Below, in pieces: positions 1 to 64,000 of a stretch of 64,000 nt of DNA (positions are counted from its first letter, which is position 1; each line of letters opens with the position of its first letter). Where the stretch lies: the NCBI GenBank assembly GCA_947175325.1, contig CAMWME010000001.1:62001-126000 (forward strand). The letters run 5' to 3'. The stretch comes from an uncultured Clostridia bacterium. Its GTDB lineage: Bacteria; Bacillota; Clostridia; Christensenellales; Borkfalkiaceae. The translations under genes and the position numbers were made by a program. The notes below the pieces were generated by a model. The model did not search any database and was not told where the DNA came from. It saw nothing but the letters and a program-made list of their open reading frames with translations.

Positions 1-2
1 TT

Positions 3-548
3 CATTTCCACAGCTATCCTTATACCAATATGCAAGCACGCGATAAGGTAATTGAGCTTGCCAAAGTTCTTTCTTCTTACACTTGCGGAACGAAACTTCA
101 TATCGTGTCGGTTACGCATATTCAAGAAGAAATTCACAAAAAGTGCAACGGCGAATATATGGTTACGCTATTAAGGCGTTTTATGATGAGAATTGCCGAG
201 CGCATTGCGAACAAATGCGGGGCACAGTGCCTTATAACGGGTGAAAGCTTGGGGCAAGTGGCCAGCCAGACGGTAGAGGGAATAACTTCTTCAAACAGCG
301 TTATAAAAAATCTTCCCGTCCTTCGTCCTTTGTGCGGATTCGATAAAGACGAAATAATCGAACGTAGTAGGGACATAGGCGCTTACGATATTTCCATTCA
401 GCCTTATGAAGATTGCTGCACGGTGTTCTTACCTAAGCATCCGGTAATAAAACCTTCAATGCAAAGCATTCTCGATGAAGAAAGTAAGCTTGAAGTTGAA
501 AAGCTTATAGAAGAGGCTATTTCGTCTTTGGAAGTTATAACTTTATAA
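3..548 (+). CDS. thiI: tRNA 4-thiouridine synthase ThiI, C-terminal part
   Basis: Only the last 181 residues are in the window; the reading frame is open from base 3 and the gene starts upstream. The segment begins with HFHSYPYTN, matching the ThiI stretch just before its second PP-loop half, and carries TGESLGQVASQT and the tail region with PYEDCCTVFLPKHP, which are characteristic of the ThiI ATP-pyrophosphatase domain. ThiI adenylates U8 of tRNA and transfers sulfur to make 4-thiouridine, and in many bacteria it also serves thiazole synthesis. There is no C-terminal rhodanese domain, as is usual in Bacillota. Its stop overlaps the convergent penicillin-binding protein gene by 6 bases. Confidence 0.93.
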   Translation, partial: HFHSYPYTNMQARDKVIELAKVLSSYTCGTKLHIVSVTHIQEEIHKKCNGEYMVTLLRRFMMRIAERIANKCGAQCLITGESLGQVASQTVEGITSSNSVIKNLPVLRPLCGFDKDEIIERSRDIGAYDISIQPYEDCCTVFLPKHPVIKPSMQSILDEESKLEVEKLIEEAISSLEVITL

Positions 549-2765
549 ATCGTACCATTCACCGTTTGCGATATCCGGTATTTTAACTTGAGGTGAAGTG
601 GTATCTTTATTTACGTTTACGGGCGGCAAGGAAATTTCCTTGCCGTAAATTTTATTTTCACCGTCAAAATAATACGGTGTAACAGAATATTCGTAATATC
701 CTTCGGCTGGCGTGTCCTTTATGCAACTTTGCCATTTTCCATCGTAAATCAGCTTGTTTTTGCCATTTAAACAGCGATTAACAAGATATGCATAGTACTT
801 TGTCTGACATAATATAATGTTTACTTCGCCATTTTTTACCGAAATTGTAGGCATGACTATTGAGGGTGAAGAAAATTTCATGCTTTTATCTTTTGGCTCA
901 TTGCCGCTTAAAACCTTAACTTCCAAAACGTTTAATTTGGGCGAAATGTCGTCTGCAAGAATCATTTTATTGTTGTTATAATAATCTTCAGCGTCAATTT
1001 TGACAGTGGAAGTCCCGCTTGAAGTGTCAAGCTTTTGCGGTGTATGGTCGGCATAAAGCCTATTCAAGATATCGCCAACGTAGTCGCAACAGTTGCCGCC
1101 GCCGGTAATTTTTAGTCTTTTATTGTCTTTATCGCCAAGCCATACGCCTATGCAGTGTTCAGATGTATAGCTTATGGCGTAGGCGTCGGTATTTCCTTCG
1201 GAATTCCCGCAAGTACCCGTTTTTGTGGCTATATCGTATTTAAAATTTGCAAGGGCTTTTGCCGTTCCGCTTTTAGAGGTTGCTATAAGCATTTCGTTCA
1301 TAAGTGAACAAGTTCCGTTTGAGAATACGGGATTAGAGAATTCTTCAGCTCTATAAATTGCTTGACCGTTTTTTGAAATAATCTCTTTTATGAAGCGGGA
1401 GGGGGCGTAAGTGCCTCCGCGTTGAAAAATTGAGTATCTGTCAACGATATCTTTAAGGCTAAGCCCATACTTCATTCCGCCGAGCGCCAGCGACAAATTC
1501 TTTTCGTCGTCTTCAAGCGCAATATTCATACGTGTTAGGTACTTTTCAGCGTTATCAATAGTCAATGAATTAAGTGTTTTTACTGCGGGAACGTTGTAGC
1601 TGTACTTCAAGCTGTCGGCAATCGTAACGTATCCGTGGTATTTTTTATCGTAATTTTCGGGCGAATATCCGCTAAAATCCACCTTTTCGTCGAGAATTCT
1701 TGTAAAAGGACTTACAAGTTTTTCTTCAATGGCGGGTGCGTAGACAAGTGCGGGCTTAATCGTAGAACCGGGCTGTCTTTTGGCATCACCAACCGTGGAT
1801 TTGTATGCGCTGACTCCGCCGTTAAAAGAGGTTACGATAACTGCGTTGTCTGTGTCGTAATTAAGTTCTTCAATTAGGTTTTGCAAAGAAGGGTTTAGAT
1901 ACGTCTTTATTTTACAACCTTCAGTGAGGTCGTAAACGTTTAAATCCAGCGTTTCCAGTTCGTCAAAAACGGCACTAATATACGATGAATTCTTATCGCC
2001 GCTTACCGTTTGTACTGCGTTTAGCGGTGTTTTTATTGCTTTATCATACTTGATTTGGTCGATAAAACCGCAGTCAAGCATAGCTTTTAATACCAAATTG
2101 CGCTTTTTAAGGCTTTTTTCTGGGTTTTTAAAAGGCGAAAAATTATTCGGCGAAGTCAAAAGTCCGACCAAAGTTGCGCTTTCGGTAAGTGAAAGGTCTT
2201 CGGCTTTTTTGTCGAAATAGAATTCTGCGGCACTTTGCAGCCCGTAACAGTTGTGTCCGAAGTAGATGGTGTTCAAATACATTTCCAAGATTTCGTCTTT
2301 TGAATAAACTCTTTCAAGCTGTTTCGTTAGGCGGATTTCGTTCAGTTTTCTTTTAATAGTTTTGTCGTTAGAGAGGTGGGTATTTTTAATAAGCTGCTGA
2401 CTTATCGTTGAAGCACCTTCCTTAAATGAGCGGGAGACCACGTTTTTATAAAGGGCTTTAAACATTCTTTTGTAATTTAAGCCGTTGTGTGAATAAAAAG
2501 TTCTGTCTTCGCTTGCAATAAAGGCGTTCACCGTGTCTTGGGGAAGCTTTTCGATTTCAACGCTTTTATGCTTATTTGAAGCGGATGCGCTTACTATTTC
2601 TTTACCGTTTTCGTCGCAGATGGTAATACTTTGGTTGGGGCGTATAAGTTTACTTTCGTCCAATTTTGCGTCCTTAGTAATAATCAAATAAGACATAAAC
2701 GCCGTAAATGCAACTACTGCAAGGCTTAAAAATATAATTAAGGTTACTTTCAAAAACTTCGTCAT
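543..2765 (-). CDS. Class A penicillin-binding protein (PBP1A type)
   Basis: A 740-residue bifunctional peptidoglycan synthase. One N-terminal membrane segment (about residues 8-29) anchors it outside the cell. The GT51 glycosyltransferase domain follows, with SEDRTFYSH (catalytic Glu86), EGASTISQQLIKN and YLNTIYFGHNCYGLQSAA. The transpeptidase domain has all three active-site motifs: STIK (Ser334, Lys337), SYN (389-391) and KTGT (515-518). A short C-terminal extension beyond the transpeptidase may be an Fn3-like fold. It polymerises glycan strands and cross-links stem peptides. The start ATG has no clear Shine-Dalgarno and sits about 13 bases after an AT-rich -10-like sequence. Codons near residue 652 coincide with a degenerate copy of the dispersed 19-bp palindrome. 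Confidence 0.93.
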   Translation of the reverse strand: MTKFLKVTLIIFLSLAVVAFTAFMSYLIITKDAKLDESKLIRPNQSITICDENGKEIVSASASNKHKSVEIEKLPQDTVNAFIASEDRTFYSHNGLNYKRMFKALYKNVVSRSFKEGASTISQQLIKNTHLSNDKTIKRKLNEIRLTKQLERVYSKDEILEMYLNTIYFGHNCYGLQSAAEFYFDKKAEDLSLTESATLVGLLTSPNNFSPFKNPEKSLKKRNLVLKAMLDCGFIDQIKYDKAIKTPLNAVQTVSGDKNSSYISAVFDELETLDLNVYDLTEGCKIKTYLNPSLQNLIEELNYDTDNAVIVTSFNGGVSAYKSTVGDAKRQPGSTIKPALVYAPAIEEKLVSPFTRILDEKVDFSGYSPENYDKKYHGYVTIADSLKYSYNVPAVKTLNSLTIDNAEKYLTRMNIALEDDEKNLSLALGGMKYGLSLKDIVDRYSIFQRGGTYAPSRFIKEIISKNGQAIYRAEEFSNPVFSNGTCSLMNEMLIATSKSGTAKALANFKYDIATKTGTCGNSEGNTDAYAISYTSEHCIGVWLGDKDNKRLKITGGGNCCDYVGDILNRLYADHTPQKLDTSSGTSTVKIDAEDYYNNNKMILADDISPKLNVLEVKVLSGNEPKDKSMKFSSPSIVMPTISVKNGEVNIILCQTKYYAYLVNRCLNGKNKLIYDGKWQSCIKDTPAEGYYEYSVTPYYFDGENKIYGKEISLPPVNVNKDTTSPQVKIPDIANGEWYDL
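794..812 (+). repeat. Degenerate copy of the 19-bp palindromic repeat inside the PBP gene
   Basis: AGTACTTTGTCTGACATAA matches the consensus AGTACTATGTCAGACATAA at 17 of 19 positions. It lies antisense to its host gene, unlike the copies in miaA, the HI0933-type gene and murB. It could be chance, since the match is imperfect. Confidence 0.5.
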
Positions 2766-2808
2766 CGCAATTAGTATTTATAAAATTAATAAATTGTTGC
2801 AAATTTTA

Positions 2809-2837
2809 TTGAAAAATTTCCTTTAAAATTATATAAT
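2809..2837 (+). promoter_or_regulatory. Promoter for the miaB-mutS-mutL-miaA operon
   Basis: A -35 of TTGAAA (2809-2814), a 17-base spacer and a perfect -10 TATAAT (2832-2837). The expected transcription start, about 2844, lies only about 4 bases before the miaB ATG at 2848, so the mRNA would be essentially leaderless. No Shine-Dalgarno sequence is visible. Confidence 0.8.
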
Positions 2838-2847
2838 TAGTTTATAT

Positions 2848-4161
2848 ATGACAAAGTTTTACCACATAACAACCTACGGTTGTCAGATGAACGTACACGA
2901 ATCCGAGAAAATAGCGGGTATTTTATCGGAGCTCGGTTATCAAAGCTGTGAGAATATCGAAGACGCAGATATTGCAGTCTTTAACACTTGTTGCATTAGA
3001 GAAAACGCCGAAAACCACGCTTTTGGCAATATCGGTATGCTTAAAAAGCTGAAAAGAAGCAAGAAGGATATGATTATTGCCGTGGGCGGTTGCCTTACAC
3101 AGCAAATAGGCAAAGCCGATATTCTTCACGAAAAGTTTCCTTACGTTGATATAATTTTCGGCACGCATAACCTTAATAAGCTTAAAGAGTTTATTTTCAG
3201 AAAACAAAAACAGAAGAAAGCCGTTATAGAAGTGTTGGAAAGCGAAGGTGCGATTTGCGAGGACGAAAAGCCGCTTCGTACAAGCTACCCCAACGCATGG
3301 ATTAATATTACGTACGGTTGTAACAATTTTTGCAGTTACTGTATCGTGCCCTACGTTCGCGGCAGAGAAAGAAGCCGCCGTTCGGAAAATATTATTAAAG
3401 AAGCGGAAGAGCTTATATCTAAAGGATATAAGGAAATTACCTTGTTGGGTCAAAACGTAAATTCATACGCCAACGAAACTGACGACATATCTTTCCCCGA
3501 GCTTTTAAGGCGCGTAGCAGCAATAGACGGAAAATTCAGACTTCGCTTTATGACCAGCCATCCCAAGGACTTTTCGGAAGAGCTTGCAAAGGTTATTGCG
3601 GAAAACCCGAAAATTTGTAATTCGGTGCACTTGCCAGTGCAGAGCGGTTCAAACGCGGTTTTAAAGGCAATGAACAGAAAATATACCGTAGAGGACTACC
3701 TTAAAAAGGTGGAAATTCTGAAAAAATACGTTCCCGACTGCACGCTTACGACCGACCTTATCGTTGGTTTCCCGAACGAAACGGACGAGGACTTTGAGGA
3801 TACTTTACGCCTTGTTGAAAAGGTAGGTTATTCTTCGGCGTTTACATACGTTTATTCCAAAAGGGAAGGCACGGTTGCCGCAAAAATGGATGGTCAGATA
3901 CCCGAAGAAGTGTCAAAAGCGCGCATTATGCGGCTAATAGAGCTAGTAAACGCGCAAACGCGCAGTCAGTCCGCGCATTACGTGGGCAAAACGGTTGAAA
4001 TTCTTTGCGAAGATTTTGATAAGAAAAAGGGTCTTTATCAAGGTAGAGACGAGTACGGAAGAATGGCTTATTTTTCAAGCGAAAGTAACGCCATAGGCGA
4101 ATTCGTTAACCTTAAAATTACGGACGCAAACGGAATTTCGCTTTACGGCGAAAAGATTTAA
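2848..4161 (+). CDS. miaB: tRNA-2-methylthio-N6-dimethylallyladenosine synthase MiaB
   Basis: A 437-residue radical-SAM methylthiotransferase that adds a 2-methylthio group to i6A37 of tRNA. The N-terminal UPF0004 domain has the three Cys of the auxiliary [4Fe-4S] cluster (TYGCQMN, FNTCCIREN and VGGCLTQ). The radical-SAM CxxxCxxC motif follows in YGCNNFCSYCIVPYVRGRE (about residues 157-164), and a TRAM domain ends the protein. It lies in one operon with miaA, which makes its substrate i6A37. The start at 2848 fits the family N-terminus; initiation looks leaderless because the promoter -10 ends 10 bases upstream. Confidence 0.96.
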   Translation: MTKFYHITTYGCQMNVHESEKIAGILSELGYQSCENIEDADIAVFNTCCIRENAENHAFGNIGMLKKLKRSKKDMIIAVGGCLTQQIGKADILHEKFPYVDIIFGTHNLNKLKEFIFRKQKQKKAVIEVLESEGAICEDEKPLRTSYPNAWINITYGCNNFCSYCIVPYVRGRERSRRSENIIKEAEELISKGYKEITLLGQNVNSYANETDDISFPELLRRVAAIDGKFRLRFMTSHPKDFSEELAKVIAENPKICNSVHLPVQSGSNAVLKAMNRKYTVEDYLKKVEILKKYVPDCTLTTDLIVGFPNETDEDFEDTLRLVEKVGYSSAFTYVYSKREGTVAAKMDGQIPEEVSKARIMRLIELVNAQTRSQSAHYVGKTVEILCEDFDKKKGLYQGRDEYGRMAYFSSESNAIGEFVNLKITDANGISLYGEKI

Positions 4162-4177
4162 ATACGAAGGAAAAATT

Positions 4178-6742
4178 ATGGGACTTTCGAAGATGATGCA
4201 GCACTACTTTACCATAAAGGAAAAGTATCCAGACTGTTTAATATTTTACAGACTTGGCGACTTTTACGAGATGTTTTTCGACGATGCCGTAAAGGCTTCA
4301 GAAATTCTCGATTTGACGTTGACGGGAAGGGATTGCGGACTTGAAAAGCGCGCTCCCATGTGTGGCGTTCCTCATCACGCGGTTGATTCGTACATAACGA
4401 AGCTCGTTCAAAGTGGTGAGAAGGTTGCAATCTGTGAACAGCTTGAAGACGCTTCCGAGGCAAAAGGAATGGTTGCCCGCGACGTTGTGCGCGTAGTTAC
4501 TGCGGGAACGCTTTCAAGCGACAGCCTTAACGAAAAGACCAACAATTTTATATGCTGTGCATATAAAGAGGGAAACACCGCCGCAATTGCGTGGGCGGAT
4601 ATTACTACGGGTGAATTGACCGCAACAGAGTTTTACGGCCCAGACTGCGTAAAAAAATGCGTTGCACAAATGACCGTTTTGGACGTTAAAGAAATAATTT
4701 CAAACGACGATATGCTTTTTGCCGTTAAAGATTTACCCGAAATAGCAAGAGGTGTTATCCCGAAGTTTTCAAGTTATCCCGCGTGGGCTTTCGGCTATTC
4801 TGCGGCTGAAAGGACGCTTTTAGAGCAGTTTAACGCAAAAACCCTCTCGGCTTATTCGATTTCGGGCAAACAATATGCAATAGCTGCAACGGGTGCACTT
4901 ATCGAGTATTTAAAGGACACTCAAAAGCATGCGCTTAAAAACGTAACGGGCGTGAAGTACGTTATGGGTGAGAAGTATATGCAGCTTGATCCGACCGCAC
5001 TAAGAAACCTTGAAATAGTTAAAACCTTGAACGAGGGCGGCAAGTACGGCTCTCTTTTATGGATTTTGGACAAGACCAAGACCCCAATGGGCGCAAGGTT
5101 TTTGAATAACAGCATACTGTATCCTTTCTGTGAAAAGAAGGAAATTGATTACCGCCTTGACGGTGTGCAAGAACTGTACGATGCCTCGGTTGCAAGATTG
5201 GGACTTATTGATTTATTAAAAGAAATTAAGGATATTGAAAGAATTTCCGGTAAAATCGCCAACGGAACGGTTATGCCCAAAGATTGTCTTGCGCTTGCAA
5301 GCTCGTTGTCCGTAATACCCAACGTTAAGTTCAGTTTAGCCGGATTTAACTCTGAAATTTTAAAAAATATTTCGGAAGAGCTTATTGACCTTTCCGCAGT
5401 TGCAAACCTTTTAGATAGTGCCATTGACGACACCCCGCCGACGAATTCAAAAGAGTATAAGTACATCAAAAAGGGATATAACGCCCGCCTTGACGAGCTT
5501 AGAAACATCGTTGAAAACGGTTCGGGCTTAATAGGGCAAATGGAGATAAGAGAGCGCGAAAACACGGGCATAAAGAATTTAAGGATTAATTACAACCGCG
5601 TTTTCGGCTATTATATCGAAGTCACTAAATCGTTTATTGATAAGGTGCCTTTGAACTATCAGCGTAGGCAAACTCTTGCGAATGCCGAAAGATTTACCAC
5701 CGACGAACTGAAAGAACTGGAATCTAAAATTCTCACTTGCGGAGAGCTCGTATCAAAGCTTGAAATCGAGCTGTACGAGCAGATAAAGTCCGTGCTTTTG
5801 GAATATATCGAAAAAATCAAAGGTATTTCCTCGGCTATTGCACTTTTGGATTTGCTCGTTTCTTTTGCTGAAGTTGCAAAGGTTAACAAATACGTTCGCC
5901 CGCAGATAGTTGAAAACAGCAAGCCGCTTATTATTAAAGAGGGCAGACACCCCGTTGTGGAAGCAATATCTAAGGATAAATTTATCCCCAACGATACGCT
6001 TTTAGACGGTGGCGAGAACAGAACGATGATTATCACCGGACCGAATATGGCGGGTAAAAGTACCTATATGCGCCAGACAGCTATTATTACTATAATGGCG
6101 CATTTGGGCAGTTTCGTTCCCGCAAAAGCGGCTCAAATTCCGCTCACGGACAGAGTTTTCACTCGCGTAGGTGCAAGCGATAATCTTATTTCCGACCAAA
6201 GTACGTTTATGGTTGAGATGATAGAAGTTGCATCTATTATCCAAAACGCGACTAAAAACAGCTTGCTGATTTTGGACGAAGTGGGTAGGGGAACTTCCAC
6301 TTACGACGGGCTGAGTATCGCTTGGGCAGTAATTGAATACCTCACTGAAAATATCGGTGCACACACGATGTTTGCAACGCATTATCACGAGCTTACTGAG
6401 CTTGAAAATTTGATTGAAGGGATAAAGAATTACAAAATCGCCGTAAAAGAAATTAACGGAAGCGTGGTATTCTTGCGAAAAATTATGCGTGGCGGAGCAA
6501 ACCGCAGCTTCGGTATAGAGGTTGCATCGCTTGCGGGCGTTCCGGCAAAGGTTACCGATAGAGCTAAACAGATTTTAAAGGTTGTCGAAAGCGGAGAAAG
6601 AACGCGCGTTGAAGAAGTTGAAGACGCTGTAGCGGAGTCTTCCGAAATCGAAAAGATTTTGAAGGACGTGGATATGAACAATCTTTCGCCCATGCAAGCG
6701 TTTATGCTTGTAGGTGATCTCGTTGAAAAGGTGAAAAGATGA
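4178..6742 (+). CDS. mutS: DNA mismatch repair protein MutS
   Basis: A full-length MutS of 854 residues. The mismatch-binding N-terminal domain contains the Phe-x-Glu wedge (GDFYEMF, near residue 29). Connector, lever and clamp domains follow. The ABC-type ATPase near the C-terminus shows Walker A TGPNMAGKST (about residue 620), Walker B LLILDEVGRGTSTYDG and the HTMFATHYHEL switch. It recognises mispairs and recruits MutL. It starts 16 bases after miaB with an upstream GAAGGA, and its TGA overlaps the mutL ATG (ATGA), indicating translational coupling. Confidence 0.98.
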   Translation: MGLSKMMQHYFTIKEKYPDCLIFYRLGDFYEMFFDDAVKASEILDLTLTGRDCGLEKRAPMCGVPHHAVDSYITKLVQSGEKVAICEQLEDASEAKGMVARDVVRVVTAGTLSSDSLNEKTNNFICCAYKEGNTAAIAWADITTGELTATEFYGPDCVKKCVAQMTVLDVKEIISNDDMLFAVKDLPEIARGVIPKFSSYPAWAFGYSAAERTLLEQFNAKTLSAYSISGKQYAIAATGALIEYLKDTQKHALKNVTGVKYVMGEKYMQLDPTALRNLEIVKTLNEGGKYGSLLWILDKTKTPMGARFLNNSILYPFCEKKEIDYRLDGVQELYDASVARLGLIDLLKEIKDIERISGKIANGTVMPKDCLALASSLSVIPNVKFSLAGFNSEILKNISEELIDLSAVANLLDSAIDDTPPTNSKEYKYIKKGYNARLDELRNIVENGSGLIGQMEIRERENTGIKNLRINYNRVFGYYIEVTKSFIDKVPLNYQRRQTLANAERFTTDELKELESKILTCGELVSKLEIELYEQIKSVLLEYIEKIKGISSAIALLDLLVSFAEVAKVNKYVRPQIVENSKPLIIKEGRHPVVEAISKDKFIPNDTLLDGGENRTMIITGPNMAGKSTYMRQTAIITIMAHLGSFVPAKAAQIPLTDRVFTRVGASDNLISDQSTFMVEMIEVASIIQNATKNSLLILDEVGRGTSTYDGLSIAWAVIEYLTENIGAHTMFATHYHELTELENLIEGIKNYKIAVKEINGSVVFLRKIMRGGANRSFGIEVASLAGVPAKVTDRAKQILKVVESGERTRVEEVEDAVAESSEIEKILKDVDMNNLSPMQAFMLVGDLVEKVKR

Positions 6743-8721
6743 GTAAAATTAACATATTAAGTCAAACCGTATACAACCGTATTGCGGCCGGTGAAGTAGT
6801 TGACAGACCGTACTCAGCCGTAAAGGAGCTTGTTGAAAACAGCCTTGACGCGGGCGCAACCGAAATTGAAATTTATATTGAGAAGGGCGGGAAGCAGCTT
6901 ATAAAGGTCGTCGACAACGGCTCTGGTATTGAGCGTGACGATTTGAAGGCGGCTTTTCTTCCGCATGCAACCAGCAAAATCGCAAAGGTGGAAGATTTAG
7001 ATAATATTTTAACTTTGGGGTTTAGGGGAGAAGCACTTGCAAGCATTTCTTCGGTTGCTAAAGTCGAAATTGCGTCTAAAACTTCGGGGGCTTCTGCATT
7101 TAAAATATCTTGCGACGGTGGCAAAATAGGCGAAATTTTGCCCACCGCATTGGAAAAAGGTACTGTTATTACGGTAAATAACCTATTTTTCAATACGCCC
7201 GTGCGTGCTAAATTTTTGAAAGACGACAAAAAGGAAGAAGCGGACGTTACAAACTTTATCACGCGCTATATTTTAAGCAAACCCGCCGTTTCGTTTAAGT
7301 ATTACGTTGACGGTAAACTTACTTTGCAGTCTTTCGGCGGAGGACTTGACGAGGCCGTAGCGCAAGTTTACGGTGCAAAAGTTCTGTCGCAATGTTTTAA
7401 AATAGAAGCGGAAAAGAACGGTGTAGTTATTCGAGGATTTATCGGTAACCAGAACTTTTTCAAACCTAATAAAACCTATCAAAGCGTTTTTTTAAACGGG
7501 AGATATATTGTCAACAATACTATTGCAACGGCAATTAACCAAGCCTATGCAAGCTATATGATGAAACGGCAGTTTCCTTTTTACGTGTTGAACGTGGACG
7601 TGCCTTCTGATATCGTTGACGTTAACGTGCATCCGAGCAAGGCGGACGTTAGGTTTATTGATAACCGATTTGTGTTCGGAGCAGTTTATTCCGTGGTTTC
7701 GTCAGTGCTTGACGGCACTGCTAAGGCGGCGGATTTTGTTCTCAACGAATCACGCTTGCCCGAAATCCAGTCCAAAATCGACGGTAAGGATGGGGCTAAC
7801 AAGGTTTATAAAGAAGCTTCAACAACCACAACAAGCGCAGATTTAGCTCAACTTTTGCAAAAGTACGATAAATCGAGCGCTGTTGCCGAAGATATGAAGG
7901 CGGCAGGCATTAGGTTTACAGAGGCACCCGTCAAAAGCGAAGAGTCAAAATCGGATAAACAGCAAGTGAGTTATTTTGACCCGTTTAAGGACGTTGCGCT
8001 TTCCGAGCTTATGCCTAAGCAAAACGTAAGCACAATGCGTGTTACCGACGACACTATGCCGCCAAGTCTTAACGGAAATATTGCGGCGTATGAGGTTGAA
8101 AGCCGCATATTTAATAAGAGGCTGCAAGAACAGCAGAAAATCGAGTACGCTTCTTGCAAATATAAGGGCAATCTTTTCAATACATATTTAATATACGAGG
8201 TTGCAGACACCGTCTATATGATAGACCAGCATGCGGCTCACGAAAGGTTGATTTACGATAGGCTTCGTGAAAAACTTGCAAATAGGAATATTGCTAGGCA
8301 AGCGTTGCTTGTGCCGTATATTTTTACTGCAAATCCCGCCGAAGCGCGCTTTTTAGAGGAAAAACAACTACTTTTAAGAAATATGGGCTTTGGGATAGCC
8401 TCTTTCGGGTTCGAATCGTTCAGAATTGACGAAGTGCCCGTTGACTTGCAAGATATAAATATAAAAGAATTTTTTGACGATATTCTTGCTGAAGTGGACG
8501 GACTTAAAGAAATAAAACTGGAAGACGTTTTAAAAGATAAAATTGCTATGACTGCATGTAAACACGCTATTAAGGGCGGGATGCAGCTTACTGACGGTGA
8601 AGTGGACGCTCTTTTCAAACTTTTAGACGGTAATATGGGCTTAAAATGTCCTCACGGCAGACCGATTTGCGTTACTTTAACTAAAAAAGATGTCGAGAAA
8701 ATGTTTAAAAGGATAGTGTAA
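6739..8721 (+). CDS. mutL: DNA mismatch repair endonuclease MutL
   Basis: A 660-residue MutL. The GHKL ATPase occupies the N-terminal third, with ENSLDAGA, DNGSGI, GFRGEALASI and a loop with FFNTPVR. A variable linker (about residues 330-450) leads to the C-terminal dimerisation and nuclease domain. The DQHAAHERL metal-binding motif (about residue 495), ACKHAIKGG and the terminal CPHGRP motif indicate an endonuclease-active MutL, as expected in bacteria without MutH. It overlaps mutS by 4 bases and miaA by 1 base. Confidence 0.97.
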   Translation: MSKINILSQTVYNRIAAGEVVDRPYSAVKELVENSLDAGATEIEIYIEKGGKQLIKVVDNGSGIERDDLKAAFLPHATSKIAKVEDLDNILTLGFRGEALASISSVAKVEIASKTSGASAFKISCDGGKIGEILPTALEKGTVITVNNLFFNTPVRAKFLKDDKKEEADVTNFITRYILSKPAVSFKYYVDGKLTLQSFGGGLDEAVAQVYGAKVLSQCFKIEAEKNGVVIRGFIGNQNFFKPNKTYQSVFLNGRYIVNNTIATAINQAYASYMMKRQFPFYVLNVDVPSDIVDVNVHPSKADVRFIDNRFVFGAVYSVVSSVLDGTAKAADFVLNESRLPEIQSKIDGKDGANKVYKEASTTTTSADLAQLLQKYDKSSAVAEDMKAAGIRFTEAPVKSEESKSDKQQVSYFDPFKDVALSELMPKQNVSTMRVTDDTMPPSLNGNIAAYEVESRIFNKRLQEQQKIEYASCKYKGNLFNTYLIYEVADTVYMIDQHAAHERLIYDRLREKLANRNIARQALLVPYIFTANPAEARFLEEKQLLLRNMGFGIASFGFESFRIDEVPVDLQDINIKEFFDDILAEVDGLKEIKLEDVLKDKIAMTACKHAIKGGMQLTDGEVDALFKLLDGNMGLKCPHGRPICVTLTKKDVEKMFKRIV

Positions 8722-9632
8722 TGCCCCAAAAAGTTCTCGTTATCTGTGGCGCAACGGCATCGGGCAAGACGCGGCTTGCCGTTGACTGCGCCTTAAAATT
8801 GAATACCGAAATCATTTCAGCCGATTCACAGCTTATTTATAAAGGACTTAATATCGGCACAGCCAAGCCAAACAAGGAAGAAATGTGCGGCGTAAAACAC
8901 CATATGATTGACGTCGTTGAGCCGACGGAGTCTTTCAGCGTATCCGATTACAGTGAAAGGGCTTTGCCGATTCTTGAAAAGTTGCTTTCTGAAGGAAAAA
9001 CGCCGATAATTTGCGGCGGAACGGGGTTTTATATAAATTCCTTGCTATTTGATTTGGGTTACGGCAATGCGGCGGCAGACGAAACCGTGCGTGAGAAATA
9101 CGCAGATTTTTTAGAAAAGAACGGCAGAGCCGCGCTTTTTGATAAATTAAAGGAAGTTGACCCCGAAACTGCGGCGGTTCTTCACCCTAATGACGTGAAG
9201 CGCGTAATCCGTGCTCTAGAAATATACGAGGTCAGCGGCAAGAAAAAATCCGCACAAAACGATAATCTTGTACCGAAGTACGACTTTGTTGCCGTTGCTA
9301 TAAACTATCCAAGGGAAGAACTTTACGAAAGAATTAATCGTAGAGTTGACGAAATGTTTAATCAAGGACTTGTAGAAGAAGTTCAAAGTCTTTTACAGCG
9401 TGGAATAGACGAAAATTGCCAATGTATGCAAGCAATTGGCTATAAAGAGGTTGTTTTTGGCTTAAATAATAACAATTTACGAAGTACTATGTCAGACATA
9501 ATTAAGCAAAATACACGGCATTACGCAAAAAGGCAGATAACTTTTTTCAAAAAAATGCCCAATTTGGTGTGTGTTGCGCCCGAAGAAGCTACTGCGGAGA
9601 GAATAGCGGAGATTTTAAATGAAACTAATTGA
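8721..9632 (+). CDS. miaA: tRNA dimethylallyltransferase MiaA
   Basis: 303 residues. It transfers a dimethylallyl group to A37 of tRNAs reading UNN codons, giving the i6A that MiaB thiolates. It has the P-loop GATASGKT (residues 10-17), SADSQLIYKGLNIGTAKP, CGGTGFYINSLL, the ALEIYEVSGKKKS region and the C-terminal AKRQITFFKK motif. Residues 255-260 (STMSDI), between GYKEVVFGL and IKQNTRHYAKRQ, are encoded by a copy of the dispersed 19-bp palindrome. This stretch is variable in the family and overall length looks normal, so the enzyme should still work. It overlaps the next gene by 14 bases. Confidence 0.97.
   Translation: MPQKVLVICGATASGKTRLAVDCALKLNTEIISADSQLIYKGLNIGTAKPNKEEMCGVKHHMIDVVEPTESFSVSDYSERALPILEKLLSEGKTPIICGGTGFYINSLLFDLGYGNAAADETVREKYADFLEKNGRAALFDKLKEVDPETAAVLHPNDVKRVIRALEIYEVSGKKKSAQNDNLVPKYDFVAVAINYPREELYERINRRVDEMFNQGLVEEVQSLLQRGIDENCQCMQAIGYKEVVFGLNNNNLRSTMSDIIKQNTRHYAKRQITFFKKMPNLVCVAPEEATAERIAEILNETN
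9483..9501 (+). repeat. Dispersed 19-bp palindromic repeat, copy in miaA
   Basis: Exact consensus AGTACTATGTCAGACATAA, in sense orientation. It contains the 13-base dyad TATGTC-A-GACATA. It is read in frame 1 as STMSDI (MiaA residues 255-260). The same 19 bases occur exactly at 24274 and, reversed, at 51134. Confidence 0.9.
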
Positions 9633-10827
9633 AAAATGCGAAGAAAAACTGAAAGACAAATTTAAAGAGATAGACGACGTAGCGTATTTTAATCAATTAA
9701 AGGTGCTAAACGCTTTTAAAGAGTATAAAATTGCAACACGCCATTTTAACGGCACTACGGGCTACGGTTACGACGACGAAGGTAGAGATTGCCTCGGTAA
9801 GCTGTATGCAGAAGCGTTCGGTGCAGAAAGCGGGATAGTTTCCCCGCATCTTTTGTCCGGGACTCATGCTTTAACAGTTGCGCTTTTTGGTCTTCTTCGT
9901 CCAAACGATACTTTATTTTGCATAAGCGGAATGCCTTACGACACTATAAGAGGCGTAATTTTCGGTGAAAACAACGGTTCTTTAAAGGATTTCGGTGTTA
10001 AATTTGAATGTTGCGACTTAAAAGACGGTAAATTTGACCTTGATGAAATTGCAAAAAAGTTCAATAAAACCGTCAAAGTCGTTTATATTCAACGTTCGCG
10101 CGGGTATGAGCTTAGAGATGCGTTTTCGTGCGAAGAAATAGGTCAAATTTGCAAATTTGTGCGTAATTTGGGCTTTAAAGGCTGCATTTTCGTTGATAAT
10201 TGTTACGGAGAGTTCGTTGAAAAAGTAGAGCCGACCGAAGTTGGTGCAGATATAATCGTAGGCTCACTTATAAAAAATGCCGGCGGTGGGCTTGCGCCTA
10301 CGGGCGGCTACATTTGCGGCAAGGCAGAATATATTGATTTAATAGGGAAAAGGCTTACTGCGCCGTCAATCGGGCTTGAAGTCGGCTCTTACGATGGCAG
10401 TTACCGTAACTTTTATCAAGGGCTGTTTCTTGCTCCGCATACCGTTGCACAAGCGTTAAAAACTAGTCTTTTAATAGGGCAAGCTATGGGCGAACTCGGA
10501 TACAAGAATTATCCTTCGCTGGATAAAACTCCTTACGATATTACTCGTGCAATAGAGTTTGACAGTGCGGATAAAATGGTACATTTTATTCGAGAAGTGC
10601 AGTACGCATCTCCGATAGATAGCTTCGTTACGTGCGAGCCGTGGGATATGCCCGGTTACGACGATAAAATTATAATGGCGGCGGGAACCTTCGTTTCGGG
10701 TGCAAGTATCGAACTTTCTGCCGACGGCCCAGTGAAACCGCCGTATATCGCATATTTTCAAGGCGGGTTAACATACGAGCATGGCAAATACGCATTAGAA
10801 AGGATATTAAACAAGATAGAGGATTAA
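9619..10827 (+). CDS. Methionine gamma-lyase family PLP enzyme (YnbB-like)
   Basis: A 402-residue protein of the PLP-dependent aspartate-aminotransferase fold, close to the Met_gamma_lyase/'aluminium resistance' family common in Bacillota next to miaA. The signature SPHLLSGTHALTVALFGLLRPND is family-typical, the PLP-contacting FVDNCYGEF is present, and the Schiff-base Lys lies in GSLIKNAGGGLAPTGGY. Substrate specificity is not established for most members; C-S lyase activity on a sulfur amino acid is likely but inferred. The start ATG overlaps the end of miaA, so it belongs to the miaB operon. Confidence 0.88.
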   Translation: MKLIEKCEEKLKDKFKEIDDVAYFNQLKVLNAFKEYKIATRHFNGTTGYGYDDEGRDCLGKLYAEAFGAESGIVSPHLLSGTHALTVALFGLLRPNDTLFCISGMPYDTIRGVIFGENNGSLKDFGVKFECCDLKDGKFDLDEIAKKFNKTVKVVYIQRSRGYELRDAFSCEEIGQICKFVRNLGFKGCIFVDNCYGEFVEKVEPTEVGADIIVGSLIKNAGGGLAPTGGYICGKAEYIDLIGKRLTAPSIGLEVGSYDGSYRNFYQGLFLAPHTVAQALKTSLLIGQAMGELGYKNYPSLDKTPYDITRAIEFDSADKMVHFIREVQYASPIDSFVTCEPWDMPGYDDKIIMAAGTFVSGASIELSADGPVKPPYIAYFQGGLTYEHGKYALERILNKIED

Positions 10828-10833
10828 TATAAG

Positions 10834-11064
10834 GTGTATAGAAACAGATATAAGGGTGATGATTATATTAAGGCGTTTCCAGAATTAAAAAAATGGATAA
10901 ACGAATGCATTTGTTGTCATAGAAAAGGGTATGCTCCCGATATGCCGGAGCATGTAGGCGGCAAATATTCTATTGCTGCACAAGAAATAAAGACGTTATA
11001 TGAACCACTTAATGTTGATAAAGACAGTTTGTGTGAAGTATGCTCCAAATTAGTTAATAGCTAA
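10834..11064 (+). CDS. Small Cys-rich hypothetical protein
   Basis: 76 residues with a GTG start 7 bases after the preceding stop. I do not recognise the family. The sequence is hydrophilic, with a CxCC cluster near residue 25 (NECICCHRKGY) and CEVCSKLV at the C-terminus, spaced so that four Cys could bind one zinc. It is the last gene of the miaB-led operon and runs into a strong bidirectional terminator. The upstream Shine-Dalgarno is weak, so translation is plausible rather than certain. Confidence 0.55.
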   Translation: MYRNRYKGDDYIKAFPELKKWINECICCHRKGYAPDMPEHVGGKYSIAAQEIKTLYEPLNVDKDSLCEVCSKLVNS

Positions 11065-11073
11065 GCAATTAAA

Positions 11074-11099
11074 AACGCCGAGGCATTTGCCTCGGCGTT
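11074..11099. terminator. Bidirectional terminator between the miaB operon and groESL
   Basis: Perfect 11-bp stem AACGCCGAGGC / GCCTCGGCGTT with a 4-base loop. On the minus strand it is followed by TTTTT, ending groEL transcription; on the plus strand by an AT-rich tail, ending the miaB operon. Confidence 0.9.
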
Positions 11100-11111
11100 A
11101 AATTTATTTTA

Positions 11112-12746
<1,635 letters not shown>

Positions 12747-12753
12747 TTACTCC

Positions 12754-13038
12754 TTATTCAACGATTGCCAAAATATCGCTTTGGCGGATAATCGTGTATT
12801 CTTTATCGTCAACTTTGACTTCCGTGCCGCTGTACTTTGCAAGCAGAACTTTATCGCCGACTTTTACTTGCATTTTAACGTCTTTACCGTCCACAAGTCC
12901 GCCGGGGCCGACTGCAACGACGAGGCAAGTTGCGGGTTTTTCTTGTGCAGCCGAGGTAAGGTAAAGTCCGCTTTTGGTCTTTTCTTCGGCCTTGAGATTT
13001 TCTACGACTACTTTATCAAATAAAGGTTTAATAGTCAT
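12754..13038 (-). CDS. groS: Co-chaperonin GroES (Hsp10)
   Basis: 94 residues, the usual GroES length. It starts MTIKPLFDKVVVE, has the mobile-loop region EEKTKSGLYLTSAAQEKP and ends with YTIIRQSDILAIVE. It caps the GroEL ring. The start follows a good GGAGGACG Shine-Dalgarno and the gene is first in the groESL operon. Confidence 0.97.
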   Translation of the reverse strand: MTIKPLFDKVVVENLKAEEKTKSGLYLTSAAQEKPATCLVVAVGPGGLVDGKDVKMQVKVGDKVLLAKYSGTEVKVDDKEYTIIRQSDILAIVE

Positions 13039-13062
13039 TTAAAACGTCCTCCGATTTAAATC

Positions 13063-13092
13063 ATTTTAGTTACAGATATTTTATAAACTCAA
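13063..13092 (-). promoter_or_regulatory. Probable groESL promoter
   Basis: On the minus strand: -35 TTGAGT (13087-13092), an 18-base spacer and -10 TAAAAT (13063-13068), about 25 bases before the groES start. It resembles a housekeeping sigma-A promoter. Confidence 0.6.
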
Positions 13093-13096
13093 CAAA

Positions 13097-13113
13097 ATAA
13101 TGTTAAACATTAT
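13097..13113. promoter_or_regulatory. Perfect 17-bp palindrome between divergent groES and deaminase promoters
   Basis: ATAATGTTAAACATTAT is an 8-bp perfect inverted repeat around one base. It starts 5 bases upstream of the groES -35 and lies 12 bases before the -35 of the divergent gene. It is operator-like. No CIRCE element (TTAGCACTC-N9-GAGTGCTAA) is present in this region. Confidence 0.5.
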
Positions 13114-13124
13114 AAAGTAAAAAA

Positions 13125-13153
13125 TTGCAATTTATATAAAAATATGGTAAAAT
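13125..13153 (+). promoter_or_regulatory. Promoter for the deaminase-cyclophilin-purB run
   Basis: -35 TTGCAA (13125-13130), a 17-base spacer and -10 TAAAAT (13148-13153), about 30 bases before the ATG at 13182. Confidence 0.65.
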
Positions 13154-13181
13154 CGTTTTATCTACTTAAAATGGGTTTTTT

Positions 13182-13634
13182 ATGGATAAATGGGATAAAA
13201 GATTTATGGAGATGACCGAGATTATCGGAACTTGGTCAAGCTGCTATCAAGAGAACAGACACGTAGGTGCAATAATTGTCAAAAATAAGCGTATAATTGC
13301 AACGGGCTATAACGGTGCTCCGCAAGGAATTGAAAGCTGCGTAGACAAAAAAGAGTGTATGCGCCAGAAAATGAATATCAAAAGCGGTACCATGCACGAG
13401 CTGTGCTATGCCGTACACGCCGAGCAGAACGCGATAGTACAAGCGGCAAAGGTAGGCAGTAGCGTGGAAGGGTGTACGCTTTATTGCACGCATCAGCCTT
13501 GCGTTATTTGCGCTAAAATGATAATTAATTCGGGCATTAAACGTGTGGTCTATAAAGAAGGCTATCCCGACGAATTTTCAATGCTTCTTTTTAAGGAAGC
13601 CGGTGTTCAAGTCGACAAATTCAGTGAGTTATAA
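13182..13634 (+). CDS. Deoxycytidylate (dCMP) deaminase family protein
   Basis: 150 residues of the cytidine/dCMP deaminase fold. The zinc and catalytic motif is HAEQNAI, followed by the PCVICAKMIINSGIKRVVY motif with the two zinc Cys. An inserted segment with CVDKKECMRQ and a His further on are typical of ComEB/dCMP deaminases, which use an extra zinc and allosteric dCTP. It most likely makes dUMP for dTMP synthesis. The N-terminus (KWDKRFMEMTEIIGTWS) fits the family start. Confidence 0.88.
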   Translation: MDKWDKRFMEMTEIIGTWSSCYQENRHVGAIIVKNKRIIATGYNGAPQGIESCVDKKECMRQKMNIKSGTMHELCYAVHAEQNAIVQAAKVGSSVEGCTLYCTHQPCVICAKMIINSGIKRVVYKEGYPDEFSMLLFKEAGVQVDKFSEL

Positions 13635-13635
13635 A

Positions 13636-14205
13636 ATGAATCAAATTGATTTATCACAAGTTGCCGGCACTTTAAGATACGGAGATTTTAGCGAAAAAAA
13701 ACGCAAAAAGTTAATTATTTTTTACGCGGTTCTTATGGCGTGTTGTAGCTTAGGATTAGTTGGCTCTATAATTGGTTTCGCATTTGAAATAAAAGATGAC
13801 CCTATAATGTATGTCATTTTATTTGTTGTTTTTGCTCTGTGCCATATACCTTGTATAATTTTCTTCGTGATAAATGGCAAAAGAAGAAGAGAAATATTGA
13901 AATGGGGCGAGGATGCTATTGAGTTGTATGCATATTCAAAATGCGTTGGCGAACAAGACAATCATAATCCTCATGCGGTTTTTGGCAATTTAATTTTTGG
14001 TCCGTCTTTTGCGAAAATCGAAGTTAAATTTGAATTAGACGGCAAACATTTTATCAAGATGAGCGGAAAACTTGGACGGTTGGGCCCAGATGACGGTTTT
14101 AGCCGTGTGTGGTTAGATTATCGCGACAGAGCAATTAGAATAATGTATTCGCCTAAATACGACCAAGTTATCGTATTAAAAGATAAAGACAGTGATACAA
14201 ATTAA
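13636..14205 (+). CDS. Hypothetical membrane protein, two TM segments
   Basis: I place the start at ATG 13636, one base after the deaminase stop; an upstream in-frame extension would overlap the deaminase gene. This gives 189 residues. Two hydrophobic segments (about residues 25-50 and 56-80) form a hairpin anchor, followed by a soluble C-terminal domain of about 105 residues with an IEVKFELDGKHF-like beta pattern. I recognise no family. The base composition is more AT-rich than its neighbours and no strong Shine-Dalgarno is seen. Two bases downstream of the deaminase suggests coupling. Confidence 0.7.
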   Translation: MNQIDLSQVAGTLRYGDFSEKKRKKLIIFYAVLMACCSLGLVGSIIGFAFEIKDDPIMYVILFVVFALCHIPCIIFFVINGKRRREILKWGEDAIELYAYSKCVGEQDNHNPHAVFGNLIFGPSFAKIEVKFELDGKHFIKMSGKLGRLGPDDGFSRVWLDYRDRAIRIMYSPKYDQVIVLKDKDSDTN

Positions 14206-14215
14206 GGAGTAAATT

Positions 14216-14734
14216 ATGAATCCTATCGTTACGATTAAAATGCAGAACGGCGGCGTGATAAAAGCCGAGCTTTATCCCGAAAAGGCGCCAAATACGGTAA
14301 ATAACTTTATTGCACTTGTTAAAAGCGGCTTTTACGACGGGATTATTTTTCACCGCGTAATTTCCGGCTTTATGATTCAAGGCGGTGACCCCAAAGGTGT
14401 AGGAACGGGCGGCCCGGGATATTCTATTAAGGGCGAATTTGCTTTAAACGGCTTTAAACAAAACGATTTGAAGCATTCACGCGGCGTGCTTTCAATGGCG
14501 CGCGCTATGAATCCGAATTCAGCCGGTTCGCAATTCTTTATTATGCATCAGAACGCTTCGCACCTTGACGGTCAGTACGCGGCGTTCGGTAAGGTCATTG
14601 AAGGAATGGAAGTGGTTGACGGTATTGCGGCGGTAATGTGCGACTGGCAAGATAAGCCGCTTGCGCCGCAAATTATGGAGAAAGTTACGGTTGAAACCTT
14701 CGGTATAGACTATCCGGCACCGGTCAAATTTTAA
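14216..14734 (+). CDS. Cyclophilin-type peptidyl-prolyl cis-trans isomerase
   Basis: 172 residues without a signal peptide, so cytoplasmic. It has the cyclophilin core FHRVISGFMIQGGDPKGVGTGGPGY (catalytic Arg in FHR), the GVLSMARAMNPNSAGSQFFI motif and HLDGQYAAFGKV. It catalyses cis-trans isomerisation of X-Pro bonds. An AAGGAG Shine-Dalgarno lies upstream, and purB follows 12 bases downstream. Confidence 0.95.
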   Translation: MNPIVTIKMQNGGVIKAELYPEKAPNTVNNFIALVKSGFYDGIIFHRVISGFMIQGGDPKGVGTGGPGYSIKGEFALNGFKQNDLKHSRGVLSMARAMNPNSAGSQFFIMHQNASHLDGQYAAFGKVIEGMEVVDGIAAVMCDWQDKPLAPQIMEKVTVETFGIDYPAPVKF

Positions 14735-14746
14735 TAAGGAGCAACT

Positions 14747-16180
14747 ATGGATAACGGTATCTATCAAAATCCATTGATTACCAGATACGCAAGTCAAGCT
14801 ATGGCGGAAAACTTTTCCGACGAAAAGCGCTTCAAGCTTTGGAGAAAGCTTTGGATTGCGCTTGCGGAAGCCGAAATGGAACTCGGGTTGAATATCACTA
14901 AGGCGCAAATCGACGAGATGAAGAAGTACGCCGACGATATCAACTTCGAGGTTGCGGAAAGCTATGAAAAAAAGTTGCGTCACGACGTGATGGCGCACGT
15001 TCACGCCTTTGGCGAACAAGCTAAATCGGCTATGCCTATAATTCATCTCGGGGCGACGAGCTGCTTCGTGGACTGCAATTCCGAGCTTATAATTTTATGG
15101 GACGCACTTGAAATTATAAAAGCCAAGCTGGTTAACGTAATGGATAAGCTTTCGGCGTTTGCTTTGAAGTACAAGGACTTGCCCACGCTCGGGTTTACGC
15201 ATTTGCAGCCCGCACAGCTGACTACGGTTGGCAAGCGCGCAACGCTTTGGCTGCAAGATTTGACTATGGACTATTACAGCCTCGTAAACTTGCAAAATTC
15301 TTTTAAATTGCGCGGGGTAAAGGGCACAACGGGTACGCAAGCCAGCTTTATGGAGCTTTTCAACGGTGACGAAGGAAAGGTCAAGGAGCTTGAAAAAAAG
15401 GTTGTTGCAAAGCTCGAATTTGACAAAGTTTACGGCGTAACCGGTCAAACTTACTCTAGAAAGTTCGATTATAACGTTCTTTGCGTTCTTTCGCAGATAG
15501 CGCAAAGCGCTTATAAATTTTCTAACGATATTCGCCTTTTGCAGAGTATGAAGGAAATTGAAGAACCGTTTGAAAAGTCGCAGATAGGTTCTTCTGCAAT
15601 GGCGTATAAGCGTAATCCTATGCGTAGTGAAAGAATGAGCTCGCTTGCAAGATTCGTTATTTCACTTCCCACGAATAGCGCAATAACGGCGGGAACGCAG
15701 TGGTTTGAAAGAACTTTGGACGATTCGGCAAACAGAAGAATAGTAAACGCACAAGCGTTTCTTGCGCTTGACGGCATACTTAATATTTATATGAACGTTT
15801 CGGAAAACCTTGTTGTGTACGAAAGGGTCATTGAAAAGCATATCGCCGCCGAGCTTCCGTTCATGGCAACCGAAAACATAATGATGGAGTGTGTTAAGGC
15901 GGGCGGAAACAGACAAGAGCTACACGAGAAAATAAGAGTTTTATCAATGCAAGCGGGCAAAAACGTCAAGGAGCTTGGCAAAGACAATAATCTTATTGAG
16001 CTTATAAAAGCGGATAAGGACTTTAAAGCGGTGCATTCGAAGCTTGATAAAATGCTTGACGCAAAGCTGTTTATCGGTAGAGCTCCTTCGCAAACCGTTG
16101 AGTTTATTGAAAACGAAGTAAAGCCTATTTTAGAGCAAAACAAGGCTGTTTTAGGTCAAAATAGCGACTTAAAAGTCTAA
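14747..16180 (+). CDS. purB: Adenylosuccinate lyase PurB
   Basis: 477 residues of the fumarase/aspartase superfamily. It cleaves SAICAR to AICAR and adenylosuccinate to AMP. Motifs include RHDVMAHVHAF, the catalytic-His segment TLGFTHLQPAQLTTVGKR and the signature loop with the catalytic Ser, QIGSSAMAYKRNPMRSE. Length and motif order match the long-form PurB of Clostridia. A GGAGC Shine-Dalgarno precedes the ATG. Confidence 0.97.
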   Translation: MDNGIYQNPLITRYASQAMAENFSDEKRFKLWRKLWIALAEAEMELGLNITKAQIDEMKKYADDINFEVAESYEKKLRHDVMAHVHAFGEQAKSAMPIIHLGATSCFVDCNSELIILWDALEIIKAKLVNVMDKLSAFALKYKDLPTLGFTHLQPAQLTTVGKRATLWLQDLTMDYYSLVNLQNSFKLRGVKGTTGTQASFMELFNGDEGKVKELEKKVVAKLEFDKVYGVTGQTYSRKFDYNVLCVLSQIAQSAYKFSNDIRLLQSMKEIEEPFEKSQIGSSAMAYKRNPMRSERMSSLARFVISLPTNSAITAGTQWFERTLDDSANRRIVNAQAFLALDGILNIYMNVSENLVVYERVIEKHIAAELPFMATENIMMECVKAGGNRQELHEKIRVLSMQAGKNVKELGKDNNLIELIKADKDFKAVHSKLDKMLDAKLFIGRAPSQTVEFIENEVKPILEQNKAVLGQNSDLKV

Positions 16181-16197
16181 TTCTTGCCATTTTGCAA

Positions 16198-16216
16198 AGT
16201 ACTATGCGTGGCATAA
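16198..16216 (+). repeat. Diverged copy of the dispersed palindrome, intergenic
   Basis: AGTACTATGCGTGGCATAA shares the first nine and last four bases with the consensus. The inner bases differ but the dyad is kept (TATGC / GCATA). The flank TTTTGCA just upstream resembles the upstream flank of the copy at 24274. It lies between purB and tRNA-Trp. Confidence 0.7.
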
Positions 16217-16248
16217 TCAATACAAAAGCAACTGTAAAATAAAAAATT

Positions 16249-16270
16249 AACCACCCGAAAACGGATGGTT
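16249..16270 (-). terminator. Terminator of tRNA-Trp
   Basis: On the minus strand, AACCATCCG-TTTT-CGGGTGGTT (one mismatch) is followed by AATTTTTTATTTT. It lies three bases beyond the encoded CCA end. Confidence 0.85.
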
Positions 16271-16272
16271 TA

Positions 16273-16347
16273 TGGCAGGGGAGACACGATTCGAACATGC
16301 AACCGACGGTTTTGGAGACCGCGACTCTACCATTGAGCTACTCCCCT
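16273..16347 (-). tRNA. tRNA-Trp (CCA anticodon), CCA end encoded
   Basis: The minus strand folds as a full cloverleaf: acceptor AGGGGAG/CTCCCCT, D-arm with GCTCAATGGTAGAG, anticodon loop CTCCAAA giving anticodon CCA, T-arm with GTTCGAATC, discriminator G and genomic CCA. It sits alone, antisense to the surrounding plus-strand genes. Confidence 0.96.
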
Positions 16348-16359
16348 AAAAGCAAACAA

Positions 16360-16388
16360 ATTATAGTATATAACTTAAATTTAGTCAA
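16360..16388 (-). promoter_or_regulatory. tRNA-Trp promoter
   Basis: On the minus strand: -35 TTGACT (16383-16388), a 17-base spacer and a perfect -10 TATAAT (16360-16365), ending 13 bases before the tRNA 5' end. Confidence 0.88.
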
Positions 16389-16407
16389 CTGTTTTGGAGG
16401 CAAATTT

Positions 16408-17217
16408 ATGAAAAAGCAATTCAAACTCGGCGTAATCGGCTGTTCGTTCTTTTCAAATGCGATTTTAAGGGGAGTCGTATTATCCGACCTTATTCGTGAA
16501 AAGAAGATAATCGTCAGTGACGAAAGCGAGGAAGAATTAGATAAGCTTGATTATCTGGGCGTTCGTACGACAACAAGCAATAAATTCGTTGCCGAAAACA
16601 GTGAATTCGTGCTTTTTGCGGTGAAACCTAAGAAATTTGAGGCAATTTCAAAGGAATTGGAGGGTATTCGACCCGAGAAAGTTATTTCAGTAATGGACGG
16701 AATAACGAAAAACACCGTTAAAAATTCTCTTGGAATTGGCGTAATTAAAGTTGCGCGTGCGATATTGAATTTGCCTTGCGAAATCGGAAGTGGTGCGATA
16801 GGCATTGATATGGTTGACTTTAATAAGTCAACGGATGACTGCGACTTTATCAGCTCGGTTTTCGGGACGCTTGGAACTATAGTTAGTGTTGAAGAAGGCA
16901 AGTTAAACGCTGTTTACGGATTAAGCGGAAGTGGTTCTGCGTATACTTTCATGTTTATAGACGCACTTATTAATGCGGGTGTAAAGCAAGGCTTGTCTAA
17001 AAATGAGGCAAAAATTCTTGCCGTTCAAACCATTTTAGGCAGTGCTGAAATGGTCCAAAGGGAAGAAAAATCGGTTGAAGAGCTTACGATTTTGGCGTGC
17101 AATAAAGGCGGCGCGTCCGTCGAGGCTGTGAAAGTCCTTGAAGAAAAAGGGCTTTCAGATGCGCTTTCTTCAGCAGTTGATGCTTGCGTAAGCCGAGCAA
17201 AAGAGCAGACGAAGTGA
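16408..17217 (+). CDS. proC: Pyrroline-5-carboxylate reductase ProC
   Basis: A 269-residue NAD(P)-dependent enzyme for the last step of proline synthesis. The start is ATG 16408 because TTGGAGG lies 7 bases upstream; an upstream in-frame extension would run through the tRNA gene. The N-terminal Rossmann fold has LGVIGCSFFSNAIL and a P5C reductase pattern VLFAVKPKKF. The C-terminal dimer domain has GLSGSGSAYTFMFIDALINAGVKQGL and ACNKGGASVEA, matching the family signature. Its stop codon overlaps the rnhA start by one base. Confidence 0.93.
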   Translation: MKKQFKLGVIGCSFFSNAILRGVVLSDLIREKKIIVSDESEEELDKLDYLGVRTTTSNKFVAENSEFVLFAVKPKKFEAISKELEGIRPEKVISVMDGITKNTVKNSLGIGVIKVARAILNLPCEIGSGAIGIDMVDFNKSTDDCDFISSVFGTLGTIVSVEEGKLNAVYGLSGSGSAYTFMFIDALINAGVKQGLSKNEAKILAVQTILGSAEMVQREEKSVEELTILACNKGGASVEAVKVLEEKGLSDALSSAVDACVSRAKEQTK

Positions 17218-17663
17218 TGAAAAAGGTAATTTTGTATACTGACGGTGCATGTTCGGGCAACCCCGGAACCGGTGGTTGGGGCGCTGTTTTAATGTTTAAA
17301 GGCTTTGAAAAGCGTATTTCGGGCGCCGAGCAGTCCACAACTAATAACAGAATGGAGCTAACGGCTGTAATAGAAGGCTTAAAATGCCTTAAAGAGCCGT
17401 GCGAGGTGGAAATTTATAGCGATTCCGCATATACCGTTAATGCGTTCAATAACGGCTGGGTTTACGGTTGGGAAAAATCGGGCTATAAAAAAGCCGACAA
17501 TAAACCAGTCCTTAACGAAGATTTATGGCGCGAGCTTCTGTCTTTAACCCGTACGCACCGTGTATCGTTCGTAAAGGTGAAGGGACACGCCGATAACGAG
17601 TATAACAATATCTGCGATAAGCTTGCCACCGATGCGGTTAAAAATTTGAAAAGTGAATTATAA
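17217..17663 (+). CDS. rnhA: Ribonuclease HI
   Basis: 148 residues; the start at ATG 17217 overlaps the proC TGA. It has the catalytic acids of RNase H1: Asp in LYTDGACSGNPGTGGW, Glu in NNRMELTAVIEGL, Asp in IYSDSAYTVNAF and the final Asp in VKGHADNEYNN, with the handle region NGWVYGWEKSGYKKADNKPVLNEDLW. It degrades RNA in RNA-DNA hybrids, such as R-loops and primers. Confidence 0.96.
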   Translation: MKKVILYTDGACSGNPGTGGWGAVLMFKGFEKRISGAEQSTTNNRMELTAVIEGLKCLKEPCEVEIYSDSAYTVNAFNNGWVYGWEKSGYKKADNKPVLNEDLWRELLSLTRTHRVSFVKVKGHADNEYNNICDKLATDAVKNLKSEL

Positions 17664-17673
17664 AATTGCGGAA

Positions 17674-17692
17674 AATACTATATAATAGTATT
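17674..17692. promoter_or_regulatory. Perfect inverted repeat over a -10 box
   Basis: AATACTAT-ATA-ATAGTATT has 8-bp perfect arms with a 3-base centre. It contains the -10 TATAAT (17681-17686) and ends one base before the next ATG. It is operator-like. No good -35 is seen 16-18 bases upstream. Confidence 0.5.
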
Positions 17693-17693
17693 A

Positions 17694-18596
17694 ATGGACC
17701 GCATACGAGTTTTAAAATACTGTATAAATATCTTGGCGGTTGTACTTTTAAGTACGGCTGCTTTTCTTTTTATAGCCTACGGACTTTTATATAAAAACGT
17801 AGAATTTATTGCCGTGCACTTCAATATTTTGTTGCTTGTTTCGGGGCTTGTACTCGGGCTGTTAATGGTGGGTGGAATACTTTTTTATGCGTTGAAAATG
17901 GTTTCACTTTACCGTTTAACCATATGTGCACTCGTATTTATTGATATTTTTTCAGTCGTGTTCTTTGCGCTTTGTGCAACCGAGCTGTTAGGCAAAATAA
18001 ACAGCGTTGACGCATTGAGGGAATATATTGAAGGCATGGGCGGAATGGCTGCCGCCATCTATATAATTTTCAGTTTTCTTCAAGTCGTGCTTTTGCCCGT
18101 GCCTGGGTCGGTATCCGTTGCTGTCGGCGTTGCCATGTTTGGACCTTTAAAGTGTGCGATTTATAGCTTTATCGGCATAGTTTTGGGCTCAATTGCCGCT
18201 TTTGCAATAGGTAGATGGGTAGGCTACAAGGCAGTTTGTTGGATAGTTGGGCAAGACACTTTGGATAAATGGTTGAAAAAATTGAAGGGAAAGGACTATT
18301 TGATTTTATCTTTGATGTTCCTTTTGCCGCTTTTCCCCGACGACGTTTTGTGCTTCGTTGCGGGATTATCGTCAATGACGTGGCCGTTTTTCATCGTTAT
18401 GATAATAATAACTCGCCTTATCGGCGTTTTTTCTACGGCGTATTCGTTCGAGCTTATACCGTTTAACACGTGGTGGGGGTTATTAATTTGGGCGTTATTG
18501 CTTGCGTTTATCGTTCTTTCGTTCTATCTTGTGTTGAAGCACTATGAAAAGATAGACAAATTCATAAAAACCAAACTGAAAATTCAGCGAAAATAA
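17694..18596 (+). CDS. TVP38/TMEM64 (DedA-like) membrane protein
   Basis: A 300-residue protein with about seven hydrophobic segments. The core PGSVSVAVGVAMFGPLKCAIY ... GSIAAFAIGRWVG and LFPDDVLCFVAGLSSM match the VTT/SNARE-associated domain of TVP38 proteins. Relatives act in membrane lipid or polyprenyl-phosphate flipping; the substrate here is unknown. No Shine-Dalgarno is present and the -10 box ends 7 bases before the ATG, so the mRNA may be leaderless. A palindrome overlaps this -10. Confidence 0.85.
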   Translation: MDRIRVLKYCINILAVVLLSTAAFLFIAYGLLYKNVEFIAVHFNILLLVSGLVLGLLMVGGILFYALKMVSLYRLTICALVFIDIFSVVFFALCATELLGKINSVDALREYIEGMGGMAAAIYIIFSFLQVVLLPVPGSVSVAVGVAMFGPLKCAIYSFIGIVLGSIAAFAIGRWVGYKAVCWIVGQDTLDKWLKKLKGKDYLILSLMFLLPLFPDDVLCFVAGLSSMTWPFFIVMIIITRLIGVFSTAYSFELIPFNTWWGLLIWALLLAFIVLSFYLVLKHYEKIDKFIKTKLKIQRK

Positions 18597-18597
18597 G

Positions 18598-18622
18598 GCG
18601 GCAAAAAGCCGCTTTTTCTTTT
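18598..18622 (+). terminator. Rho-independent terminator after the TVP38-like gene
   Basis: GCGGC-AAAAA-GCCGC followed by TTTTTCTTTT. Confidence 0.9.
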
Positions 18623-18661
18623 ACAAAATTAAATAATTTTGATAAAAGTTTAACAAAATAT

Positions 18662-18689
18662 TTGCATTTGATTTTAAATATGATAAAAT
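18662..18689 (+). promoter_or_regulatory. Promoter for the decarboxylase cluster
   Basis: -35 TTGCAT (18662-18667), a 16-base spacer and -10 TAAAAT (18684-18689) preceded by TGA, about 33 bases before the first ATG. Confidence 0.6.
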
Positions 18690-18722
18690 GTATTTGTAAG
18701 AATTTGGTTTTCAGGTGTATTT

Positions 18723-20099
18723 ATGGATAAAATCAGCTTATTACAGAAGCGAAAAAAACAACTTCTTGACGCGGGTAAAGCTATACGCGCGGATATTAAT
18801 TCACTTATTGATGAGGATAGTTTCGTTGAACTTTCGTCTTTCTCATTCTCTAAGAATGAGTTTTACGGTGAAACCGCCGAAGGCGAGGGCGTCGTAACCG
18901 GTTTTGCGACGATTTGCGACTATCCTTTTTATATTGTCGCACAGAATGCGGCAGTACTTTCCGGTGGAGTCAGCAAAGCTAACTGCGCTAAAATAGAAAA
19001 GTGTTTAAATCAAGCTGAAAAAACCTCAACGCCCGTTATATGGATTTTGTCTTCACTCGGCGTTCAGATAGGCGAAGGTGTAAGCGTTTTGGAAGGGCTT
19101 GCAAGCCTTATTTTGAAGGCTTCTCAAATGAAGGGAAGTATTCCCCAATACCTCATAGTGAACGGGGAAGTTTACGGTCAGATTTCACTTCTTGCGGGAA
19201 TTTGCGATTTCACTTATTTCATTGATAAGAAAAGTGCGCTTTGCCCCAACAGTCCCTTGGTTTTATCCGCAAAAGCGGGGGAAAACCTTTCAAAATTCAC
19301 CGTAGGCGGCTCTGCGGGGTTAAATAACGCCCAACTTGCAACCTTCACCGTAAAGAATTTTGATGAAATAAAGAAGTCGATTGTCGAAATAAACGAGCTT
19401 ATTTCAAAGCCCTTAATTAATAGCGACGAACTTAACGCGAGTCTTCCCGCACTTGACAAGAAGGCGGACGCCAAGTCTTTGCGCGCGATATTTGATAAAT
19501 CAACTGCAATAGAGCTTGGCGCAACGTATTGCCCCGAAGTTAAATGTTATCTTGCAAGGGTGGGCGGGATTGCCGTTGCAGCAGTTATCTTCGACGGTGC
19601 GGACGGAGTTGAACTTACCGCACAGAACGTAAGAAAGCTTAAAGATTTTGCTGAATTCGCTTGTTGTTACGGGTTGCCCTACGTTACGTTCGTCAACACT
19701 CTCGGCGTAAAAGGCGACCTTGCAACTAATAACAGCCTCGTTTTAAAAGAGCTTGGCGAGTACGTTTCCATTTTAGACTGCATCGACGCGGCTAAAATCT
19801 CAGTGGTTTACGGAAAAGCGATAGGCTTGGGTTACACCGTATTTGCGGCAAAATCAATGGGTTACGATTGTAGCTACGCCTTTGCAAACGCGAAAATTGC
19901 GCTTTTTGACAGCGTTCAAGGTGCGGAAATTGAATTTTCAAGCGAGAAAAACGTTGATAGTGCAAAGCTCGCAACGAAGTACGCCGACGAAAATTCCGAC
20001 CCCGTAAACGCTGCACAAGGCGGATATATTGATAACATTATTCAACCGTCGTTTGTAAAACAGTATCTTACGGCGTCTTTGCAAATGCTTTTGAAGTGA
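18723..20099 (+). CDS. Divergent acyl-CoA carboxyltransferase (12S/MmdA-like)
   Basis: 458 residues with the two tandem crotonase-like halves of the carboxyltransferase family. The N-terminus DSFVELSSFSFSK ... GEGVVTGFATICDYPFYIVAQNAAVLSGGVSKANCAKI is recognisable. The usual oxyanion-hole glycines are altered: GGARIQEG reads SLGVQIGEG, and GPCAGGA-xYSPA reads NGEVYGQISLLAG. It is also about 50 residues shorter than typical MmdA. It may be a carboxyltransferase with an altered substrate or a structural subunit. It opens a cluster with gamma, biotin carrier, beta and OadA-type subunits. Confidence 0.8.
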   Translation: MDKISLLQKRKKQLLDAGKAIRADINSLIDEDSFVELSSFSFSKNEFYGETAEGEGVVTGFATICDYPFYIVAQNAAVLSGGVSKANCAKIEKCLNQAEKTSTPVIWILSSLGVQIGEGVSVLEGLASLILKASQMKGSIPQYLIVNGEVYGQISLLAGICDFTYFIDKKSALCPNSPLVLSAKAGENLSKFTVGGSAGLNNAQLATFTVKNFDEIKKSIVEINELISKPLINSDELNASLPALDKKADAKSLRAIFDKSTAIELGATYCPEVKCYLARVGGIAVAAVIFDGADGVELTAQNVRKLKDFAEFACCYGLPYVTFVNTLGVKGDLATNNSLVLKELGEYVSILDCIDAAKISVVYGKAIGLGYTVFAAKSMGYDCSYAFANAKIALFDSVQGAEIEFSSEKNVDSAKLATKYADENSDPVNAAQGGYIDNIIQPSFVKQYLTASLQMLLK

Positions 20100-20106
20100 G
20101 GGAAAT

Positions 20107-20487
20107 ATGCTGAATTTTCTTTTAGATATACTGCCGCAAAAGCCCGACGGGTCGTTTGACGGCAACTATTATTTTTCCGATAGATTCGGCGAACCCGCCA
20201 TTTATGCGTTAATCGGTTTTTTGATTGTATTCATAGGCATCGTCCTTATTATCGCGATAATTTGGCTAATCGGGCTTTTAATGCGGAAAACGAACAATCT
20301 TGCTTTCTTAACCAATATCGGCAAGACGAAAAAGAAGAAGGAAGATGTTTCTTCAAGTGAAGCCGTTGCCGATTCGGACGAGGTGCCTAACGAGGTAAAA
20401 GCGGCAATAATTGCGGCGATAATGGCTTATTACAGCGAAGAAAAGCCCAAATGCGAATTTAAAGTTAAGAGAATTAAGAGGTTATAA
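20107..20487 (+). CDS. Decarboxylase Na+ pump gamma-like subunit (OadG family)
   Basis: 126 residues: a short extracytoplasmic N-terminus, one strong membrane helix (about residues 33-60, ALIGFLIVFIGIVLIIAIIWLIGLLM), then a charged cytoplasmic tail with KKKKE and acidic stretches and a C-terminal helix (VKAAIIAAIMAYY). This matches gamma subunits, which hold the carboxyltransferase and biotin carrier on the membrane beta subunit. Primary sequence conservation in the family is low, so its position in the cluster carries much of the assignment. Confidence 0.78.
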   Translation: MLNFLLDILPQKPDGSFDGNYYFSDRFGEPAIYALIGFLIVFIGIVLIIAIIWLIGLLMRKTNNLAFLTNIGKTKKKKEDVSSSEAVADSDEVPNEVKAAIIAAIMAYYSEEKPKCEFKVKRIKRL

Positions 20488-20499
20488 GGAGTTAAATAT

Positions 20500-20856
20500 A
20501 TGCGTAATTTTGTTGTTACTATTGACGGTAAAACTTATTCCGTAGGCGTTGAAGAAGTAGGTGAAAGCGTAGGAGAAGTATCTATTGCTCCCGCACAAGT
20601 CGTAACGGAAGCACCTAAGCCCGTAAAGGCTACTGCACCCGCAAGCGGCACCAAAGTGTTGTCGCCTTTCCCCGGACTTATAAAAAACGTTCTCGTTTCC
20701 GATGGGGCAACGGTTAAAAAGGACCAGCCCATAATCGTTTTGGAAGCTATGAAAATGGATAACGAAATTACTGCTCCTTGCGACGGAAAAGTTACGATAA
20801 GCGTCGTTAAGGGTGCTAACGTAGAAACTAACGCTCTACTTGCCGTTATCGGTTGA
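20500..20856 (+). CDS. Biotin carboxyl carrier protein of the decarboxylase
   Basis: 118 residues. A short N-terminal part (RNFVVTIDGKTYSVGVEEV) is followed by a Pro/Ala linker (about residues 30-50) and a biotinyl domain with LEAMKMDNEI; Lys85 is the biotinylation site. It carries the carboxyl group between carboxyltransferase and the beta subunit. The Shine-Dalgarno AAGGAG lies upstream, and the beta-subunit gene starts 11 bases after its stop. Confidence 0.95.
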   Translation: MRNFVVTIDGKTYSVGVEEVGESVGEVSIAPAQVVTEAPKPVKATAPASGTKVLSPFPGLIKNVLVSDGATVKKDQPIIVLEAMKMDNEITAPCDGKVTISVVKGANVETNALLAVIG

Positions 20857-20866
20857 CGGAGGGAAT

Positions 20867-22375
20867 ATGCTGCAAAGTGGAATAGACTTTGGCAATATAT
20901 TCGGAAGTCTGTATGAAAGTATGGGTTTTGTCCAAGGTAATTGGCAAAACTACGTAATGCTTTTAATTTCTTTCATACTGATGTACCTTGCCGTAGTCAA
21001 AAAATTTGAGCCGATGCTCTTATTGCCGATAGCCTTCGGTATGTTTTTAATAAATATCCCCGGCGCAGAGGCTGTTTTGTGGGGTAAATATAAAACGCCC
21101 GCAGAGTTAACTTTGGGAGTTACGGGTTCAGTTGAAAACGTTGGCGTTTACTCGCTTATAGGTTCTTCGGAACAGATATTCATAAGAGCCGATTATCTTT
21201 CCGTAAATGCTGATAATATAACTTATTTTGCGTCATTTGAAAATTTGCAAAACGGAATTTCGGCAACGATGTCGACAGACCAATTTAACATGCTTTATTC
21301 GTTTAGTGGTTATATTCAAGGCACGGTTGTTGACGGAGTTACACAGTTTACAAATAGCGCCATTGTAATTGACCACGCATACGAGGCCGTTTCAGATAGA
21401 GGACTTTTGTGGTATTTGTATTTCGGCGTAGATAAGGTTATTTACCCGCCGCTCATTTTCCTCGGAATAGGTGCGATGACGGACTTCGGACCGCTGATTG
21501 CAAACCCCAAGAGTATGCTTATCGGTGCGGGCGCACAGCTTGGTATTTTCGTTGCTTTTATTCTTGCGTCCATGCTCGGTTTATCCGTTGCGGCGGCGGC
21601 TTCGATTGCTATTATAGGCGGGGCAGACGGACCTACGGCAATAATGGTTACTTCCAAGCTTGCATCGGACTACGTGCCCACGATAGCTATTGCGGCTTAT
21701 TCGTATATGGCGCTTATACCGATTATTCAAAAACCGTTAATGCGCGCTTTGACTACGAAAAAGGAGAGGGCTATAAGAATGAAGCCTCTCCGCCAGGTCA
21801 GCAAAATAGAAAAAATTCTTTTCCCTATAATAGTTACGCTTGTCGTAGGCATAATTCTTCCCGACAGTATCGCGCTTTTGGGAATGTTAATGCTCGGCAA
21901 CTTGTTTAAAGAATCGGGCGTTGTTGACAGACTTTCAACGCAAGCGCAGAACGGGCTTATGAACACCATAACCATTTTCCTCGGTATCGCCGTTGGAAGC
22001 AAGGCAAAGGGTGAAATTTTCCTCAGTATCGAAACTCTTGAAATTATAGGTATAGGACTTCTTGCATTCGTAATCGGCACCATCGGCGGTTTGCTTGTTG
22101 CTAAAATTATGTGCAAGGTCACTAAGGGTCAGATTAACCCGCTTATAGGTTCTGCGGGTGTGTCTGCCGTGCCGATGGCTGCAAGAATTTCAGAGGACGT
22201 AGGGCGGGAGTACGACCCGCAAAACCACTTACTTATGCACGCTATGGGGCCCAACGTCGCCGGCGTAATCGGCTCGGCAATAGCTGCGGGCGTGTTGCTT
22301 GCATGCTTTGGCGGATTTGTTGACGGCACGGCTACACAAGCAGTTGCCACCGCATTAAACACTGTAATGGCATAA
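20867..22375 (+). CDS. Na+-translocating decarboxylase beta subunit (OadB/MmdB/GcdB)
   Basis: 502 residues; ATG 20867 is chosen because GGAGGG lies 4 bases upstream. It decarboxylates carboxybiotin and pumps Na+ outwards. Signatures include PPLIFLGIGAMTDFGPLIANPKS, the Na+-site region IIGGADGPTAIMVTSKLA, GNLFKESGVVDRL and the C-terminal ISEDVGREYDPQNHLLMHAMGPNVAG. About ten membrane segments are present. Residues about 66-178 form an extra hydrophilic stretch between the first helices and the GLLWYLYFGV helix, where canonical subunits have a short loop. Confidence 0.94.
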   Translation: MLQSGIDFGNIFGSLYESMGFVQGNWQNYVMLLISFILMYLAVVKKFEPMLLLPIAFGMFLINIPGAEAVLWGKYKTPAELTLGVTGSVENVGVYSLIGSSEQIFIRADYLSVNADNITYFASFENLQNGISATMSTDQFNMLYSFSGYIQGTVVDGVTQFTNSAIVIDHAYEAVSDRGLLWYLYFGVDKVIYPPLIFLGIGAMTDFGPLIANPKSMLIGAGAQLGIFVAFILASMLGLSVAAAASIAIIGGADGPTAIMVTSKLASDYVPTIAIAAYSYMALIPIIQKPLMRALTTKKERAIRMKPLRQVSKIEKILFPIIVTLVVGIILPDSIALLGMLMLGNLFKESGVVDRLSTQAQNGLMNTITIFLGIAVGSKAKGEIFLSIETLEIIGIGLLAFVIGTIGGLLVAKIMCKVTKGQINPLIGSAGVSAVPMAARISEDVGREYDPQNHLLMHAMGPNVAGVIGSAIAAGVLLACFGGFVDGTATQAVATALNTVMA

Positions 22376-22384
22376 AGGTGAATT

Positions 22385-23812
22385 ATGAAAGGTAAAAAAG
22401 TTTTAATAACCGATACTATCTTGCGCGACGCGCACCAGTCACATGCGGCTACCCGTATGAGATTTGACGAAATGGAGCCGATGCTTCCGCTTTTGGACGA
22501 TATAGGCTACTATTCGCTTGAGGCGTGGGGCGGCGCAACCTTTGACAGCTGTTTAAGGTTCTTGAACGAAGACCCTTGGGATAGGCTGAGAAACCTCAAA
22601 AAATACTTAAAAAAGACGCCGATTCAGATGCTTCTTCGCGGGCAGAACCTTTTAGGTTACCGTCATTACGCGGACGACGTGGTTGAAAAATTCATTGAAA
22701 AATCAATTGAAAACGGTATTGGCGTAGTCAGACTTTTCGACGCGCTGAACGACCCGCGCAACCTTGAAGCAAGCGTAAACGCCATAAAAAAGTACGGTAA
22801 AGGCGGCAAATGTGTTTGCGAATGTGCAATTTCTTATACCACAAGCCCCGTGCATACTACCGAATATTTCGTTAAGCTTGCAAAGCAGTTTGAAGATATG
22901 GGTGCCGACAATATCTGTATCAAAGATATGGCGAACCTTTTATTGCCGTTTACTGCTTACGAGCTTGTGAAAGAGCTTAAAAGCGAGCTTCGCCCCGAAA
23001 CGAAAGTGCACTTGCATACTCACAACACGACGGGCACTGGCGATATGATTTACCTTATGGCAATTCAAGCTGGAGTTGACATCGTTGACTGCGCGCTTTC
23101 GCCACTTGGAAACGGTACTTCAAACCCCGCAACCGAACCGCTTATTGCGACCCTTAAAGGTACTGGGTACGATACGGGTATAGAAATTGAAAAACTTCTT
23201 CCCGCCGTAACTCATTTCAATAACGTTGCGGCAAGGCTTGAAAAAGACGGCTTCCTTAACCCCAAAGTAAGGCGCGTGGACATAAATACGCTTTTGTATC
23301 AAGTTCCCGGTGGTATGCTTTCAAACCTTATGAATCAGCTTAAACAAGCGGGCAAAGAGGAAAAGTTAACGGAATGTCTTGCAGAAGTTCCCAAAGTAAG
23401 AAAAGACTGCGGTTATCCGCCGCTTGTAACTCCTTCAAGCCAAATCGTCGGAACTCAAGCAGTTTGGAACGTGCTTTTGGGCAGATACAAAACTATAACT
23501 GCACAGTTTAAAGATTTAATGTTAGGCAAATACGGCGCAGTTTTGGGTGAAAAGAACCCCGAAGTGGTCAAAACGTGCCAAAAAGACGGTGAAAAGATTA
23601 TAACTTGCCGCCCCGCAGACTTAATTGAAAACGAAATGCAGACGCTGACACAAAAGGTAAAGGAAGACGGATTCTACAAACAAGAGGAAGACGTTCTTTC
23701 GTACGCGCTGTTCCCCGAGGTTGCAACCAACTTCTTTAAATGGCGTAAGGCAAAAGATACCGGAGTTGACAGCGATTTAGCGGCAAACCCCAACAAAGTT
23801 TATCCCGTATAA
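22385..23812 (+). CDS. oadA: Oxaloacetate decarboxylase / pyruvate carboxyltransferase alpha subunit
   Basis: 475 residues with no C-terminal biotinyl domain; the carrier is encoded separately. The TIM barrel starts TDTILRDAHQSHAATRM (metal-binding Asp and catalytic Gln/Ser region), contains CIKDMANLL (the carbamylated Lys) and HLHTHNTTGTGDM (two metal His), followed by the conserved C-terminal domain (VPGGMLSNLMNQLKQ, PPLVTPSSQIVGTQA). It moves the carboxyl group from oxaloacetate to biotin. Last gene of the cluster. Confidence 0.94.
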   Translation: MKGKKVLITDTILRDAHQSHAATRMRFDEMEPMLPLLDDIGYYSLEAWGGATFDSCLRFLNEDPWDRLRNLKKYLKKTPIQMLLRGQNLLGYRHYADDVVEKFIEKSIENGIGVVRLFDALNDPRNLEASVNAIKKYGKGGKCVCECAISYTTSPVHTTEYFVKLAKQFEDMGADNICIKDMANLLLPFTAYELVKELKSELRPETKVHLHTHNTTGTGDMIYLMAIQAGVDIVDCALSPLGNGTSNPATEPLIATLKGTGYDTGIEIEKLLPAVTHFNNVAARLEKDGFLNPKVRRVDINTLLYQVPGGMLSNLMNQLKQAGKEEKLTECLAEVPKVRKDCGYPPLVTPSSQIVGTQAVWNVLLGRYKTITAQFKDLMLGKYGAVLGEKNPEVVKTCQKDGEKIITCRPADLIENEMQTLTQKVKEDGFYKQEEDVLSYALFPEVATNFFKWRKAKDTGVDSDLAANPNKVYPV

Positions 23813-23856
23813 AATTTAAAGCGGCGTGGACTGTGTTCACGCCGTAAGGTTTATCT

Positions 23857-25083
23857 ATGAGTGAAGTTGCTGTTATCGGAGCGGGCGCTGCCGGACTTAT
23901 TGCCGCGTATTTCGCCGCAAAGAACGGAAATAAAGTAACCGTATTCGAAAAAAACGAAAAAAGCGGTAAAAAAATTTATATAACGGGTAAGGGAAGATGT
24001 AACGTTACGCACGATTGCACGCCCGAGGAGTTCCTTGAAAACGTAGTGTCTAACCCTAAATTTATGACGGGCGCTATCTATTCGTTTTCGCCTTCAAAGT
24101 GCGTACAGTTTTTCGAGGACGGCGGTTTAAAGCTGAAGCTTGAGCGTGGGGCAAGGTTTTTCCCCGTAACCGACAAGGCAAGCGACGTTACACGCTGCCT
24201 TGAAAATTATTGCAAAAATGCCGGTGTAACCTTCAAATTTAACGAAAAAGTGCTTAAAATTGGTATTTTGCACAGTACTATGTCAGACATAACTACAACA
24301 AACGGCAGTTATAAGTTTGATAAAGTTATCGTTTGTACGGGCGGATTAAGTTATCCGTCGACCGGTTCTACGGGTGACGGTTATGAGTTCGCAAAAGATG
24401 CTGGGCACAAGATAATTCCTTTAAAGCAAGGCTTGTGCGGTTTAAATTTAAAGGGAGACTTTTATAAGCCTTTGCAAGGGTTAACCTTAAAAAACGTCAA
24501 TTTATCCGTTTTTAATGGTGAAAAGCTTATTAAAAGTTTCTTCGGTGAAATGCTTTTTACGCATTTCGGAATATCTGGACCAATCGTTTTATCTTCTTCA
24601 AGCCTTATAAATAGGTTAGATTTAAAGCAAATTAGACTTGTTTTGGACTTAAAACCCGCGTTAAGCGATGAGCAGCTTGATAAGAGGCTTTTAAGGGACT
24701 TTGAGACTTACAAAAATAAATCAATTTCAAACTGTTTGAAAGAGTTGTTGCCCGTTGCGCTTATTCCCGAAGTATTGAAAAGAAGTGGAATTAAACCCGA
24801 AATTCAAGTAAATTCGGTAACTAAAGCGCAAAGATTAAGTTTATTGACATCTGTCAAAAATTTTGATATGATTGTGGCGTCTTTGAGGGACTTTTCAGAG
24901 GCAATAATTACTTGCGGAGGCGTTGACGTTAAGGAAATCAACCCCAAAACAATGGAAAGTAAACTAATAAGAGGGCTGTATTTTTGCGGTGAAGTGCTTG
25001 ATTTGGATGCATTCACGGGCGGATTTAACCTTCAAATAGCCTTTTCAACTGGCTACGCGGCGGGAAACAGTATAAAGGATTAA
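23857..25083 (+). CDS. HI0933-type NAD(P)/FAD-dependent oxidoreductase
   Basis: 408 residues of the HI0933 (YhiN) flavoprotein family. It has the dinucleotide fold VIGAGAAGLIAAYFAAKNGNKVTVFEKN, GKKIYITGKGRCNVTH, CTGGLSYPSTGSTGDGYEFA and the C-terminal CGGVDVKEINPKTMESKLIRGLYFCGEVLDLDAFTGGFNLQ. Its biochemical role is unknown in most bacteria, although the gene is commonly found next to cmk, plsC and ispH in Clostridia. Residues 140-145 (STMSDI), in a variable strand before NGSYKFDKVIVCTGG, are encoded by an exact copy of the dispersed palindrome. Confidence 0.93.
   Translation: MSEVAVIGAGAAGLIAAYFAAKNGNKVTVFEKNEKSGKKIYITGKGRCNVTHDCTPEEFLENVVSNPKFMTGAIYSFSPSKCVQFFEDGGLKLKLERGARFFPVTDKASDVTRCLENYCKNAGVTFKFNEKVLKIGILHSTMSDITTTNGSYKFDKVIVCTGGLSYPSTGSTGDGYEFAKDAGHKIIPLKQGLCGLNLKGDFYKPLQGLTLKNVNLSVFNGEKLIKSFFGEMLFTHFGISGPIVLSSSSLINRLDLKQIRLVLDLKPALSDEQLDKRLLRDFETYKNKSISNCLKELLPVALIPEVLKRSGIKPEIQVNSVTKAQRLSLLTSVKNFDMIVASLRDFSEAIITCGGVDVKEINPKTMESKLIRGLYFCGEVLDLDAFTGGFNLQIAFSTGYAAGNSIKD
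24274..24292 (+). repeat. Dispersed 19-bp palindromic repeat, copy in HI0933-type gene
   Basis: Exact consensus AGTACTATGTCAGACATAA in sense orientation, read in frame 1 as STMSDI (residues 140-145). The upstream flank TTTTGCAC resembles that of the intergenic copy at 16198. Confidence 0.9.
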
Positions 25084-25086
25084 CGT

Positions 25087-26094
25087 ATGAAAGCAATTAG
25101 AGGTGCAACAACTGTAAATAGCGACAGCGCGGAAGAAATAAAGGAAAGCGTTAAAGAGCTTTTGACTGAGATTAAAACTCAAAACGCACTTAACCCCGAT
25201 GAAATCGTTTGCGTTACGTTTTCTAACACGAGCGATTTGCACTCGTTTTATCCGGCAAAAGCCGCAAGAGAGGCGGGTTTTTATTCCGCGCCTTTGTTTT
25301 CGGCACTTGAACCAGAAATTGACGGTGCTTTAAAAAAATGTATAAGGGTGATGATTTTGACGGAAAGCAACGAGCAGCCTAAGCACGTATATTTAAGGGG
25401 TGCCGCCGGATTGAGGCGTGACTTGACTAATATTATAAATATAGCGCTTGACGGCCCCGCGGGTAGTGGAAAGAGCACGGTTTCGAAATTAATAGCAAAA
25501 AAACTTAATATTCTGTGTCTCGATACGGGCGCAATGTACCGAGCTTGTGCATTGAAATGCGTTCAGTCTAAGATTCCCGTAACGGACGAAAAGTCGGTAA
25601 ATGAAATAATTTCAGTAATAGATATTACTGTTAAGCACGAAAACGGCGTACAACACACGTATCTTGACGGCAAGGACGTTTCGGAAGATATAAGAAAACC
25701 CGAAATTTCAATGCTTGCTTCAACCGTATCTGCGTTGGGGTGTGTCCGTACCAAGATGGTTCAGCTTCAAAGAGAAATTGCAAAGCAAACTTCTTGTATA
25801 GTTGACGGCAGAGATATCGGTACTAATGTTCTTCCGAACGCGCCGTTTAAGTTCTTCTTGACGGCAAGTCCCGAAGTCCGTGCAAAGCGCCGTGCCGATG
25901 AGAACTTGCAAAAAGGTTTTAAGTCTTCTTATGAAGAGGTTCTTGCCGACGTAATAAAAAGGGACGAGCAAGACGCTTCGAGAAAAATTGCGCCTTTAAA
26001 GCAAGCCGACGACGCGATTTTAGTTGATTCTTCTAAGATGTCGATAGAACAAGTAGTTGACTTTATTATAAATAAAATTCAGGAAAAAGTGTAA
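25087..26094 (+). CDS. Fusion of AroH-type chorismate mutase and CMP kinase
   Basis: 335 residues in two domains. Residues 1-113 match the AroH (monofunctional, B. subtilis-type) chorismate mutase: MKAIRGATTV, EELL-like TEIKTQN, FSNTSDLHSFYPAKAARE and the terminal HVYLRGAAGLRRDL. Residues 118-335 are cytidylate kinase: LDGPAGSGKST (P-loop, about 123-131), LDTGAMYRACALKC, IVDGRDIGTNVLPNAPFKFFLTASPEVRAKRR and RDEQDASRKIAPLKQADDA. It should convert chorismate to prephenate and phosphorylate (d)CMP. No internal stop or frameshift separates the domains. It overlaps plsC by one base. Confidence 0.92.
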   Translation: MKAIRGATTVNSDSAEEIKESVKELLTEIKTQNALNPDEIVCVTFSNTSDLHSFYPAKAAREAGFYSAPLFSALEPEIDGALKKCIRVMILTESNEQPKHVYLRGAAGLRRDLTNIINIALDGPAGSGKSTVSKLIAKKLNILCLDTGAMYRACALKCVQSKIPVTDEKSVNEIISVIDITVKHENGVQHTYLDGKDVSEDIRKPEISMLASTVSALGCVRTKMVQLQREIAKQTSCIVDGRDIGTNVLPNAPFKFFLTASPEVRAKRRADENLQKGFKSSYEEVLADVIKRDEQDASRKIAPLKQADDAILVDSSKMSIEQVVDFIINKIQEKV

Positions 26095-26780
26095 TGACGG
26101 AAGAAATTACCCAAGCACCCGCGGATAATGCAAAAAAGAAACTGACCAAGTATGAAAAGTGGTTCAGATTTTTGCATCGCGCACAACGATTCTTGGGATT
26201 GGGAATGATACCCATAAAAAAATACGGTTGTACTGAGAAGTTTAACGACCGCTCATATATTATCGTTGCAAATCATAGAAGTATTTGGGACGTCGTCGTT
26301 GCTATTATGCCGACGGATAAGCCCGTTCACTTCATGGCCAAAAAAGAAATTTTTGAGAATGGAATAGGCAAGTGGTTTACGAGTAAGTGCGAATGTATTC
26401 CCGTCAGTCGTGACGGGTCCGACGTGCGTGCACTTATGCAAGCGATGAAGTATTTGAAAGAAGGTTCAATCGTCTGCATATTCCCCGAAGGGACGAGGAA
26501 TAAGACCGAAGACGTATTTTTGCCGTTTAAAAGCGGTGCAGCGGCCCTCTCTATAAAAACCAAAACGCCCATAATCCCCGTCGTACAATTAAAGAAGATA
26601 AAGCTTTTCAGAAAATCAAAAGTTTATTTCGGAGAGCCTTTCGAGCTGACGGAGTTTTACGATAAAAAGCTTACGCAACAAGATATTGAAAAGGCGGACG
26701 AAGTGCTTTTTAAAAAATTTGTTGATTATTACAACGAGCTAACCGAATTGACGGCAAAGAAGAATAAGAAGAAAAAATAA
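26094..26780 (+). CDS. plsC: 1-acylglycerol-3-phosphate acyltransferase (PlsC family)
   Basis: 228 residues. It has the HX4D acyltransferase motif in ANHRSIWDVV, the substrate-binding FPEGTRNK and a later IIPVVQL block. It makes phosphatidic acid from lysophosphatidate at the membrane. The N-terminus lacks a strong TM segment but has an amphipathic, basic stretch (KWFRFLHRAQRF). It is coupled by one-base overlaps with both neighbours. Confidence 0.92.
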   Translation: MTEEITQAPADNAKKKLTKYEKWFRFLHRAQRFLGLGMIPIKKYGCTEKFNDRSYIIVANHRSIWDVVVAIMPTDKPVHFMAKKEIFENGIGKWFTSKCECIPVSRDGSDVRALMQAMKYLKEGSIVCIFPEGTRNKTEDVFLPFKSGAAALSIKTKTPIIPVVQLKKIKLFRKSKVYFGEPFELTEFYDKKLTQQDIEKADEVLFKKFVDYYNELTELTAKKNKKKK

Positions 26781-28870
26781 TGGAAGTTATTCTTGCAAAA
26801 CACAGCGGATTTTGTACGGGCGTCAAGCACGCCGTAGATACGGTAATGGCGCTTGACGCCGAAAATACTTACGTTTTGGGTGAAATAATTCATAACCCCG
26901 ACGTGGTAAAATCCATAGAAGAAAAGGGGCTTAAAACCGTTGAAGGGCTTGACGAAGTGCCCGACGGTTCTACCGTAGTTTTCCGTTCACACGGCGTTCC
27001 CGAAAATTACTATGAAATTTGCAGTCAAAGAAATATTAAAGTTATAGATTGCACTTGCGGATTCGTAAGGAAAACACAAAAAATCGTAAAAGAGCAGTTT
27101 GCGCTCGGCAAGCATATCGTCATAGTTGGGGAAAACGCACATCCCGAAGTTTTGGGGCTTCTCGGATGGTGTGAAAACAAGGCCACAGTGGTCAATTCTC
27201 CCGATGCGGATTTTTCCGATTTTTCACAAAAAGAGCTGTGTGTAGTGTGTCAAACTACGTTTTCAGCCCAAAAATTTGAAAAAATTATTAAAAATATTGA
27301 AAAAGTCTGTGAAAAAACAGTTGCTGTTTTCAAGACAATTTGTTATACTACCATAGAGCGGCAAAAAGAGGTTGAAAACCTCGCTCAAAAGTGTGACGCG
27401 ATGGTCGTTGTCGGCGGACTTAACAGCAGCAACACCAACAAGTTATACGAGCTTGCTAAAAAGCATTGTGATAACGTTTTTAGGCTTTCCTCGGCGGAAA
27501 GTTTAGATATAAAAAAATTAATTAATTTTAAAAGTGTAGGTATTGTTTCCGGGGCTTCGACTCCGAATGAGCAAACCCGGGAGGTTCTTTTAAAGATGGC
27601 AGAAAACACAGAAGTTAAGGCAACTAACCCCATGGACGAGGTTGTTGCTAAAATGGACAGCGAATCGAAGTACAAGAAAGGTCAAATCGTTCACGCAACT
27701 ATTTCACAAGCAACGAACGACGGACTTGAAGTACTTCTTCCCAGCGCGAAGAAGGAAGTTGCTTTGAGCAAGGACGAGCTTGATTGCGAAGTTTACAACT
27801 CGCTTGACTATCTTGCAAAAATAGGCGACCCTATCGATTTGATTGTCGTTGGGCTTAATCCCTTGAAATTATCTCAGAAGATGATTAAGACCTTGCAGCA
27901 AGAGGAGGCTTTAAGCGCCGAAATCGAAGGCGGTAAAGAGTTCACCGTTGTCTGCACCGGTTCTAATAAGGGAGGTTTGGTAGCTCAATTCGGTACCTAT
28001 TCTGTATTCGTTCCCGCTAAGGAAATTCGTCCCGGCTTCGTTAAGGATTTGGCTAAGTACGAAGGTAAAACTTTAAGGCTCCGCGCAATCGAAATCAAAA
28101 AGAACGGACATAAGAAAGAAATTATCGCTTCTCAGCGCGTTATTTTACAAGAAGAGCGCGATGCGAGAGACGCTGCAAAACTTGCGAGCGAAGAAGAATT
28201 CTTTGCAAGCATCACCGTAGGTGATATAGTTGAAGGCAAAGTCGAAAGGGCGACGGGCTTCGGCGCGTTCGTATCCGTAAACGGATTTGACTGCCTTGCA
28301 CACATTTCCGATTTAAGCTGGACGGGCGTTGAAAACGTAACCGACGTTCTTGAAATCGGCAAAACTTATCAGTTCATCATTTTGAAGATAGATAACGAAC
28401 ACAAGAAAGTTTCCATCGGTTACAAACAGCTTCAACCTCAGCCTTGGGATTTGGCTGAAGGAAAGTACAACGTTGGTGACGTAGTTCACGGAAAGGTTGT
28501 AAGAATAGTTCCTTTCGGCGTGTTCGTAGAAGTTGAAAAAGGAATTGACGGTCTCGTTCACGTTTCGCAGATTTCTCACGAGAGAATCGAAACTCCTTCA
28601 ACCGTTTTAAACGTCGGCGACGAAATCGACGCGAAAATCGTTGCAGTTGATTGCGAAGCAAGAAAGATGAACCTTTCGATTAAAGCGCTTCTTCCCGAAG
28701 GCGAGAAGAGAAAGCCTCATGGTGAAGAAAACGGCGAGGAAGCACCTAAGAAGGGCGGCCGCGCTCCTAGAAAAGTTTCTCACGACGACGAGCTTTCGAC
28801 TTGGAACGAAGGCAGCATCGGTGGAACTTCTATTGCAGACTTGCTTGCAAGCGCAAAAAACAATAAGTAA
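26780..28870 (+). CDS. ispH: IspH-ribosomal protein S1 fusion
   Basis: A 696-residue bifunctional protein. Residues 1-280 are HMB-PP reductase with the three [4Fe-4S] Cys motifs (SGFCTGVKHAV, DCTCGFVRKTQ and TICYTTIERQKE) and the SGASTPNEQTREV substrate motif; it is the last step of the MEP isoprenoid pathway. Residues about 296-630 are four S1 RNA-binding repeats, the third and fourth closest to canonical (GDIVEGKVERATGFGAFVSV and GDVVHGKVVRIVPFGVFVEV). A basic tail follows. This fusion is known in Clostridia. Confidence 0.95.
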   Translation: MEVILAKHSGFCTGVKHAVDTVMALDAENTYVLGEIIHNPDVVKSIEEKGLKTVEGLDEVPDGSTVVFRSHGVPENYYEICSQRNIKVIDCTCGFVRKTQKIVKEQFALGKHIVIVGENAHPEVLGLLGWCENKATVVNSPDADFSDFSQKELCVVCQTTFSAQKFEKIIKNIEKVCEKTVAVFKTICYTTIERQKEVENLAQKCDAMVVVGGLNSSNTNKLYELAKKHCDNVFRLSSAESLDIKKLINFKSVGIVSGASTPNEQTREVLLKMAENTEVKATNPMDEVVAKMDSESKYKKGQIVHATISQATNDGLEVLLPSAKKEVALSKDELDCEVYNSLDYLAKIGDPIDLIVVGLNPLKLSQKMIKTLQQEEALSAEIEGGKEFTVVCTGSNKGGLVAQFGTYSVFVPAKEIRPGFVKDLAKYEGKTLRLRAIEIKKNGHKKEIIASQRVILQEERDARDAAKLASEEEFFASITVGDIVEGKVERATGFGAFVSVNGFDCLAHISDLSWTGVENVTDVLEIGKTYQFIILKIDNEHKKVSIGYKQLQPQPWDLAEGKYNVGDVVHGKVVRIVPFGVFVEVEKGIDGLVHVSQISHERIETPSTVLNVGDEIDAKIVAVDCEARKMNLSIKALLPEGEKRKPHGEENGEEAPKKGGRAPRKVSHDDELSTWNEGSIGGTSIADLLASAKNNK

Positions 28871-28880
28871 TTGAATAAAA

Positions 28881-28907
28881 ACTCCGCTTAATCGGCGGAG
28901 TTTTTTT
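28881..28907 (+). terminator. Terminator after ispH-S1
   Basis: ACTCCGC-TTAATC-GGCGGAGT followed by T7. Ends the flavoprotein-ispH operon. Confidence 0.92.
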
Positions 28908-28974
28908 GTGTGATTTTTTCGTTTAGTTTTTGAGTTTTGGGTTTATAATAAAGTGTTTATGCAAGGAGGCACTT

Positions 28975-30798
28975 ATGAAAAGAGAAGGTAACATTAAAAT
29001 TTCAAGCGAAAATATGATGCCCATAATTAAAAAATGGCTTTATTCGGATAAGGACATTTTTTTAAGAGAAATAGTTGCAAACGGCATTGACGCTATAACT
29101 AAATTCAAAAAATTAGTCGGAATGGGTGAAGCGCAAGAAAGTGATGAAGAATATTGCGTTAAAATTTCCGTAGACAAAAAGGCAAAGACTTTGACCGTTG
29201 AGGACAACGGCATCGGTATGACCGAAGAAGAAGTTGAAAGCTATATCACCCAAATTGCCTTTTCGGGTGCTTCGGACTTTATTAAAAAGTATGAAAGCGC
29301 GGGCGGCGACGGAATAATCGGCCATTTCGGCTTAGGTTTCTATTCGGTTTATATGGTTTCGGAAAACATTGAAATTTTCACGAAATCGTATAAAGATACG
29401 CCCGCAGTTCACTGGGAAAGCGACGGTAACGCAACTTATAGCATAGAGGAGTGCGACAAGGAGTCCCGCGGAACTAAGATTATAATGCATATCGCCGCGG
29501 ATGAAAAGGAGTTCCTCGACGAGAACAATATTAAAAATCTTGTAAGAAAGTATTGCTCGTTTATGCCGTTCAACGTGTACGTTGATTATAAGGGCGACGG
29601 CAAGGACGAACCCTTAAATTCAACCTTACCTTTGTATGCTAAGAACCCCAAGGACTGCACTGACGAAGACTATAAAAAGTTCTATACGGATACCTTTATG
29701 GACTATAACGACCCCATTTTCTGGGTTCACCTTAACATGGATTATCCGTTCAAGCTTAAAGGAATTCTGTACTTCCCCAAGGTAAAGAATAAGTTAGAAT
29801 TGGAGCGCGGCAAAGTAAAACTTTACTGTAATCAAGTATTTATTGCCGACAACATAAAGGAAGTAATACCCGAGTTTTTGATGCTGTTAAACGGTGTTAT
29901 CGACTGCCCCGATATTCCTTTAAACGTATCGAGAAGCTTCCTTCAAAACGATAGGCAAGTTCAAAAAATCAGCAAGCATATTACTAAAAAAGTTGCGGAT
30001 AAGTTGATTTCTCTTTTCAAAAACGACAGAGAAAAGTTTGAAAATTGTTGGGAAGACGTTGCAAACTTCGTTAAATTCGGTTGCATAAAGGATAACGATT
30101 TCTACGATAAAGTAAAAGACATTATCATTTACAAAGACTTAAACGGTAAATTCCTTAACTTCAACGAGCTTTTGGGCGTAAAAGAGGAACCCGAAACCGA
30201 CGATAAAGACGAAAAGAAGGAAGTTAAACCGACAACCGTTTACTACGTGTCCGACGAAAAACAGCAAGCGCAATATATCAAGCTTTTCAAAAACGAAGGG
30301 TTGAACGCAATTTTATGTGATAACTTTATTGATCCGCATTTTTTGAGCTATCTTGAATATAAGACCCCCGAAAAAATCAAATTTATGCGTATTGACGCAG
30401 ACGTTGACGGAGCGTTAAAGAGTGAAGACGGCGCGGAAGACAGCGTTATAATTGATATTTTCAAGAATGCACTCGGCGACGAGAAATTGACCGTTAAAAC
30501 CGAAAAGCTTAAAAACGAAGAAGTCCCCGCAATAATCGTAGTAGACGAGTATATGCGCCGTTACACCGAGATGGGGCAATTCTACGGAATGAGCGGCGAC
30601 GAGCTAAACAAGACGGTTATAGTCAATACTGCAAGCCCCGTCGTACAAAAGCTTAAAGAACTGAACGATGAAAAGCAAAAATTTGTAGCTGGATATATAT
30701 ATTCGCTTGCGCTTGCATCCTTCAAGAAGCTTACCCCCGAAGAGCTTGAAAAATTCCAAAAAGACAGTATAACCTTGTTATCAAACTATATAATATGA
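28975..30798 (+). CDS. htpG: Chaperone protein HtpG (Hsp90)
   Basis: 607 residues from ATG 28975, chosen because AGGAGG lies 8 bases upstream; the family begins at about this point. The GHKL ATPase has EIVANGIDAI, VEDNGIGMT, GHFGLGFYSVYMV and SRGTKIIMHI. The middle domain has PLNVSRSFLQND. A dimerisation domain ends the protein. Length is in the normal range for clostridial HtpG. A TATAAT-like -10 lies at 28944-28949 with no convincing -35. Confidence 0.96.
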   Translation: MKREGNIKISSENMMPIIKKWLYSDKDIFLREIVANGIDAITKFKKLVGMGEAQESDEEYCVKISVDKKAKTLTVEDNGIGMTEEEVESYITQIAFSGASDFIKKYESAGGDGIIGHFGLGFYSVYMVSENIEIFTKSYKDTPAVHWESDGNATYSIEECDKESRGTKIIMHIAADEKEFLDENNIKNLVRKYCSFMPFNVYVDYKGDGKDEPLNSTLPLYAKNPKDCTDEDYKKFYTDTFMDYNDPIFWVHLNMDYPFKLKGILYFPKVKNKLELERGKVKLYCNQVFIADNIKEVIPEFLMLLNGVIDCPDIPLNVSRSFLQNDRQVQKISKHITKKVADKLISLFKNDREKFENCWEDVANFVKFGCIKDNDFYDKVKDIIIYKDLNGKFLNFNELLGVKEEPETDDKDEKKEVKPTTVYYVSDEKQQAQYIKLFKNEGLNAILCDNFIDPHFLSYLEYKTPEKIKFMRIDADVDGALKSEDGAEDSVIIDIFKNALGDEKLTVKTEKLKNEEVPAIIVVDEYMRRYTEMGQFYGMSGDELNKTVIVNTASPVVQKLKELNDEKQKFVAGYIYSLALASFKKLTPEELEKFQKDSITLLSNYII

Positions 30799-30803
30799 TA
30801 AAA

Positions 30804-30834
30804 ATTGCTCCCGAAAAATGCGGGAGCAATTTTT
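30804..30834 (+). terminator. Terminator after htpG
   Basis: ATTGCTCCCG-AAAAATG-CGGGAGCAAT followed by TTTT. Confidence 0.92.
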
Positions 30835-30867
30835 AATAAATTTTTTACCATTTTTTTCAAATCAGTC

Positions 30868-30896
30868 TTGAAAATGAAATAAGTTTGTGGTAAAAT
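30868..30896 (+). promoter_or_regulatory. Promoter of the glgBCDAP operon
   Basis: -35 TTGAAA (30868-30873), a 17-base spacer and -10 TAAAAT (30891-30896). The expected start, about 30903, gives a leader of about 21 bases to the TTG start I prefer for glgB. Confidence 0.78.
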
Positions 30897-30923
30897 AAAT
30901 AAGGTATGATAATCGGGGGAAAT

Positions 30924-32765
30924 TTGGCTGATAGGCTAAGAAATTTTCATAGCGGAAACGAGTTTAAATCCTATGAAATTTTCGGTTGCCATAAAGTGAA
31001 AAACAGCGTTTATTCCTTCCGAGTATGGGCTCCCCACGCAGAAGAGGTTGCTTTGCGTTTGTTAGTAGGCGGTGAAGAAAAGCAATATCCAATGCAAAAG
31101 TGCGTCGACGGTGAAAGCTTTGAAACGGAAGCGCCCGCAAAAGAGGGAGATAAATATTTATACCTTATTAACACTGCCGACGGCAGACAGCTTGAAAAAG
31201 CCGACCCTTACGCTTTTAAAAGCGACTTGCCAGCAACGTTTTACTCGGTAGTAATCGACGTTCCGAAGCCTTCTTCATACGACCGGCTTTTCAGTGCTTG
31301 TGAAAAAGACAAGCCTATGAACGTTTACGAAGTAAACCTTTTAAGCTGGAAAAGGCATTCCGACAACTCTTATTACACTTATAAAGAGCTAATAAAAGAG
31401 TTAGTTCCTTACGTCAAGGGAATGGGTTATACCCACGTAGAGTTTATGCCCGTTACGGAGTTTCCGTTCGACGGCTCGTGGGGGTATCAAGTTACGGGAT
31501 ACTTTTCCATAACTTCACGGCTTGGCACTCCGCAAGATTTTCAAAAGCTTGTAGACGCTTTCCACGCGGAAGGTATAAAGGTTATCCTTGACTGGGTGCC
31601 CGCGCACTTCCCTAAAGACGAGTGGGGCTTGTATGAATTTGACGGTCAGCCGCTGTACGAGTGCCCTTTGTGGGACAGAATGGAGCACGGCGGTTGGGGT
31701 ACGAGAAGGTTTGATTTCGGCAGACCCGAAATAGACAGTTTCTTAATTTCAAGTGCATACTTTTTGTTTGATATCTACCGCATAGACGGGTTGAGGGTTG
31801 ACGCGGTTGCGTCAATGCTGTATCTCGATTACGACCGTGCAGCCGGCGATTTCACTCCGAATATTTACGGCGATAGCCGAAATTTAGAGGGAATTGAGTT
31901 TATAAAAAAGTTCAATTCCGTAATTAAACGGAATTTTGCCGGCGCTTTGACCTTTGCAGAGGAGTCAACGGCTTTTCCCAAGGTTACTGCAAGCACGGAA
32001 AACGGCGGATTAGGTTTCGATTATAAATGGAATATGGGCTGGATGAACGACGTTCTTTTCTATTGTCGGCAAGACCCGTATTTCAGAAGCTATCACCACA
32101 ATAAGCTTACTTTTTCGCTCGTTTACGCTTTCTCTGAGAATTTCATATTGCCGCTATCCCACGACGAAGTCGTTCACGTTAAAGGCTCTATAGTCAACAA
32201 AATGAGCGGCAGCTACGAAGATAAATTTGCCGGCGAACGGATTTTACTTGCCTTTATGTATGCACACCCCGGTAAAAAGCTCAATTTTATGGGGTACGAG
32301 GTAGCGCAGTTTAAAGAGTGGAATTACAACGCCGGACTTGATTTGTTTCTCGCCGACGAGTTCCCTTTACATAACAAGATGCGAGAATTCGTCAAAACCT
32401 TGAACATTTTCTATAAAGAAAATAAACCTTTATACGAAATCGACGACGGTTGGAACGGGTTTGAATGGCTTGTAGTTGACGACAATTATCACAACCTTTT
32501 GGCGTTTTCAAGATATTCAAAAAGCGGCGAAAGCATAACTTGCGTAATTAATTTTTCGGGAGTAGAGCTTTTTGAGTACCCAATAGGTATCGATAAAGGT
32601 AAGTACCGTGTAGTTTTAAATACCGACGATATATGCTTCGGCGGTACGGGAAAGTTAAAAAAGAAAGTTTTTTCAACGGTAAAAGAGCAAAGCGGCAATA
32701 AGGACTATTCAATTAAAATTGATATTCCTAAGCTGACTTGCGTTTATTTAATAAAAGAAAAATAA
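30924..32765 (+). CDS. glgB: 1,4-alpha-glucan branching enzyme GlgB
   Basis: 613 residues from TTG 30924. I prefer this start because GGGGGA (30915-30920) is correctly placed for it, as GGGGGA is for glgC and glgA; the in-frame ATG at 30906 lies almost on the predicted transcription start. An N-terminal CBM48 domain ([17 protein letters not shown]) precedes the GH13 barrel: [12 protein letters not shown], the nucleophile in [11 protein letters not shown], the acid/base Glu in FAEESTAFP and [10 protein letters not shown]. It makes alpha-1,6 branches in glycogen. Confidence 0.94.
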
Positions 32766-32785
32766 ATTTTTTGGGGGAATTAGCG

Positions 32786-33988
32786 ATGCTAAGAAAAAAA
32801 GAGTGCGTTGCAATGTTGCTTGCGGGCGGACAAGGTTCAAGACTTTACGCTTTAACCAGTAATATTGCAAAACCTGCTGTTTCGTTTGGCGCGAAGTACA
32901 GAATTATCGACTTTCCGCTTTCGAACTGCATAAATTCTGGTATAGATACCGTAGGCGTTTTAACGCAGTATCAGCCTCTCGTTCTCAACGAGTACGTCGG
33001 CAACGGTCAGCCTTGGGATTTGGACAGAACCTTCGGCGGTGTACATATTCTGTCGCCTTACGAAGCAAAGACCGATACTTCGTGGTATAAGGGCACGGCA
33101 AACGCAATTTATCAAAACATAAGATTTATGAAGATGTACGACCCCGAGTACGTTCTTATTCTTTCGGGCGACCATATCTATAAAATGGATTACGACAAGA
33201 TGCTTGCGGCGCACAAAGCGGCAAAGGCGGACTGCACCATCGCGTGCATGCAAGTACCTATGAAGGAAGCGTCCAGATTCGGTATTTTAAATACGAACAA
33301 GGACGGCACCATATACGAGTTTGAAGAGAAGCCCGCTAAACCTAAAAGCGATTTGGCTTCAATGGGCATCTATATTTTTACGGCGGAAAAGCTGTTTAAA
33401 TATCTTGAACTCGATAATCAAGACCCTAATTCCGATAAAGATTTCGGTAAAAACGTTCTTCCCGCCATGCTTAAAGCGGGGGAGAAGATGTATTCTTACC
33501 GTTTCGAGGGCTATTGGAAGGACGTCGGAACTATAAGCTCTCTTTGGGAAGCTAATATGGATTTGCTTGGCGTTGTGCCCAACTTCGAGCTTTCCGAAAA
33601 CGACAGAGTTATCCATTCGAAGAGCCCGCTTGCTCCGCCCGCATTTATCGAGGGCGAGGTCATCAATTCTATCGTTGCAACGGGCGGCGAAATCGAGGGT
33701 AAAATCGTAAATTCCGTTATAGGCACTAACTGCGTCGTAGAGAAGGGCGCAGAAGTAGTTGACAGCGTGCTTATGGGTAACACCATCGTAAAGGCGGGCG
33801 CAAAAGTCAATTACGCCATTATTGACGAAGACGTAGTTATCGGCGAAAAGGCGGTTATCGGCGCACCTATCGAAGAGGCGTCAAAGGTGGAAGGTAAGAC
33901 TTCAGGCATAACCGTGCTTGGCAGAGGCGTGAACGTTTCCAAGAACGGCAAGGTTCCCGCCGGTGAAATTTTGGATAAAAACGTGTAA
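32786..33988 (+). CDS. glgC: Glucose-1-phosphate adenylyltransferase GlgC
   Basis: 400 residues from ATG 32786 (Shine-Dalgarno GGGGGAA 7 bases upstream). It makes ADP-glucose from glucose-1-phosphate and ATP. Motifs: [60 protein letters not shown] and [19 protein letters not shown], followed by a left-handed beta-helix C-terminus. It pairs with the adjacent GlgD. Confidence 0.97.
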
Positions 33989-34002
33989 GGGAGGAAAGAA
34001 TA

Positions 34003-35109
34003 ATGGCTTCAACGGTTGGTGTTATATTTTCAAGTATTAACGAACAAAACGTACCCGAGCTTACCAAGGTAAGGTCTATGGGCTCGATTCCCTTCGGCGG
34101 CAGATACCGTATTGTTGACTTTGCGCTTTCAAACATGGTTAACTCCGGCATAACTACCGTAGGTATGATAACGAAGAACAACTATCAATCCCTTATGGAC
34201 CATATCGGTTCGGGCAAATACTGGGATTTGGCAAGAAAGGACGGCGGCTTAATTCTTTTACCCCCGTACAGCGACGAAACGGAAACTTTATACAAGAACC
34301 GTTTAGAGGCGTTGAAGGGCGCAACCGCATTCCTTAAAAAAGCAAAGGAAGACTTCGTAGTTCTTGCCGACAGCGACGCGGTTTATAAACTTGATTACAG
34401 CAAAGTAATTAATTACCATATCCAGAAAAATGCCGATATCACGATGGTTTATCACGAGCATAAGCTTGTAAAATCACATTCTTATATGACGTTTGACGTT
34501 GCTAAGGACGGCAGAATTAAAGGTATAGAAATCAACCCCGCATCGGGCGGAGTGGAGAAGAACTATATCAACGTTATGGTTGCGCGCACTTCGTTCCTTT
34601 TAAGGCTTATCCAAGACGCAATTCAGCACGGATATAAGAGCTTCGGTAAAGATATTTTAAGCCCCGGAGTATCTACGTATAATCTTTACGGATACAAATT
34701 CGACGGATATTACGCAAATATTGATTCAATTAATGCTTATTTCAACGCGAATTTGGATTTGCTTGACAGAAAGGTAAGGGACGAAATTTTCGGAGAAAGA
34801 GACGTTTACACCAAAGTAAACGACAGCGCTCCCGCTAAATTTGCGGATACTGCATGCGTAAAGAATTCGTTAGTTTCCGACGGTTGTCTTATCGAGGGCA
34901 CGGTAGAAAACTGCATTCTTTTCCGCGGCGTTAAAATAGGTAAGGGGACGGTTGTTAAAAACTGCATCCTTATGACTGATAATATCGTGGGTGAGAATTG
35001 TAACCTCGCTTACGTAGTCAGCGATAAGAACTCCGTTATCCGCGACAACAGAGTGCTTGCCGGATGCGAAATTCAGCCCTATTTCATCAACAAAGGCTCA
35101 CTTATATAA
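34003..35109 (+). CDS. glgD: GlgD, regulatory paralogue of GlgC
   Basis: 368 residues. It aligns with GlgC but the nucleotide-binding glycine loop is gone: the N-terminus reads VIFSSINEQNVPELTKVRS instead of LAGGQGSRL. The SIPFGGRYRIVDFALSNMVNSGI and FLKKAKEDFVVLADSDAVYKLDY blocks remain, with hexapeptide repeats at the C-terminus (about residues 280-360). In Bacillota GlgD associates with GlgC and modulates it. It starts 14 bases after glgC. Confidence 0.95.
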   Translation: MASTVGVIFSSINEQNVPELTKVRSMGSIPFGGRYRIVDFALSNMVNSGITTVGMITKNNYQSLMDHIGSGKYWDLARKDGGLILLPPYSDETETLYKNRLEALKGATAFLKKAKEDFVVLADSDAVYKLDYSKVINYHIQKNADITMVYHEHKLVKSHSYMTFDVAKDGRIKGIEINPASGGVEKNYINVMVARTSFLLRLIQDAIQHGYKSFGKDILSPGVSTYNLYGYKFDGYYANIDSINAYFNANLDLLDRKVRDEIFGERDVYTKVNDSAPAKFADTACVKNSLVSDGCLIEGTVENCILFRGVKIGKGTVVKNCILMTDNIVGENCNLAYVVSDKNSVIRDNRVLAGCEIQPYFINKGSLI

Positions 35110-35129
35110 ATTAATTCGGGGGAATAATT

Positions 35130-36707
35130 ATGGCAACTAAGACCACAAGTGAAACGACAAAGACAACTAAGGTGCCCGCTGCAAAGACTGCAACTGCGGC
35201 TAAGACCACGAAGAAAACGGCTACTGTCGTAAAAACTACGGCCGCTAAAACCGCGACTAAAACGACTAAAACCGCAGCCGTTAAGCCCGCACAAAAGAAA
35301 AAGATTTTGTTCGTTGCATCGGAAGCCACGCCGTTCATACAGACGGGCGGACTTGCCGAAGTTATCGGCTCGCTTTCCAAGGCGCTTGCAACAAACCCCG
35401 ATTTAGATGTGAGGGTGGTGTTGCCGCTCTATGCGGATATTAAGAAGTCCGATAGGGACAAATTCAGCTATATCGGCAATATTTACGTGCATCTTGCTTG
35501 GCGTAATCAGTACTGCGGTATTTTCGAATACGTTAAAGACGGCGTAACTTTCTACTTTATAGATAACGAGTTTTATTTCAAGCGCCCCGGTTGCTACGGC
35601 TATTTTGACGACGGCGAAAGGTTTGCGTTCTTCTCAAGAAGCGTGCTTGAAATTATGCCCGTCATCAATTTCTATCCCGACGTAATGCACTGCCACGATT
35701 GGCAAGCGGCACTTGCGGCAATTTACCTTAAAACTAATTATTGTTTCAGACCCGAATATCAGTACATACGCGCACTTTTCACCATTCATAACATAGAATA
35801 TCAAGGTTGGTATTCTCTTGATTTGTTGGGCGATTTGTTCGATATTTACGGAAGTTATCAGTATCTTGTTGAATACAAGAACAGTATCAACCTTATGAAA
35901 GGCGCTATAGAGTGCTGTGAAAGGTTCAATACTGTCAGCCCCACGTACGCCGGTGAAATTAAGGAAGAATACTTTGCACACGGACTCGACCCTATAGTAA
36001 GAAAGAACCATTTCAAGCTTTCGGGTATTTTGAATGGTATTGACGACGAGGGCTACAACTGTGCAAAAGATACGCATCTTTTTGCAAACTATACGCCCGA
36101 CGATTTCTCGAATAAGGCAGTGTGCAAGAAAGGACTGCAAAAGCTTTTGGGGCTTCCTCAAAAGGACAATACGCCCATTATCGCAATGGTTTCTCGCCTT
36201 GTATCGCATAAGGGACTTGACCTTGTAACTACCGTCATTGAGGATTTGTTGCAAGACGACGTTCAAGTTGTAATTCTTGGAACGGGCGACGCGCATTTTG
36301 AAGGATTTTTCAGCGATTTAGCAAGAAGATATCCCGATAAATTCAGCGCAAATATAGCTTTCAACGGCGATTTATCAAGAAAGATTTATTCCGGTTCGGA
36401 TATATTCTTGATGCCTTCGAAGTCGGAACCTTGCGGACTTTCGCAAATGATTGCTTGTCGTTACGGAACCATACCCGTAGTAAGAGAAACCGGCGGACTT
36501 TACGACAGTATAAAGCCGCTTGAAAACGGTTACACTTTCTCAAACTATAACGCGCACGATATGTTGTACGTTATCCGTCAAGCGGTAAACGATTATAAAA
36601 ATAAAGACGAGTGGAAAAAATTAATGTACAGAGCGGCTACGACTGACTTCAGCTGGAACCGTTCGGCTAAAATTTACGAATCTCTCTATTTGGATATGCT
36701 TAAATAA
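35130..36707 (+). CDS. glgA: Glycogen synthase GlgA with basic N-terminal extension
   Basis: 525 residues. Residues 1-54 are a low-complexity Lys/Thr/Ala tail resembling a histone H1 tail, preceding the usual GT5 start at KKKILFVASEATPF. The catalytic core has MHCHDWQAAL, TIHNIEYQG, NTVSPTYAGEI, NGIDDEGYN, SRLVSHKGLDLV and MPSKSEPCGLSQMIACRYGTIPVV. The ADP-glucose motif usually read KTGGLADV is QTGGLAEV here. It extends glycogen from ADP-glucose. ATG follows a GGGGGAA Shine-Dalgarno, so the extension should be translated. Confidence 0.95.
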   Translation: MATKTTSETTKTTKVPAAKTATAAKTTKKTATVVKTTAAKTATKTTKTAAVKPAQKKKILFVASEATPFIQTGGLAEVIGSLSKALATNPDLDVRVVLPLYADIKKSDRDKFSYIGNIYVHLAWRNQYCGIFEYVKDGVTFYFIDNEFYFKRPGCYGYFDDGERFAFFSRSVLEIMPVINFYPDVMHCHDWQAALAAIYLKTNYCFRPEYQYIRALFTIHNIEYQGWYSLDLLGDLFDIYGSYQYLVEYKNSINLMKGAIECCERFNTVSPTYAGEIKEEYFAHGLDPIVRKNHFKLSGILNGIDDEGYNCAKDTHLFANYTPDDFSNKAVCKKGLQKLLGLPQKDNTPIIAMVSRLVSHKGLDLVTTVIEDLLQDDVQVVILGTGDAHFEGFFSDLARRYPDKFSANIAFNGDLSRKIYSGSDIFLMPSKSEPCGLSQMIACRYGTIPVVRETGGLYDSIKPLENGYTFSNYNAHDMLYVIRQAVNDYKNKDEWKKLMYRAATTDFSWNRSAKIYESLYLDMLK

Positions 36708-36732
36708 TTTTACTTAAATATAGGAGAACGAA

Positions 36733-39171
36733 ATGAGTAATACTGCTATTACCGAAAAGGAAACCAAGGATTTAATCAAGGGTAAGCTGTCGAGATATTT
36801 CGGCGTTACCCCTACCGAGGCGACCAAAGACCAGGTGTATAAAGCTGTCGTTATGGTGGTAAGGGATATTTTACTTGAAAAGAGGCAGCAATTTCACAAA
36901 AAGGTCAAAGCTAAGCGTGCAAAAAGAGTTTACTATCTTTGCATGGAATTCTTGATGGGGCGTTCGCTTAAAAACAGCTTGTACAATTTAAGCGCGACCT
37001 CAGTCTTTGAAAAGGCGGTGGAATCCTATGGGTATAAGCTTGAAGATTTGTACGAACTTGAACCCGACGCTGGTCTCGGTAACGGCGGTTTAGGCAGACT
37101 TGCCGCGTGCTTTATGGACGCCTTAGCTACGGGGAATTACCCCGCAATGGGCTATTCGTTGAGGTATGAATACGGCCTTTTCAAACAAAAAATAGTTGAC
37201 GGCTGGCAGATAGAGCTGCCCGACGTTTGGCTTCCCGGCGGTGAGGCTTGGCTTACCCAAAGAACGGATAAGTCGTTTATCGTAAGATTTAACGGCCAAA
37301 TCGAAGAAAAGTGGACCGAAAACGGACTTCAAACTAATTATATCAACTGTAACGAAGTTCAAGCGGTTGCCTACGATATGATGGTATCGGGAAAAGACAG
37401 TGAAGCTGTTTCCGTTTTAAGGCTTTGGAAGGCTAAGCCCGTAACCGACTTCAATATGAAGCTGTTCTCGCAAGGTGAGTATTATCAAGCGATGACGGAA
37501 GACAACGACGCTGACCTTATCACAAAGGTTCTGTATCCCGCCGATAACCACAATGCGGGCAAGTCGTTGCGCTTAAAACAACAGTATTTCTTGTGTTCAG
37601 CATCAATTCAGAATATAGTGGAGGACCACAAGCACAGATACGGCAACATTGCCGATTTGCCTAAGCTTGCTGCAATTCACTTAAACGATACTCACCCCGC
37701 AATGGCTATTCCCGAGCTTATGCGTATTCTTATTGACGAATACTATTACGATTGGGATAAGGCTTGGGCGATTACGACCTCAACTTGTGCATACACGAAC
37801 CATACCGTGCTTGCTGAGGCGCTTGAAACGTGGTCTGAGGACTTAATTGCAAGGCAAATACCGAGAATTCATTCTATAATTAAGGAAATAAACAGAAGAC
37901 TTTGCGAACAGCTTTGGAATAAGTTCCCCGGAGAATGGGCAAAAATTTCAAGAATGTCCATCATAGAACACGATCGCATTAAAATGGCAAACCTTTCGGT
38001 GTACGGCGGACACAGCGTAAACGGCGTTTCAGCGCTTCACAGCGATATTATAAAGAAGTCCGTATTCAAAGATTTCTACGATTTTTCACCCGAAAAGTTC
38101 ACTAACGTTACTAACGGTATAGCACATAGGCGTTGGTTAAATCAGTCCAACCCCGAGCTCGCTGCGCTTTTAGACGAGTGCATCGGCACGGGTTATGAGC
38201 TTGACGGTTCACAGCTTGCTAATTTCAAAAATTTTGAAGACGACGAAAGCGTTTTAAAGCGCCTAGAAGAAATCAAACTTATTAAAAAGAAGCAGTTCGC
38301 CGAATACGCAAAGAAGAAGCAAGGACTGATTATTAATCCCGAAACGCTGTTTGACGTGCAAGCAAAGCGCCTTCACGAGTATAAGCGTCAACTTCTTAAC
38401 GTTTTAAACATTATAGATACGTACCTTGATTTAAACGATAATCCCAATAAAGAAGTCGTTCCTAAAACGTATATATTCGGCGCAAAGGCGGCTCCCGGCT
38501 ACGACATGGCAAAAAAGATTATTAAATTAATCAATTACCTTGCCGCAGAAATAAAGAGTAACCCCGCCGTAAAAGATAAGCTTAACGTCGTATATATGGA
38601 AGATTACAACGTTACCATGTCTGAAAAGCTTATGCCGGCTTCTGAAGTTTCCGAACAAATTTCACTTGCGGGCAAAGAGGCAAGCGGCACCGGCAATATG
38701 AAGTTCATGATTAACGGCGCGCTTACGATAGGAACTTTGGACGGCGCAAACGTTGAAATGGCACAAGCTGTCGGAAAACAGAATATTTTCATATTCGGTT
38801 ACAAGGCGAACGAAGTTGACGAAATCTGGCGCAACGGGTACAGCTCAAGCAAGTTCTATAACGAATCCCCGAAGCTTCGCAGAATTATTGAGGCGTTGAT
38901 TATCGGATTTAACGGTGAATCTTTCGCAGAAATTGCAAACTATTTGTTAACGGATACGCCAATTGCTGACCCGTATATGTGTATGGCGGATTTCGGCGCT
39001 TACAGCAACGCACAGCATAAGATTTCAAAACTTTATTCCAAAGATAAAACGAAGTGGAATCAGATGTCTTTAAGAAACATTGCCGCATCCGGAATTTTTG
39101 CAGCTGACAGAGCGATTTCCGATTACGCAAATAATATTTGGAATTTAAAAAGTATAAAGTCAGAAAAGTAA
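36733..39171 (+). CDS. glgP: Glycogen phosphorylase GlgP
   Basis: 812 residues, normal for the GT35 phosphorylase family. Motifs: YYLCMEFLMGRSLKN, LEPDAGLGNGGLGRLAACFMDALAT, HLNDTHPAMAIPELMRIL, VTNGIAHRRWL and the PLP-Lys signature EASGTGNMKFMINGALTIGTLDGANVEM. It releases glucose-1-phosphate from glycogen, counteracting GlgA from the same operon. A GGAGAACG Shine-Dalgarno precedes ATG. It is the last gene before a terminator. Confidence 0.97.
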   Translation: MSNTAITEKETKDLIKGKLSRYFGVTPTEATKDQVYKAVVMVVRDILLEKRQQFHKKVKAKRAKRVYYLCMEFLMGRSLKNSLYNLSATSVFEKAVESYGYKLEDLYELEPDAGLGNGGLGRLAACFMDALATGNYPAMGYSLRYEYGLFKQKIVDGWQIELPDVWLPGGEAWLTQRTDKSFIVRFNGQIEEKWTENGLQTNYINCNEVQAVAYDMMVSGKDSEAVSVLRLWKAKPVTDFNMKLFSQGEYYQAMTEDNDADLITKVLYPADNHNAGKSLRLKQQYFLCSASIQNIVEDHKHRYGNIADLPKLAAIHLNDTHPAMAIPELMRILIDEYYYDWDKAWAITTSTCAYTNHTVLAEALETWSEDLIARQIPRIHSIIKEINRRLCEQLWNKFPGEWAKISRMSIIEHDRIKMANLSVYGGHSVNGVSALHSDIIKKSVFKDFYDFSPEKFTNVTNGIAHRRWLNQSNPELAALLDECIGTGYELDGSQLANFKNFEDDESVLKRLEEIKLIKKKQFAEYAKKKQGLIINPETLFDVQAKRLHEYKRQLLNVLNIIDTYLDLNDNPNKEVVPKTYIFGAKAAPGYDMAKKIIKLINYLAAEIKSNPAVKDKLNVVYMEDYNVTMSEKLMPASEVSEQISLAGKEASGTGNMKFMINGALTIGTLDGANVEMAQAVGKQNIFIFGYKANEVDEIWRNGYSSSKFYNESPKLRRIIEALIIGFNGESFAEIANYLLTDTPIADPYMCMADFGAYSNAQHKISKLYSKDKTKWNQMSLRNIAASGIFAADRAISDYANNIWNLKSIKSEK

Positions 39172-39187
39172 ATCGTACAACAATATT

Positions 39188-39220
39188 AAAATCGGGGCTT
39201 TCATAGCCCCGATTTGACTT
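39188..39220 (+). terminator. Terminator of the glg operon
   Basis: AAATCGGGGCT-TTCAT-AGCCCCGATTT followed by GACTTTTATT. Confidence 0.85.
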
Positions 39221-39221
39221 T

Positions 39222-39258
39222 TATTATGTTTGACATAGAACCTATGTCTGACATAATA
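39222..39258. repeat. Doubled palindromic repeat forming a long hairpin
   Basis: TATTATGTTTGACATAG, three bases (AAC), then CTATGTCTGACATAATA. The arms are 17 bases and pair at 15 positions. Each arm is itself a version of the 13-base dyad TATGTCWGACATA seen in the dispersed 19-bp repeat. It follows the glg terminator directly and lies about 160 bases before the dif-like site. Confidence 0.85.
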
Positions 39259-39372
39259 CCGCATTAAAATTTGATTTTTTTAACTTTTAAGCCCGTTTTT
39301 AACGTTTTTATCAATAATTTCAATAATAATTAATTTATTATAAAATGAAATTAATTTTTATAAAAAATCAGC
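39259..39372. other. AT-rich intergenic stretch without recognisable feature
   Basis: Very AT-rich sequence with runs such as AATAATTAATTTATTATAAAATG. I see no coding potential, RNA or clear operator in it. Its composition would ease strand opening, and it lies between the doubled repeat and the xer promoter. Confidence 0.6.
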
Positions 39373-39402
39373 TTGACAACGAACTTATCCCTATGTTATT
39401 CT
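39373..39402 (+). promoter_or_regulatory. Candidate xer promoter
   Basis: A perfect -35 TTGACA (39373-39378), an 18-base spacer and a weak -10 TATTCT (39397-39402). The dif-like palindrome begins 17 bases downstream, so recombinase bound there could repress this promoter. Confidence 0.55.
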
Positions 39403-39418
39403 ATATTTAGCGCTTAAC

Positions 39419-39446
39419 ACTTCGTAAAAGCTGTGTTTTACGAACA
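39419..39446. other. dif: Candidate dif site (chromosome dimer resolution)
   Basis: A 28-base sequence of two 11-base arms, ACTTCGTAAAA and TTTTACGAACA, around a 6-base centre GCTGTG. The inner 9 bases of the arms are perfectly inverted. The left arm matches the left arm of the B. subtilis dif site (ACTTCCTAGAA, from memory) at 9 of 11 positions. It lies 73 bases upstream of a Xer-type recombinase gene and where GC skew and gene orientation change. An mRNA hairpin in the xer leader is the alternative reading. Confidence 0.65.
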
Positions 39447-39519
39447 GTTTGATATACTTTTATAATCAAAGACAAGTGCCCCGCCATTTCAATTAATTCG
39501 GAAAAGGACGATAAAATAT

Positions 39520-40575
39520 ATGGCAAATTACTACGTTCAACGCAATAATAAAAACCTTGAAACAATCGAGCGGCTTTTAGACGAAGAACTTCCTTCTTTT
39601 TGCTACGATTATTTTCTCGCAATCGAAAGTCAGACTTCTACGCTCACGCGGTTAAACTACGCGCACGATTTAAAAATCTTTTTCTACTTCTTGCAAGAGA
39701 AAAAATTCCGTAAAAGTAAAACCGTAAAAGAAATGACGCTTGACGATATGGAAGCCGTAACCGGCAACGACGTTGAATATTTCCTCGGTTTCCTCTCCCG
39801 CTATTTTTATAACGGAAAAGAACACGCTTGTAATGACCGTGCAAAAGCGAGAAAGCTCTCCTCCGTCCGTGCAATGTTTAAACATTTTTTCAATAAAGGT
39901 TTTATAAGCGTTGATAATACCGCCAAGGTTGCCACACCTAAACTGCATGAAAAACCGATTATTAGGCTTGACGGCGATGAGGTATTAAATATTATTGATA
40001 CTGCCGAAAGCGGCAGCGGCCTCTCCTCACATCAACTCGCCTATCACGAAAAAAACAAAGTTCGCGATAGGGCAATTCTTATGCTTTTTCTCGGCACGGG
40101 TATCCGTATCAGCGAACTTGTAGGGCTCAACAACGACGATTTAAATTTTAAGGATAACTCCTTCGTCGTTACTCGCAAGGGCGGCAGTAAATCTATACTC
40201 TACTTTGACGACGACGTTGCAGCGGCTTTGCAACGCTATTTAGATTATAAGGAAATGAATTACGAGGATTTAAAAGAACCTAACGCCCTATTCGTTTCAA
40301 GCAACCGTAGCCGCATCACCGTTCGCGCCGTTGAAAATATGGTGCAGAAATATGCAAAAATCGTCTCCCCTCTTAAAAAGATTTCACCGCATAAACTGCG
40401 TTCAACGTACGGTACCGCGCTTTACAAGGCAACGGGCGATATCTACATCGTTGCGGACGTGTTAGGGCATAAGGACGTAAACACGACTAGAAAACATTAT
40501 GCAGCAATTAGCGACGAAAATCGCCGCGGAGTCGTAGGCAAAGTTAAACTAACCCGCGACGATGACGAGGAATAA
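39520..40575 (+). CDS. Tyrosine recombinase of Xer type (XerS-like)
   Basis: 351 residues, about 50 longer than XerC/XerD and close to the streptococcal XerS length. The N-terminal SAM-like core-binding domain (about 20-130) precedes the catalytic domain, which has all expected residues: Arg196 (GTGIRISELVGL), Lys220 (VTRKGGSK), His291 and Arg294 (HKLR), His317 (LGHKDVNTT) and nucleophile Tyr327 (RKHYA). I see no phage or transposon neighbours, so a housekeeping chromosome-dimer role with the adjacent dif-like site is likely. Plus-strand C slightly exceeds G here (hand count about 157 to 139 over 39541-40260), unlike upstream glgP. Confidence 0.9.
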   Translation: MANYYVQRNNKNLETIERLLDEELPSFCYDYFLAIESQTSTLTRLNYAHDLKIFFYFLQEKKFRKSKTVKEMTLDDMEAVTGNDVEYFLGFLSRYFYNGKEHACNDRAKARKLSSVRAMFKHFFNKGFISVDNTAKVATPKLHEKPIIRLDGDEVLNIIDTAESGSGLSSHQLAYHEKNKVRDRAILMLFLGTGIRISELVGLNNDDLNFKDNSFVVTRKGGSKSILYFDDDVAAALQRYLDYKEMNYEDLKEPNALFVSSNRSRITVRAVENMVQKYAKIVSPLKKISPHKLRSTYGTALYKATGDIYIVADVLGHKDVNTTRKHYAAISDENRRGVVGKVKLTRDDDEE

Positions 40576-40581
40576 TTTAAA

Positions 40582-40611
40582 AGCCGTAAGATGCAAAGGC
40601 ACCTTACGGCT
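40582..40611. terminator. Bidirectional terminator between xer and the small Cys protein
   Basis: AGCCGTAAG-(ATGCAAAGGCAC)-CTTACGGCT with further inner pairing TGC/GCA-like. On the minus strand it runs into TTTTAAATTATT, on the plus strand into ATATTTTA. Confidence 0.82.
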
Positions 40612-40626
40612 ATATTTTAGTAAAAC

Positions 40627-40803
40627 TTACTTCTCGTCTTCCATTATAATTTTATCTATTTTAATCACTGCATCGTCTTTAATATCGAGGCATTTTCCGC
40701 AGTTATCGCAAATTTTTAAAGGGTCTAAATCACAGATATCGCATTCACCGCAGTCGATACACTCCCTATCGTACAGAACACATTCTCTATTTTCTACTTT
40801 CAT
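40627..40803 (-). CDS. Small Cys-rich protein next to lexA (58 residues)
   Basis: A 58-residue protein starting MKVENRECVLYDRECIDC with eight Cys (positions 8, 15, 18, 21, 24, 32, 35, 38). The core reads C-x2-C-x2-C-x2-C-x7-C-x2-C-x2-C, a ferredoxin-like or zinc-binding spacing, followed by an acidic tail ending MEDEK. ATG is preceded by GGGGAGAGG on the minus strand, and a terminator follows the stop, so this is a real gene. Similar short Cys-rich proteins occur beside lexA in other Clostridia, as I recall, but no function is known to me. It is divergent from lexA, and the intergenic region holds the SOS box. Confidence 0.85.
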   Translation of the reverse strand: MKVENRECVLYDRECIDCGECDICDLDPLKICDNCGKCLDIKDDAVIKIDKIIMEDEK

Positions 40804-40862
40804 TGTTATACCTCTCCCCTACATTTTAAACTTAAAACGGCAAAAATACAAGTAAAATTTGT

Positions 40863-40874
40863 GAACTTTTGTTT
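40863..40874. promoter_or_regulatory. LexA operator (SOS box)
   Basis: GAACTTTTGTTT matches the Gram-positive SOS box GAAC-N4-GTTC with one mismatch. It overlaps the lexA -35, consistent with autoregulation, and lies between lexA and the divergent 58-residue gene. Confidence 0.72.
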
Positions 40875-40901
40875 GATTTTTTAAAAATTATTTGTTACAA
40901 T
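40873..40901 (+). promoter_or_regulatory. lexA promoter
   Basis: -35 TTGATT (40873-40878), a 17-base spacer and -10 TACAAT (40896-40901), 20 bases before the ATG. It overlaps the SOS box. Confidence 0.75.
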
Positions 40902-40920
40902 ATTTTTAAGAGGAAAAATT

Positions 40921-41517
40921 ATGAACAGAGAAGCCGAAAAATTGAAGAATGAAAACGCAGTTTTCACCTTCATTCAGAAGTTTATTTCAGAGAACGGATA
41001 CGCCCCTTGCGTTCGTGAAGTGTGCAAGGCGTGCAATATAAAGTCCACCGCCACCGTTTTTAATATCATAAACCGGTTAAAAGACAAAGGTCTTTTGGAA
41101 AAATCTGACGTAAAGCGCCGCGCAATTGCTTTAAAAAGCAAATCTTTATCCGTTCCTATCTTGGGCACGGTTGCCGCGGGTCAGCCCATTTTTGCGGCAG
41201 AAAGCTACGACGGCTACGTTTCTCTGCCCGATAATTTCTTTTCCGGCGAAGATTTGTTTATGCTTAACGTACAAGGCTCGTCAATGATTAAAATAGGAAT
41301 GTTTGACGGCGATAAAGTAGTCGTAAGAAAGCAAGAAACAGCCGATAACGGCGATATCGTCGTTGCTTTGGTAGAAGACGGAGCTACGGTTAAGCGCTTT
41401 TTCAAGCGTAACGGAAAGATTATTCTTCACCCCGAAAACGACGATATGGAAGATTTTATCTTTGATAACGTTTCAATAATCGGTAAAGTCGTCGGGCTGG
41501 TCAGAAATATAAGTTAA
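40921..41517 (+). CDS. lexA: SOS repressor LexA
   Basis: 198 residues. The N-terminal winged helix (about 1-70; EVCKACNIKSTATVFNIINRLKDKGLLE) binds SOS boxes. The S24 self-cleavage domain has the Ala-Gly scissile site in GTVAAGQPIFA (86-87), nucleophile Ser121 in VQGSSMIKIGMFDGD and Lys158 in EDGATVKRFFK. RecA filaments trigger its cleavage. A GAGG Shine-Dalgarno precedes ATG and an SOS box overlaps its own promoter. Confidence 0.95.
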   Translation: MNREAEKLKNENAVFTFIQKFISENGYAPCVREVCKACNIKSTATVFNIINRLKDKGLLEKSDVKRRAIALKSKSLSVPILGTVAAGQPIFAAESYDGYVSLPDNFFSGEDLFMLNVQGSSMIKIGMFDGDKVVVRKQETADNGDIVVALVEDGATVKRFFKRNGKIILHPENDDMEDFIFDNVSIIGKVVGLVRNIS

Positions 41518-41522
41518 ATCAA

Positions 41523-41550
41523 AAAGCGGTTGAACGAACTCAACCGCTTT
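41523..41550. terminator. Bidirectional terminator between lexA and the CDF gene
   Basis: AAAGCGGTTGA-ACGAAC-TCAACCGCTTT, flanked by AATTTTATTT on the plus strand and TTTGATTT on the minus strand. It marks the convergence of plus-strand and minus-strand gene blocks. Confidence 0.88.
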
Positions 41551-41554
41551 AATT

Positions 41555-42499
41555 TTATTTGTCGTCCACCACTGCTGTTTCGTCCTCGTTTTCTTTCGGC
41601 GTATCGTTCGCCTCCGGCGGTTCGTACGGGTTCACGTGAACCGTGATATGCTTTACAAGCGGGAAGTTTTCTTCAATGCCTAAGTGCACCTTTTCAGCTA
41701 TTTCGTGCGCTTCGTAAAGCGGCAAATCGCGCTTACAAGCAATTTCCACGATAACGTAAATGCGGTTACCGAATTTTCTTGTCAATAAATCGTCTATGTG
41801 TTCAACACCCGCACAAGACGATATAAATTCGCGTATATCCCCCTCCGTCTTTTCGTCGCACGCTTCGTCCGTCATTTTATTTATAGCGTCTATAAATATG
41901 CGGACGGCTGCAATTATTATCATAAGACAAATAACGAGGCACGCCGCGCTGTCCAGAACGGGCACGCCGCACATAGCCCCGACTACTCCGATAAGACTTC
42001 CTATTGAAGAAAGCGCGTCCGAACGGTGATGCCAGGCGTCCGCCCTTAAAGCCGATGAATTTACTTTCTTTGCCGCAACTATAGTGTACCAAAACATAGC
42101 TTCCTTCACAACGATAGACACTGCCGCTGCAACGAGTGCGATTACTTTTGGCAATTCAAAGCTTAAATACTCACCCGTAACTATGTTTTTTACGCCGGTA
42201 TAACCTATCCCTACGCCCGTTGCCAACAATACCATAGCAAGAATAATTGCGGCAACACACTCAAACCTTTCGTGCCCGAACGGATGCTTTTTATCGGCTT
42301 TTTTTGCCGAAACTTTAACGCCCGCCAAAACTATTACGGTTGAGAAAACGTCAGACGCCGAATGAATAGCGTCGGATATAAGTGCGTATGAAGCGCCGAA
42401 TATCCCCGCAAACAATTTAAAAACCGTAAGGGCACAGTTAGCGACTATTGTTACGATAGAAGTTTTTACGGCTACTTTTTCAAGATTGGTTTTTTCCAA
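41555..42499 (-). CDS. Cation diffusion facilitator family transporter
   Basis: 314 residues. Six membrane segments carry the two CDF metal motifs: DAIHSASDVFS in TM2 and DAWHHRSDALSS in TM5 (H/DxxxD type). A cytoplasmic ferredoxin-like domain with IRVIVEIACKRDLPLYEAHEIAEKV-type strands follows, and the tail is rich in Glu/Asp. It exports divalent metal such as Zn, Fe or Mn by proton antiport; specificity cannot be read safely. Confidence 0.93.
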   Translation of the reverse strand: MEKTNLEKVAVKTSIVTIVANCALTVFKLFAGIFGASYALISDAIHSASDVFSTVIVLAGVKVSAKKADKKHPFGHERFECVAAIILAMVLLATGVGIGYTGVKNIVTGEYLSFELPKVIALVAAAVSIVVKEAMFWYTIVAAKKVNSSALRADAWHHRSDALSSIGSLIGVVGAMCGVPVLDSAACLVICLMIIIAAVRIFIDAINKMTDEACDEKTEGDIREFISSCAGVEHIDDLLTRKFGNRIYVIVEIACKRDLPLYEAHEIAEKVHLGIEENFPLVKHITVHVNPYEPPEANDTPKENEDETAVVDDK

Positions 42500-42538
42500 T
42501 GTTTCTCCAATTTTTAATCAATTTTTACATAAAATAAA

Positions 42539-42567
42539 TTGACAATATACTCTTTTTTAAATATAAT
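42539..42567 (+). promoter_or_regulatory. tRNA-Thr promoter
   Basis: Perfect -35 TTGACA (42539-42544), 17-base spacer and perfect -10 TATAAT (42562-42567), 17 bases before the tRNA. Confidence 0.93.
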
Positions 42568-42584
42568 ATTCAAGTAAACGATTT

Positions 42585-42660
<76 letters not shown>

Positions 42661-42662
42661 TT

Positions 42663-42691
42663 AAGGTCTTTCCTTTGGAAAGACCTTTTTT
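42663..42691 (+). terminator. Terminator of tRNA-Thr
   Basis: AAGGTCTTTCC-TTT-GGAAAGACC followed by TTTTTT. Confidence 0.92.
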
Positions 42692-42730
42692 CATCGGTTT
42701 AAGTCCGTCCAACTCAATTAAGACTTTTAT
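42691..42730 (+). repeat. Degenerate duplication of the tRNA-Thr 3' end
   Basis: TCATCGGTTTAAGTCCGTCC resembles the tRNA T-arm TCACCGGTTCAAGTCCGGTT exactly 60 bases upstream (15 of 20 identical), and the similarity continues past the gene end (CTCCATTAAGG against CTCAATTAAGA) with a small gap. It is not a functional tRNA: no acceptor or anticodon arm precedes it. Confidence 0.65.
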
Positions 42731-42740
42731 TTTATAAAAT

Positions 42741-42767
42741 GCCGCGAGTGAATTAAACACTCGCGGC
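42741..42767. terminator. Bidirectional terminator after the acidic protein gene
   Basis: GCCGCGAGTG-AATTAAA-CACTCGCGGC. The minus-strand tail ATTTTATAAAAT ends the acidic protein gene; the plus-strand tail is TTTAATTTT. Confidence 0.8.
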
Positions 42768-42787
42768 TTTAATTTTAAATCGAAGTT

Positions 42788-43195
42788 TTAGCGGGTTTTT
42801 TTAGCAACGGCTATTCTTATGCGCTTTTTGGGTGCTTCTTCCACTACTTCAACAGCTTCCTCAACTTCTTCTTCGACAACTTCGTCTTCTACGGGAGCCG
42901 CTTCTTCTACGACTTCCGCCTCAATTTTAAGGCTGTTGTAAACTTCCTCGGGCACTTCTACGTCCAAGCCTTCCGCCTTTTTCATCTTAACGTATGCATG
43001 GGCGCAAGGGAAACGCACGCTCTTATCGCAATAATCGCAGAAAGGCGCGTATTCTCCGCACAAATCTCTTTTATATTTTTGGCTGTTTATAATTTTGTCA
43101 ACGTCAATTACCGCTTGAAGATTTTCAACGTTTTCTCTCGTAAGCTGGGTGGGCATCGACAATAATAATTTCAAAGGCTCCTGACTGTTCCACAT
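42788..43195 (-). CDS. Small acidic hypothetical protein with Cys motif
   Basis: 135 residues, family not recognised. Residues 1-75 are a compact part with CGEYAPFCDYCDKSVRFPCAHAY, whose Cys and His could hold a zinc ion. Residues about 90-125 are a low-complexity Glu/Val repeat (EVVEE-type) and the end is strongly basic (KKRIRIAVAKKTR). The charge reversal suggests a disordered acidic linker with a nucleic-acid or protein-binding tail. It is a single gene with its own terminator; GGAG lies upstream of ATG. Confidence 0.72.
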   Translation of the reverse strand: MWNSQEPLKLLLSMPTQLTRENVENLQAVIDVDKIINSQKYKRDLCGEYAPFCDYCDKSVRFPCAHAYVKMKKAEGLDVEVPEEVYNSLKIEAEVVEEAAPVEDEVVEEEVEEAVEVVEEAPKKRIRIAVAKKTR

Positions 43196-43255
43196 AATCG
43201 ATTTCTCCTTACAATTACATTATACATTAAACAATACGATTTTTCAAGCGTTTAA

Positions 43256-44179
43256 CTATATTTCTTTGACCGTTAAAGAGGAAAGTATTTCCTCGTACTT
43301 CTCTTTAATGAAAGAAATGCTGTACGGTGAAGTAACCGCCGCAGTTCCCGCAGCGACGCCGCAACGGAGAATTTCCTTCATATCTCCTCCCTTAACCAAG
43401 GCGTTCGTTGCCGCAGCAACCATTCCGTCGCCGGCACCTACGGTGGAATTCATAGCAACGTTCACACTTTTGCAATAATAGTTTTTGTTGCCGTCGGTTA
43501 TAACGGCGCCTTGCTTGCCAAGCGATAAAAGAACGTATTTTGCGCCTCTATTTAAAAGTTCTTTACAACCCGAAAGAAGCTCGTCTTTCGTCTTGATTTT
43601 CTTTTTAAGCGTGCGTTCAAGTTCTTCAAGATTAGGTTTTACAAGGTCAACTCCGCACGTTAAGGCTTGATTAAGCCTATCGCCTTCGGTGTCCACTACT
43701 TTTTTAACGCCTTGCGGTACGGCGCTCAATATCTTTGCGTAATAGTCGGGCGTCATCCCGAGTGCAAGACTACCGGACACGACTACGGCCTCGCTTTTTG
43801 CCGAAAGCCGTTTTACAAGTGTAATAAGTTCCTCTCTGTTCTGTTCGCTGATTTCGGGACTGACGTCGTTAAATTCCGTCAACATAGATTTCATATCTAC
43901 GAATTTGTAATTTTCCCTTACTCTGCCCTCGTTCCAAACGAACTTATACGGAACGCCTTCGCGGTGAAGTTCAATTTCGAATTGGTTTCCGTTTCCCTCG
44001 TACATAAAACCCGTTGCAAAGACGTCACTTTTAAGATGTGCGAGCCCTATCGCCACGTTAAGAGCTTTACCAGTGAAGAAAATGCGCTTGCTTATGACTT
44101 TGTGCGACTTGCCCACAGCAAGCGAATCAACCTCGATATTTACGTCAATGCACGGGCTTAAACACACGGTTAAAATCAT
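43256..44179 (-). CDS. PfkB family sugar kinase, probably 1-phosphofructokinase
   Basis: 307 residues of the ribokinase/PfkB fold. It has the N-terminal TVCLSPCIDVNIEVD opening typical of 1-phosphofructokinase/tagatose-6-phosphate kinases, FFTGKALNVAIGLAHL (usual GGKGINVA altered), VSGSLALGM, the anion-hole and catalytic Asp in NSTVGAGDGMVAAATNAL and a LSLGKQGAV block. The exact sugar phosphate is uncertain. No fruR or PTS genes are adjacent. ATG follows GGGGGAAG on the minus strand. Confidence 0.85.
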   Translation of the reverse strand: MILTVCLSPCIDVNIEVDSLAVGKSHKVISKRIFFTGKALNVAIGLAHLKSDVFATGFMYEGNGNQFEIELHREGVPYKFVWNEGRVRENYKFVDMKSMLTEFNDVSPEISEQNREELITLVKRLSAKSEAVVVSGSLALGMTPDYYAKILSAVPQGVKKVVDTEGDRLNQALTCGVDLVKPNLEELERTLKKKIKTKDELLSGCKELLNRGAKYVLLSLGKQGAVITDGNKNYYCKSVNVAMNSTVGAGDGMVAAATNALVKGGDMKEILRCGVAAGTAAVTSPYSISFIKEKYEEILSSLTVKEI

Positions 44180-44213
44180 TTATCTTCCCCCAAACCGAAA
44201 TTAAACAAAGTAA

Positions 44214-44234
44214 AAGCCGCCTTATAAGCGGCTT
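44214..44234 (-). terminator. Terminator after pfkA
   Basis: On the minus strand AAGCCGC-TTATAAG-GCGGCTT followed by TTACTTTG. It lies between pfkA and pfkB. Confidence 0.75.
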
Positions 44235-44238
44235 ATAG

Positions 44239-45201
44239 TTACATTGAAATCATCTGTAAGGTTTCGTAAAGCTCGTAGTTAAATTTCTTCTTCATACTCA
44301 CAGCTTCGATAATATCCATATCGATTATCTCGTTTTTGTGAATACCTACTACTCTGTTTCCGATACCTTCGTTTAAAAGTCTTACCGCTTTATTGCCGAA
44401 CTGTGCCGCAAGCATTCTGTCCGCCATCGTAGGTGAACCGCCGCGCTGAATGTGTCCGATAGTCGTCGGACGAACGGAATAAGTTGTTACTGACTGCAGC
44501 TGCTTTGCAAATTCGTCTGCGGTGCATACGCCTTCTGCAACTACTACGATATTAGAGTGTTTGCCGTTTGCACGCGAGCGGTTGATTCTCATAACGATAT
44601 CGTCAAGATTGAATACAACCTCGGGAACGACGATTATTTCCGCACCGCTTGCAATACCGGCATACAGCGCGATATCGCCGCAACGCCTACCCATAACTTC
44701 TACGACCGAAATTCTTTCGTGGGAAGTCATAGTGTCGCGTAGTTTGTTTATAACGTCAATACACGTATTTACAGCGGTATCGAAGCCAAGCGTGTAATCG
44801 GTGTATTCAAGGTCGTTGTCTATAGTACCGGGAATACCTATCGTGGGAATGCCGTATTCTTCCGAAAGGCACTTTGCACCACGGAATGAACCGTCGCCGC
44901 CGATAACGACAAGCCCGTCTATTCCACGCGCTTCAAGGGTCTTTACAGCCCTTTTCTGTCCTTCTTTTGTCAACATTTCAAGGCAGCGTGCCGTTCTTAA
45001 TTTGGTGCCGCCTCTTTGAACGATATCGGACACGGAACGCATTTCCATGGCAACCATATCGTCGTCAATAAGCCCTTGATAACCGCGTTCGATGCCGTAA
45101 ACTTCCATGCCGAAGTAAATTGCCGTACGCACAACCGCACGGATGCACGCGTTCATACCGGGAGCATCGCCACCGCTCGTAAGCAAGCCTATTCTTTTCA
45201 C
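44239..45201 (-). CDS. pfkA: ATP-dependent 6-phosphofructokinase PfkA
   Basis: 320 residues, the standard bacterial length. It has the ATP site LTSGGDAPGMNACIRA, VVIGGDGSFRGAKCL and the catalytic PGTIDNDLEYTDYTLGFDTAVN, followed by VEVMGRRCGDIAL and LGHIQRGGSPTMADR-like IGHIQRGGSP. The ATP-type Gly is present rather than the PPi-type Asp. It catalyses the committed step of glycolysis. It lies downstream of dnaE in a common Bacillota order. Confidence 0.97.
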   Translation of the reverse strand: MKRIGLLTSGGDAPGMNACIRAVVRTAIYFGMEVYGIERGYQGLIDDDMVAMEMRSVSDIVQRGGTKLRTARCLEMLTKEGQKRAVKTLEARGIDGLVVIGGDGSFRGAKCLSEEYGIPTIGIPGTIDNDLEYTDYTLGFDTAVNTCIDVINKLRDTMTSHERISVVEVMGRRCGDIALYAGIASGAEIIVVPEVVFNLDDIVMRINRSRANGKHSNIVVVAEGVCTADEFAKQLQSVTTYSVRPTTIGHIQRGGSPTMADRMLAAQFGNKAVRLLNEGIGNRVVGIHKNEIIDMDIIEAVSMKKKFNYELYETLQMISM

Positions 45202-45289
45202 TATAAACCTCCAAACGTTACGGTCTTATGCGCGGCACGAATGCCCGCCCCCTTTTACGCACAAAACCAATTTCATCATTCCAAAGCTA

Positions 45290-45318
45290 ATTATATCAAA
45301 ACAAATTTTAAATTACAA
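45290..45318 (-). promoter_or_regulatory. pfkA promoter
   Basis: On the minus strand: -35 TTGTAA (45313-45318), a 17-base spacer and perfect -10 TATAAT (45290-45295). It leaves a leader of about 80 bases with a G-rich run. Confidence 0.75.
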
Positions 45319-45341
45319 GAGTTTTTAAAAAATTTCACACT

Positions 45342-48300
45342 TTATTCTACGTATTTGACGTCAGACTGCTCTAAAAGCGAATAAAGTTCAGCTAAAAGTC
45401 CTCTGCAATAATTAATTCCCGTAGGGAAAGTGTATTTTTTATCTCCGCGAACTATCTTACATAAAGTCTGCCCTTCGTAGTTTGAAAGCGTCGTTAAAAG
45501 CTCCTCAAAAGCTGCGTCGTCAAGTGCGGTAGCCTTAATCCAAAGTGCCTCTTGCTTTTTTGCGGGACGCGCGGTTGCGGTTTTATCATCGCCTTGCAAA
45601 TTTAATTCGGTAAGTTCGTCAATTATACAGCTGAAGCCTTTCTCCGCATCAATTTCGAGTTTACCCGAAATTTTTACTATTTTATCGTTAGCGACGAAGG
45701 GCTTAACCTTCTCGTACACTGCGGGGAAGCAAACGCACTCTAAGCTTCCGTAAACGTCTTCAAGATTCAAAAACGCCATAAACGCACCCGTGCGCTTCGT
45801 GGTGGTTCGTCTAAATGACCCGATTATACCCGCCATCGTTATACGCATACCGTCTTGTATACGGTTATAAGTACGGTTCCCGTCCTCGTCTTCAACGTAA
45901 TCGGTCATAAACGAACAGTCAAAGTTGCAACCTTCAACTGCGTGCATGTATTTTTCAAAGGGGTGCCCGCTGACGTAAACGCCCAACACTTCCTTTTCTT
46001 TGGCAAGCTTTTCGTTAAGTTCCAACTCGGGAACGTTGGGATAATTCACTTCAAGCGTTTCGTCCTCTATAAAGTCGCCGAAAAGGCTCATTTGCGCCCC
46101 GCTTTTTTGCTTGTTAATTACCTTTGCACGGGCACATAAATCTTCATACACCGCAGCAAGCTGAGAGCGTGGTGTGCCCATTTCGTCAAATGCACCGGCA
46201 TAAATAAGTCCTTCAACAAGACGCGAGTTCAAATCCGCAATACAGCGCGACACGAAATCGGGGAAATCTTTGAAGTTTCCGTTCTTTTCCCTTTCTTCAA
46301 TAATGCTGTCAACTACCGCTTGCCCTACGCCCTTCAATGCCGAAAGCCCGAAGCGCACGCCGTCCTTTTCAACCTTGAAAACCGAGCGGCTTTTATTGAT
46401 ATCAGGCGGGAAAACCTTATACTTTTTATCTTTTAGATAAAGTACGTACTTCGTTATTTCGTCAATCTTGTTTAAACGGTTGTTTAAAAGCGCGCAAATA
46501 AATTCTTTGCAGTAATATTTTTTAAGCCAAGCCGTCTGGTATGCAAGCGTCGCGTAGGCCGCCGCATGAGACTTATTGAACGCATACGACGCAAAGCCTT
46601 CCATATCGCCGAATATCTTGTTTGCAACGTCTGCCGGAATACCGTTATGCACGCATCCGTCGATTTTACTTCCGTTTATATCGCTTACGCCGCCGTTAAT
46701 AAACTTTTCTTTTTGCGCCATAAGCGTCTTTTTGTCTTTCTTACCCATCGCGCGGCGAACGAGGTCTGCTTCACCAAGCGAGAAGCCTGCAAGATTTTGG
46801 AAAATCTGCATAACTTGCTCTTGATAAACTGGTATACCGTAGGTAACTTTTAAAATCTGCTTCTCTTGTTCGCAGTCGTAAGTTATCGGCTCCAACTCGT
46901 GCTTTCTTGCACAGAATGAATCAATGAACTTCATAGGGCCGGGACGGTACAGCGAAACTCCCGCTATAAGGTCCTCCAAGGTATCGGGCTTCAAGGTTTT
47001 CATGAACCTTTTCATGCCGCCGGCTTCGAGTTGGAACACCCCGTCGGTGTCCCCTTCTGCAATCAGCGAATAAGCTCCCTCGTCCTCGTAGCCTATTTTG
47101 TTAAAGTCAACTTCAAGACCGTAATTCTCTTTTATATAATCGACGCATTTTTTAATATCGGTCAAAGTTACTAGCGCAAGGAAGTCCATTTTCAGCATTC
47201 CCAACGCCTCTATTTCCTTTGCCACGAACTGCGTGGTAATATCTTCGCCGTTTCTTGAAAGGGGCACGTTGTCCGCTATTCTCTTTTGGCATATAACTAC
47301 GCCGGCGGCGTGCATACCGGTCTGACGGGGCATGCCCTCAATTTTAAGCGCCATGTCGATAACCCTTCTTAGGGTTTCGTCGGTTTCGTAAATACTGCAA
47401 AATTCGCTGTTTCTTGCAACTTTTAACTCTTCGTATTTGCTTAAAAGCTCGGCTTTTTTGTCCTCATCGGTTTCGCTTTCGTACTTTGCTTTTGCGCCCT
47501 CTAACCTTCTACCCAAAAGGTCGCTTATCGAGGTCTTACCATCCATTATTTTGGTAAGTCTGTCAGTCTCGGAATAGGGTACGCGCATAACGCGGCCGAC
47601 GTCTTTAATTGAGTTTTTCGCTGCCATAGTACCGAAGGTTACTATCTGACAAACGTTTTCAGCCCCGTATTTCTGCCTTACGTATTCAATAGTTTCTTCA
47701 CGCCTATCTGTACAGAAATCAATATCGAAGTCGGGCATAGATACACGGTCGGGGTTCAAGAAGCGCTCGAAAAGAAGGTCGTATTGCAATGGTTCAACGT
47801 CGGTTATTCCTATGGAATAAGCAACGATGGAACTTACGCCCGAACCACGACCTGGGCCTACGGGAATACCTTGCTCTTTGGACCAGTTAATAAAGTCCCA
47901 AACTACAAGGTAATAGTCTGCGTAACCCATGCCGCAGATAATATCAAGCTCGTACTTGGCTCTGTCAAGCTCCCTTTGCGACAGCTTATCGCCGTAACGC
48001 TTCTTCAAGCCCTCGTCGGTAAGTTTTCTTAAATACTCCACGGCCGTAGAGCCGTCTTGAGGCGTATATTCGGGGATAAGAGTTTTATCCTTTATAGGAT
48101 ATCCCTTTTTGTCCAAATTGAATGCGGGCTCGGTAACTTTATCGGCAATTACCCTCGTGTTGGAAATAGCTTTCGGTTGATTAGGGAACAACGCCGCCAT
48201 TTCGTCGCCCGTCTTAAAATAGAACTCGTTGGTAGAGAATTTCATTCTCTTCGGGTCGTCGAGCTGCTTCTTCATCTGAATGCACATCAGAACGTCCTGC

Positions 48301-48935
48301 ATCTCGGCGTCCTCTTTCTCAAGATAGTGAACGTCGTTCGTTGCAACGATTTCAACGCCGATATCATCGGCAAGCTTCAATAAAAGAGGCAAAACGCGCT
48401 GTTCTTCCTCTATGCCGTGATTTTGGATTTCAATGTAGAAATCCTCACCGAAAGTGTCTTTAAGCTCCAAAGCAAGCTTTCTTGCGCCTTCGTAATCACC
48501 CGCAAGTAACCTTCTGGGCACGCCGCCCGCAATACAAGCCGAAAGGCAAATAACACCTTCCGAGTGTTCTTTTAAAACCTTATAGTCGATTTTCGGTTTG
48601 TAGTAAAACCCGTCTACGAACGCCATCGAATCGAGCTGAACGAGATTTTTATAGCCGGCCTTATTCTTTGCAAGCAAAATTAAGTGCTCGGCTGTATTGG
48701 ACGACTTGTCGTTCATGTTCGCCGTCAAATAGAATTCGCAACCGATTATGTACTTTATGCCCGCTTGATACGCCTTTTCGGCAAGCTGCAAAGTGCCGTA
48801 CATATTGCCGTGGTCGGTAATACATACGGTATCAATGCCGTTTTTCTTACAATAGCTTATTAAATTGTCTATCTTGCACGCACCGTCTAAAAGCGAATAT
48901 TCGGTGTGCAGATGTAAATGTACGAAATCCGTCAT
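45342..48935 (-). CDS. dnaE: DNA polymerase III alpha subunit DnaE
   Basis: 1197 residues from ATG 48935, chosen for GAGGA upstream and because MTDFVHLHLHTEYSLLDG is the family start; a longer frame would run into whiA. Domains in order: PHP (HLHLHTEYSLLDG), palm with catalytic acids in MPDFDIDFCTDRREE, GPGRGSGVSSIVAYSIGI, fingers, helix-hairpin-helix (RFGLSALKGVGQAVVDSI), and an OB-fold near residues 980-1070 (ITMAGIIGSFRRTTTKRTGAFMAFLNLED). It is the DnaE1 layout, replicative or error-prone depending on whether PolC exists elsewhere. Confidence 0.96.
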   Translation of the reverse strand: MTDFVHLHLHTEYSLLDGACKIDNLISYCKKNGIDTVCITDHGNMYGTLQLAEKAYQAGIKYIIGCEFYLTANMNDKSSNTAEHLILLAKNKAGYKNLVQLDSMAFVDGFYYKPKIDYKVLKEHSEGVICLSACIAGGVPRRLLAGDYEGARKLALELKDTFGEDFYIEIQNHGIEEEQRVLPLLLKLADDIGVEIVATNDVHYLEKEDAEMQDVLMCIQMKKQLDDPKRMKFSTNEFYFKTGDEMAALFPNQPKAISNTRVIADKVTEPAFNLDKKGYPIKDKTLIPEYTPQDGSTAVEYLRKLTDEGLKKRYGDKLSQRELDRAKYELDIICGMGYADYYLVVWDFINWSKEQGIPVGPGRGSGVSSIVAYSIGITDVEPLQYDLLFERFLNPDRVSMPDFDIDFCTDRREETIEYVRQKYGAENVCQIVTFGTMAAKNSIKDVGRVMRVPYSETDRLTKIMDGKTSISDLLGRRLEGAKAKYESETDEDKKAELLSKYEELKVARNSEFCSIYETDETLRRVIDMALKIEGMPRQTGMHAAGVVICQKRIADNVPLSRNGEDITTQFVAKEIEALGMLKMDFLALVTLTDIKKCVDYIKENYGLEVDFNKIGYEDEGAYSLIAEGDTDGVFQLEAGGMKRFMKTLKPDTLEDLIAGVSLYRPGPMKFIDSFCARKHELEPITYDCEQEKQILKVTYGIPVYQEQVMQIFQNLAGFSLGEADLVRRAMGKKDKKTLMAQKEKFINGGVSDINGSKIDGCVHNGIPADVANKIFGDMEGFASYAFNKSHAAAYATLAYQTAWLKKYYCKEFICALLNNRLNKIDEITKYVLYLKDKKYKVFPPDINKSRSVFKVEKDGVRFGLSALKGVGQAVVDSIIEEREKNGNFKDFPDFVSRCIADLNSRLVEGLIYAGAFDEMGTPRSQLAAVYEDLCARAKVINKQKSGAQMSLFGDFIEDETLEVNYPNVPELELNEKLAKEKEVLGVYVSGHPFEKYMHAVEGCNFDCSFMTDYVEDEDGNRTYNRIQDGMRITMAGIIGSFRRTTTKRTGAFMAFLNLEDVYGSLECVCFPAVYEKVKPFVANDKIVKISGKLEIDAEKGFSCIIDELTELNLQGDDKTATARPAKKQEALWIKATALDDAAFEELLTTLSNYEGQTLCKIVRGDKKYTFPTGINYCRGLLAELYSLLEQSDVKYVE

Positions 48936-48942
48936 AAGTTCC

Positions 48943-49896
48943 TCAATCGGTAAGCGAAAGCGCAAGCTCGCTCAATTTTCTCATTCTGTGGTTTAAACAG
49001 CTCTTTGATATATTCAGCCTCACGGCAAGCTCTTGCATAGAAGCGTTTTTGTCGGCCAAACGGCACTCCGCAACCTCGAAAAGCGGTTTGTCAAGGCTTT
49101 GAAGCCCTATCGTCTGGGAAATAATTTCTATAGCCTTAACTTGATTTACCGATGCCGTAACCGTTTTATCTATATTCGAAACAGAACAATTATTAACTCT
49201 GTTGGCATTATTTTGTTTATCCTTAAGTTCAACGACGCGGTTAAGCTTTTCAAGTCCGTTTTCGCAGCCCATCACCGCAAGAATATCGGAAATAACCGCT
49301 TTACTTTTAGCGTAAACGACCCACTTGTCCTTACGCATAACGAGTTTTGCAAGAATTTCAAACTCGCACAGAAGGTCTAAAAAGTCGTTTGCCGTCAGCT
49401 TGTTTGAAAAAACTATTTCAAAATGGTACCCCGTGCGGCTCGATATTCCTTCTTCGGGCAAAGTACAACTACCGCCGCCAAGAAAAGCGCCTTTAATATA
49501 ATTGGCAATACAATTTTCGTTTTCGAATATTTCTTCGCCTACGGAAAAATTCAGAAAATATCCGTCATCGTCCTCGTCGACTATTTTAAGCTCTTTCAAA
49601 AGCTTGTCGGTTTTTTCGTCGGCGCACTCGAAGGCGAGCTTGTCCTTACCGCTCAAAAGGTCGAATTTAGCGCCCGAAACGGTCAAAGAAAGCCCAAAGT
49701 CTTCTTCTAAAAGATTCAAAAAGAATTCTGCGGTGCGCTCGTTCTCGGTTACAAGCTCAAAGCCGAAAAAGCCGTTCCGCGAAATAATACTTCCACTCGT
49801 GCGGATAAACGCAGACAAAATTGCCTGCGCACCTTCTTTGTCCGAAACGGATGATAAAGTTATTTCGTTTTTAATTTCTTCGGTAAAATTCAACAT
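48943..49896 (-). CDS. whiA: DNA-binding protein WhiA
   Basis: 317 residues. The N-terminal LAGLIDADG-like domain has lost its nuclease acids (YIKGAFLGGGSCTLPE ... YHFEIVFSNKLTANDFLDLL), and the C-terminal helix-turn-helix has LAVRLNISKSCLNHRMRKLSELA. In Bacillota WhiA affects cell division and chromosome segregation. It is normally preceded by rapZ and yvcK; here a small RNA cassette and a PHP gene are upstream instead. Confidence 0.95.
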   Translation of the reverse strand: MLNFTEEIKNEITLSSVSDKEGAQAILSAFIRTSGSIISRNGFFGFELVTENERTAEFFLNLLEEDFGLSLTVSGAKFDLLSGKDKLAFECADEKTDKLLKELKIVDEDDDGYFLNFSVGEEIFENENCIANYIKGAFLGGGSCTLPEEGISSRTGYHFEIVFSNKLTANDFLDLLCEFEILAKLVMRKDKWVVYAKSKAVISDILAVMGCENGLEKLNRVVELKDKQNNANRVNNCSVSNIDKTVTASVNQVKAIEIISQTIGLQSLDKPLFEVAECRLADKNASMQELAVRLNISKSCLNHRMRKLSELALSLTD

Positions 49897-49902
49897 TGCT
49901 AT

Positions 49903-49931
49903 TTGACTTTCTTATTTTTATTGCGTAAAAT
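49903..49931 (+). promoter_or_regulatory. Promoter of a small RNA between whiA and the PHP gene
   Basis: -35 TTGACT (49903-49908), a 17-base spacer and -10 TAAAAT (49926-49931), on the plus strand and divergent from whiA. The expected transcription start is about 49938. Confidence 0.75.
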
Positions 49932-49937
49932 ATAATT

Positions 49938-49998
49938 GTCCTTAGGGACTGCGACCTTTGGTCGGTTACTTGAGCGGGATTATTTCCCGCTCTTTTTT
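49938..49998 (+). ncRNA. Candidate small RNA, about 60 nt, three hairpins
   Basis: Transcript predicted from a strong promoter to a strong terminator. Three stem-loops follow in order: GTCC-TTAG-GGAC, CGACC-TTT-GGTCG, and the terminator GAGCGGG-ATTATTT-CCCGCTC with T6. No ORF of useful length exists. The orientation is opposite to both neighbours, so it is not a leader or readthrough terminator of either. I recognise no Rfam family in it. Confidence 0.7.
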
Positions 49999-50002
49999 AT
50001 TC

Positions 50003-50782
50003 TTATAAACTCTTTATCTTATATTCTTGAAACCTAAACTTAGGAAGGCGGCTGTCAATATTGTCGATTTGTTCCATAGGAACACTTGCCTCTTTCAATA
50101 CTTCTTCGGCAATCTTCGTATCGCCTACTCTGTCCGCAGAATGCGCGTCTGAATCAATTACAAATCGTACGCCCGTAGCTGCCATTCTGTTAAGCTCCTC
50201 TGCTGAAACGTGCCTTTTTTTCGTATTGATTTCGATATAAGTTCCGTAATCTGCACAGCACTTGGCCACTTCTTCCAAGTCACAATAACATTTATAGTTG
50301 ATATGCGTTAAAATATCAATAGGATTATTCTTAATAGCGTTAATATAAGCCTTAGTGGTCGTGTCAATTATTTTCTTTGAAGGAGTCCTTCCAAACTTAT
50401 ACGCCATATAGTTTTTAAGCATAATGTTGTAAAAGTCGGAAAATTTTTTATATTTAAGAACTTCGTGTATTCCACACAGATATAAATCGAAGTACTGTAA
50501 ATCACTCTCTTTCATATCCGTTTCACCACTAACGGAAATCAAATTGCTTTCCATTCCCATCAGTACCTTAACGCCGGTAATCTTCTCAGCTTCATCAATT
50601 TCAGCCCTTAAATCAGCCAAATTTTTGCGTTTTAAGCCAAAAAGTAAGTGATTAAAGCCGTGGTCGGTAATTCCAACCTGTAAAAGTCCCTTTGATTTTG
50701 CCGCTTTTGCGTTTTCCCAAACAGTATTTTTGCCGTGAGAATACGGCGTATGAATATGATAATCAGCAGTTAAGTTCATCAT
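50003..50782 (-). CDS. PHP-domain phosphoesterase (histidinol-phosphatase-like)
   Basis: 259 residues from ATG 50782, which has AGGTG 7 bases upstream; GTG 50791 is an alternative. It has the metal-binding N-terminal motif DYHIHTPYSHGKN, ITDHGFNHL, MGMESNLIS, DILTHINYKCY and FVIDSDAHSADRVGD, which provide the His and Asp ligands of a PHP trinuclear site. Members next to murB are annotated as histidinol-phosphatase-like, but the true substrate is unknown. It overlaps murB by 20 bases. Confidence 0.85.
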   Translation of the reverse strand: MMNLTADYHIHTPYSHGKNTVWENAKAAKSKGLLQVGITDHGFNHLLFGLKRKNLADLRAEIDEAEKITGVKVLMGMESNLISVSGETDMKESDLQYFDLYLCGIHEVLKYKKFSDFYNIMLKNYMAYKFGRTPSKKIIDTTTKAYINAIKNNPIDILTHINYKCYCDLEEVAKCCADYGTYIEINTKKRHVSAEELNRMAATGVRFVIDSDAHSADRVGDTKIAEEVLKEASVPMEQIDNIDSRLPKFRFQEYKIKSL

Positions 50783-51659
50783 TAAATTCACCTATGTAAA
50801 TAACCTCTTCTTCAAGGTTTATCCCCGTCGTTTCGTAAACGGTCTTCTTAACGGCTTTTATAAGCGCGTAAACGTCGGCTGAACTTCCTCCGTTATTTAT
50901 AATAAAATTTGCGTGTTCACGGCTGACTTCCGCCCCGCCGATTCTCATTCCTTTTAAACCTAAATCGTCTATAATCTTTCCGGCGCTAAACCCTTCGGGA
51001 TTCTTGAATACACAACCGCAACTTTTTCCCTTTGGTTGTAGCTTTCTTTTATTAAGATAGTAATTAATGTTTGTTTCAACTATTTCGGGCTTTTCACGTT
51101 CAAAACCTGCATAAACTGCCAAAACTAAGGCGTTTATGTCTGACATAGTACTATGTTTATTGCCAAAATTGCAGTTTTTATTTGAAAATTCACGCATTTT
51201 ACCGTCAAAAACTTTAACAGTCAGAATATTACTTGCGATGCGCCTATCGCTTGTTCCGCCGTTCATTACGGTAAGTCCGCCGATGCTTGCGGGTATTGCG
51301 GCAAGATATTCAAAACCCGTTATCCCGTTTTTAACGCAAAAAGATAAAAGCTGCTGCACCGTTGTTCCGCTTAAAATTTTAAGGCAGTTACCTTCTATTT
51401 CAATTCCTTGTAAATATTTAGTGCAGATGACCGAGCCGTCATAATACTTATCTGATACCAGAAGATTAGAGCCTTTTCCTAAAATTACGAACTTTTCGCC
51501 GCTGATTTTTAAATATTTATATACTGCAACGGCCTCATCTTCGTTTTGTGGGAAATAAGCCGTTTTAGCTCTACCACCTAAACCGTACGTGGTATGCTTT
51601 GAAAAATCGAAATTAGGCTCAGATTTGACGGATTTTACAGCGTTTTCGAGTCTACGCAA
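50763..51659 (-). CDS. murB: UDP-N-acetylenolpyruvoylglucosamine reductase MurB
   Basis: 298 residues from a TTG start with GAGGTGG upstream. It reduces UDP-GlcNAc-enolpyruvate to UDP-MurNAc using NADPH and FAD. It has FSKHTTYGLGGRAKTAYFP, ILGKGSNLLVSD, GFEYLAAIPASIGGLTVMNGG, and the catalytic loop GKSCGCVFKNPEGFSAGKIID with Cys where many have Ser. The usual FGYRxS substrate-binding segment reads FGNKHS and runs into STMSDI (170-175), which is an exact, reversed-strand copy of the dispersed palindrome. Functional consequence is unknown. Confidence 0.93.
   Translation of the reverse strand: MRRLENAVKSVKSEPNFDFSKHTTYGLGGRAKTAYFPQNEDEAVAVYKYLKISGEKFVILGKGSNLLVSDKYYDGSVICTKYLQGIEIEGNCLKILSGTTVQQLLSFCVKNGITGFEYLAAIPASIGGLTVMNGGTSDRRIASNILTVKVFDGKMREFSNKNCNFGNKHSTMSDINALVLAVYAGFEREKPEIVETNINYYLNKRKLQPKGKSCGCVFKNPEGFSAGKIIDDLGLKGMRIGGAEVSREHANFIINNGGSSADVYALIKAVKKTVYETTGINLEEEVIYIGEFNDELNC
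51134..51152 (-). repeat. Dispersed 19-bp palindromic repeat, copy in murB
   Basis: Exact consensus AGTACTATGTCAGACATAA on the minus (coding) strand, read in frame 1 as STMSDI (residues 170-175). With the flanking ACAT it forms a further palindrome ACATAGTACTATGT. Confidence 0.9.
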
Positions 51660-51702
51660 ATTCCACCTCTACAATAATACCATTTTTTTACACTTATTTC
51701 AA

Positions 51703-52638
51703 TTAATTGAGTAAATTTTTCAAGTTTTTTATATCACAATTTATTATTGATTTATTTATTTCGTTTTTAAAGCCTTCGTTTATCGGCGTGGTTAGGCGGC
51801 ATGCGTAGTTAATGCCCTCCATTAAGCGCATTTCGTCGTCGTAAAGGCTTTTACCCGCAGCCAAAAGTCCAAGCGAAGTTATACCGTCTTGATTTTCGAG
51901 CAAATACTCTATAAACTGTTTTGCAAAAATTGACTTCTTCGCGTCGGTGCAAGTTATAGATATGTTTTGATATAAATCGTTAAACTCAGTTATGGGCTTA
52001 ATTGTGAATGCAACCCCACGAGTTCTCAGTCTGAAAATATCTCTTTGTGTGCCTAAAAGGTATTTGTAATCACCGTTAATCAGTTTAACGTACGCCGCAG
52101 TAGGTTTAACTACTTCAGCACCGTTGACACCGCAAAGAAGCGCCGCAGCACTCACAAGATTTCCCGTGCCGCCATTTATTACAAGATTTGTGGTTGAAAT
52201 ATCATCAAACTTTGCGCTTGTATCAACCGAAAGAAAGCAATATCCACCGTTGCACCAATTATAATAAAGATTATCGCCGCGAATATAACCTTCAATACCG
52301 TACATTCCGGCACCGTATGAAATCAAATCGGGAACATTGCCATTATTTAAATTCAGTCTTGCAGCGTCTGCGGAGAGAGAATTTACGGTAATATAGCAAC
52401 CTTTATTTTTAGAGAATTCGTCACTAAGGTTTTGCAGATACGTTGCTCGTGAACCTTTTCCACCTTCAAATCCGTCTATTTGCCACAGAGTTAGAACGTT
52501 CATTTCGTCCGCGTCAGCTTTGTCGGCTTTCTTTACCGTTGCCATAATCGGTACGGTAATAATCACCGCTAAACAAAGCGCAAACAGCAAAGTTCTTATA
52601 ATCTTCGTTTTATTTATCGGAATTTTAAATTTTGGCAT
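51703..52638 (-). CDS. Solute-binding-protein-like membrane-anchored protein
   Basis: 311 residues. A hydrophobic N-terminal segment (about 14-33) lacks a lipobox Cys, so it is an uncleaved anchor or signal. The rest resembles a family 1 extracellular solute-binding protein (MNVLTLWQIDGFEGGKGSRATYLQNLSDEF, VPDLISYGAGM) with a C-terminal FAKQFIEYLL block, but it is shorter than usual (about 400). No permease or ATPase genes are nearby, so a transport role is unproven; sensing or scaffolding is possible. No Shine-Dalgarno precedes ATG. Confidence 0.75.
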   Translation of the reverse strand: MPKFKIPINKTKIIRTLLFALCLAVIITVPIMATVKKADKADADEMNVLTLWQIDGFEGGKGSRATYLQNLSDEFSKNKGCYITVNSLSADAARLNLNNGNVPDLISYGAGMYGIEGYIRGDNLYYNWCNGGYCFLSVDTSAKFDDISTTNLVINGGTGNLVSAAALLCGVNGAEVVKPTAAYVKLINGDYKYLLGTQRDIFRLRTRGVAFTIKPITEFNDLYQNISITCTDAKKSIFAKQFIEYLLENQDGITSLGLLAAGKSLYDDEMRLMEGINYACRLTTPINEGFKNEINKSIINCDIKNLKNLLN

Positions 52639-52812
52639 ATATTATTTTATTGTTTATGCCCATAAAAAATACATTAGGGAGTATTCAATTTAAGAATACT
52701 CCCCCGCTTATTCGCAAAAATACTTATTAAAGTATTTTTACAAACAAGCACATATATATTAAAGCGCATGCGCTTGTAATAATATCTTGCGCCACACTGA
52801 ATTTTTTATACG
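52639..52812 (-). other. Structured intergenic region before the SBP-like gene
   Basis: It has no ORF. It holds a terminator-like hairpin GGGAGTATTC-AATTTAA-GAATACTCCC (52677-52703, with a minus-strand T-rich tail), a perfect 10-bp stem AAAAATACTT-ATTA-AAGTATTTTT (52716-52739) and the 14-base palindrome AAGCGCATGCGCTT (52761-52774). It may be a leader with an attenuator, or a short RNA ending at the first hairpin. Confidence 0.5.
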
Positions 52813-52814
52813 AA

Positions 52815-52840
52815 AAAACCGCCTAATTTTAGGCGGTTTT
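52815..52840 (-). terminator. Terminator after yebC
   Basis: AAAACCGCCTA-ATTT-TAGGCGGTTTT, followed on the minus strand by TTCGTATAAA. The plus-strand tail is AAAATATTTTTT. Confidence 0.85.
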
Positions 52841-52850
52841 AAAATATTTT

Positions 52851-53588
52851 TTATTCTTCGTCTTCGTCGGGAAGCTCTACGTTATGATAAACCGACTGAA
52901 CGTCGTCAAGCTCTTCAAGCTTATCAAGCATTTTCATAAACGTTTCAAGCTTGTCACCTGCTAAGGTTATATAATTCTGAGGAATCATTTTAATTTCAGC
53001 TTCAAGGAAGGTTACTCCTTTACCCTCGAAATACTTTCTCGCCTCAGACCACTTTTCGGGCGTGGTGTAAACCTCGTAAACGTCGTCCTCAACGGTGTAA
53101 TCGTCGGCTTCGGCTTCAAGGCAATACTCCATCATAGTATCCTCGTCAAGCGCAACCGTTCTCTCGATTACGAAAACACCCTTGTTGTCGAACATATACG
53201 ATACGCAGCCCGTTGCACCCATCTGACCGCCGCACTTGCCCATTGCCGAACGAATGTCGCCCGCCGTTCTGTTTACGTTGTCTGTAAGCGTTTTTATGAT
53301 AACGGCTGAGCCGGCTACGCCGTATCCTTCGTAGGTAAGCTCTTTATAGTCCTTGTCGCCAAGCTCTCCGGCAGCTTTCGCAATAGAGCGCTTAATATTT
53401 TCGTTAGGCATGTTCGCCGCTTTCGCCTTTGCGATAACGTCGGCAAGTTTTGAGTTGGTGTCGGGATTGGGGTTACCCTTTGCAGCAACGGCAAGCTCCC
53501 TACCTATTTTTGTGAACACCGCCGCACGCGCTGCGTCCGTCTTACCTTTTTTAGCTTGTATATTGTGCCATTTTGAATGACCTGACAT
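52851..53588 (-). CDS. yebC: YebC/PmpR family regulatory protein
   Basis: 245 residues, the normal length. It starts MSGHSKWHNIQAKKGKTDAARAAVFTKIGRELAVAAK and continues GGNPDPN-like KGNPNPDTNSKLADVIAKAKAANMPNENIKRSIAKAAGE and GPGGVA-like YEGYGVAGSAVIIKTLTDN. Related proteins act as transcription regulators or, as recently shown for some members, translation factors at proline-rich motifs. It lies 4 bases after the SpoU methyltransferase gene. Confidence 0.95.
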   Translation of the reverse strand: MSGHSKWHNIQAKKGKTDAARAAVFTKIGRELAVAAKGNPNPDTNSKLADVIAKAKAANMPNENIKRSIAKAAGELGDKDYKELTYEGYGVAGSAVIIKTLTDNVNRTAGDIRSAMGKCGGQMGATGCVSYMFDNKGVFVIERTVALDEDTMMEYCLEAEADDYTVEDDVYEVYTTPEKWSEARKYFEGKGVTFLEAEIKMIPQNYITLAGDKLETFMKMLDKLEELDDVQSVYHNVELPDEDEE

Positions 53589-53592
53589 AATT

Positions 53593-54324
53593 TTACCTCT
53601 TTTTATCGTACTTTAACTGATACATCACGATTCCGGCAGACACAGCGGCATTCAAGCTTTCGCAAGTGTCCCGCATAGGTATCTTAACCTTGAATTGCGC
53701 TCCGTCCATAATTCCGTCACTAATTCCGTTGCCCTCGTTACCTATACAAAGACAGAACTTTTCGGGCGGCTTAAACGAGAATATATCCTCACCGTCCATA
53801 TCGGCGCAAATAAGCGGTACTCCGCTAAGTGCTTCAAGAATTTCTTCACGGGTTCCTTGATAAACTTTCACGAAGAAAATTCCGCTCATGCTTGCACGCA
53901 CAGCCTTTGGCGAATACGGGTCGGTACAGTTTATAAGATAAATTTCACCGTATCCCGCCGCGTTAGCCGTACGGATTACCGCGCCCAAATTCCCGGGGTC
54001 TTGCAAGCAGTCTAAAAGAATGCAACTGCCTTCGGGCGGGTTTAAGCCGTTTTGCGGTATTTCCACCACTGCAAGAACGCCTTGCGGCGTTACTTCTGAA
54101 GAAATGCTTTCAAATACGGCTCTACTTACTATAACGGCGTTTTCAAACTCACTTTCAAGCCCTTCAACGCAAATTATATTCAGAATTTTGCACCCGGCGG
54201 CGATACATTCTTTTACGGGTTTTACCCCCTCAACGACGTATTTTCCGCAAAGCCTTCTGTATTTTTTATCCGCAAGCTTAGATATTTCTTTTATTAACGG
54301 ATTAGATTTTGACGTAATTACCAT
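53593..54324 (-). CDS. SpoU family RNA 2'-O-methyltransferase (TrmH/RlmB type)
   Basis: 243 residues. An N-terminal substrate-binding domain (SNPLIKEISKLADKKYRRLCGKYVVEGVKPVKE) precedes the SPOUT fold with LLDCLQDPGNLGAVIRTANAAGYGEIYLINCTDPYSPKAVRASMSGIFFVKVY, CIGNEGNGISD and IPMRDTCESLNAAVSAGIVMYQ, matching the three SpoU motifs. It ribose-methylates rRNA or tRNA; the site is not predictable. It commonly follows rplT in Bacillota. Confidence 0.92.
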   Translation of the reverse strand: MVITSKSNPLIKEISKLADKKYRRLCGKYVVEGVKPVKECIAAGCKILNIICVEGLESEFENAVIVSRAVFESISSEVTPQGVLAVVEIPQNGLNPPEGSCILLDCLQDPGNLGAVIRTANAAGYGEIYLINCTDPYSPKAVRASMSGIFFVKVYQGTREEILEALSGVPLICADMDGEDIFSFKPPEKFCLCIGNEGNGISDGIMDGAQFKVKIPMRDTCESLNAAVSAGIVMYQLKYDKKR

Positions 54325-54332
54325 ATAAAAAA

Positions 54333-54355
54333 TTAAGCCTTAGAATAAGGCTTAA
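54333..54355 (-). terminator. Terminator of the infC-rpmI-rplT operon
   Basis: On the minus strand TTAAGCCTTA-TTC-TAAGGCTTAA followed by TTTTTTATA. Confidence 0.85.
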
Positions 54356-54363
54356 AATTTGAT

Positions 54364-54714
54364 TTATAACGCTGCCTTAGCCTTTGCTGCAAGAGCTGCG
54401 AAAGCAGTTGCATCGTTAACGGCTAATTCCGCAAGCATCTTTCTGTTCAAATTGATGCCCGCAACTTTAAGACCGTGCATAAACTTAGAGTATGACAGTC
54501 CGTTAATTCTTGCCGCCGCATTAATACGCGCAATCCAAAGACTACGCATATCGCGCTTACGGAGTCTTCTGCCGATGTAAGCATAGTTCAAAGACTTCAT
54601 TACCGCTTCACGAGCGATTCTGTAAGACTTTGATTTGTTGCCGAAATAGCCCTTTGAAAGGCGGAATATCTTTCTGCGTTTCTTTAACGCGTTAACAGTT
54701 CTTTTAATACGCAT
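54364..54714 (-). CDS. rplT: Ribosomal protein bL20
   Basis: 116 residues. It starts [50 protein letters not shown] and has the L20 signature [19 protein letters not shown]. It binds 23S rRNA early in 50S assembly and typically autoregulates the operon by binding its mRNA leader. Confidence 0.97.
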
Positions 54715-54728
54715 TGTGCCTTACCTCC

Positions 54729-54929
54729 TTAACCCTTATAAGGAATCATAGACTTAACGGTTGATTCCTGCGTAGTAGAAACAAGCGTGTTCTGACGCAA
54801 ATTTCTCTTTCTCTTTCTGTTCTTGGTTTCTGCTTTATGGTTCTTGCCGCCGTGGGGTCTTTTAACCTTGCCGGTCGAGGTAAGCCAAAAACGCTTTTTT
54901 GTGCCGCTATGGGATTTCTGCTTGGGCAT
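54729..54929 (-). CDS. rpmI: Ribosomal protein bL35
   Basis: 66 residues from ATG 54929, selected because GGAGG lies 8 bases upstream. It starts MPKQKSHSGTKKRFWLTSTGKVKRPHGGKNHKAETKN, the L35 signature, and is very basic. Middle gene of infC-rpmI-rplT. Confidence 0.96.
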   Translation of the reverse strand: MPKQKSHSGTKKRFWLTSTGKVKRPHGGKNHKAETKNRKRKRNLRQNTLVSTTQESTVKSMIPYKG

Positions 54930-54962
54930 AATTTTATCCTCCAATGATATTTACTTAATTTT

Positions 54963-55481
54963 TTACGATTTTACGGGTGAGAGCATCATTATAATCATTC
55001 TGCCCTCGGTGGAAGGTTTCTTGTCTTGAACGGCCTTTCCGTTAAGCCCTTCGAAGAAGTCCTCCATAACCTTCACGCCTTGATAAGCGCGCGCATTCTC
55101 GCGCCCCTTCATTCTAATGGAAACTTTGACCTTGTTGCCCGCCTCTAAAAATTTAAGGCATTGCTTCGTCTTAACGGCGATATCGCCGACGTCAATAGTC
55201 ATAGAAAGTCTGATTTCCTTTAACTCAACTACCGTTTGGTTCTTTCTGTTTTCCTTTTCGCGCTTGGACTGTTCGTACTTAAATTTGGAATAGTCCATTA
55301 TTTTGCACACGGGGGGAACAGCGTTCGGTGAAATTTTAACAAGGTCAAGCTCTGCTTCGTTTGCAAGCTTCTGTGCTTGGAAGCTTGACATAACGCCAAG
55401 CATCTCACCGTCCGTACCGATAACTCTGACTTCCTTATCGCGGATAGCCTCATTCACGGAATAAAAGTCTTTTATAATCAT
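54963..55481 (-). CDS. infC: Translation initiation factor IF-3
   Basis: 172 residues with the N-domain (YSVNEAIRDKEVRVIGTDGEMLGVMSSFQAQKLANEAELDLVKISPNAVPPVCKIMDYSKFKYEQ) and C-domain (LKEIRLSMTIDVGDIAVKTKQCLKFLEAGNKVKVSIRMKGRENA). It blocks premature 50S joining and checks the start codon. First gene of the operon and downstream of an L20-type leader. Confidence 0.97.
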   Translation of the reverse strand: MIIKDFYSVNEAIRDKEVRVIGTDGEMLGVMSSFQAQKLANEAELDLVKISPNAVPPVCKIMDYSKFKYEQSKREKENRKNQTVVELKEIRLSMTIDVGDIAVKTKQCLKFLEAGNKVKVSIRMKGRENARAYQGVKVMEDFFEGLNGKAVQDKKPSTEGRMIIMMLSPVKS

Positions 55482-55502
55482 TACCTCTCTAAAAAATTTT
55501 CC

Positions 55503-55620
55503 AAAAAAATTCGGGTAGCAAAATGCAACCCGAACTAATGTAAGGCTATACGAGCCTTTAAAAACATTATTGTGCCGAACAAAATTTCCGTACGGCGAAA
55601 GGGTTTGCCTTTGCTTTACG
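55503..55620 (-). promoter_or_regulatory. L20-type leader with attenuator before infC
   Basis: The leader of about 130 bases between the infC promoter and gene ends in a terminator: TTCGGGT-TGCATTTTGCT-ACCCGAA followed by T7 (hairpin 55510-55534). Upstream are helices able to compete with it. This is the arrangement of the known Bacillota L20 leader, in which excess L20 stabilises termination. Confidence 0.7.
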
Positions 55621-55625
55621 GTAAT

Positions 55626-55654
55626 ATAATATCAGCATTTTTAGATATTGTCAA
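55626..55654 (-). promoter_or_regulatory. infC operon promoter
   Basis: On the minus strand: perfect -35 TTGACA (55649-55654), 17-base spacer and -10 TATTAT (55626-55631). Confidence 0.82.
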
Positions 55655-55664
55655 ATATTTTGAC

Positions 55665-57620
55665 TTAGAAAATAACTTTTTCCTTGTCTTCTTTGACTAC
55701 TTTTTCAAGGAATGCGTCAAGCGTAACGGTTTCTTTTTCTTCAACACCGCGCTTGTTTACGTTGACCGTGCCTTCCTCTGCTTCTTTGTCGCCCACTACG
55801 AGAACGTAAGGCACTTTGTCCATCTTCGCCTCGCGAATCTTATAGCCTATTTTTTCGTTGCGCTCATCTACCTCGCACCTTATGCCGGCATAGGTAAGCT
55901 TATCGCAAACTTTTTCTGCGTATGCAAGCGTTCTGTCGGTAATAGGTAAAATCTTAACTTGCGTGGGGCACATCCAAAGCGGGAACGCACCGGCGTATTT
56001 TTCAATGAGGAGCGCAAGCGTTCTCTCATAACAGCCTATCGAACTGCGGTGAATTACGTAAGGCGTCTGCTTTGAGCCGTCCACGTCGACGTACTGCATA
56101 TCGAAGCTGTGTCCGGCTGCAAAGTCGATTTGAATGGTTATAAGCGTATCCTCTTTGCCGTAAACGTTTTTAGCTTGTATATCAAGCTTCGGCCCGTAGA
56201 ACGCCGCCTCGTCGTCCGCCTCAACGTAATCGAGCTTTAAATCGTCAAGAATGACTTTCATCATTGCTTCGGTCTTGTTCCAAGCCTCGTCGTCGTCAAT
56301 ATACTTATCGGACTTAGACTTGCCGCGCTTTGAGAAACGGAAAGTTACGTCGTTTCTCATTCCCAATGCATCTAGGAAATGATAAGACAAATCAAGGCAG
56401 CGCTTAAACTCGTCTTCAATCTGCTCTTTGGTGCAGATAATGTGTCCGTCAGAAAGCGTAAACTGGCGAATTCTGATAAGTCCGTGCATTTCGCCCGAAG
56501 CCTCGTTTCTGAATTCGGTTGCCGTTTCGGAATAGCGGCAAGGCAAATCACGGTATGATTTTAAACCGTTTTTGTAAATCTGATATTGGAACGGACAAGT
56601 CATGGGACGGAGAGCCATAATTTCTTCTCCCTTTGGCGACTCGCCGTTTTTATCAACCTCGCCTAAAATGAACATTTTATCGCGGTAATGGTCCCAGTGA
56701 CCCGAAATTTTGTAAAGGTCGGACTTTGCCATATTAGGGGTTTTGGTAATCATAAATCCGCGCTTTGCTTCTTCGTCTTCGACGAAGCGCGTTAAAATTT
56801 GCAATATTTTGGCACCCTTAGGCATAAGAATGGGCAAGCCTTGACCTACGACGTCGCTGGTCATAAATATGCCTAAATCGCGCCCTAACTTGTTGTGGTC
56901 GCGCTTTTTTGCTTCTTCTACGGCTACGAGATATTCTTCAAGCTGTGCCTTCTTCTCAAAGGCCGTGCCGTATATGCGGGTAAGCATCTTGTTCTTCTCG
57001 TTACCGCGCCAATACGCACCGGTAAGCGAAGTAAGCTTAAACGCCTTGATTTTGCCCGTATTGGGAAGGTGAGGTCCTCTGCACAAATCGGTAAAGGAAC
57101 CTTGTTTATAGAAAGAAATTACTGCGTCTTGCGGTAAATCTTTAATGAGCTCTTCCTTGTACTTTTCCTTATACTTGTGCATGAGCTGCAAGGCTTCTTC
57201 TCTGGGAAGCTCGAAACGCTCAATACTCGTCTTAGAATCAATAATTTTCTGCATTTCGCTCTCGATTTTTGCAAAATCGTCTTGCGTAATGGGCGTGTTG
57301 AAATCAATATCGTAATAGAAGCCGTTTTCGATTACGGGACCTATTGCAAGCTTGCAAGTGGGATAAATGTTTTTAATAGCTTGTGCAAGCACGTGTGCAC
57401 AAGTGTGGCGGTAAACTTCCAACCCTTCCTTGTCTTTAAGGGTTAATATTTCAAGCTCGTCGCCGTCGTTTAAAATATGCGATAAATCGCAAAACTCTCC
57501 GTTAACCTTTGCCGCAACTGCCGCACGTGCAAGTCCTTCACTTATTACGCTTGCCGCATTTAAACAGCTCGCACCCTCTTGAACCTCTAACTTGTCCCCG
57601 TTCTTTAATACGATATTCAT
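55665..57620 (-). CDS. thrS: Threonyl-tRNA synthetase ThrS
   Basis: 651 residues from ATG 57620 (GGAGGG 4 bases upstream). Domains in order: TGS (about 1-62), editing domain (HTCAHVLAQAIKNIYP ... with SLTGAYWRGNEKNKMLTRIYGTAF), class II catalytic core with MTCPFQYQIYKNGLKSYRDLPCRYSE, HGLIRIRQFTLSDGHI and QTPYVIHRSSIGCYERTLALLIE, and a C-terminal anticodon domain. It charges tRNA-Thr; a tRNA-Thr gene lies at 42.6 kb. It is controlled by a T-box leader. Confidence 0.97.
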   Translation of the reverse strand: MNIVLKNGDKLEVQEGASCLNAASVISEGLARAAVAAKVNGEFCDLSHILNDGDELEILTLKDKEGLEVYRHTCAHVLAQAIKNIYPTCKLAIGPVIENGFYYDIDFNTPITQDDFAKIESEMQKIIDSKTSIERFELPREEALQLMHKYKEKYKEELIKDLPQDAVISFYKQGSFTDLCRGPHLPNTGKIKAFKLTSLTGAYWRGNEKNKMLTRIYGTAFEKKAQLEEYLVAVEEAKKRDHNKLGRDLGIFMTSDVVGQGLPILMPKGAKILQILTRFVEDEEAKRGFMITKTPNMAKSDLYKISGHWDHYRDKMFILGEVDKNGESPKGEEIMALRPMTCPFQYQIYKNGLKSYRDLPCRYSETATEFRNEASGEMHGLIRIRQFTLSDGHIICTKEQIEDEFKRCLDLSYHFLDALGMRNDVTFRFSKRGKSKSDKYIDDDEAWNKTEAMMKVILDDLKLDYVEADDEAAFYGPKLDIQAKNVYGKEDTLITIQIDFAAGHSFDMQYVDVDGSKQTPYVIHRSSIGCYERTLALLIEKYAGAFPLWMCPTQVKILPITDRTLAYAEKVCDKLTYAGIRCEVDERNEKIGYKIREAKMDKVPYVLVVGDKEAEEGTVNVNKRGVEEKETVTLDAFLEKVVKEDKEKVIF

Positions 57621-57633
57621 AGTTCCCTCCAAA

Positions 57634-57845
57634 AAAATAAATCCTTAAACGAAAAATAAACTTCGTTTAAGGACGCAATTAATCGAATGCGCGGTTCCAC
57701 CTTAATTGTTTTTGCCATATGCAAAAACCGCTCTTTAACACTTGAATTAATAAAAGTGGTTTCCCTTATCTTCGAAAATTATGCGGCTCTCAGCGCCCCG
57801 CACTCTCTGTGAATTCCCTCGGCGGTACTTGTCTTTTTTCAAGTA
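57634..57845 (-). promoter_or_regulatory. T-box riboswitch leader of thrS
   Basis: On the minus strand the leader contains Stem I elements (AGAGAGTGCGGG ... GCTGAGAGC), a candidate specifier ACC (57758-57760, in GAAACCAC), the T-box sequence AAGGTGGAACCGCG (57690-57703) and a terminator CCTTAAACGAA/TTCGTTTAAGG (57643-57672) followed by an AT-rich T-run. Uncharged tRNA-Thr binding would favour the antiterminator and switch on thrS. Confidence 0.92.
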
Positions 57846-57850
57846 CTGTT

Positions 57851-57879
57851 ATTTTAGTACAATAAAACTCTTTTGTCAA
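57851..57879 (-). promoter_or_regulatory. thrS T-box promoter
   Basis: On the minus strand: perfect -35 TTGACA (57874-57879), 17-base spacer and -10 TAAAAT (57851-57856). Confidence 0.88.
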
Positions 57880-57899
57880 CGCTTTTCATTTAAAAATAT

Positions 57900-57928
57900 T
57901 TGCCATTTTTCCCGCGTTTGGTTATAAT
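57900..57928 (+). promoter_or_regulatory. leuS promoter
   Basis: -35 TTGCCA (57900-57905), 17-base spacer and perfect -10 TATAAT (57923-57928). It is divergent from the thrS promoter, with 20 bases between the two -35 boxes. Confidence 0.82.
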
Positions 57929-57954
57929 TGTAAGAAAAACGACTGAGGCAAGCT

Positions 57955-60363
57955 ATGGCTTATACCGATTTTAACAAAGTTGAAAAGAAATGGATAAAGT
58001 ACTGGGACGATAACAAAACCTTCCACACCGACCTACACGACTTTTCAAAACCCAAATATTACGTTTTGGATATGTTCCCCTATCCTTCGGGTGCGGGGCT
58101 TCACGTGGGTCACCCCGAGGGTTACACGGCAACGGATATCCTTGCAAGAATGAAAAGAATGCAAGGCTACAACGTTCTTCACCCCATGGGCTTTGACAGT
58201 TTCGGCTTGCCCGCGGAGCAATACGCGATAAAAACGGGCAATAATCCCGCCACTTTTACGCAGAAAAATATAGAAAATTTCATTAAACAGCTTAAAATGC
58301 TCGGGTTATCCTACGACTGGGACCAGACTATTTCTACTTGCGACCCCTCCTATTATAAGTGGACGCAGTGGATTTTTAAACAGCTTTTAGAGGCTGGTTT
58401 AGCCCGCTACGTGGAAACGCCCGTAAACTGGTGCGAAGAACTCGGCACGGTACTTGCCAACGATGAAATCGTTGACGGCAAATCAGAGCGCGGAGGCTAC
58501 CCCGTCGTTCGCAAGAATATGAAGCAATGGGTTATAGACATAAACAAGTACGCCGAACGCCTTTTGGAGGGCTTAGACGAAATTGACTGGCCCGAAGCGT
58601 CAAAGACTGCACAAAGAAATTGGATAGGTAAATCCGTAGGCGCAAAAGTCGATTGCAAAGTTGACGGCACGAACAAGCAGTTCACGGTATTTACAACCCG
58701 TTGCGATACCCTTTTCGGCGCGACGTATTGCGTGCTTGCGCCCGAACATAAGCTGGTTGACGAGATTACTACCCCCGACAACAAAGCAGCTATAGAGGCT
58801 TATAAGAAGGTTTGTGCAAGCAAATCCGATATGGAAAGAACCGAACTCAACAAGGAAAAGACGGGCGCGTTCACGGGTGCATACGCAATAAATCCCGCAA
58901 ACGGCAATAAAATCCCCGTATTTATTTCGGACTACGTCCTTACCTCTTACGGCACGGGCGCGATTATGGCAGTACCCGCGCACGACACGCGCGACTACGA
59001 GTTTGCAAAGAAATTCAACATACCCGTAATTCCCGTTCTCGAAGGCGGCAATATCGAAAAAGAAGCCTTTACCGGCGACGGCAAGCATATCAATTCCGAC
59101 TTCTTGAACGGTTTAAACAAACAGCAAGCAGTTGACAAAATGGCGGCTTGGCTTGAAGAAAAGGGCTGCGGCAAGAAGGCCACGACCTATAAACTGCGCG
59201 AATGGATTTTTGCACGCCAAAGATATTGGGGCGAACCCCTTCCCGTCGTTCACCTTGAAGACGGCGAGGTTGCCATTCTTGACGATAGCGACCTTCCCCT
59301 CGTTCTTCCCGAAATGAAGGATTACAAGGCACACGGCGGCAACGCCCCCCTTGAAAACGCAAAAGAATGGGTTAATATCAATTATAAAGGCTCAAAGGGC
59401 AAGCGTGAAACCACGACTATGCCCGGTTCTGCCGGTTCAAGCTGGTACTTTTTAAGGTACTGCGACCCCCACAACGACAAAGAATTTGCCAACTACGATT
59501 TAATGAAATACTGGCTCCCCGTAGATTTCTATATGGGCGGCAAGGAACATTTGGTCGGGCACTTGCTCTATTCGAGGTTTTGGAACAACTTCCTCTTTGA
59601 TAAGGGACTCGTACCGCACAAGGAGCCTTTCAAAAAGCTGTATCACCAAGGGCTTATATTGGGCGAGGACGGCAACAAAATGTCAAAATCGCTCGGTAAC
59701 GTAATTAATCCCGACGATATCGTGCGCGATTACGGTGCGGACGTACTCAGAATGTACGAAATGTTTATGGGTCCCGTTGCAGACAGCAAGCCTTGGTCAA
59801 CCGCAAATATCGAGGGCGTGAAAAAGTTCATTGACAGAATTCACAGACTTTACTGCGAGCTTGAAGTAATCACCGCCGCGCCCAACAAAAATCTTGAAAA
59901 GATTTATCATCAAACGGCTAAAAAGGTTACCGAGGATTACGAGGCTATGAAAATCAACACTGCAATTTCGCAGATGATGATTTTCGTAAACGCAATTTAC
60001 AAGGAAATATCGGACGGAAACAACTTCCCGTTGGAGTATGCCGAAGGGCTTATAAAGCTGTTAAATCCCATTATCCCCTTCATAACCGAAGAGATTTGGA
60101 CTACGGTTTTAGGTCATAAAGGCACCATTGCATACGAGCCTTGGGTTAAATTTGACCCCGCAAAGTGCGGTGAAGACAGCATCGAATACGCCGTTCAAGT
60201 TAACAGCAAGATAAAAACCAAAATCACCGTTCCCGCAGATATGCCCGCTGACGAAATCGAAAAGCTTGTAAAAGAAAATTCCGATATTGCTCCTCTTATC
60301 GACGGCAAACAGATTAAGAAGTTTATCTTGGTTCCCAAAAGATTAATAAACATTATTATATAA
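57955..60363 (+). CDS. leuS: Leucyl-tRNA synthetase LeuS
   Basis: 802 residues, bacterial LeuRS length. Class I motifs are HIGH-type ([21 protein letters not shown]) and KMSKS ([14 protein letters not shown]). The CP1 editing domain contains [20 protein letters not shown] and [20 protein letters not shown], and [11 protein letters not shown] marks the leucine-specific region. GAGG precedes ATG. It is the only long plus-strand gene in the right-hand minus-strand block, and its plus strand is strongly C-rich over G. Confidence 0.97.
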
Positions 60364-60365
60364 TC

Positions 60366-60398
60366 AAAAAGCGTCTACTTCAAAGTAGACGCTTTTTT
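60366..60398. terminator. Bidirectional terminator between leuS and the XRE gene
   Basis: AAAAAGCGTCTAC-TTCAAA-GTAGACGCTTTTTT. T-runs occur on both strands. Confidence 0.93.
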
Positions 60399-60411
60399 GT
60401 TTTGAAATTGA

Positions 60412-61482
60412 TTATGCTTTTTTGTCTTTAACCGATTTGATTACTACACTCGGGATAAAAGTAATTACCGAGCCGAACATTGCAACCAACGCCATCAAAA
60501 TCGTCGTAGCAATAAATAAAAGCACGGATAAGAAGCCGAGAAGAATTTTCGTGATAATCATCCAAAGAATGGAATCGACCGTAAGCGAGAAAATAAAGCC
60601 GGGCAATTTGAAGGTGAAGCCACCCATTGTAAATATGGCTTTTACCACACCACCCCACATAAACTGACTTACGAAAGTAAACGATGCAATAGTGCCTATC
60701 GCAAGCAAAATGAGGAAATAAGAATTTTGATTAAGCGAGAAATAAAGTACAAGGAACAATGCAATATTGATTGCCGAGAACACTCCCGCAACTATGAACG
60801 AAAGATTACGGGTATAACCTTCAGTATCGTCGTCTTTGTCCCTAATTTCGTTTATTAAATCAAAGAAAGCGTGAACAATTGCAAACAACGCAAGCGGACA
60901 AATCAACAATAAAGTCCCGCAAAATGAATACTCTTCCGTCTTATCAGTAAAAGTTATTAAGCTTTTAGTCGAAAAGGTATATATCAATAAGCCTATGTAA
61001 CCGGCCAGCGCAAAGATAAGGCTTATTATAAGCTGCGCGTCCATTCCTCTTCCAAGCTGTTCCTTACGGGCACGTTCAGCCCAATAATTTTTTTCACGCG
61101 TTTTTGCTTCGTTTGCTTGCTGTATCTCACGCTTACGAATTTCGTCACAGCTTTTGCAAAGTATTTTAGGTGAAGCAACGTATTCGTCGCTGTCTTTAAG
61201 CATTTTACCGCACCTAGTGCAAGTACCTATGTAATTCGTAGTAGGAGCTGGAGCCACTGTCTCGGGTTGCTTTTGCTCGGTTACCTCCCCGTCCTCTTCA
61301 AAATAGCTTAAAGGCACTTGAAATACCTTTGCCATCTGCGACATAGTAGTAAAATCTGGCAAGGATTCGTCGCGTTCCCACTTGGAAACGGCTTGATAAG
61401 TTACGTTCAGAATCTTACCCAGCTCTTCCTGAGTCATACCTTTTGATTTTCTTAGATGTGAAATTTTTTCACCGTACGTCAT
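60412..61482 (-). CDS. XRE-family HTH protein with zinc ribbon and membrane domain
   Basis: 356 residues in three parts. Residues 1-60 are an XRE helix-turn-helix (GEKISHLRKSKGMTQEELGKILNVTYQAVSKWERDESLPD). Residues about 84-118 are a zinc-ribbon with CTRCGK and CKSCDE. Residues about 145-350 hold four or five hydrophobic helices. The layout suggests a membrane-tethered regulator, a common but uncharacterised type in Clostridia. It stands alone with a terminator after it. I see no obvious target operator. Confidence 0.8.
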   Translation of the reverse strand: MTYGEKISHLRKSKGMTQEELGKILNVTYQAVSKWERDESLPDFTTMSQMAKVFQVPLSYFEEDGEVTEQKQPETVAPAPTTNYIGTCTRCGKMLKDSDEYVASPKILCKSCDEIRKREIQQANEAKTREKNYWAERARKEQLGRGMDAQLIISLIFALAGYIGLLIYTFSTKSLITFTDKTEEYSFCGTLLLICPLALFAIVHAFFDLINEIRDKDDDTEGYTRNLSFIVAGVFSAINIALFLVLYFSLNQNSYFLILLAIGTIASFTFVSQFMWGGVVKAIFTMGGFTFKLPGFIFSLTVDSILWMIITKILLGFLSVLLFIATTILMALVAMFGSVITFIPSVVIKSVKDKKA

Positions 61483-61631
61483 CGCGCTTTTTACCTCGTT
61501 GTAATGTATACCTATATTTTACAGAAAATTGATTATAACTTCAATAATTTCTTCTCAACCGTTAGTAGAATTTTTGTCTTTCTACTTGAAATAGGCGTCA
61601 TTCTGTTCATTTTTTACCAAAAAAGATTAAG
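61483..61631. other. Intergenic region with no clear feature
   Basis: This AT-rich stretch lies upstream of the XRE gene. I see no RNA gene, no ORF and no convincing promoter in it. Confidence 0.5.
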
Positions 61632-61632
61632 A

Positions 61633-61666
61633 AAAGCCCCGCGCGTATATTTCGCACGGGGCTTTA
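61633..61666 (-). terminator. Terminator of acpP
   Basis: On the minus strand AAAGCCCCG(T)GCG-AAATATA-CGC(G)CGGGGCTTTTC. A near-perfect stem with one mismatch. Confidence 0.82.
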
Positions 61667-61676
61667 AAATTGCTAA

Positions 61677-61898
61677 TTAAAGCGATTCCAAAGTTTTAAC
61701 TACGTCGCCTACGGTTTTAAGCTCGGCAACCTTTTCTTCGGGAATGGTTTTGCCGGTATTGTCCTCAAGCGCCATTAAAAGCTCAACTACGTCCAAAGAG
61801 TCAGCACCCAAATCTTTTATAATTTCACTGTCTTCGGTGATTTTGGAAACGTCGATATTAAGCTGTTCGGAAAGCAATTTTGCTACTTCTTCAAACAT
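61677..61898 (-). CDS. acpP: Acyl carrier protein
   Basis: 73 residues, strongly acidic. The phosphopantetheine attachment is Ser34 in DLGADSLDVVELLMALED. It starts MFEEVAKLLSEQLNID after GGAGGAC. It carries acyl chains in fatty-acid synthesis. It stands alone rather than in a fab operon. Confidence 0.96.
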   Translation of the reverse strand: MFEEVAKLLSEQLNIDVSKITEDSEIIKDLGADSLDVVELLMALEDNTGKTIPEEKVAELKTVGDVVKTLESL

Positions 61899-61924
61899 TT
61901 ATAAGTCCTCCTATTACTGTAAAA

Positions 61925-61953
61925 ATTTTACTATATTTATCGTGTTATGTCAA
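61925..61953 (-). promoter_or_regulatory. acpP promoter
   Basis: On the minus strand: -35 TTGACA (61948-61953), 17-base spacer and -10 TAAAAT (61925-61930). It lies just beyond the tex stop codon. Confidence 0.85.
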
Positions 61954-61956
61954 GCA

Positions 61957-63999
61957 TCAGCCGATATTTTTCTGGCTTACTTGCTTTAAGGAAAGCCCTA
62001 TCCTCTGTTTTTTCTTGTCAAGGGTAATGATTACAGCCTTAACTTGCTGACCCACTTTCAGAACGTCCGACGGGTGTTTAATAAATCTGTCGGTAATTTC
62101 CGAAATATGCACGAGTCCGTCTTGGTGTACGCCGATGTCAACGAACGCACCGAAGTCAATAACGTTACGCACGGTGCCCTCTACTATCATCCCGACTTCG
62201 AGGTCCTCGATGCTCATAATGTCTTTTCTGAGCTGTCTTTGGGGAAGGCTGTCGCGGATATCTCTGCCGGGTTTAACAAGCTCGGAAATAATATCGTTCA
62301 TCGTCGCCTTGTCAAGTCCGCAGTATTCTGCTGCTTTATCTTCGCCGTACTCCTTAACTTTTTGAGGAAGCTCGGCAAGCTTTCTGTCCTTAACGTCCTT
62401 ATCGGTGTAACCGAAAAGCGAAAGAAGTTTTTCCGCCTTGTCGTACGACTCGGGGTGAACCGCTGTGTTGTCCATTATGTTTTTGCCGTCGGGAATTCTG
62501 AGGAAGCCCGCGCACTGCTCGTATGCCTTTGCGCCGAGCTTAGATACCTTCAAAAGCTGTGAACGCGAAGTGAATTTGCCGTTCTCTTCACGGTAAGTTA
62601 CTATGTTTTTAGCAATACCCGCATTAAGCCCAGCAACGTACTTCAAAAGCGAAACGCTTGCCGTGTTAAGGTCAACGCCTACGCTGTTAACGCAATCTTC
62701 CAATACGCCGCCGAGAACGCTATCCAGCCTCTTTTTGTCCATATCGTGCTGATATTGACCGACGCCTATGGACTTGGGGTCGATTTTGATAAGCTCTGCA
62801 AGCGGGTCTTGAAGTCTTCTCGCAATGGAAATTGCCGAACGACGGGTCAAGTCATAGTCGGGGAATTCTTCCACAGCAAGAGGGCTTGCGGAATAAACGG
62901 ACGCGCCCGCCTCGCTTACTACGGCATAAGATACGCCGTCGATTTCTTTAAGAAGGTCTGCAACGAAGATTTCCGTTTCCTTGCTTGCCGTGCCGTTACC
63001 TATTGAAATTATGTTTACCTTGTGCTTTTTGATAAGGTCCTTCATTATGACCTTAGCACCCTCGATATCGTTCTTGGGGGGCACGGGGTAAATAACGCCT
63101 ACGTCAAGCACTTTGCCCGTTTCGTCTACGACTGCAACCTTGCAGCCCGTTCTGTACGCGGGGTCAAGGCCCAAAGTAACTTTACCTTTTACGGGCGGCT
63201 GTAACAACAGAGGGCGAAGGTTTACTTCGAACATCTTTATTGCTTGCTCACTTGCTCTGTCGGTCAAAATTGCGCGCACTTCACGCTCGATTGAGGGCTG
63301 GATAAGTCTATCGTAGCCGTCGTCTGCCGCCTCTTCGATAAGCTTAGCGCAGTCTGCGTTGCCGTTGGGTTTTAAGTATTTTGCCATACATACGCGCTTT
63401 GCGATGTCGGGGTTGAAGTAAATTTTGGCTTTAAGGCACTCTTCCTTTTCGCCGCGGTTAATTGCAAGAATTCTGTGGTTCTTAATTTCGGGGATAATTT
63501 CGGAATAGTCGGCGTACATGGCGTAAGTGCCTTTTTCGTCGTCCTTAACCATTTTAACTTGCATTTCGCCGTGGTTTTCCAAAAGTGAACGAAGCTTCTT
63601 TCTAAGCTCTGCGTTATCGGAAATAATTTCTGCAATTATATCCTTTGCGCCGGCAATAGCGTCCTCAACGGTTGCAACGCCCTTTTCTTCGTTGATATAT
63701 TTCTCTGCTTCTTTATAAGGGTCGCCCTCTTGCGCCAAAATGAACTCGGCAAGGGGCTGCAAGCCCTTTTCAATAGCGACGGAAGCCCTCGTCTTTTTCT
63801 TCTGCTTGTAGGGGCGGTAAATATCTTCAACTTCCGTCATAGTCTGCGCGGCGTCGATAGCGGCTTGAATTTCTTCCGTCATCTTGCCTTGCTCTGTAAT
63901 AGAATTCGCAACTTCTTGCTTGCGCTTTTCAAGGTTCTTCAGATACTCGTATCTGTCGTTCAGCGCACGCAAAACCTGGTCGTCAATAGCGCCCGTCAT
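61957..63999 (-). CDS. tex: Tex-like RNA-binding protein, N-terminus outside window
   Basis: 680 residues seen. MTGAIDDQVLRALNDRYEYLKNLEKRK corresponds to a point about 45 residues into normal Tex, so the gene continues beyond base 64000 and the Met at 63999 is internal. Parts in order: helical Tex-N segment (IYRPYKQKKKTRA), YqgF-like RNase H fold (LGLDPAYRTGCKVAVVDETGKVLD), helix-hairpin-helix (SLLKYVAGLNAGIAKNIVTYREENG) and a C-terminal S1 domain (VGMIVEGTVRNVIDFGAFVDIGVHQDGLVHISE). Tex is implicated in transcription and RNA handling. Confidence 0.94.
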   Translation of the reverse strand: MTGAIDDQVLRALNDRYEYLKNLEKRKQEVANSITEQGKMTEEIQAAIDAAQTMTEVEDIYRPYKQKKKTRASVAIEKGLQPLAEFILAQEGDPYKEAEKYINEEKGVATVEDAIAGAKDIIAEIISDNAELRKKLRSLLENHGEMQVKMVKDDEKGTYAMYADYSEIIPEIKNHRILAINRGEKEECLKAKIYFNPDIAKRVCMAKYLKPNGNADCAKLIEEAADDGYDRLIQPSIEREVRAILTDRASEQAIKMFEVNLRPLLLQPPVKGKVTLGLDPAYRTGCKVAVVDETGKVLDVGVIYPVPPKNDIEGAKVIMKDLIKKHKVNIISIGNGTASKETEIFVADLLKEIDGVSYAVVSEAGASVYSASPLAVEEFPDYDLTRRSAISIARRLQDPLAELIKIDPKSIGVGQYQHDMDKKRLDSVLGGVLEDCVNSVGVDLNTASVSLLKYVAGLNAGIAKNIVTYREENGKFTSRSQLLKVSKLGAKAYEQCAGFLRIPDGKNIMDNTAVHPESYDKAEKLLSLFGYTDKDVKDRKLAELPQKVKEYGEDKAAEYCGLDKATMNDIISELVKPGRDIRDSLPQRQLRKDIMSIEDLEVGMIVEGTVRNVIDFGAFVDIGVHQDGLVHISEITDRFIKHPSDVLKVGQQVKAVIITLDKKKQRIGLSLKQVSQKNIG

Positions 64000-64000
64000 T

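Follow-up and report, generated by a model that had tools for sequence, protein, structure and literature searches.

Why does one 19-bp word recur exactly in three unrelated genes of a single stretch of chromosome? The stretch analysed here (the window, 64 kb) is C1:62001-126000 of a 1.54 Mb assembly in 25 contigs. It carries AGTACTATGTCAGACATAA at 9483..9501 (+) inside miaA (8721-9632; TIGR00174), at 24274..24292 (+) inside a TIGR00275 (HI0933-type) flavoprotein gene (23857-25083), and at 51134..51152 (-) inside murB (50763-51659, -). The recurrence reported by a sequence-only reading is real: with up to 3 mismatches allowed we found 6 matches in the window against 0.01 expected, and 0 of 100 shuffles gave 6 or more. 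The three variants that this reading had mentioned were also found, namely AGTACTTTGTCTGACATAA at 794..812 (+), antisense in a PBP1A-family gene (543-2765, -), and two weak intergenic sites in tandem at 39224..39242 (-) and 39242..39260 (-). Another intergenic site, AGTACTATGCGTGGCATAA at 16198..16216 (+), was absent from its list. A text search of the open-licence PMC literature for the site sequence gave 12 papers; the 10 that were listed contain only the 11-mer AGTACTATGTC and are unrelated by title, and the earlier remark that no described family has such a sequence agrees with this.

The word had been proposed to be a mobile palindromic element tolerated within proteins, read in sense and in one frame as STMSDI. 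The peptide does lie at residues 255 (miaA), 140 (HI0933-type) and 170 (murB), in agreement with the ORF coordinates. Sense and frame hold for the three exact copies but not for the others, since the copy at 794 is antisense and those at 39224, 39242 and 16198 are intergenic; the all-sense, same-frame pattern reflects the fact that genes close to the terminus are mostly co-directional with replication. What stands is an over-represented palindromic element at the DNA level that proteins tolerate; mobility does not, given orthologous positions, intergenic and antisense copies and no indel in murB.

To follow the codons under a site we assembled a murB set by protein and not by site: of the 53 genomes that gave a match it takes the best 30, whose proteins share 49-100% identity with MurB of the window. 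AGT was present in 30/30 genomes (serine share elsewhere 0.16), ACT in 25/25 with threonine (0.22), ATA in 30/30 (0.41 elsewhere) and GAC in 24/29 (0.53), while the middle residue varied between S, R, C and Q. MurB aligned without gaps through the site, both to solved MurB and to the MurB of 29 relatives, so the codons were substituted and not inserted. Across eight gene homes (orthologous positions holding a site) the same-codon fraction was 0.88-0.97 at the site against 0.62-0.65 elsewhere, figures that are inflated because these homes were picked by motif match; the murB set is free of that. No other stretch equalled the site in six of the eight homes; in miaA and gene7, 5 of 264 and 1 of 190 stretches, respectively, did equal it. 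Peptides at the sites vary (STMRDI, STMCDI, STVSGI, LCQTKYY). These comparisons show a synonymous, DNA-level constraint at the predicted sites and speak against protein-level conservation of STMSDI. Three identical copies in unrelated proteins would suit an insertion element or a conserved peptide, but orthologous positions, intergenic and antisense copies, the gapless murB and synonymous constraint with varying peptides make either one extremely improbable; we rejected a mobile element, a peptide-sense element and a codon coincidence on these grounds. The suggested likeness to Rickettsia-type palindromic elements, which are in-frame and mobile, fails in the same way: the sites here are orthologous across the genus, may be antisense or intergenic, leave murB gapless, and lie on a strand that tracks the direction to dif.

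Predicted sites cluster at the terminus and point towards dif

GC skew changes from positive to negative at about 39 kb of the window and keeps its sign in 10-kb bins over the remaining contig read, which places the replication terminus there. A dif-like palindrome, TTCGTAAAA-GCTGTG-TTTTACGAA (39421..39444, +), lies at the flip, and beside it a gene for a tyrosine recombinase (XerS/XerC/XerD-like by NCBIfam profile matches; 39520..40575, +), the putative dif recombinase, whose top models were XerS, XerC, XerA and XerD, each below its cut-off. The weak tandem pair at 39224-39260 (both -) sits 0.2 kb from dif, between the glycogen phosphorylase and xer genes, and a lexA-like gene (40921-41517) directly follows xer. 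Among named records, the relatives found through the Xer protein were mostly MAGs of uncultured Clostridia (Bacillota, Clostridia), three of them named Candidatus Coproplasma. In a test of xer loci (60 of 75 used; fragments and distant ones dropped) a dif-like sequence with at most 4 mismatches was found upstream of xer in 56/59; in the g19 and remoter loci the best match was 3 to 9 mismatches off. GC skew and gene strand both flip at dif in four further genomes.

In the window's genome, 12 places matched the 19-mer with at most 3 mismatches. All five to the left of dif were on the + strand and all three to the right on the - strand; the others were the - strand pair 0.2 kb left of dif and two places on other contigs. 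Each of the five exact core palindromes of this genome lay on the dif contig. We then scored that contig with a 36-position weight matrix, in whose training the window's genome (G000), sites with more than 2 mismatches and sites pointing away were left out and orthologues of the same places included. Nine strong matches (32 to 45 bits) were obtained, 9/9 toward dif, and the best score on the one shuffled contig that served as background was 6.7. Those of the nine that lie in the window are the sites at 794 (38.0), 9483 (43.3), 16198 (32.0), 24274 (39.3) and 51134 (44.7). Fourteen matches scored at least 8: the nine at 32 or above, all toward, and five weaker ones, of which one pointed toward dif and four away. 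Two of those four were strong sites read on the opposite strand and two were the dif-side pair (9.6 at 39224, 17.1 at 39242).

The motif was present in 61/61 genus genomes searched, the window's included, at 1 to 38 places each (0 to 2 for a reversed-pattern control). Two genomes, G002 and G074, hold 37 and 38 places; other members of the genus hold at most 19.

Eleven genomes with a long xer contig were analysed more closely, taking as places all matches within 3 mismatches of one 19-mer, so that looser sites fall outside. The xer/dif contigs, which make up roughly a quarter of the sequence, carried 134 of 155 places; for polarity, gene context, homes and motif we used 154, leaving out G069:C9:5753 (3 mismatches, off the xer contig), with the 134 unaffected. 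There were 9 to 16 sites per genome on the dif contig, most within about 100 kb of dif. In the bin closest to dif (0-25 kb) there were 7.1 sites per 100 kb; past 150 kb the density was below 1, and past 275 kb it was 0. A refined motif adds others, among them two sites pointing toward dif at G068:C1:324112 and 473976, which lie 268 and 118 kb from it.

With dif set 120 bp from xer (for polarity, gene context and homes), 102 of the 122 sites more than 1.5 kb away pointed toward dif and 20 away from it; at no more than 1 mismatch, 31/32 pointed toward. Palindromic places may count on both strands here. Fitting a single + to - switch per genome, which merges such places and makes no use of dif, left 12 misfits among 131; in 2000 strand shuffles the misfits averaged 41.3 and never fell below 30. 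Because orthologous sites are not independent, we also counted by orthologous home (n=35): 29 were all toward, two all away and four mixed.

Site strand tracks replication more than reading frame. Under long-ORF gene calls, which make genic and intergenic labels approximate (the G013 padR site is labelled genic), intergenic sites of the 11 genomes were 38 toward and 3 away. Co-directional genes contained 53 sense sites pointing toward dif and 14 antisense sites pointing away; head-on genes contained 11 antisense sites pointing toward and 3 sense sites pointing away, each of these three with 3 mismatches.

The 19-bp word is the core of a longer site, with an approximate consensus WTTT-N6-TTTRCRW-AGTACTATGYNNNRCATAAW. 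Its AGTAC side faces the origin on each arm. From 32 homes (at most 2 mismatches, away homes excluded) we derived an origin-proximal extension of A/T tracts spaced by one helical turn (-16 to -12 and -6 to -4), RCRW, then AGTACTATGYNNNRCATAA and W. The short core TATGTCWGACATA was matched in only 16/41 genomes, and the remaining genus members were picked up with the longer asymmetric motif. Versions matching both strands, possibly two-way, occur at G248:C23:22786, G248:C23:42876 and G192:C5:15512.

Across 200 sampled genomes of the order, the motif was frequent in the window's family only. By genus it occurred in 6/6 genomes of g1 (10-17 places) and 6/6 of g19 (8-20), and at 0 places in the single g18 genome; other families mostly had 0-1 places, and in three of them some members had a higher count. 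A looser pattern was in clear excess over its reversed control in G148 (19/1), G248 (10/0) and G181 (10/1), and in weaker excess in G129 (6/0), G182 (10/2), G078 (10/3), G237 (7/3), G165 (5/2) and G029 (3/0). Positions from the 61-genome and 200-genome scans, and all polarity outside the 11 genomes, are those among the matches listed, with palindromic places set aside for polarity. On this basis the six genomes of the sister genus g19 gave 29 toward and 2 away, and G148, of another family, 11 and 0. The corresponding numbers were 12 and 3 for G077, G205 and G218 together, 3 and 2 for G165, G237 and G248 together, 1 and 1 each for G165 and G237, and 2 and 2 for G192. These counts show that the predicted sites cluster at the terminus, point toward dif and are conserved in the genus and its sister genus. 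The g18 genome G102 (98%-complete) had no sites and no match at E 0.001 to padR-TM (see below) or to this xer; the whole set may have been lost there or be ancestrally absent.

A candidate binding protein encoded next to the window

The RTP profile PF02334 gave as its best match 14.9 bits, against a cut-off of 26.7, and this weak match led us to a gene 3.3 kb left of the window (C1:57116-58654), here called padR-TM, for a PadR winged-helix protein of 512 aa. It matches PF03551 (E 1.7e-19; 70.1 bits, cut-off 27), and residues 19-125, the PadR domain, match PadR regulators of known structure in the PDB (E 4.5e-24). A profile of padR-TM orthologues against the PDB (E up to 10) listed 54 sequences, none of them an RTP entry. 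The PadR domain is followed by a long, variable, low-complexity linker and a hydrophobic C-terminus. Complete orthologues have 474-887 aa, and a simple hydropathy scan found at least four C-terminal hydrophobic segments in 13/13 of them; the C-terminus is probably membrane-spanning.

padR-TM and an acyl-ACP thioesterase gene are transcribed divergently, and in 11/11 genomes a site separates their promoters (10 by neighbouring genes, with families named from the window's genome, and G013 by sequence). Read by eye, it stands just before a TTGACA-like -35 box upstream of padR-TM in 5/5 genus, 6/6 g19 and 4/7 remoter orthologues. Two of the four remoter sites are degenerate (G248, G148), and no site was seen by eye in the upstream regions of G029, L087 and L092. 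Matches resembling padR-TM were also found in G029 and G088, which have few sites. Taken together, the patterns in G029, G088, L087 and L092 indicate that padR-TM does not always accompany the sites. In G248, G165 and G148 the gene and xer are 2-6 kb apart, and in L087 the gene comes just downstream of xer. At the other recurrent intergenic homes (11 clusters, some partial) no DNA-binding neighbour was recognised by eye. A different palindrome in the padR promoter of the window's genome, AGTTAAATATTAACT, was absent from 10 other genomes and was rejected as a family operator.

PadR dimers share the topology and dimer organisation of RTP, and PadR operators consist of ATGT/ACAT repeats, according to excerpts of PMC3506622. 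In the sites described here a palindrome RCAT-AGTACT-ATGY overlaps a second, ATGY-NNN-RCAT, so that three PadR-type (ATGT/ACAT) half-sites may load two dimers unequally. We infer that the sites would be bound by the padR-TM product, which would regulate its own promoter.

Ordinary operators of a PadR transcription regulon would account for the one site between the divergent promoters in 11 genomes, and padR-TM shares with PadR regulators the winged-helix domain and the ATGT/ACAT half-sites. Half-site spacing is 3 and 6 here versus 8-10, however, and padR-TM has its linker and hydrophobic C-terminus. Most sites lie outside promoters, within genes or at gene tails, and are terminus-clustered and polar; we regard a regulon as very unlikely. 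Words read directly by FtsK/SpoIIIE are equally hard to credit. KOPS/SRS are short words that occur in many copies along entire arms. The sites here resemble them in being polar and pointing toward dif, but are few (9-16 on the dif contig) and terminus-near (past 150 kb, fewer than 1 per 100 kb), span at least 19 bp with the kind of palindromic core that dimers typically bind, and include a padR-TM promoter site kept across families, which such a reading would have to treat as coincidental.

Fork trap or membrane tether

MatP, a ribbon-helix-helix protein, binds matS, which is non-polar. A short palindromic core repeated in the terminus region is common to matS and the present sites, but the latter are polar, with an asymmetric flank. 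Closer parallels are found among replication fork traps, the purpose of which is debated. Excerpts of Galli 2019 (PMC6549158) describe two unrelated traps as of 2019, Tus/ter and RTP/ter, with ter sites that point toward dif; by the same excerpts most bacteria are without a trap and RTP is confined to a subgroup of Bacillales. In excerpts of PMC10331603, tus and rtp are autoregulated through a ter site in their promoters, RTP ter comprises A and B half-sites of unequal affinity, and Tus binds as a monomer.

Features shared with RTP/ter of Bacillus subtilis are asymmetric sites on both sides of dif that point to it (here with exceptions), a site in the promoter of the terminator gene (here the candidate padR-TM) and a PadR-like dimeric winged helix. 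The candidate differs in being a PadR protein (PF03551) of 474-887 aa that falls below the PF02334 cut-off and has a hydrophobic C-terminus. With Tus/Ter of Escherichia coli the sites share a distribution over both arms around dif, and their presence in the padR-TM promoter parallels that of ter in the tus promoter; Tus is a monomer, whereas the palindromic core here suggests a dimer, and the candidate protein is a PadR. As judged from sequence, the architecture is that of a fork trap, yet the system is distinct from RTP. Among the papers listed by searches of the open-licence PMC literature, none dealt with a fork trap based on PadR or found in Clostridia.

On balance we think it probable that the 19-bp word forms the core of a polar site of the replication terminus, within an undescribed, PadR-based fork trap. 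The overlapping half-sites RCAT-N6-ATGY-N3-RCAT would load PadR dimers asymmetrically, much as in RTP. The asymmetric complex would let forks heading to dif pass and stop those that have run past the terminus, and a membrane anchor could keep the terminus near the envelope for Xer/dif resolution. More tentatively, and with some doubt on our part, a membrane-anchored PadR may couple fork trapping to terminus-membrane attachment beside dif; that would be a third termination system of independent origin, and the first to use an integral membrane protein as its basis. Against a fork trap, we know of no membrane anchor in Tus or RTP.

The main rival to a fork trap is a polar terminus-membrane tether, in which the sites would recruit the anchored PadR and hold the terminus at the membrane or septum, and polarity would serve FtsK/SpoIIIE and not replisomes. 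MatP/matS performs terminus tethering by other means. A tether would make good use of the hydrophobic C-terminal segments (at least four in 13/13 complete orthologues) that follow the long variable linker, and it fits the co-occurrence of padR-TM with Xer and the site found within 2.3 kb upstream of xer in 44/54 loci. It needs no strong polarity over 100 kb, however, and the promoter arrangement and the likeness of PadR to RTP fit known fork traps; we therefore consider a tether rather unlikely, though a serious alternative.

The homes that are always reversed are easier to accept under a tether than under a hard fork block. The 14 antisense sites pointing away correspond to two orthologous positions in two genes (encoding 180-182 and 335-372 aa), 6-7 kb apart where both occur, at loci that include L207 (G068:C1:641038, 646919), L191-L192 (G014), L201-L202 (G057), L222 (G013), L196-L197 (G042) and L277 (G076). 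Both homes are constrained as strongly as the others. Regardless of the arm, their sites point away from dif (14 of 15 far places). In five genomes (G001, G042, G063, G069, G076) they lie about 12 kb or less from dif, and there the single-switch fit gave no more than one misfit (0 or 1), and one or more of the best switch intervals came to 13 kb or less from dif. In four of the 11 genomes (G013, G014, G057, G068) they lie 40-55 kb from dif, which speaks against the fork-trap reading: a strong block at that distance would leave DNA unreplicated. The same reading is weakened by the either-strand orientation of the dif-side sites upstream of xer (30 loci on +, 10 on -, 4 on both), by the even counts in G192, G165 and G237, by the PF02334 score below cut-off and by the padR-TM genes with no site seen upstream.

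Whichever protein reads the sites, a chromosomal DNA function appears to freeze codons within enzymes such as MurB. If the fork-trap reading is true, a third trap of the same architecture, with a PadR/RTP-like fold and a membrane anchor, in uncultured gut Clostridia would show repeated convergence, would suggest a route from PadR regulators to RTP, and would tie replication termination to the organisation of the chromosome at the membrane.
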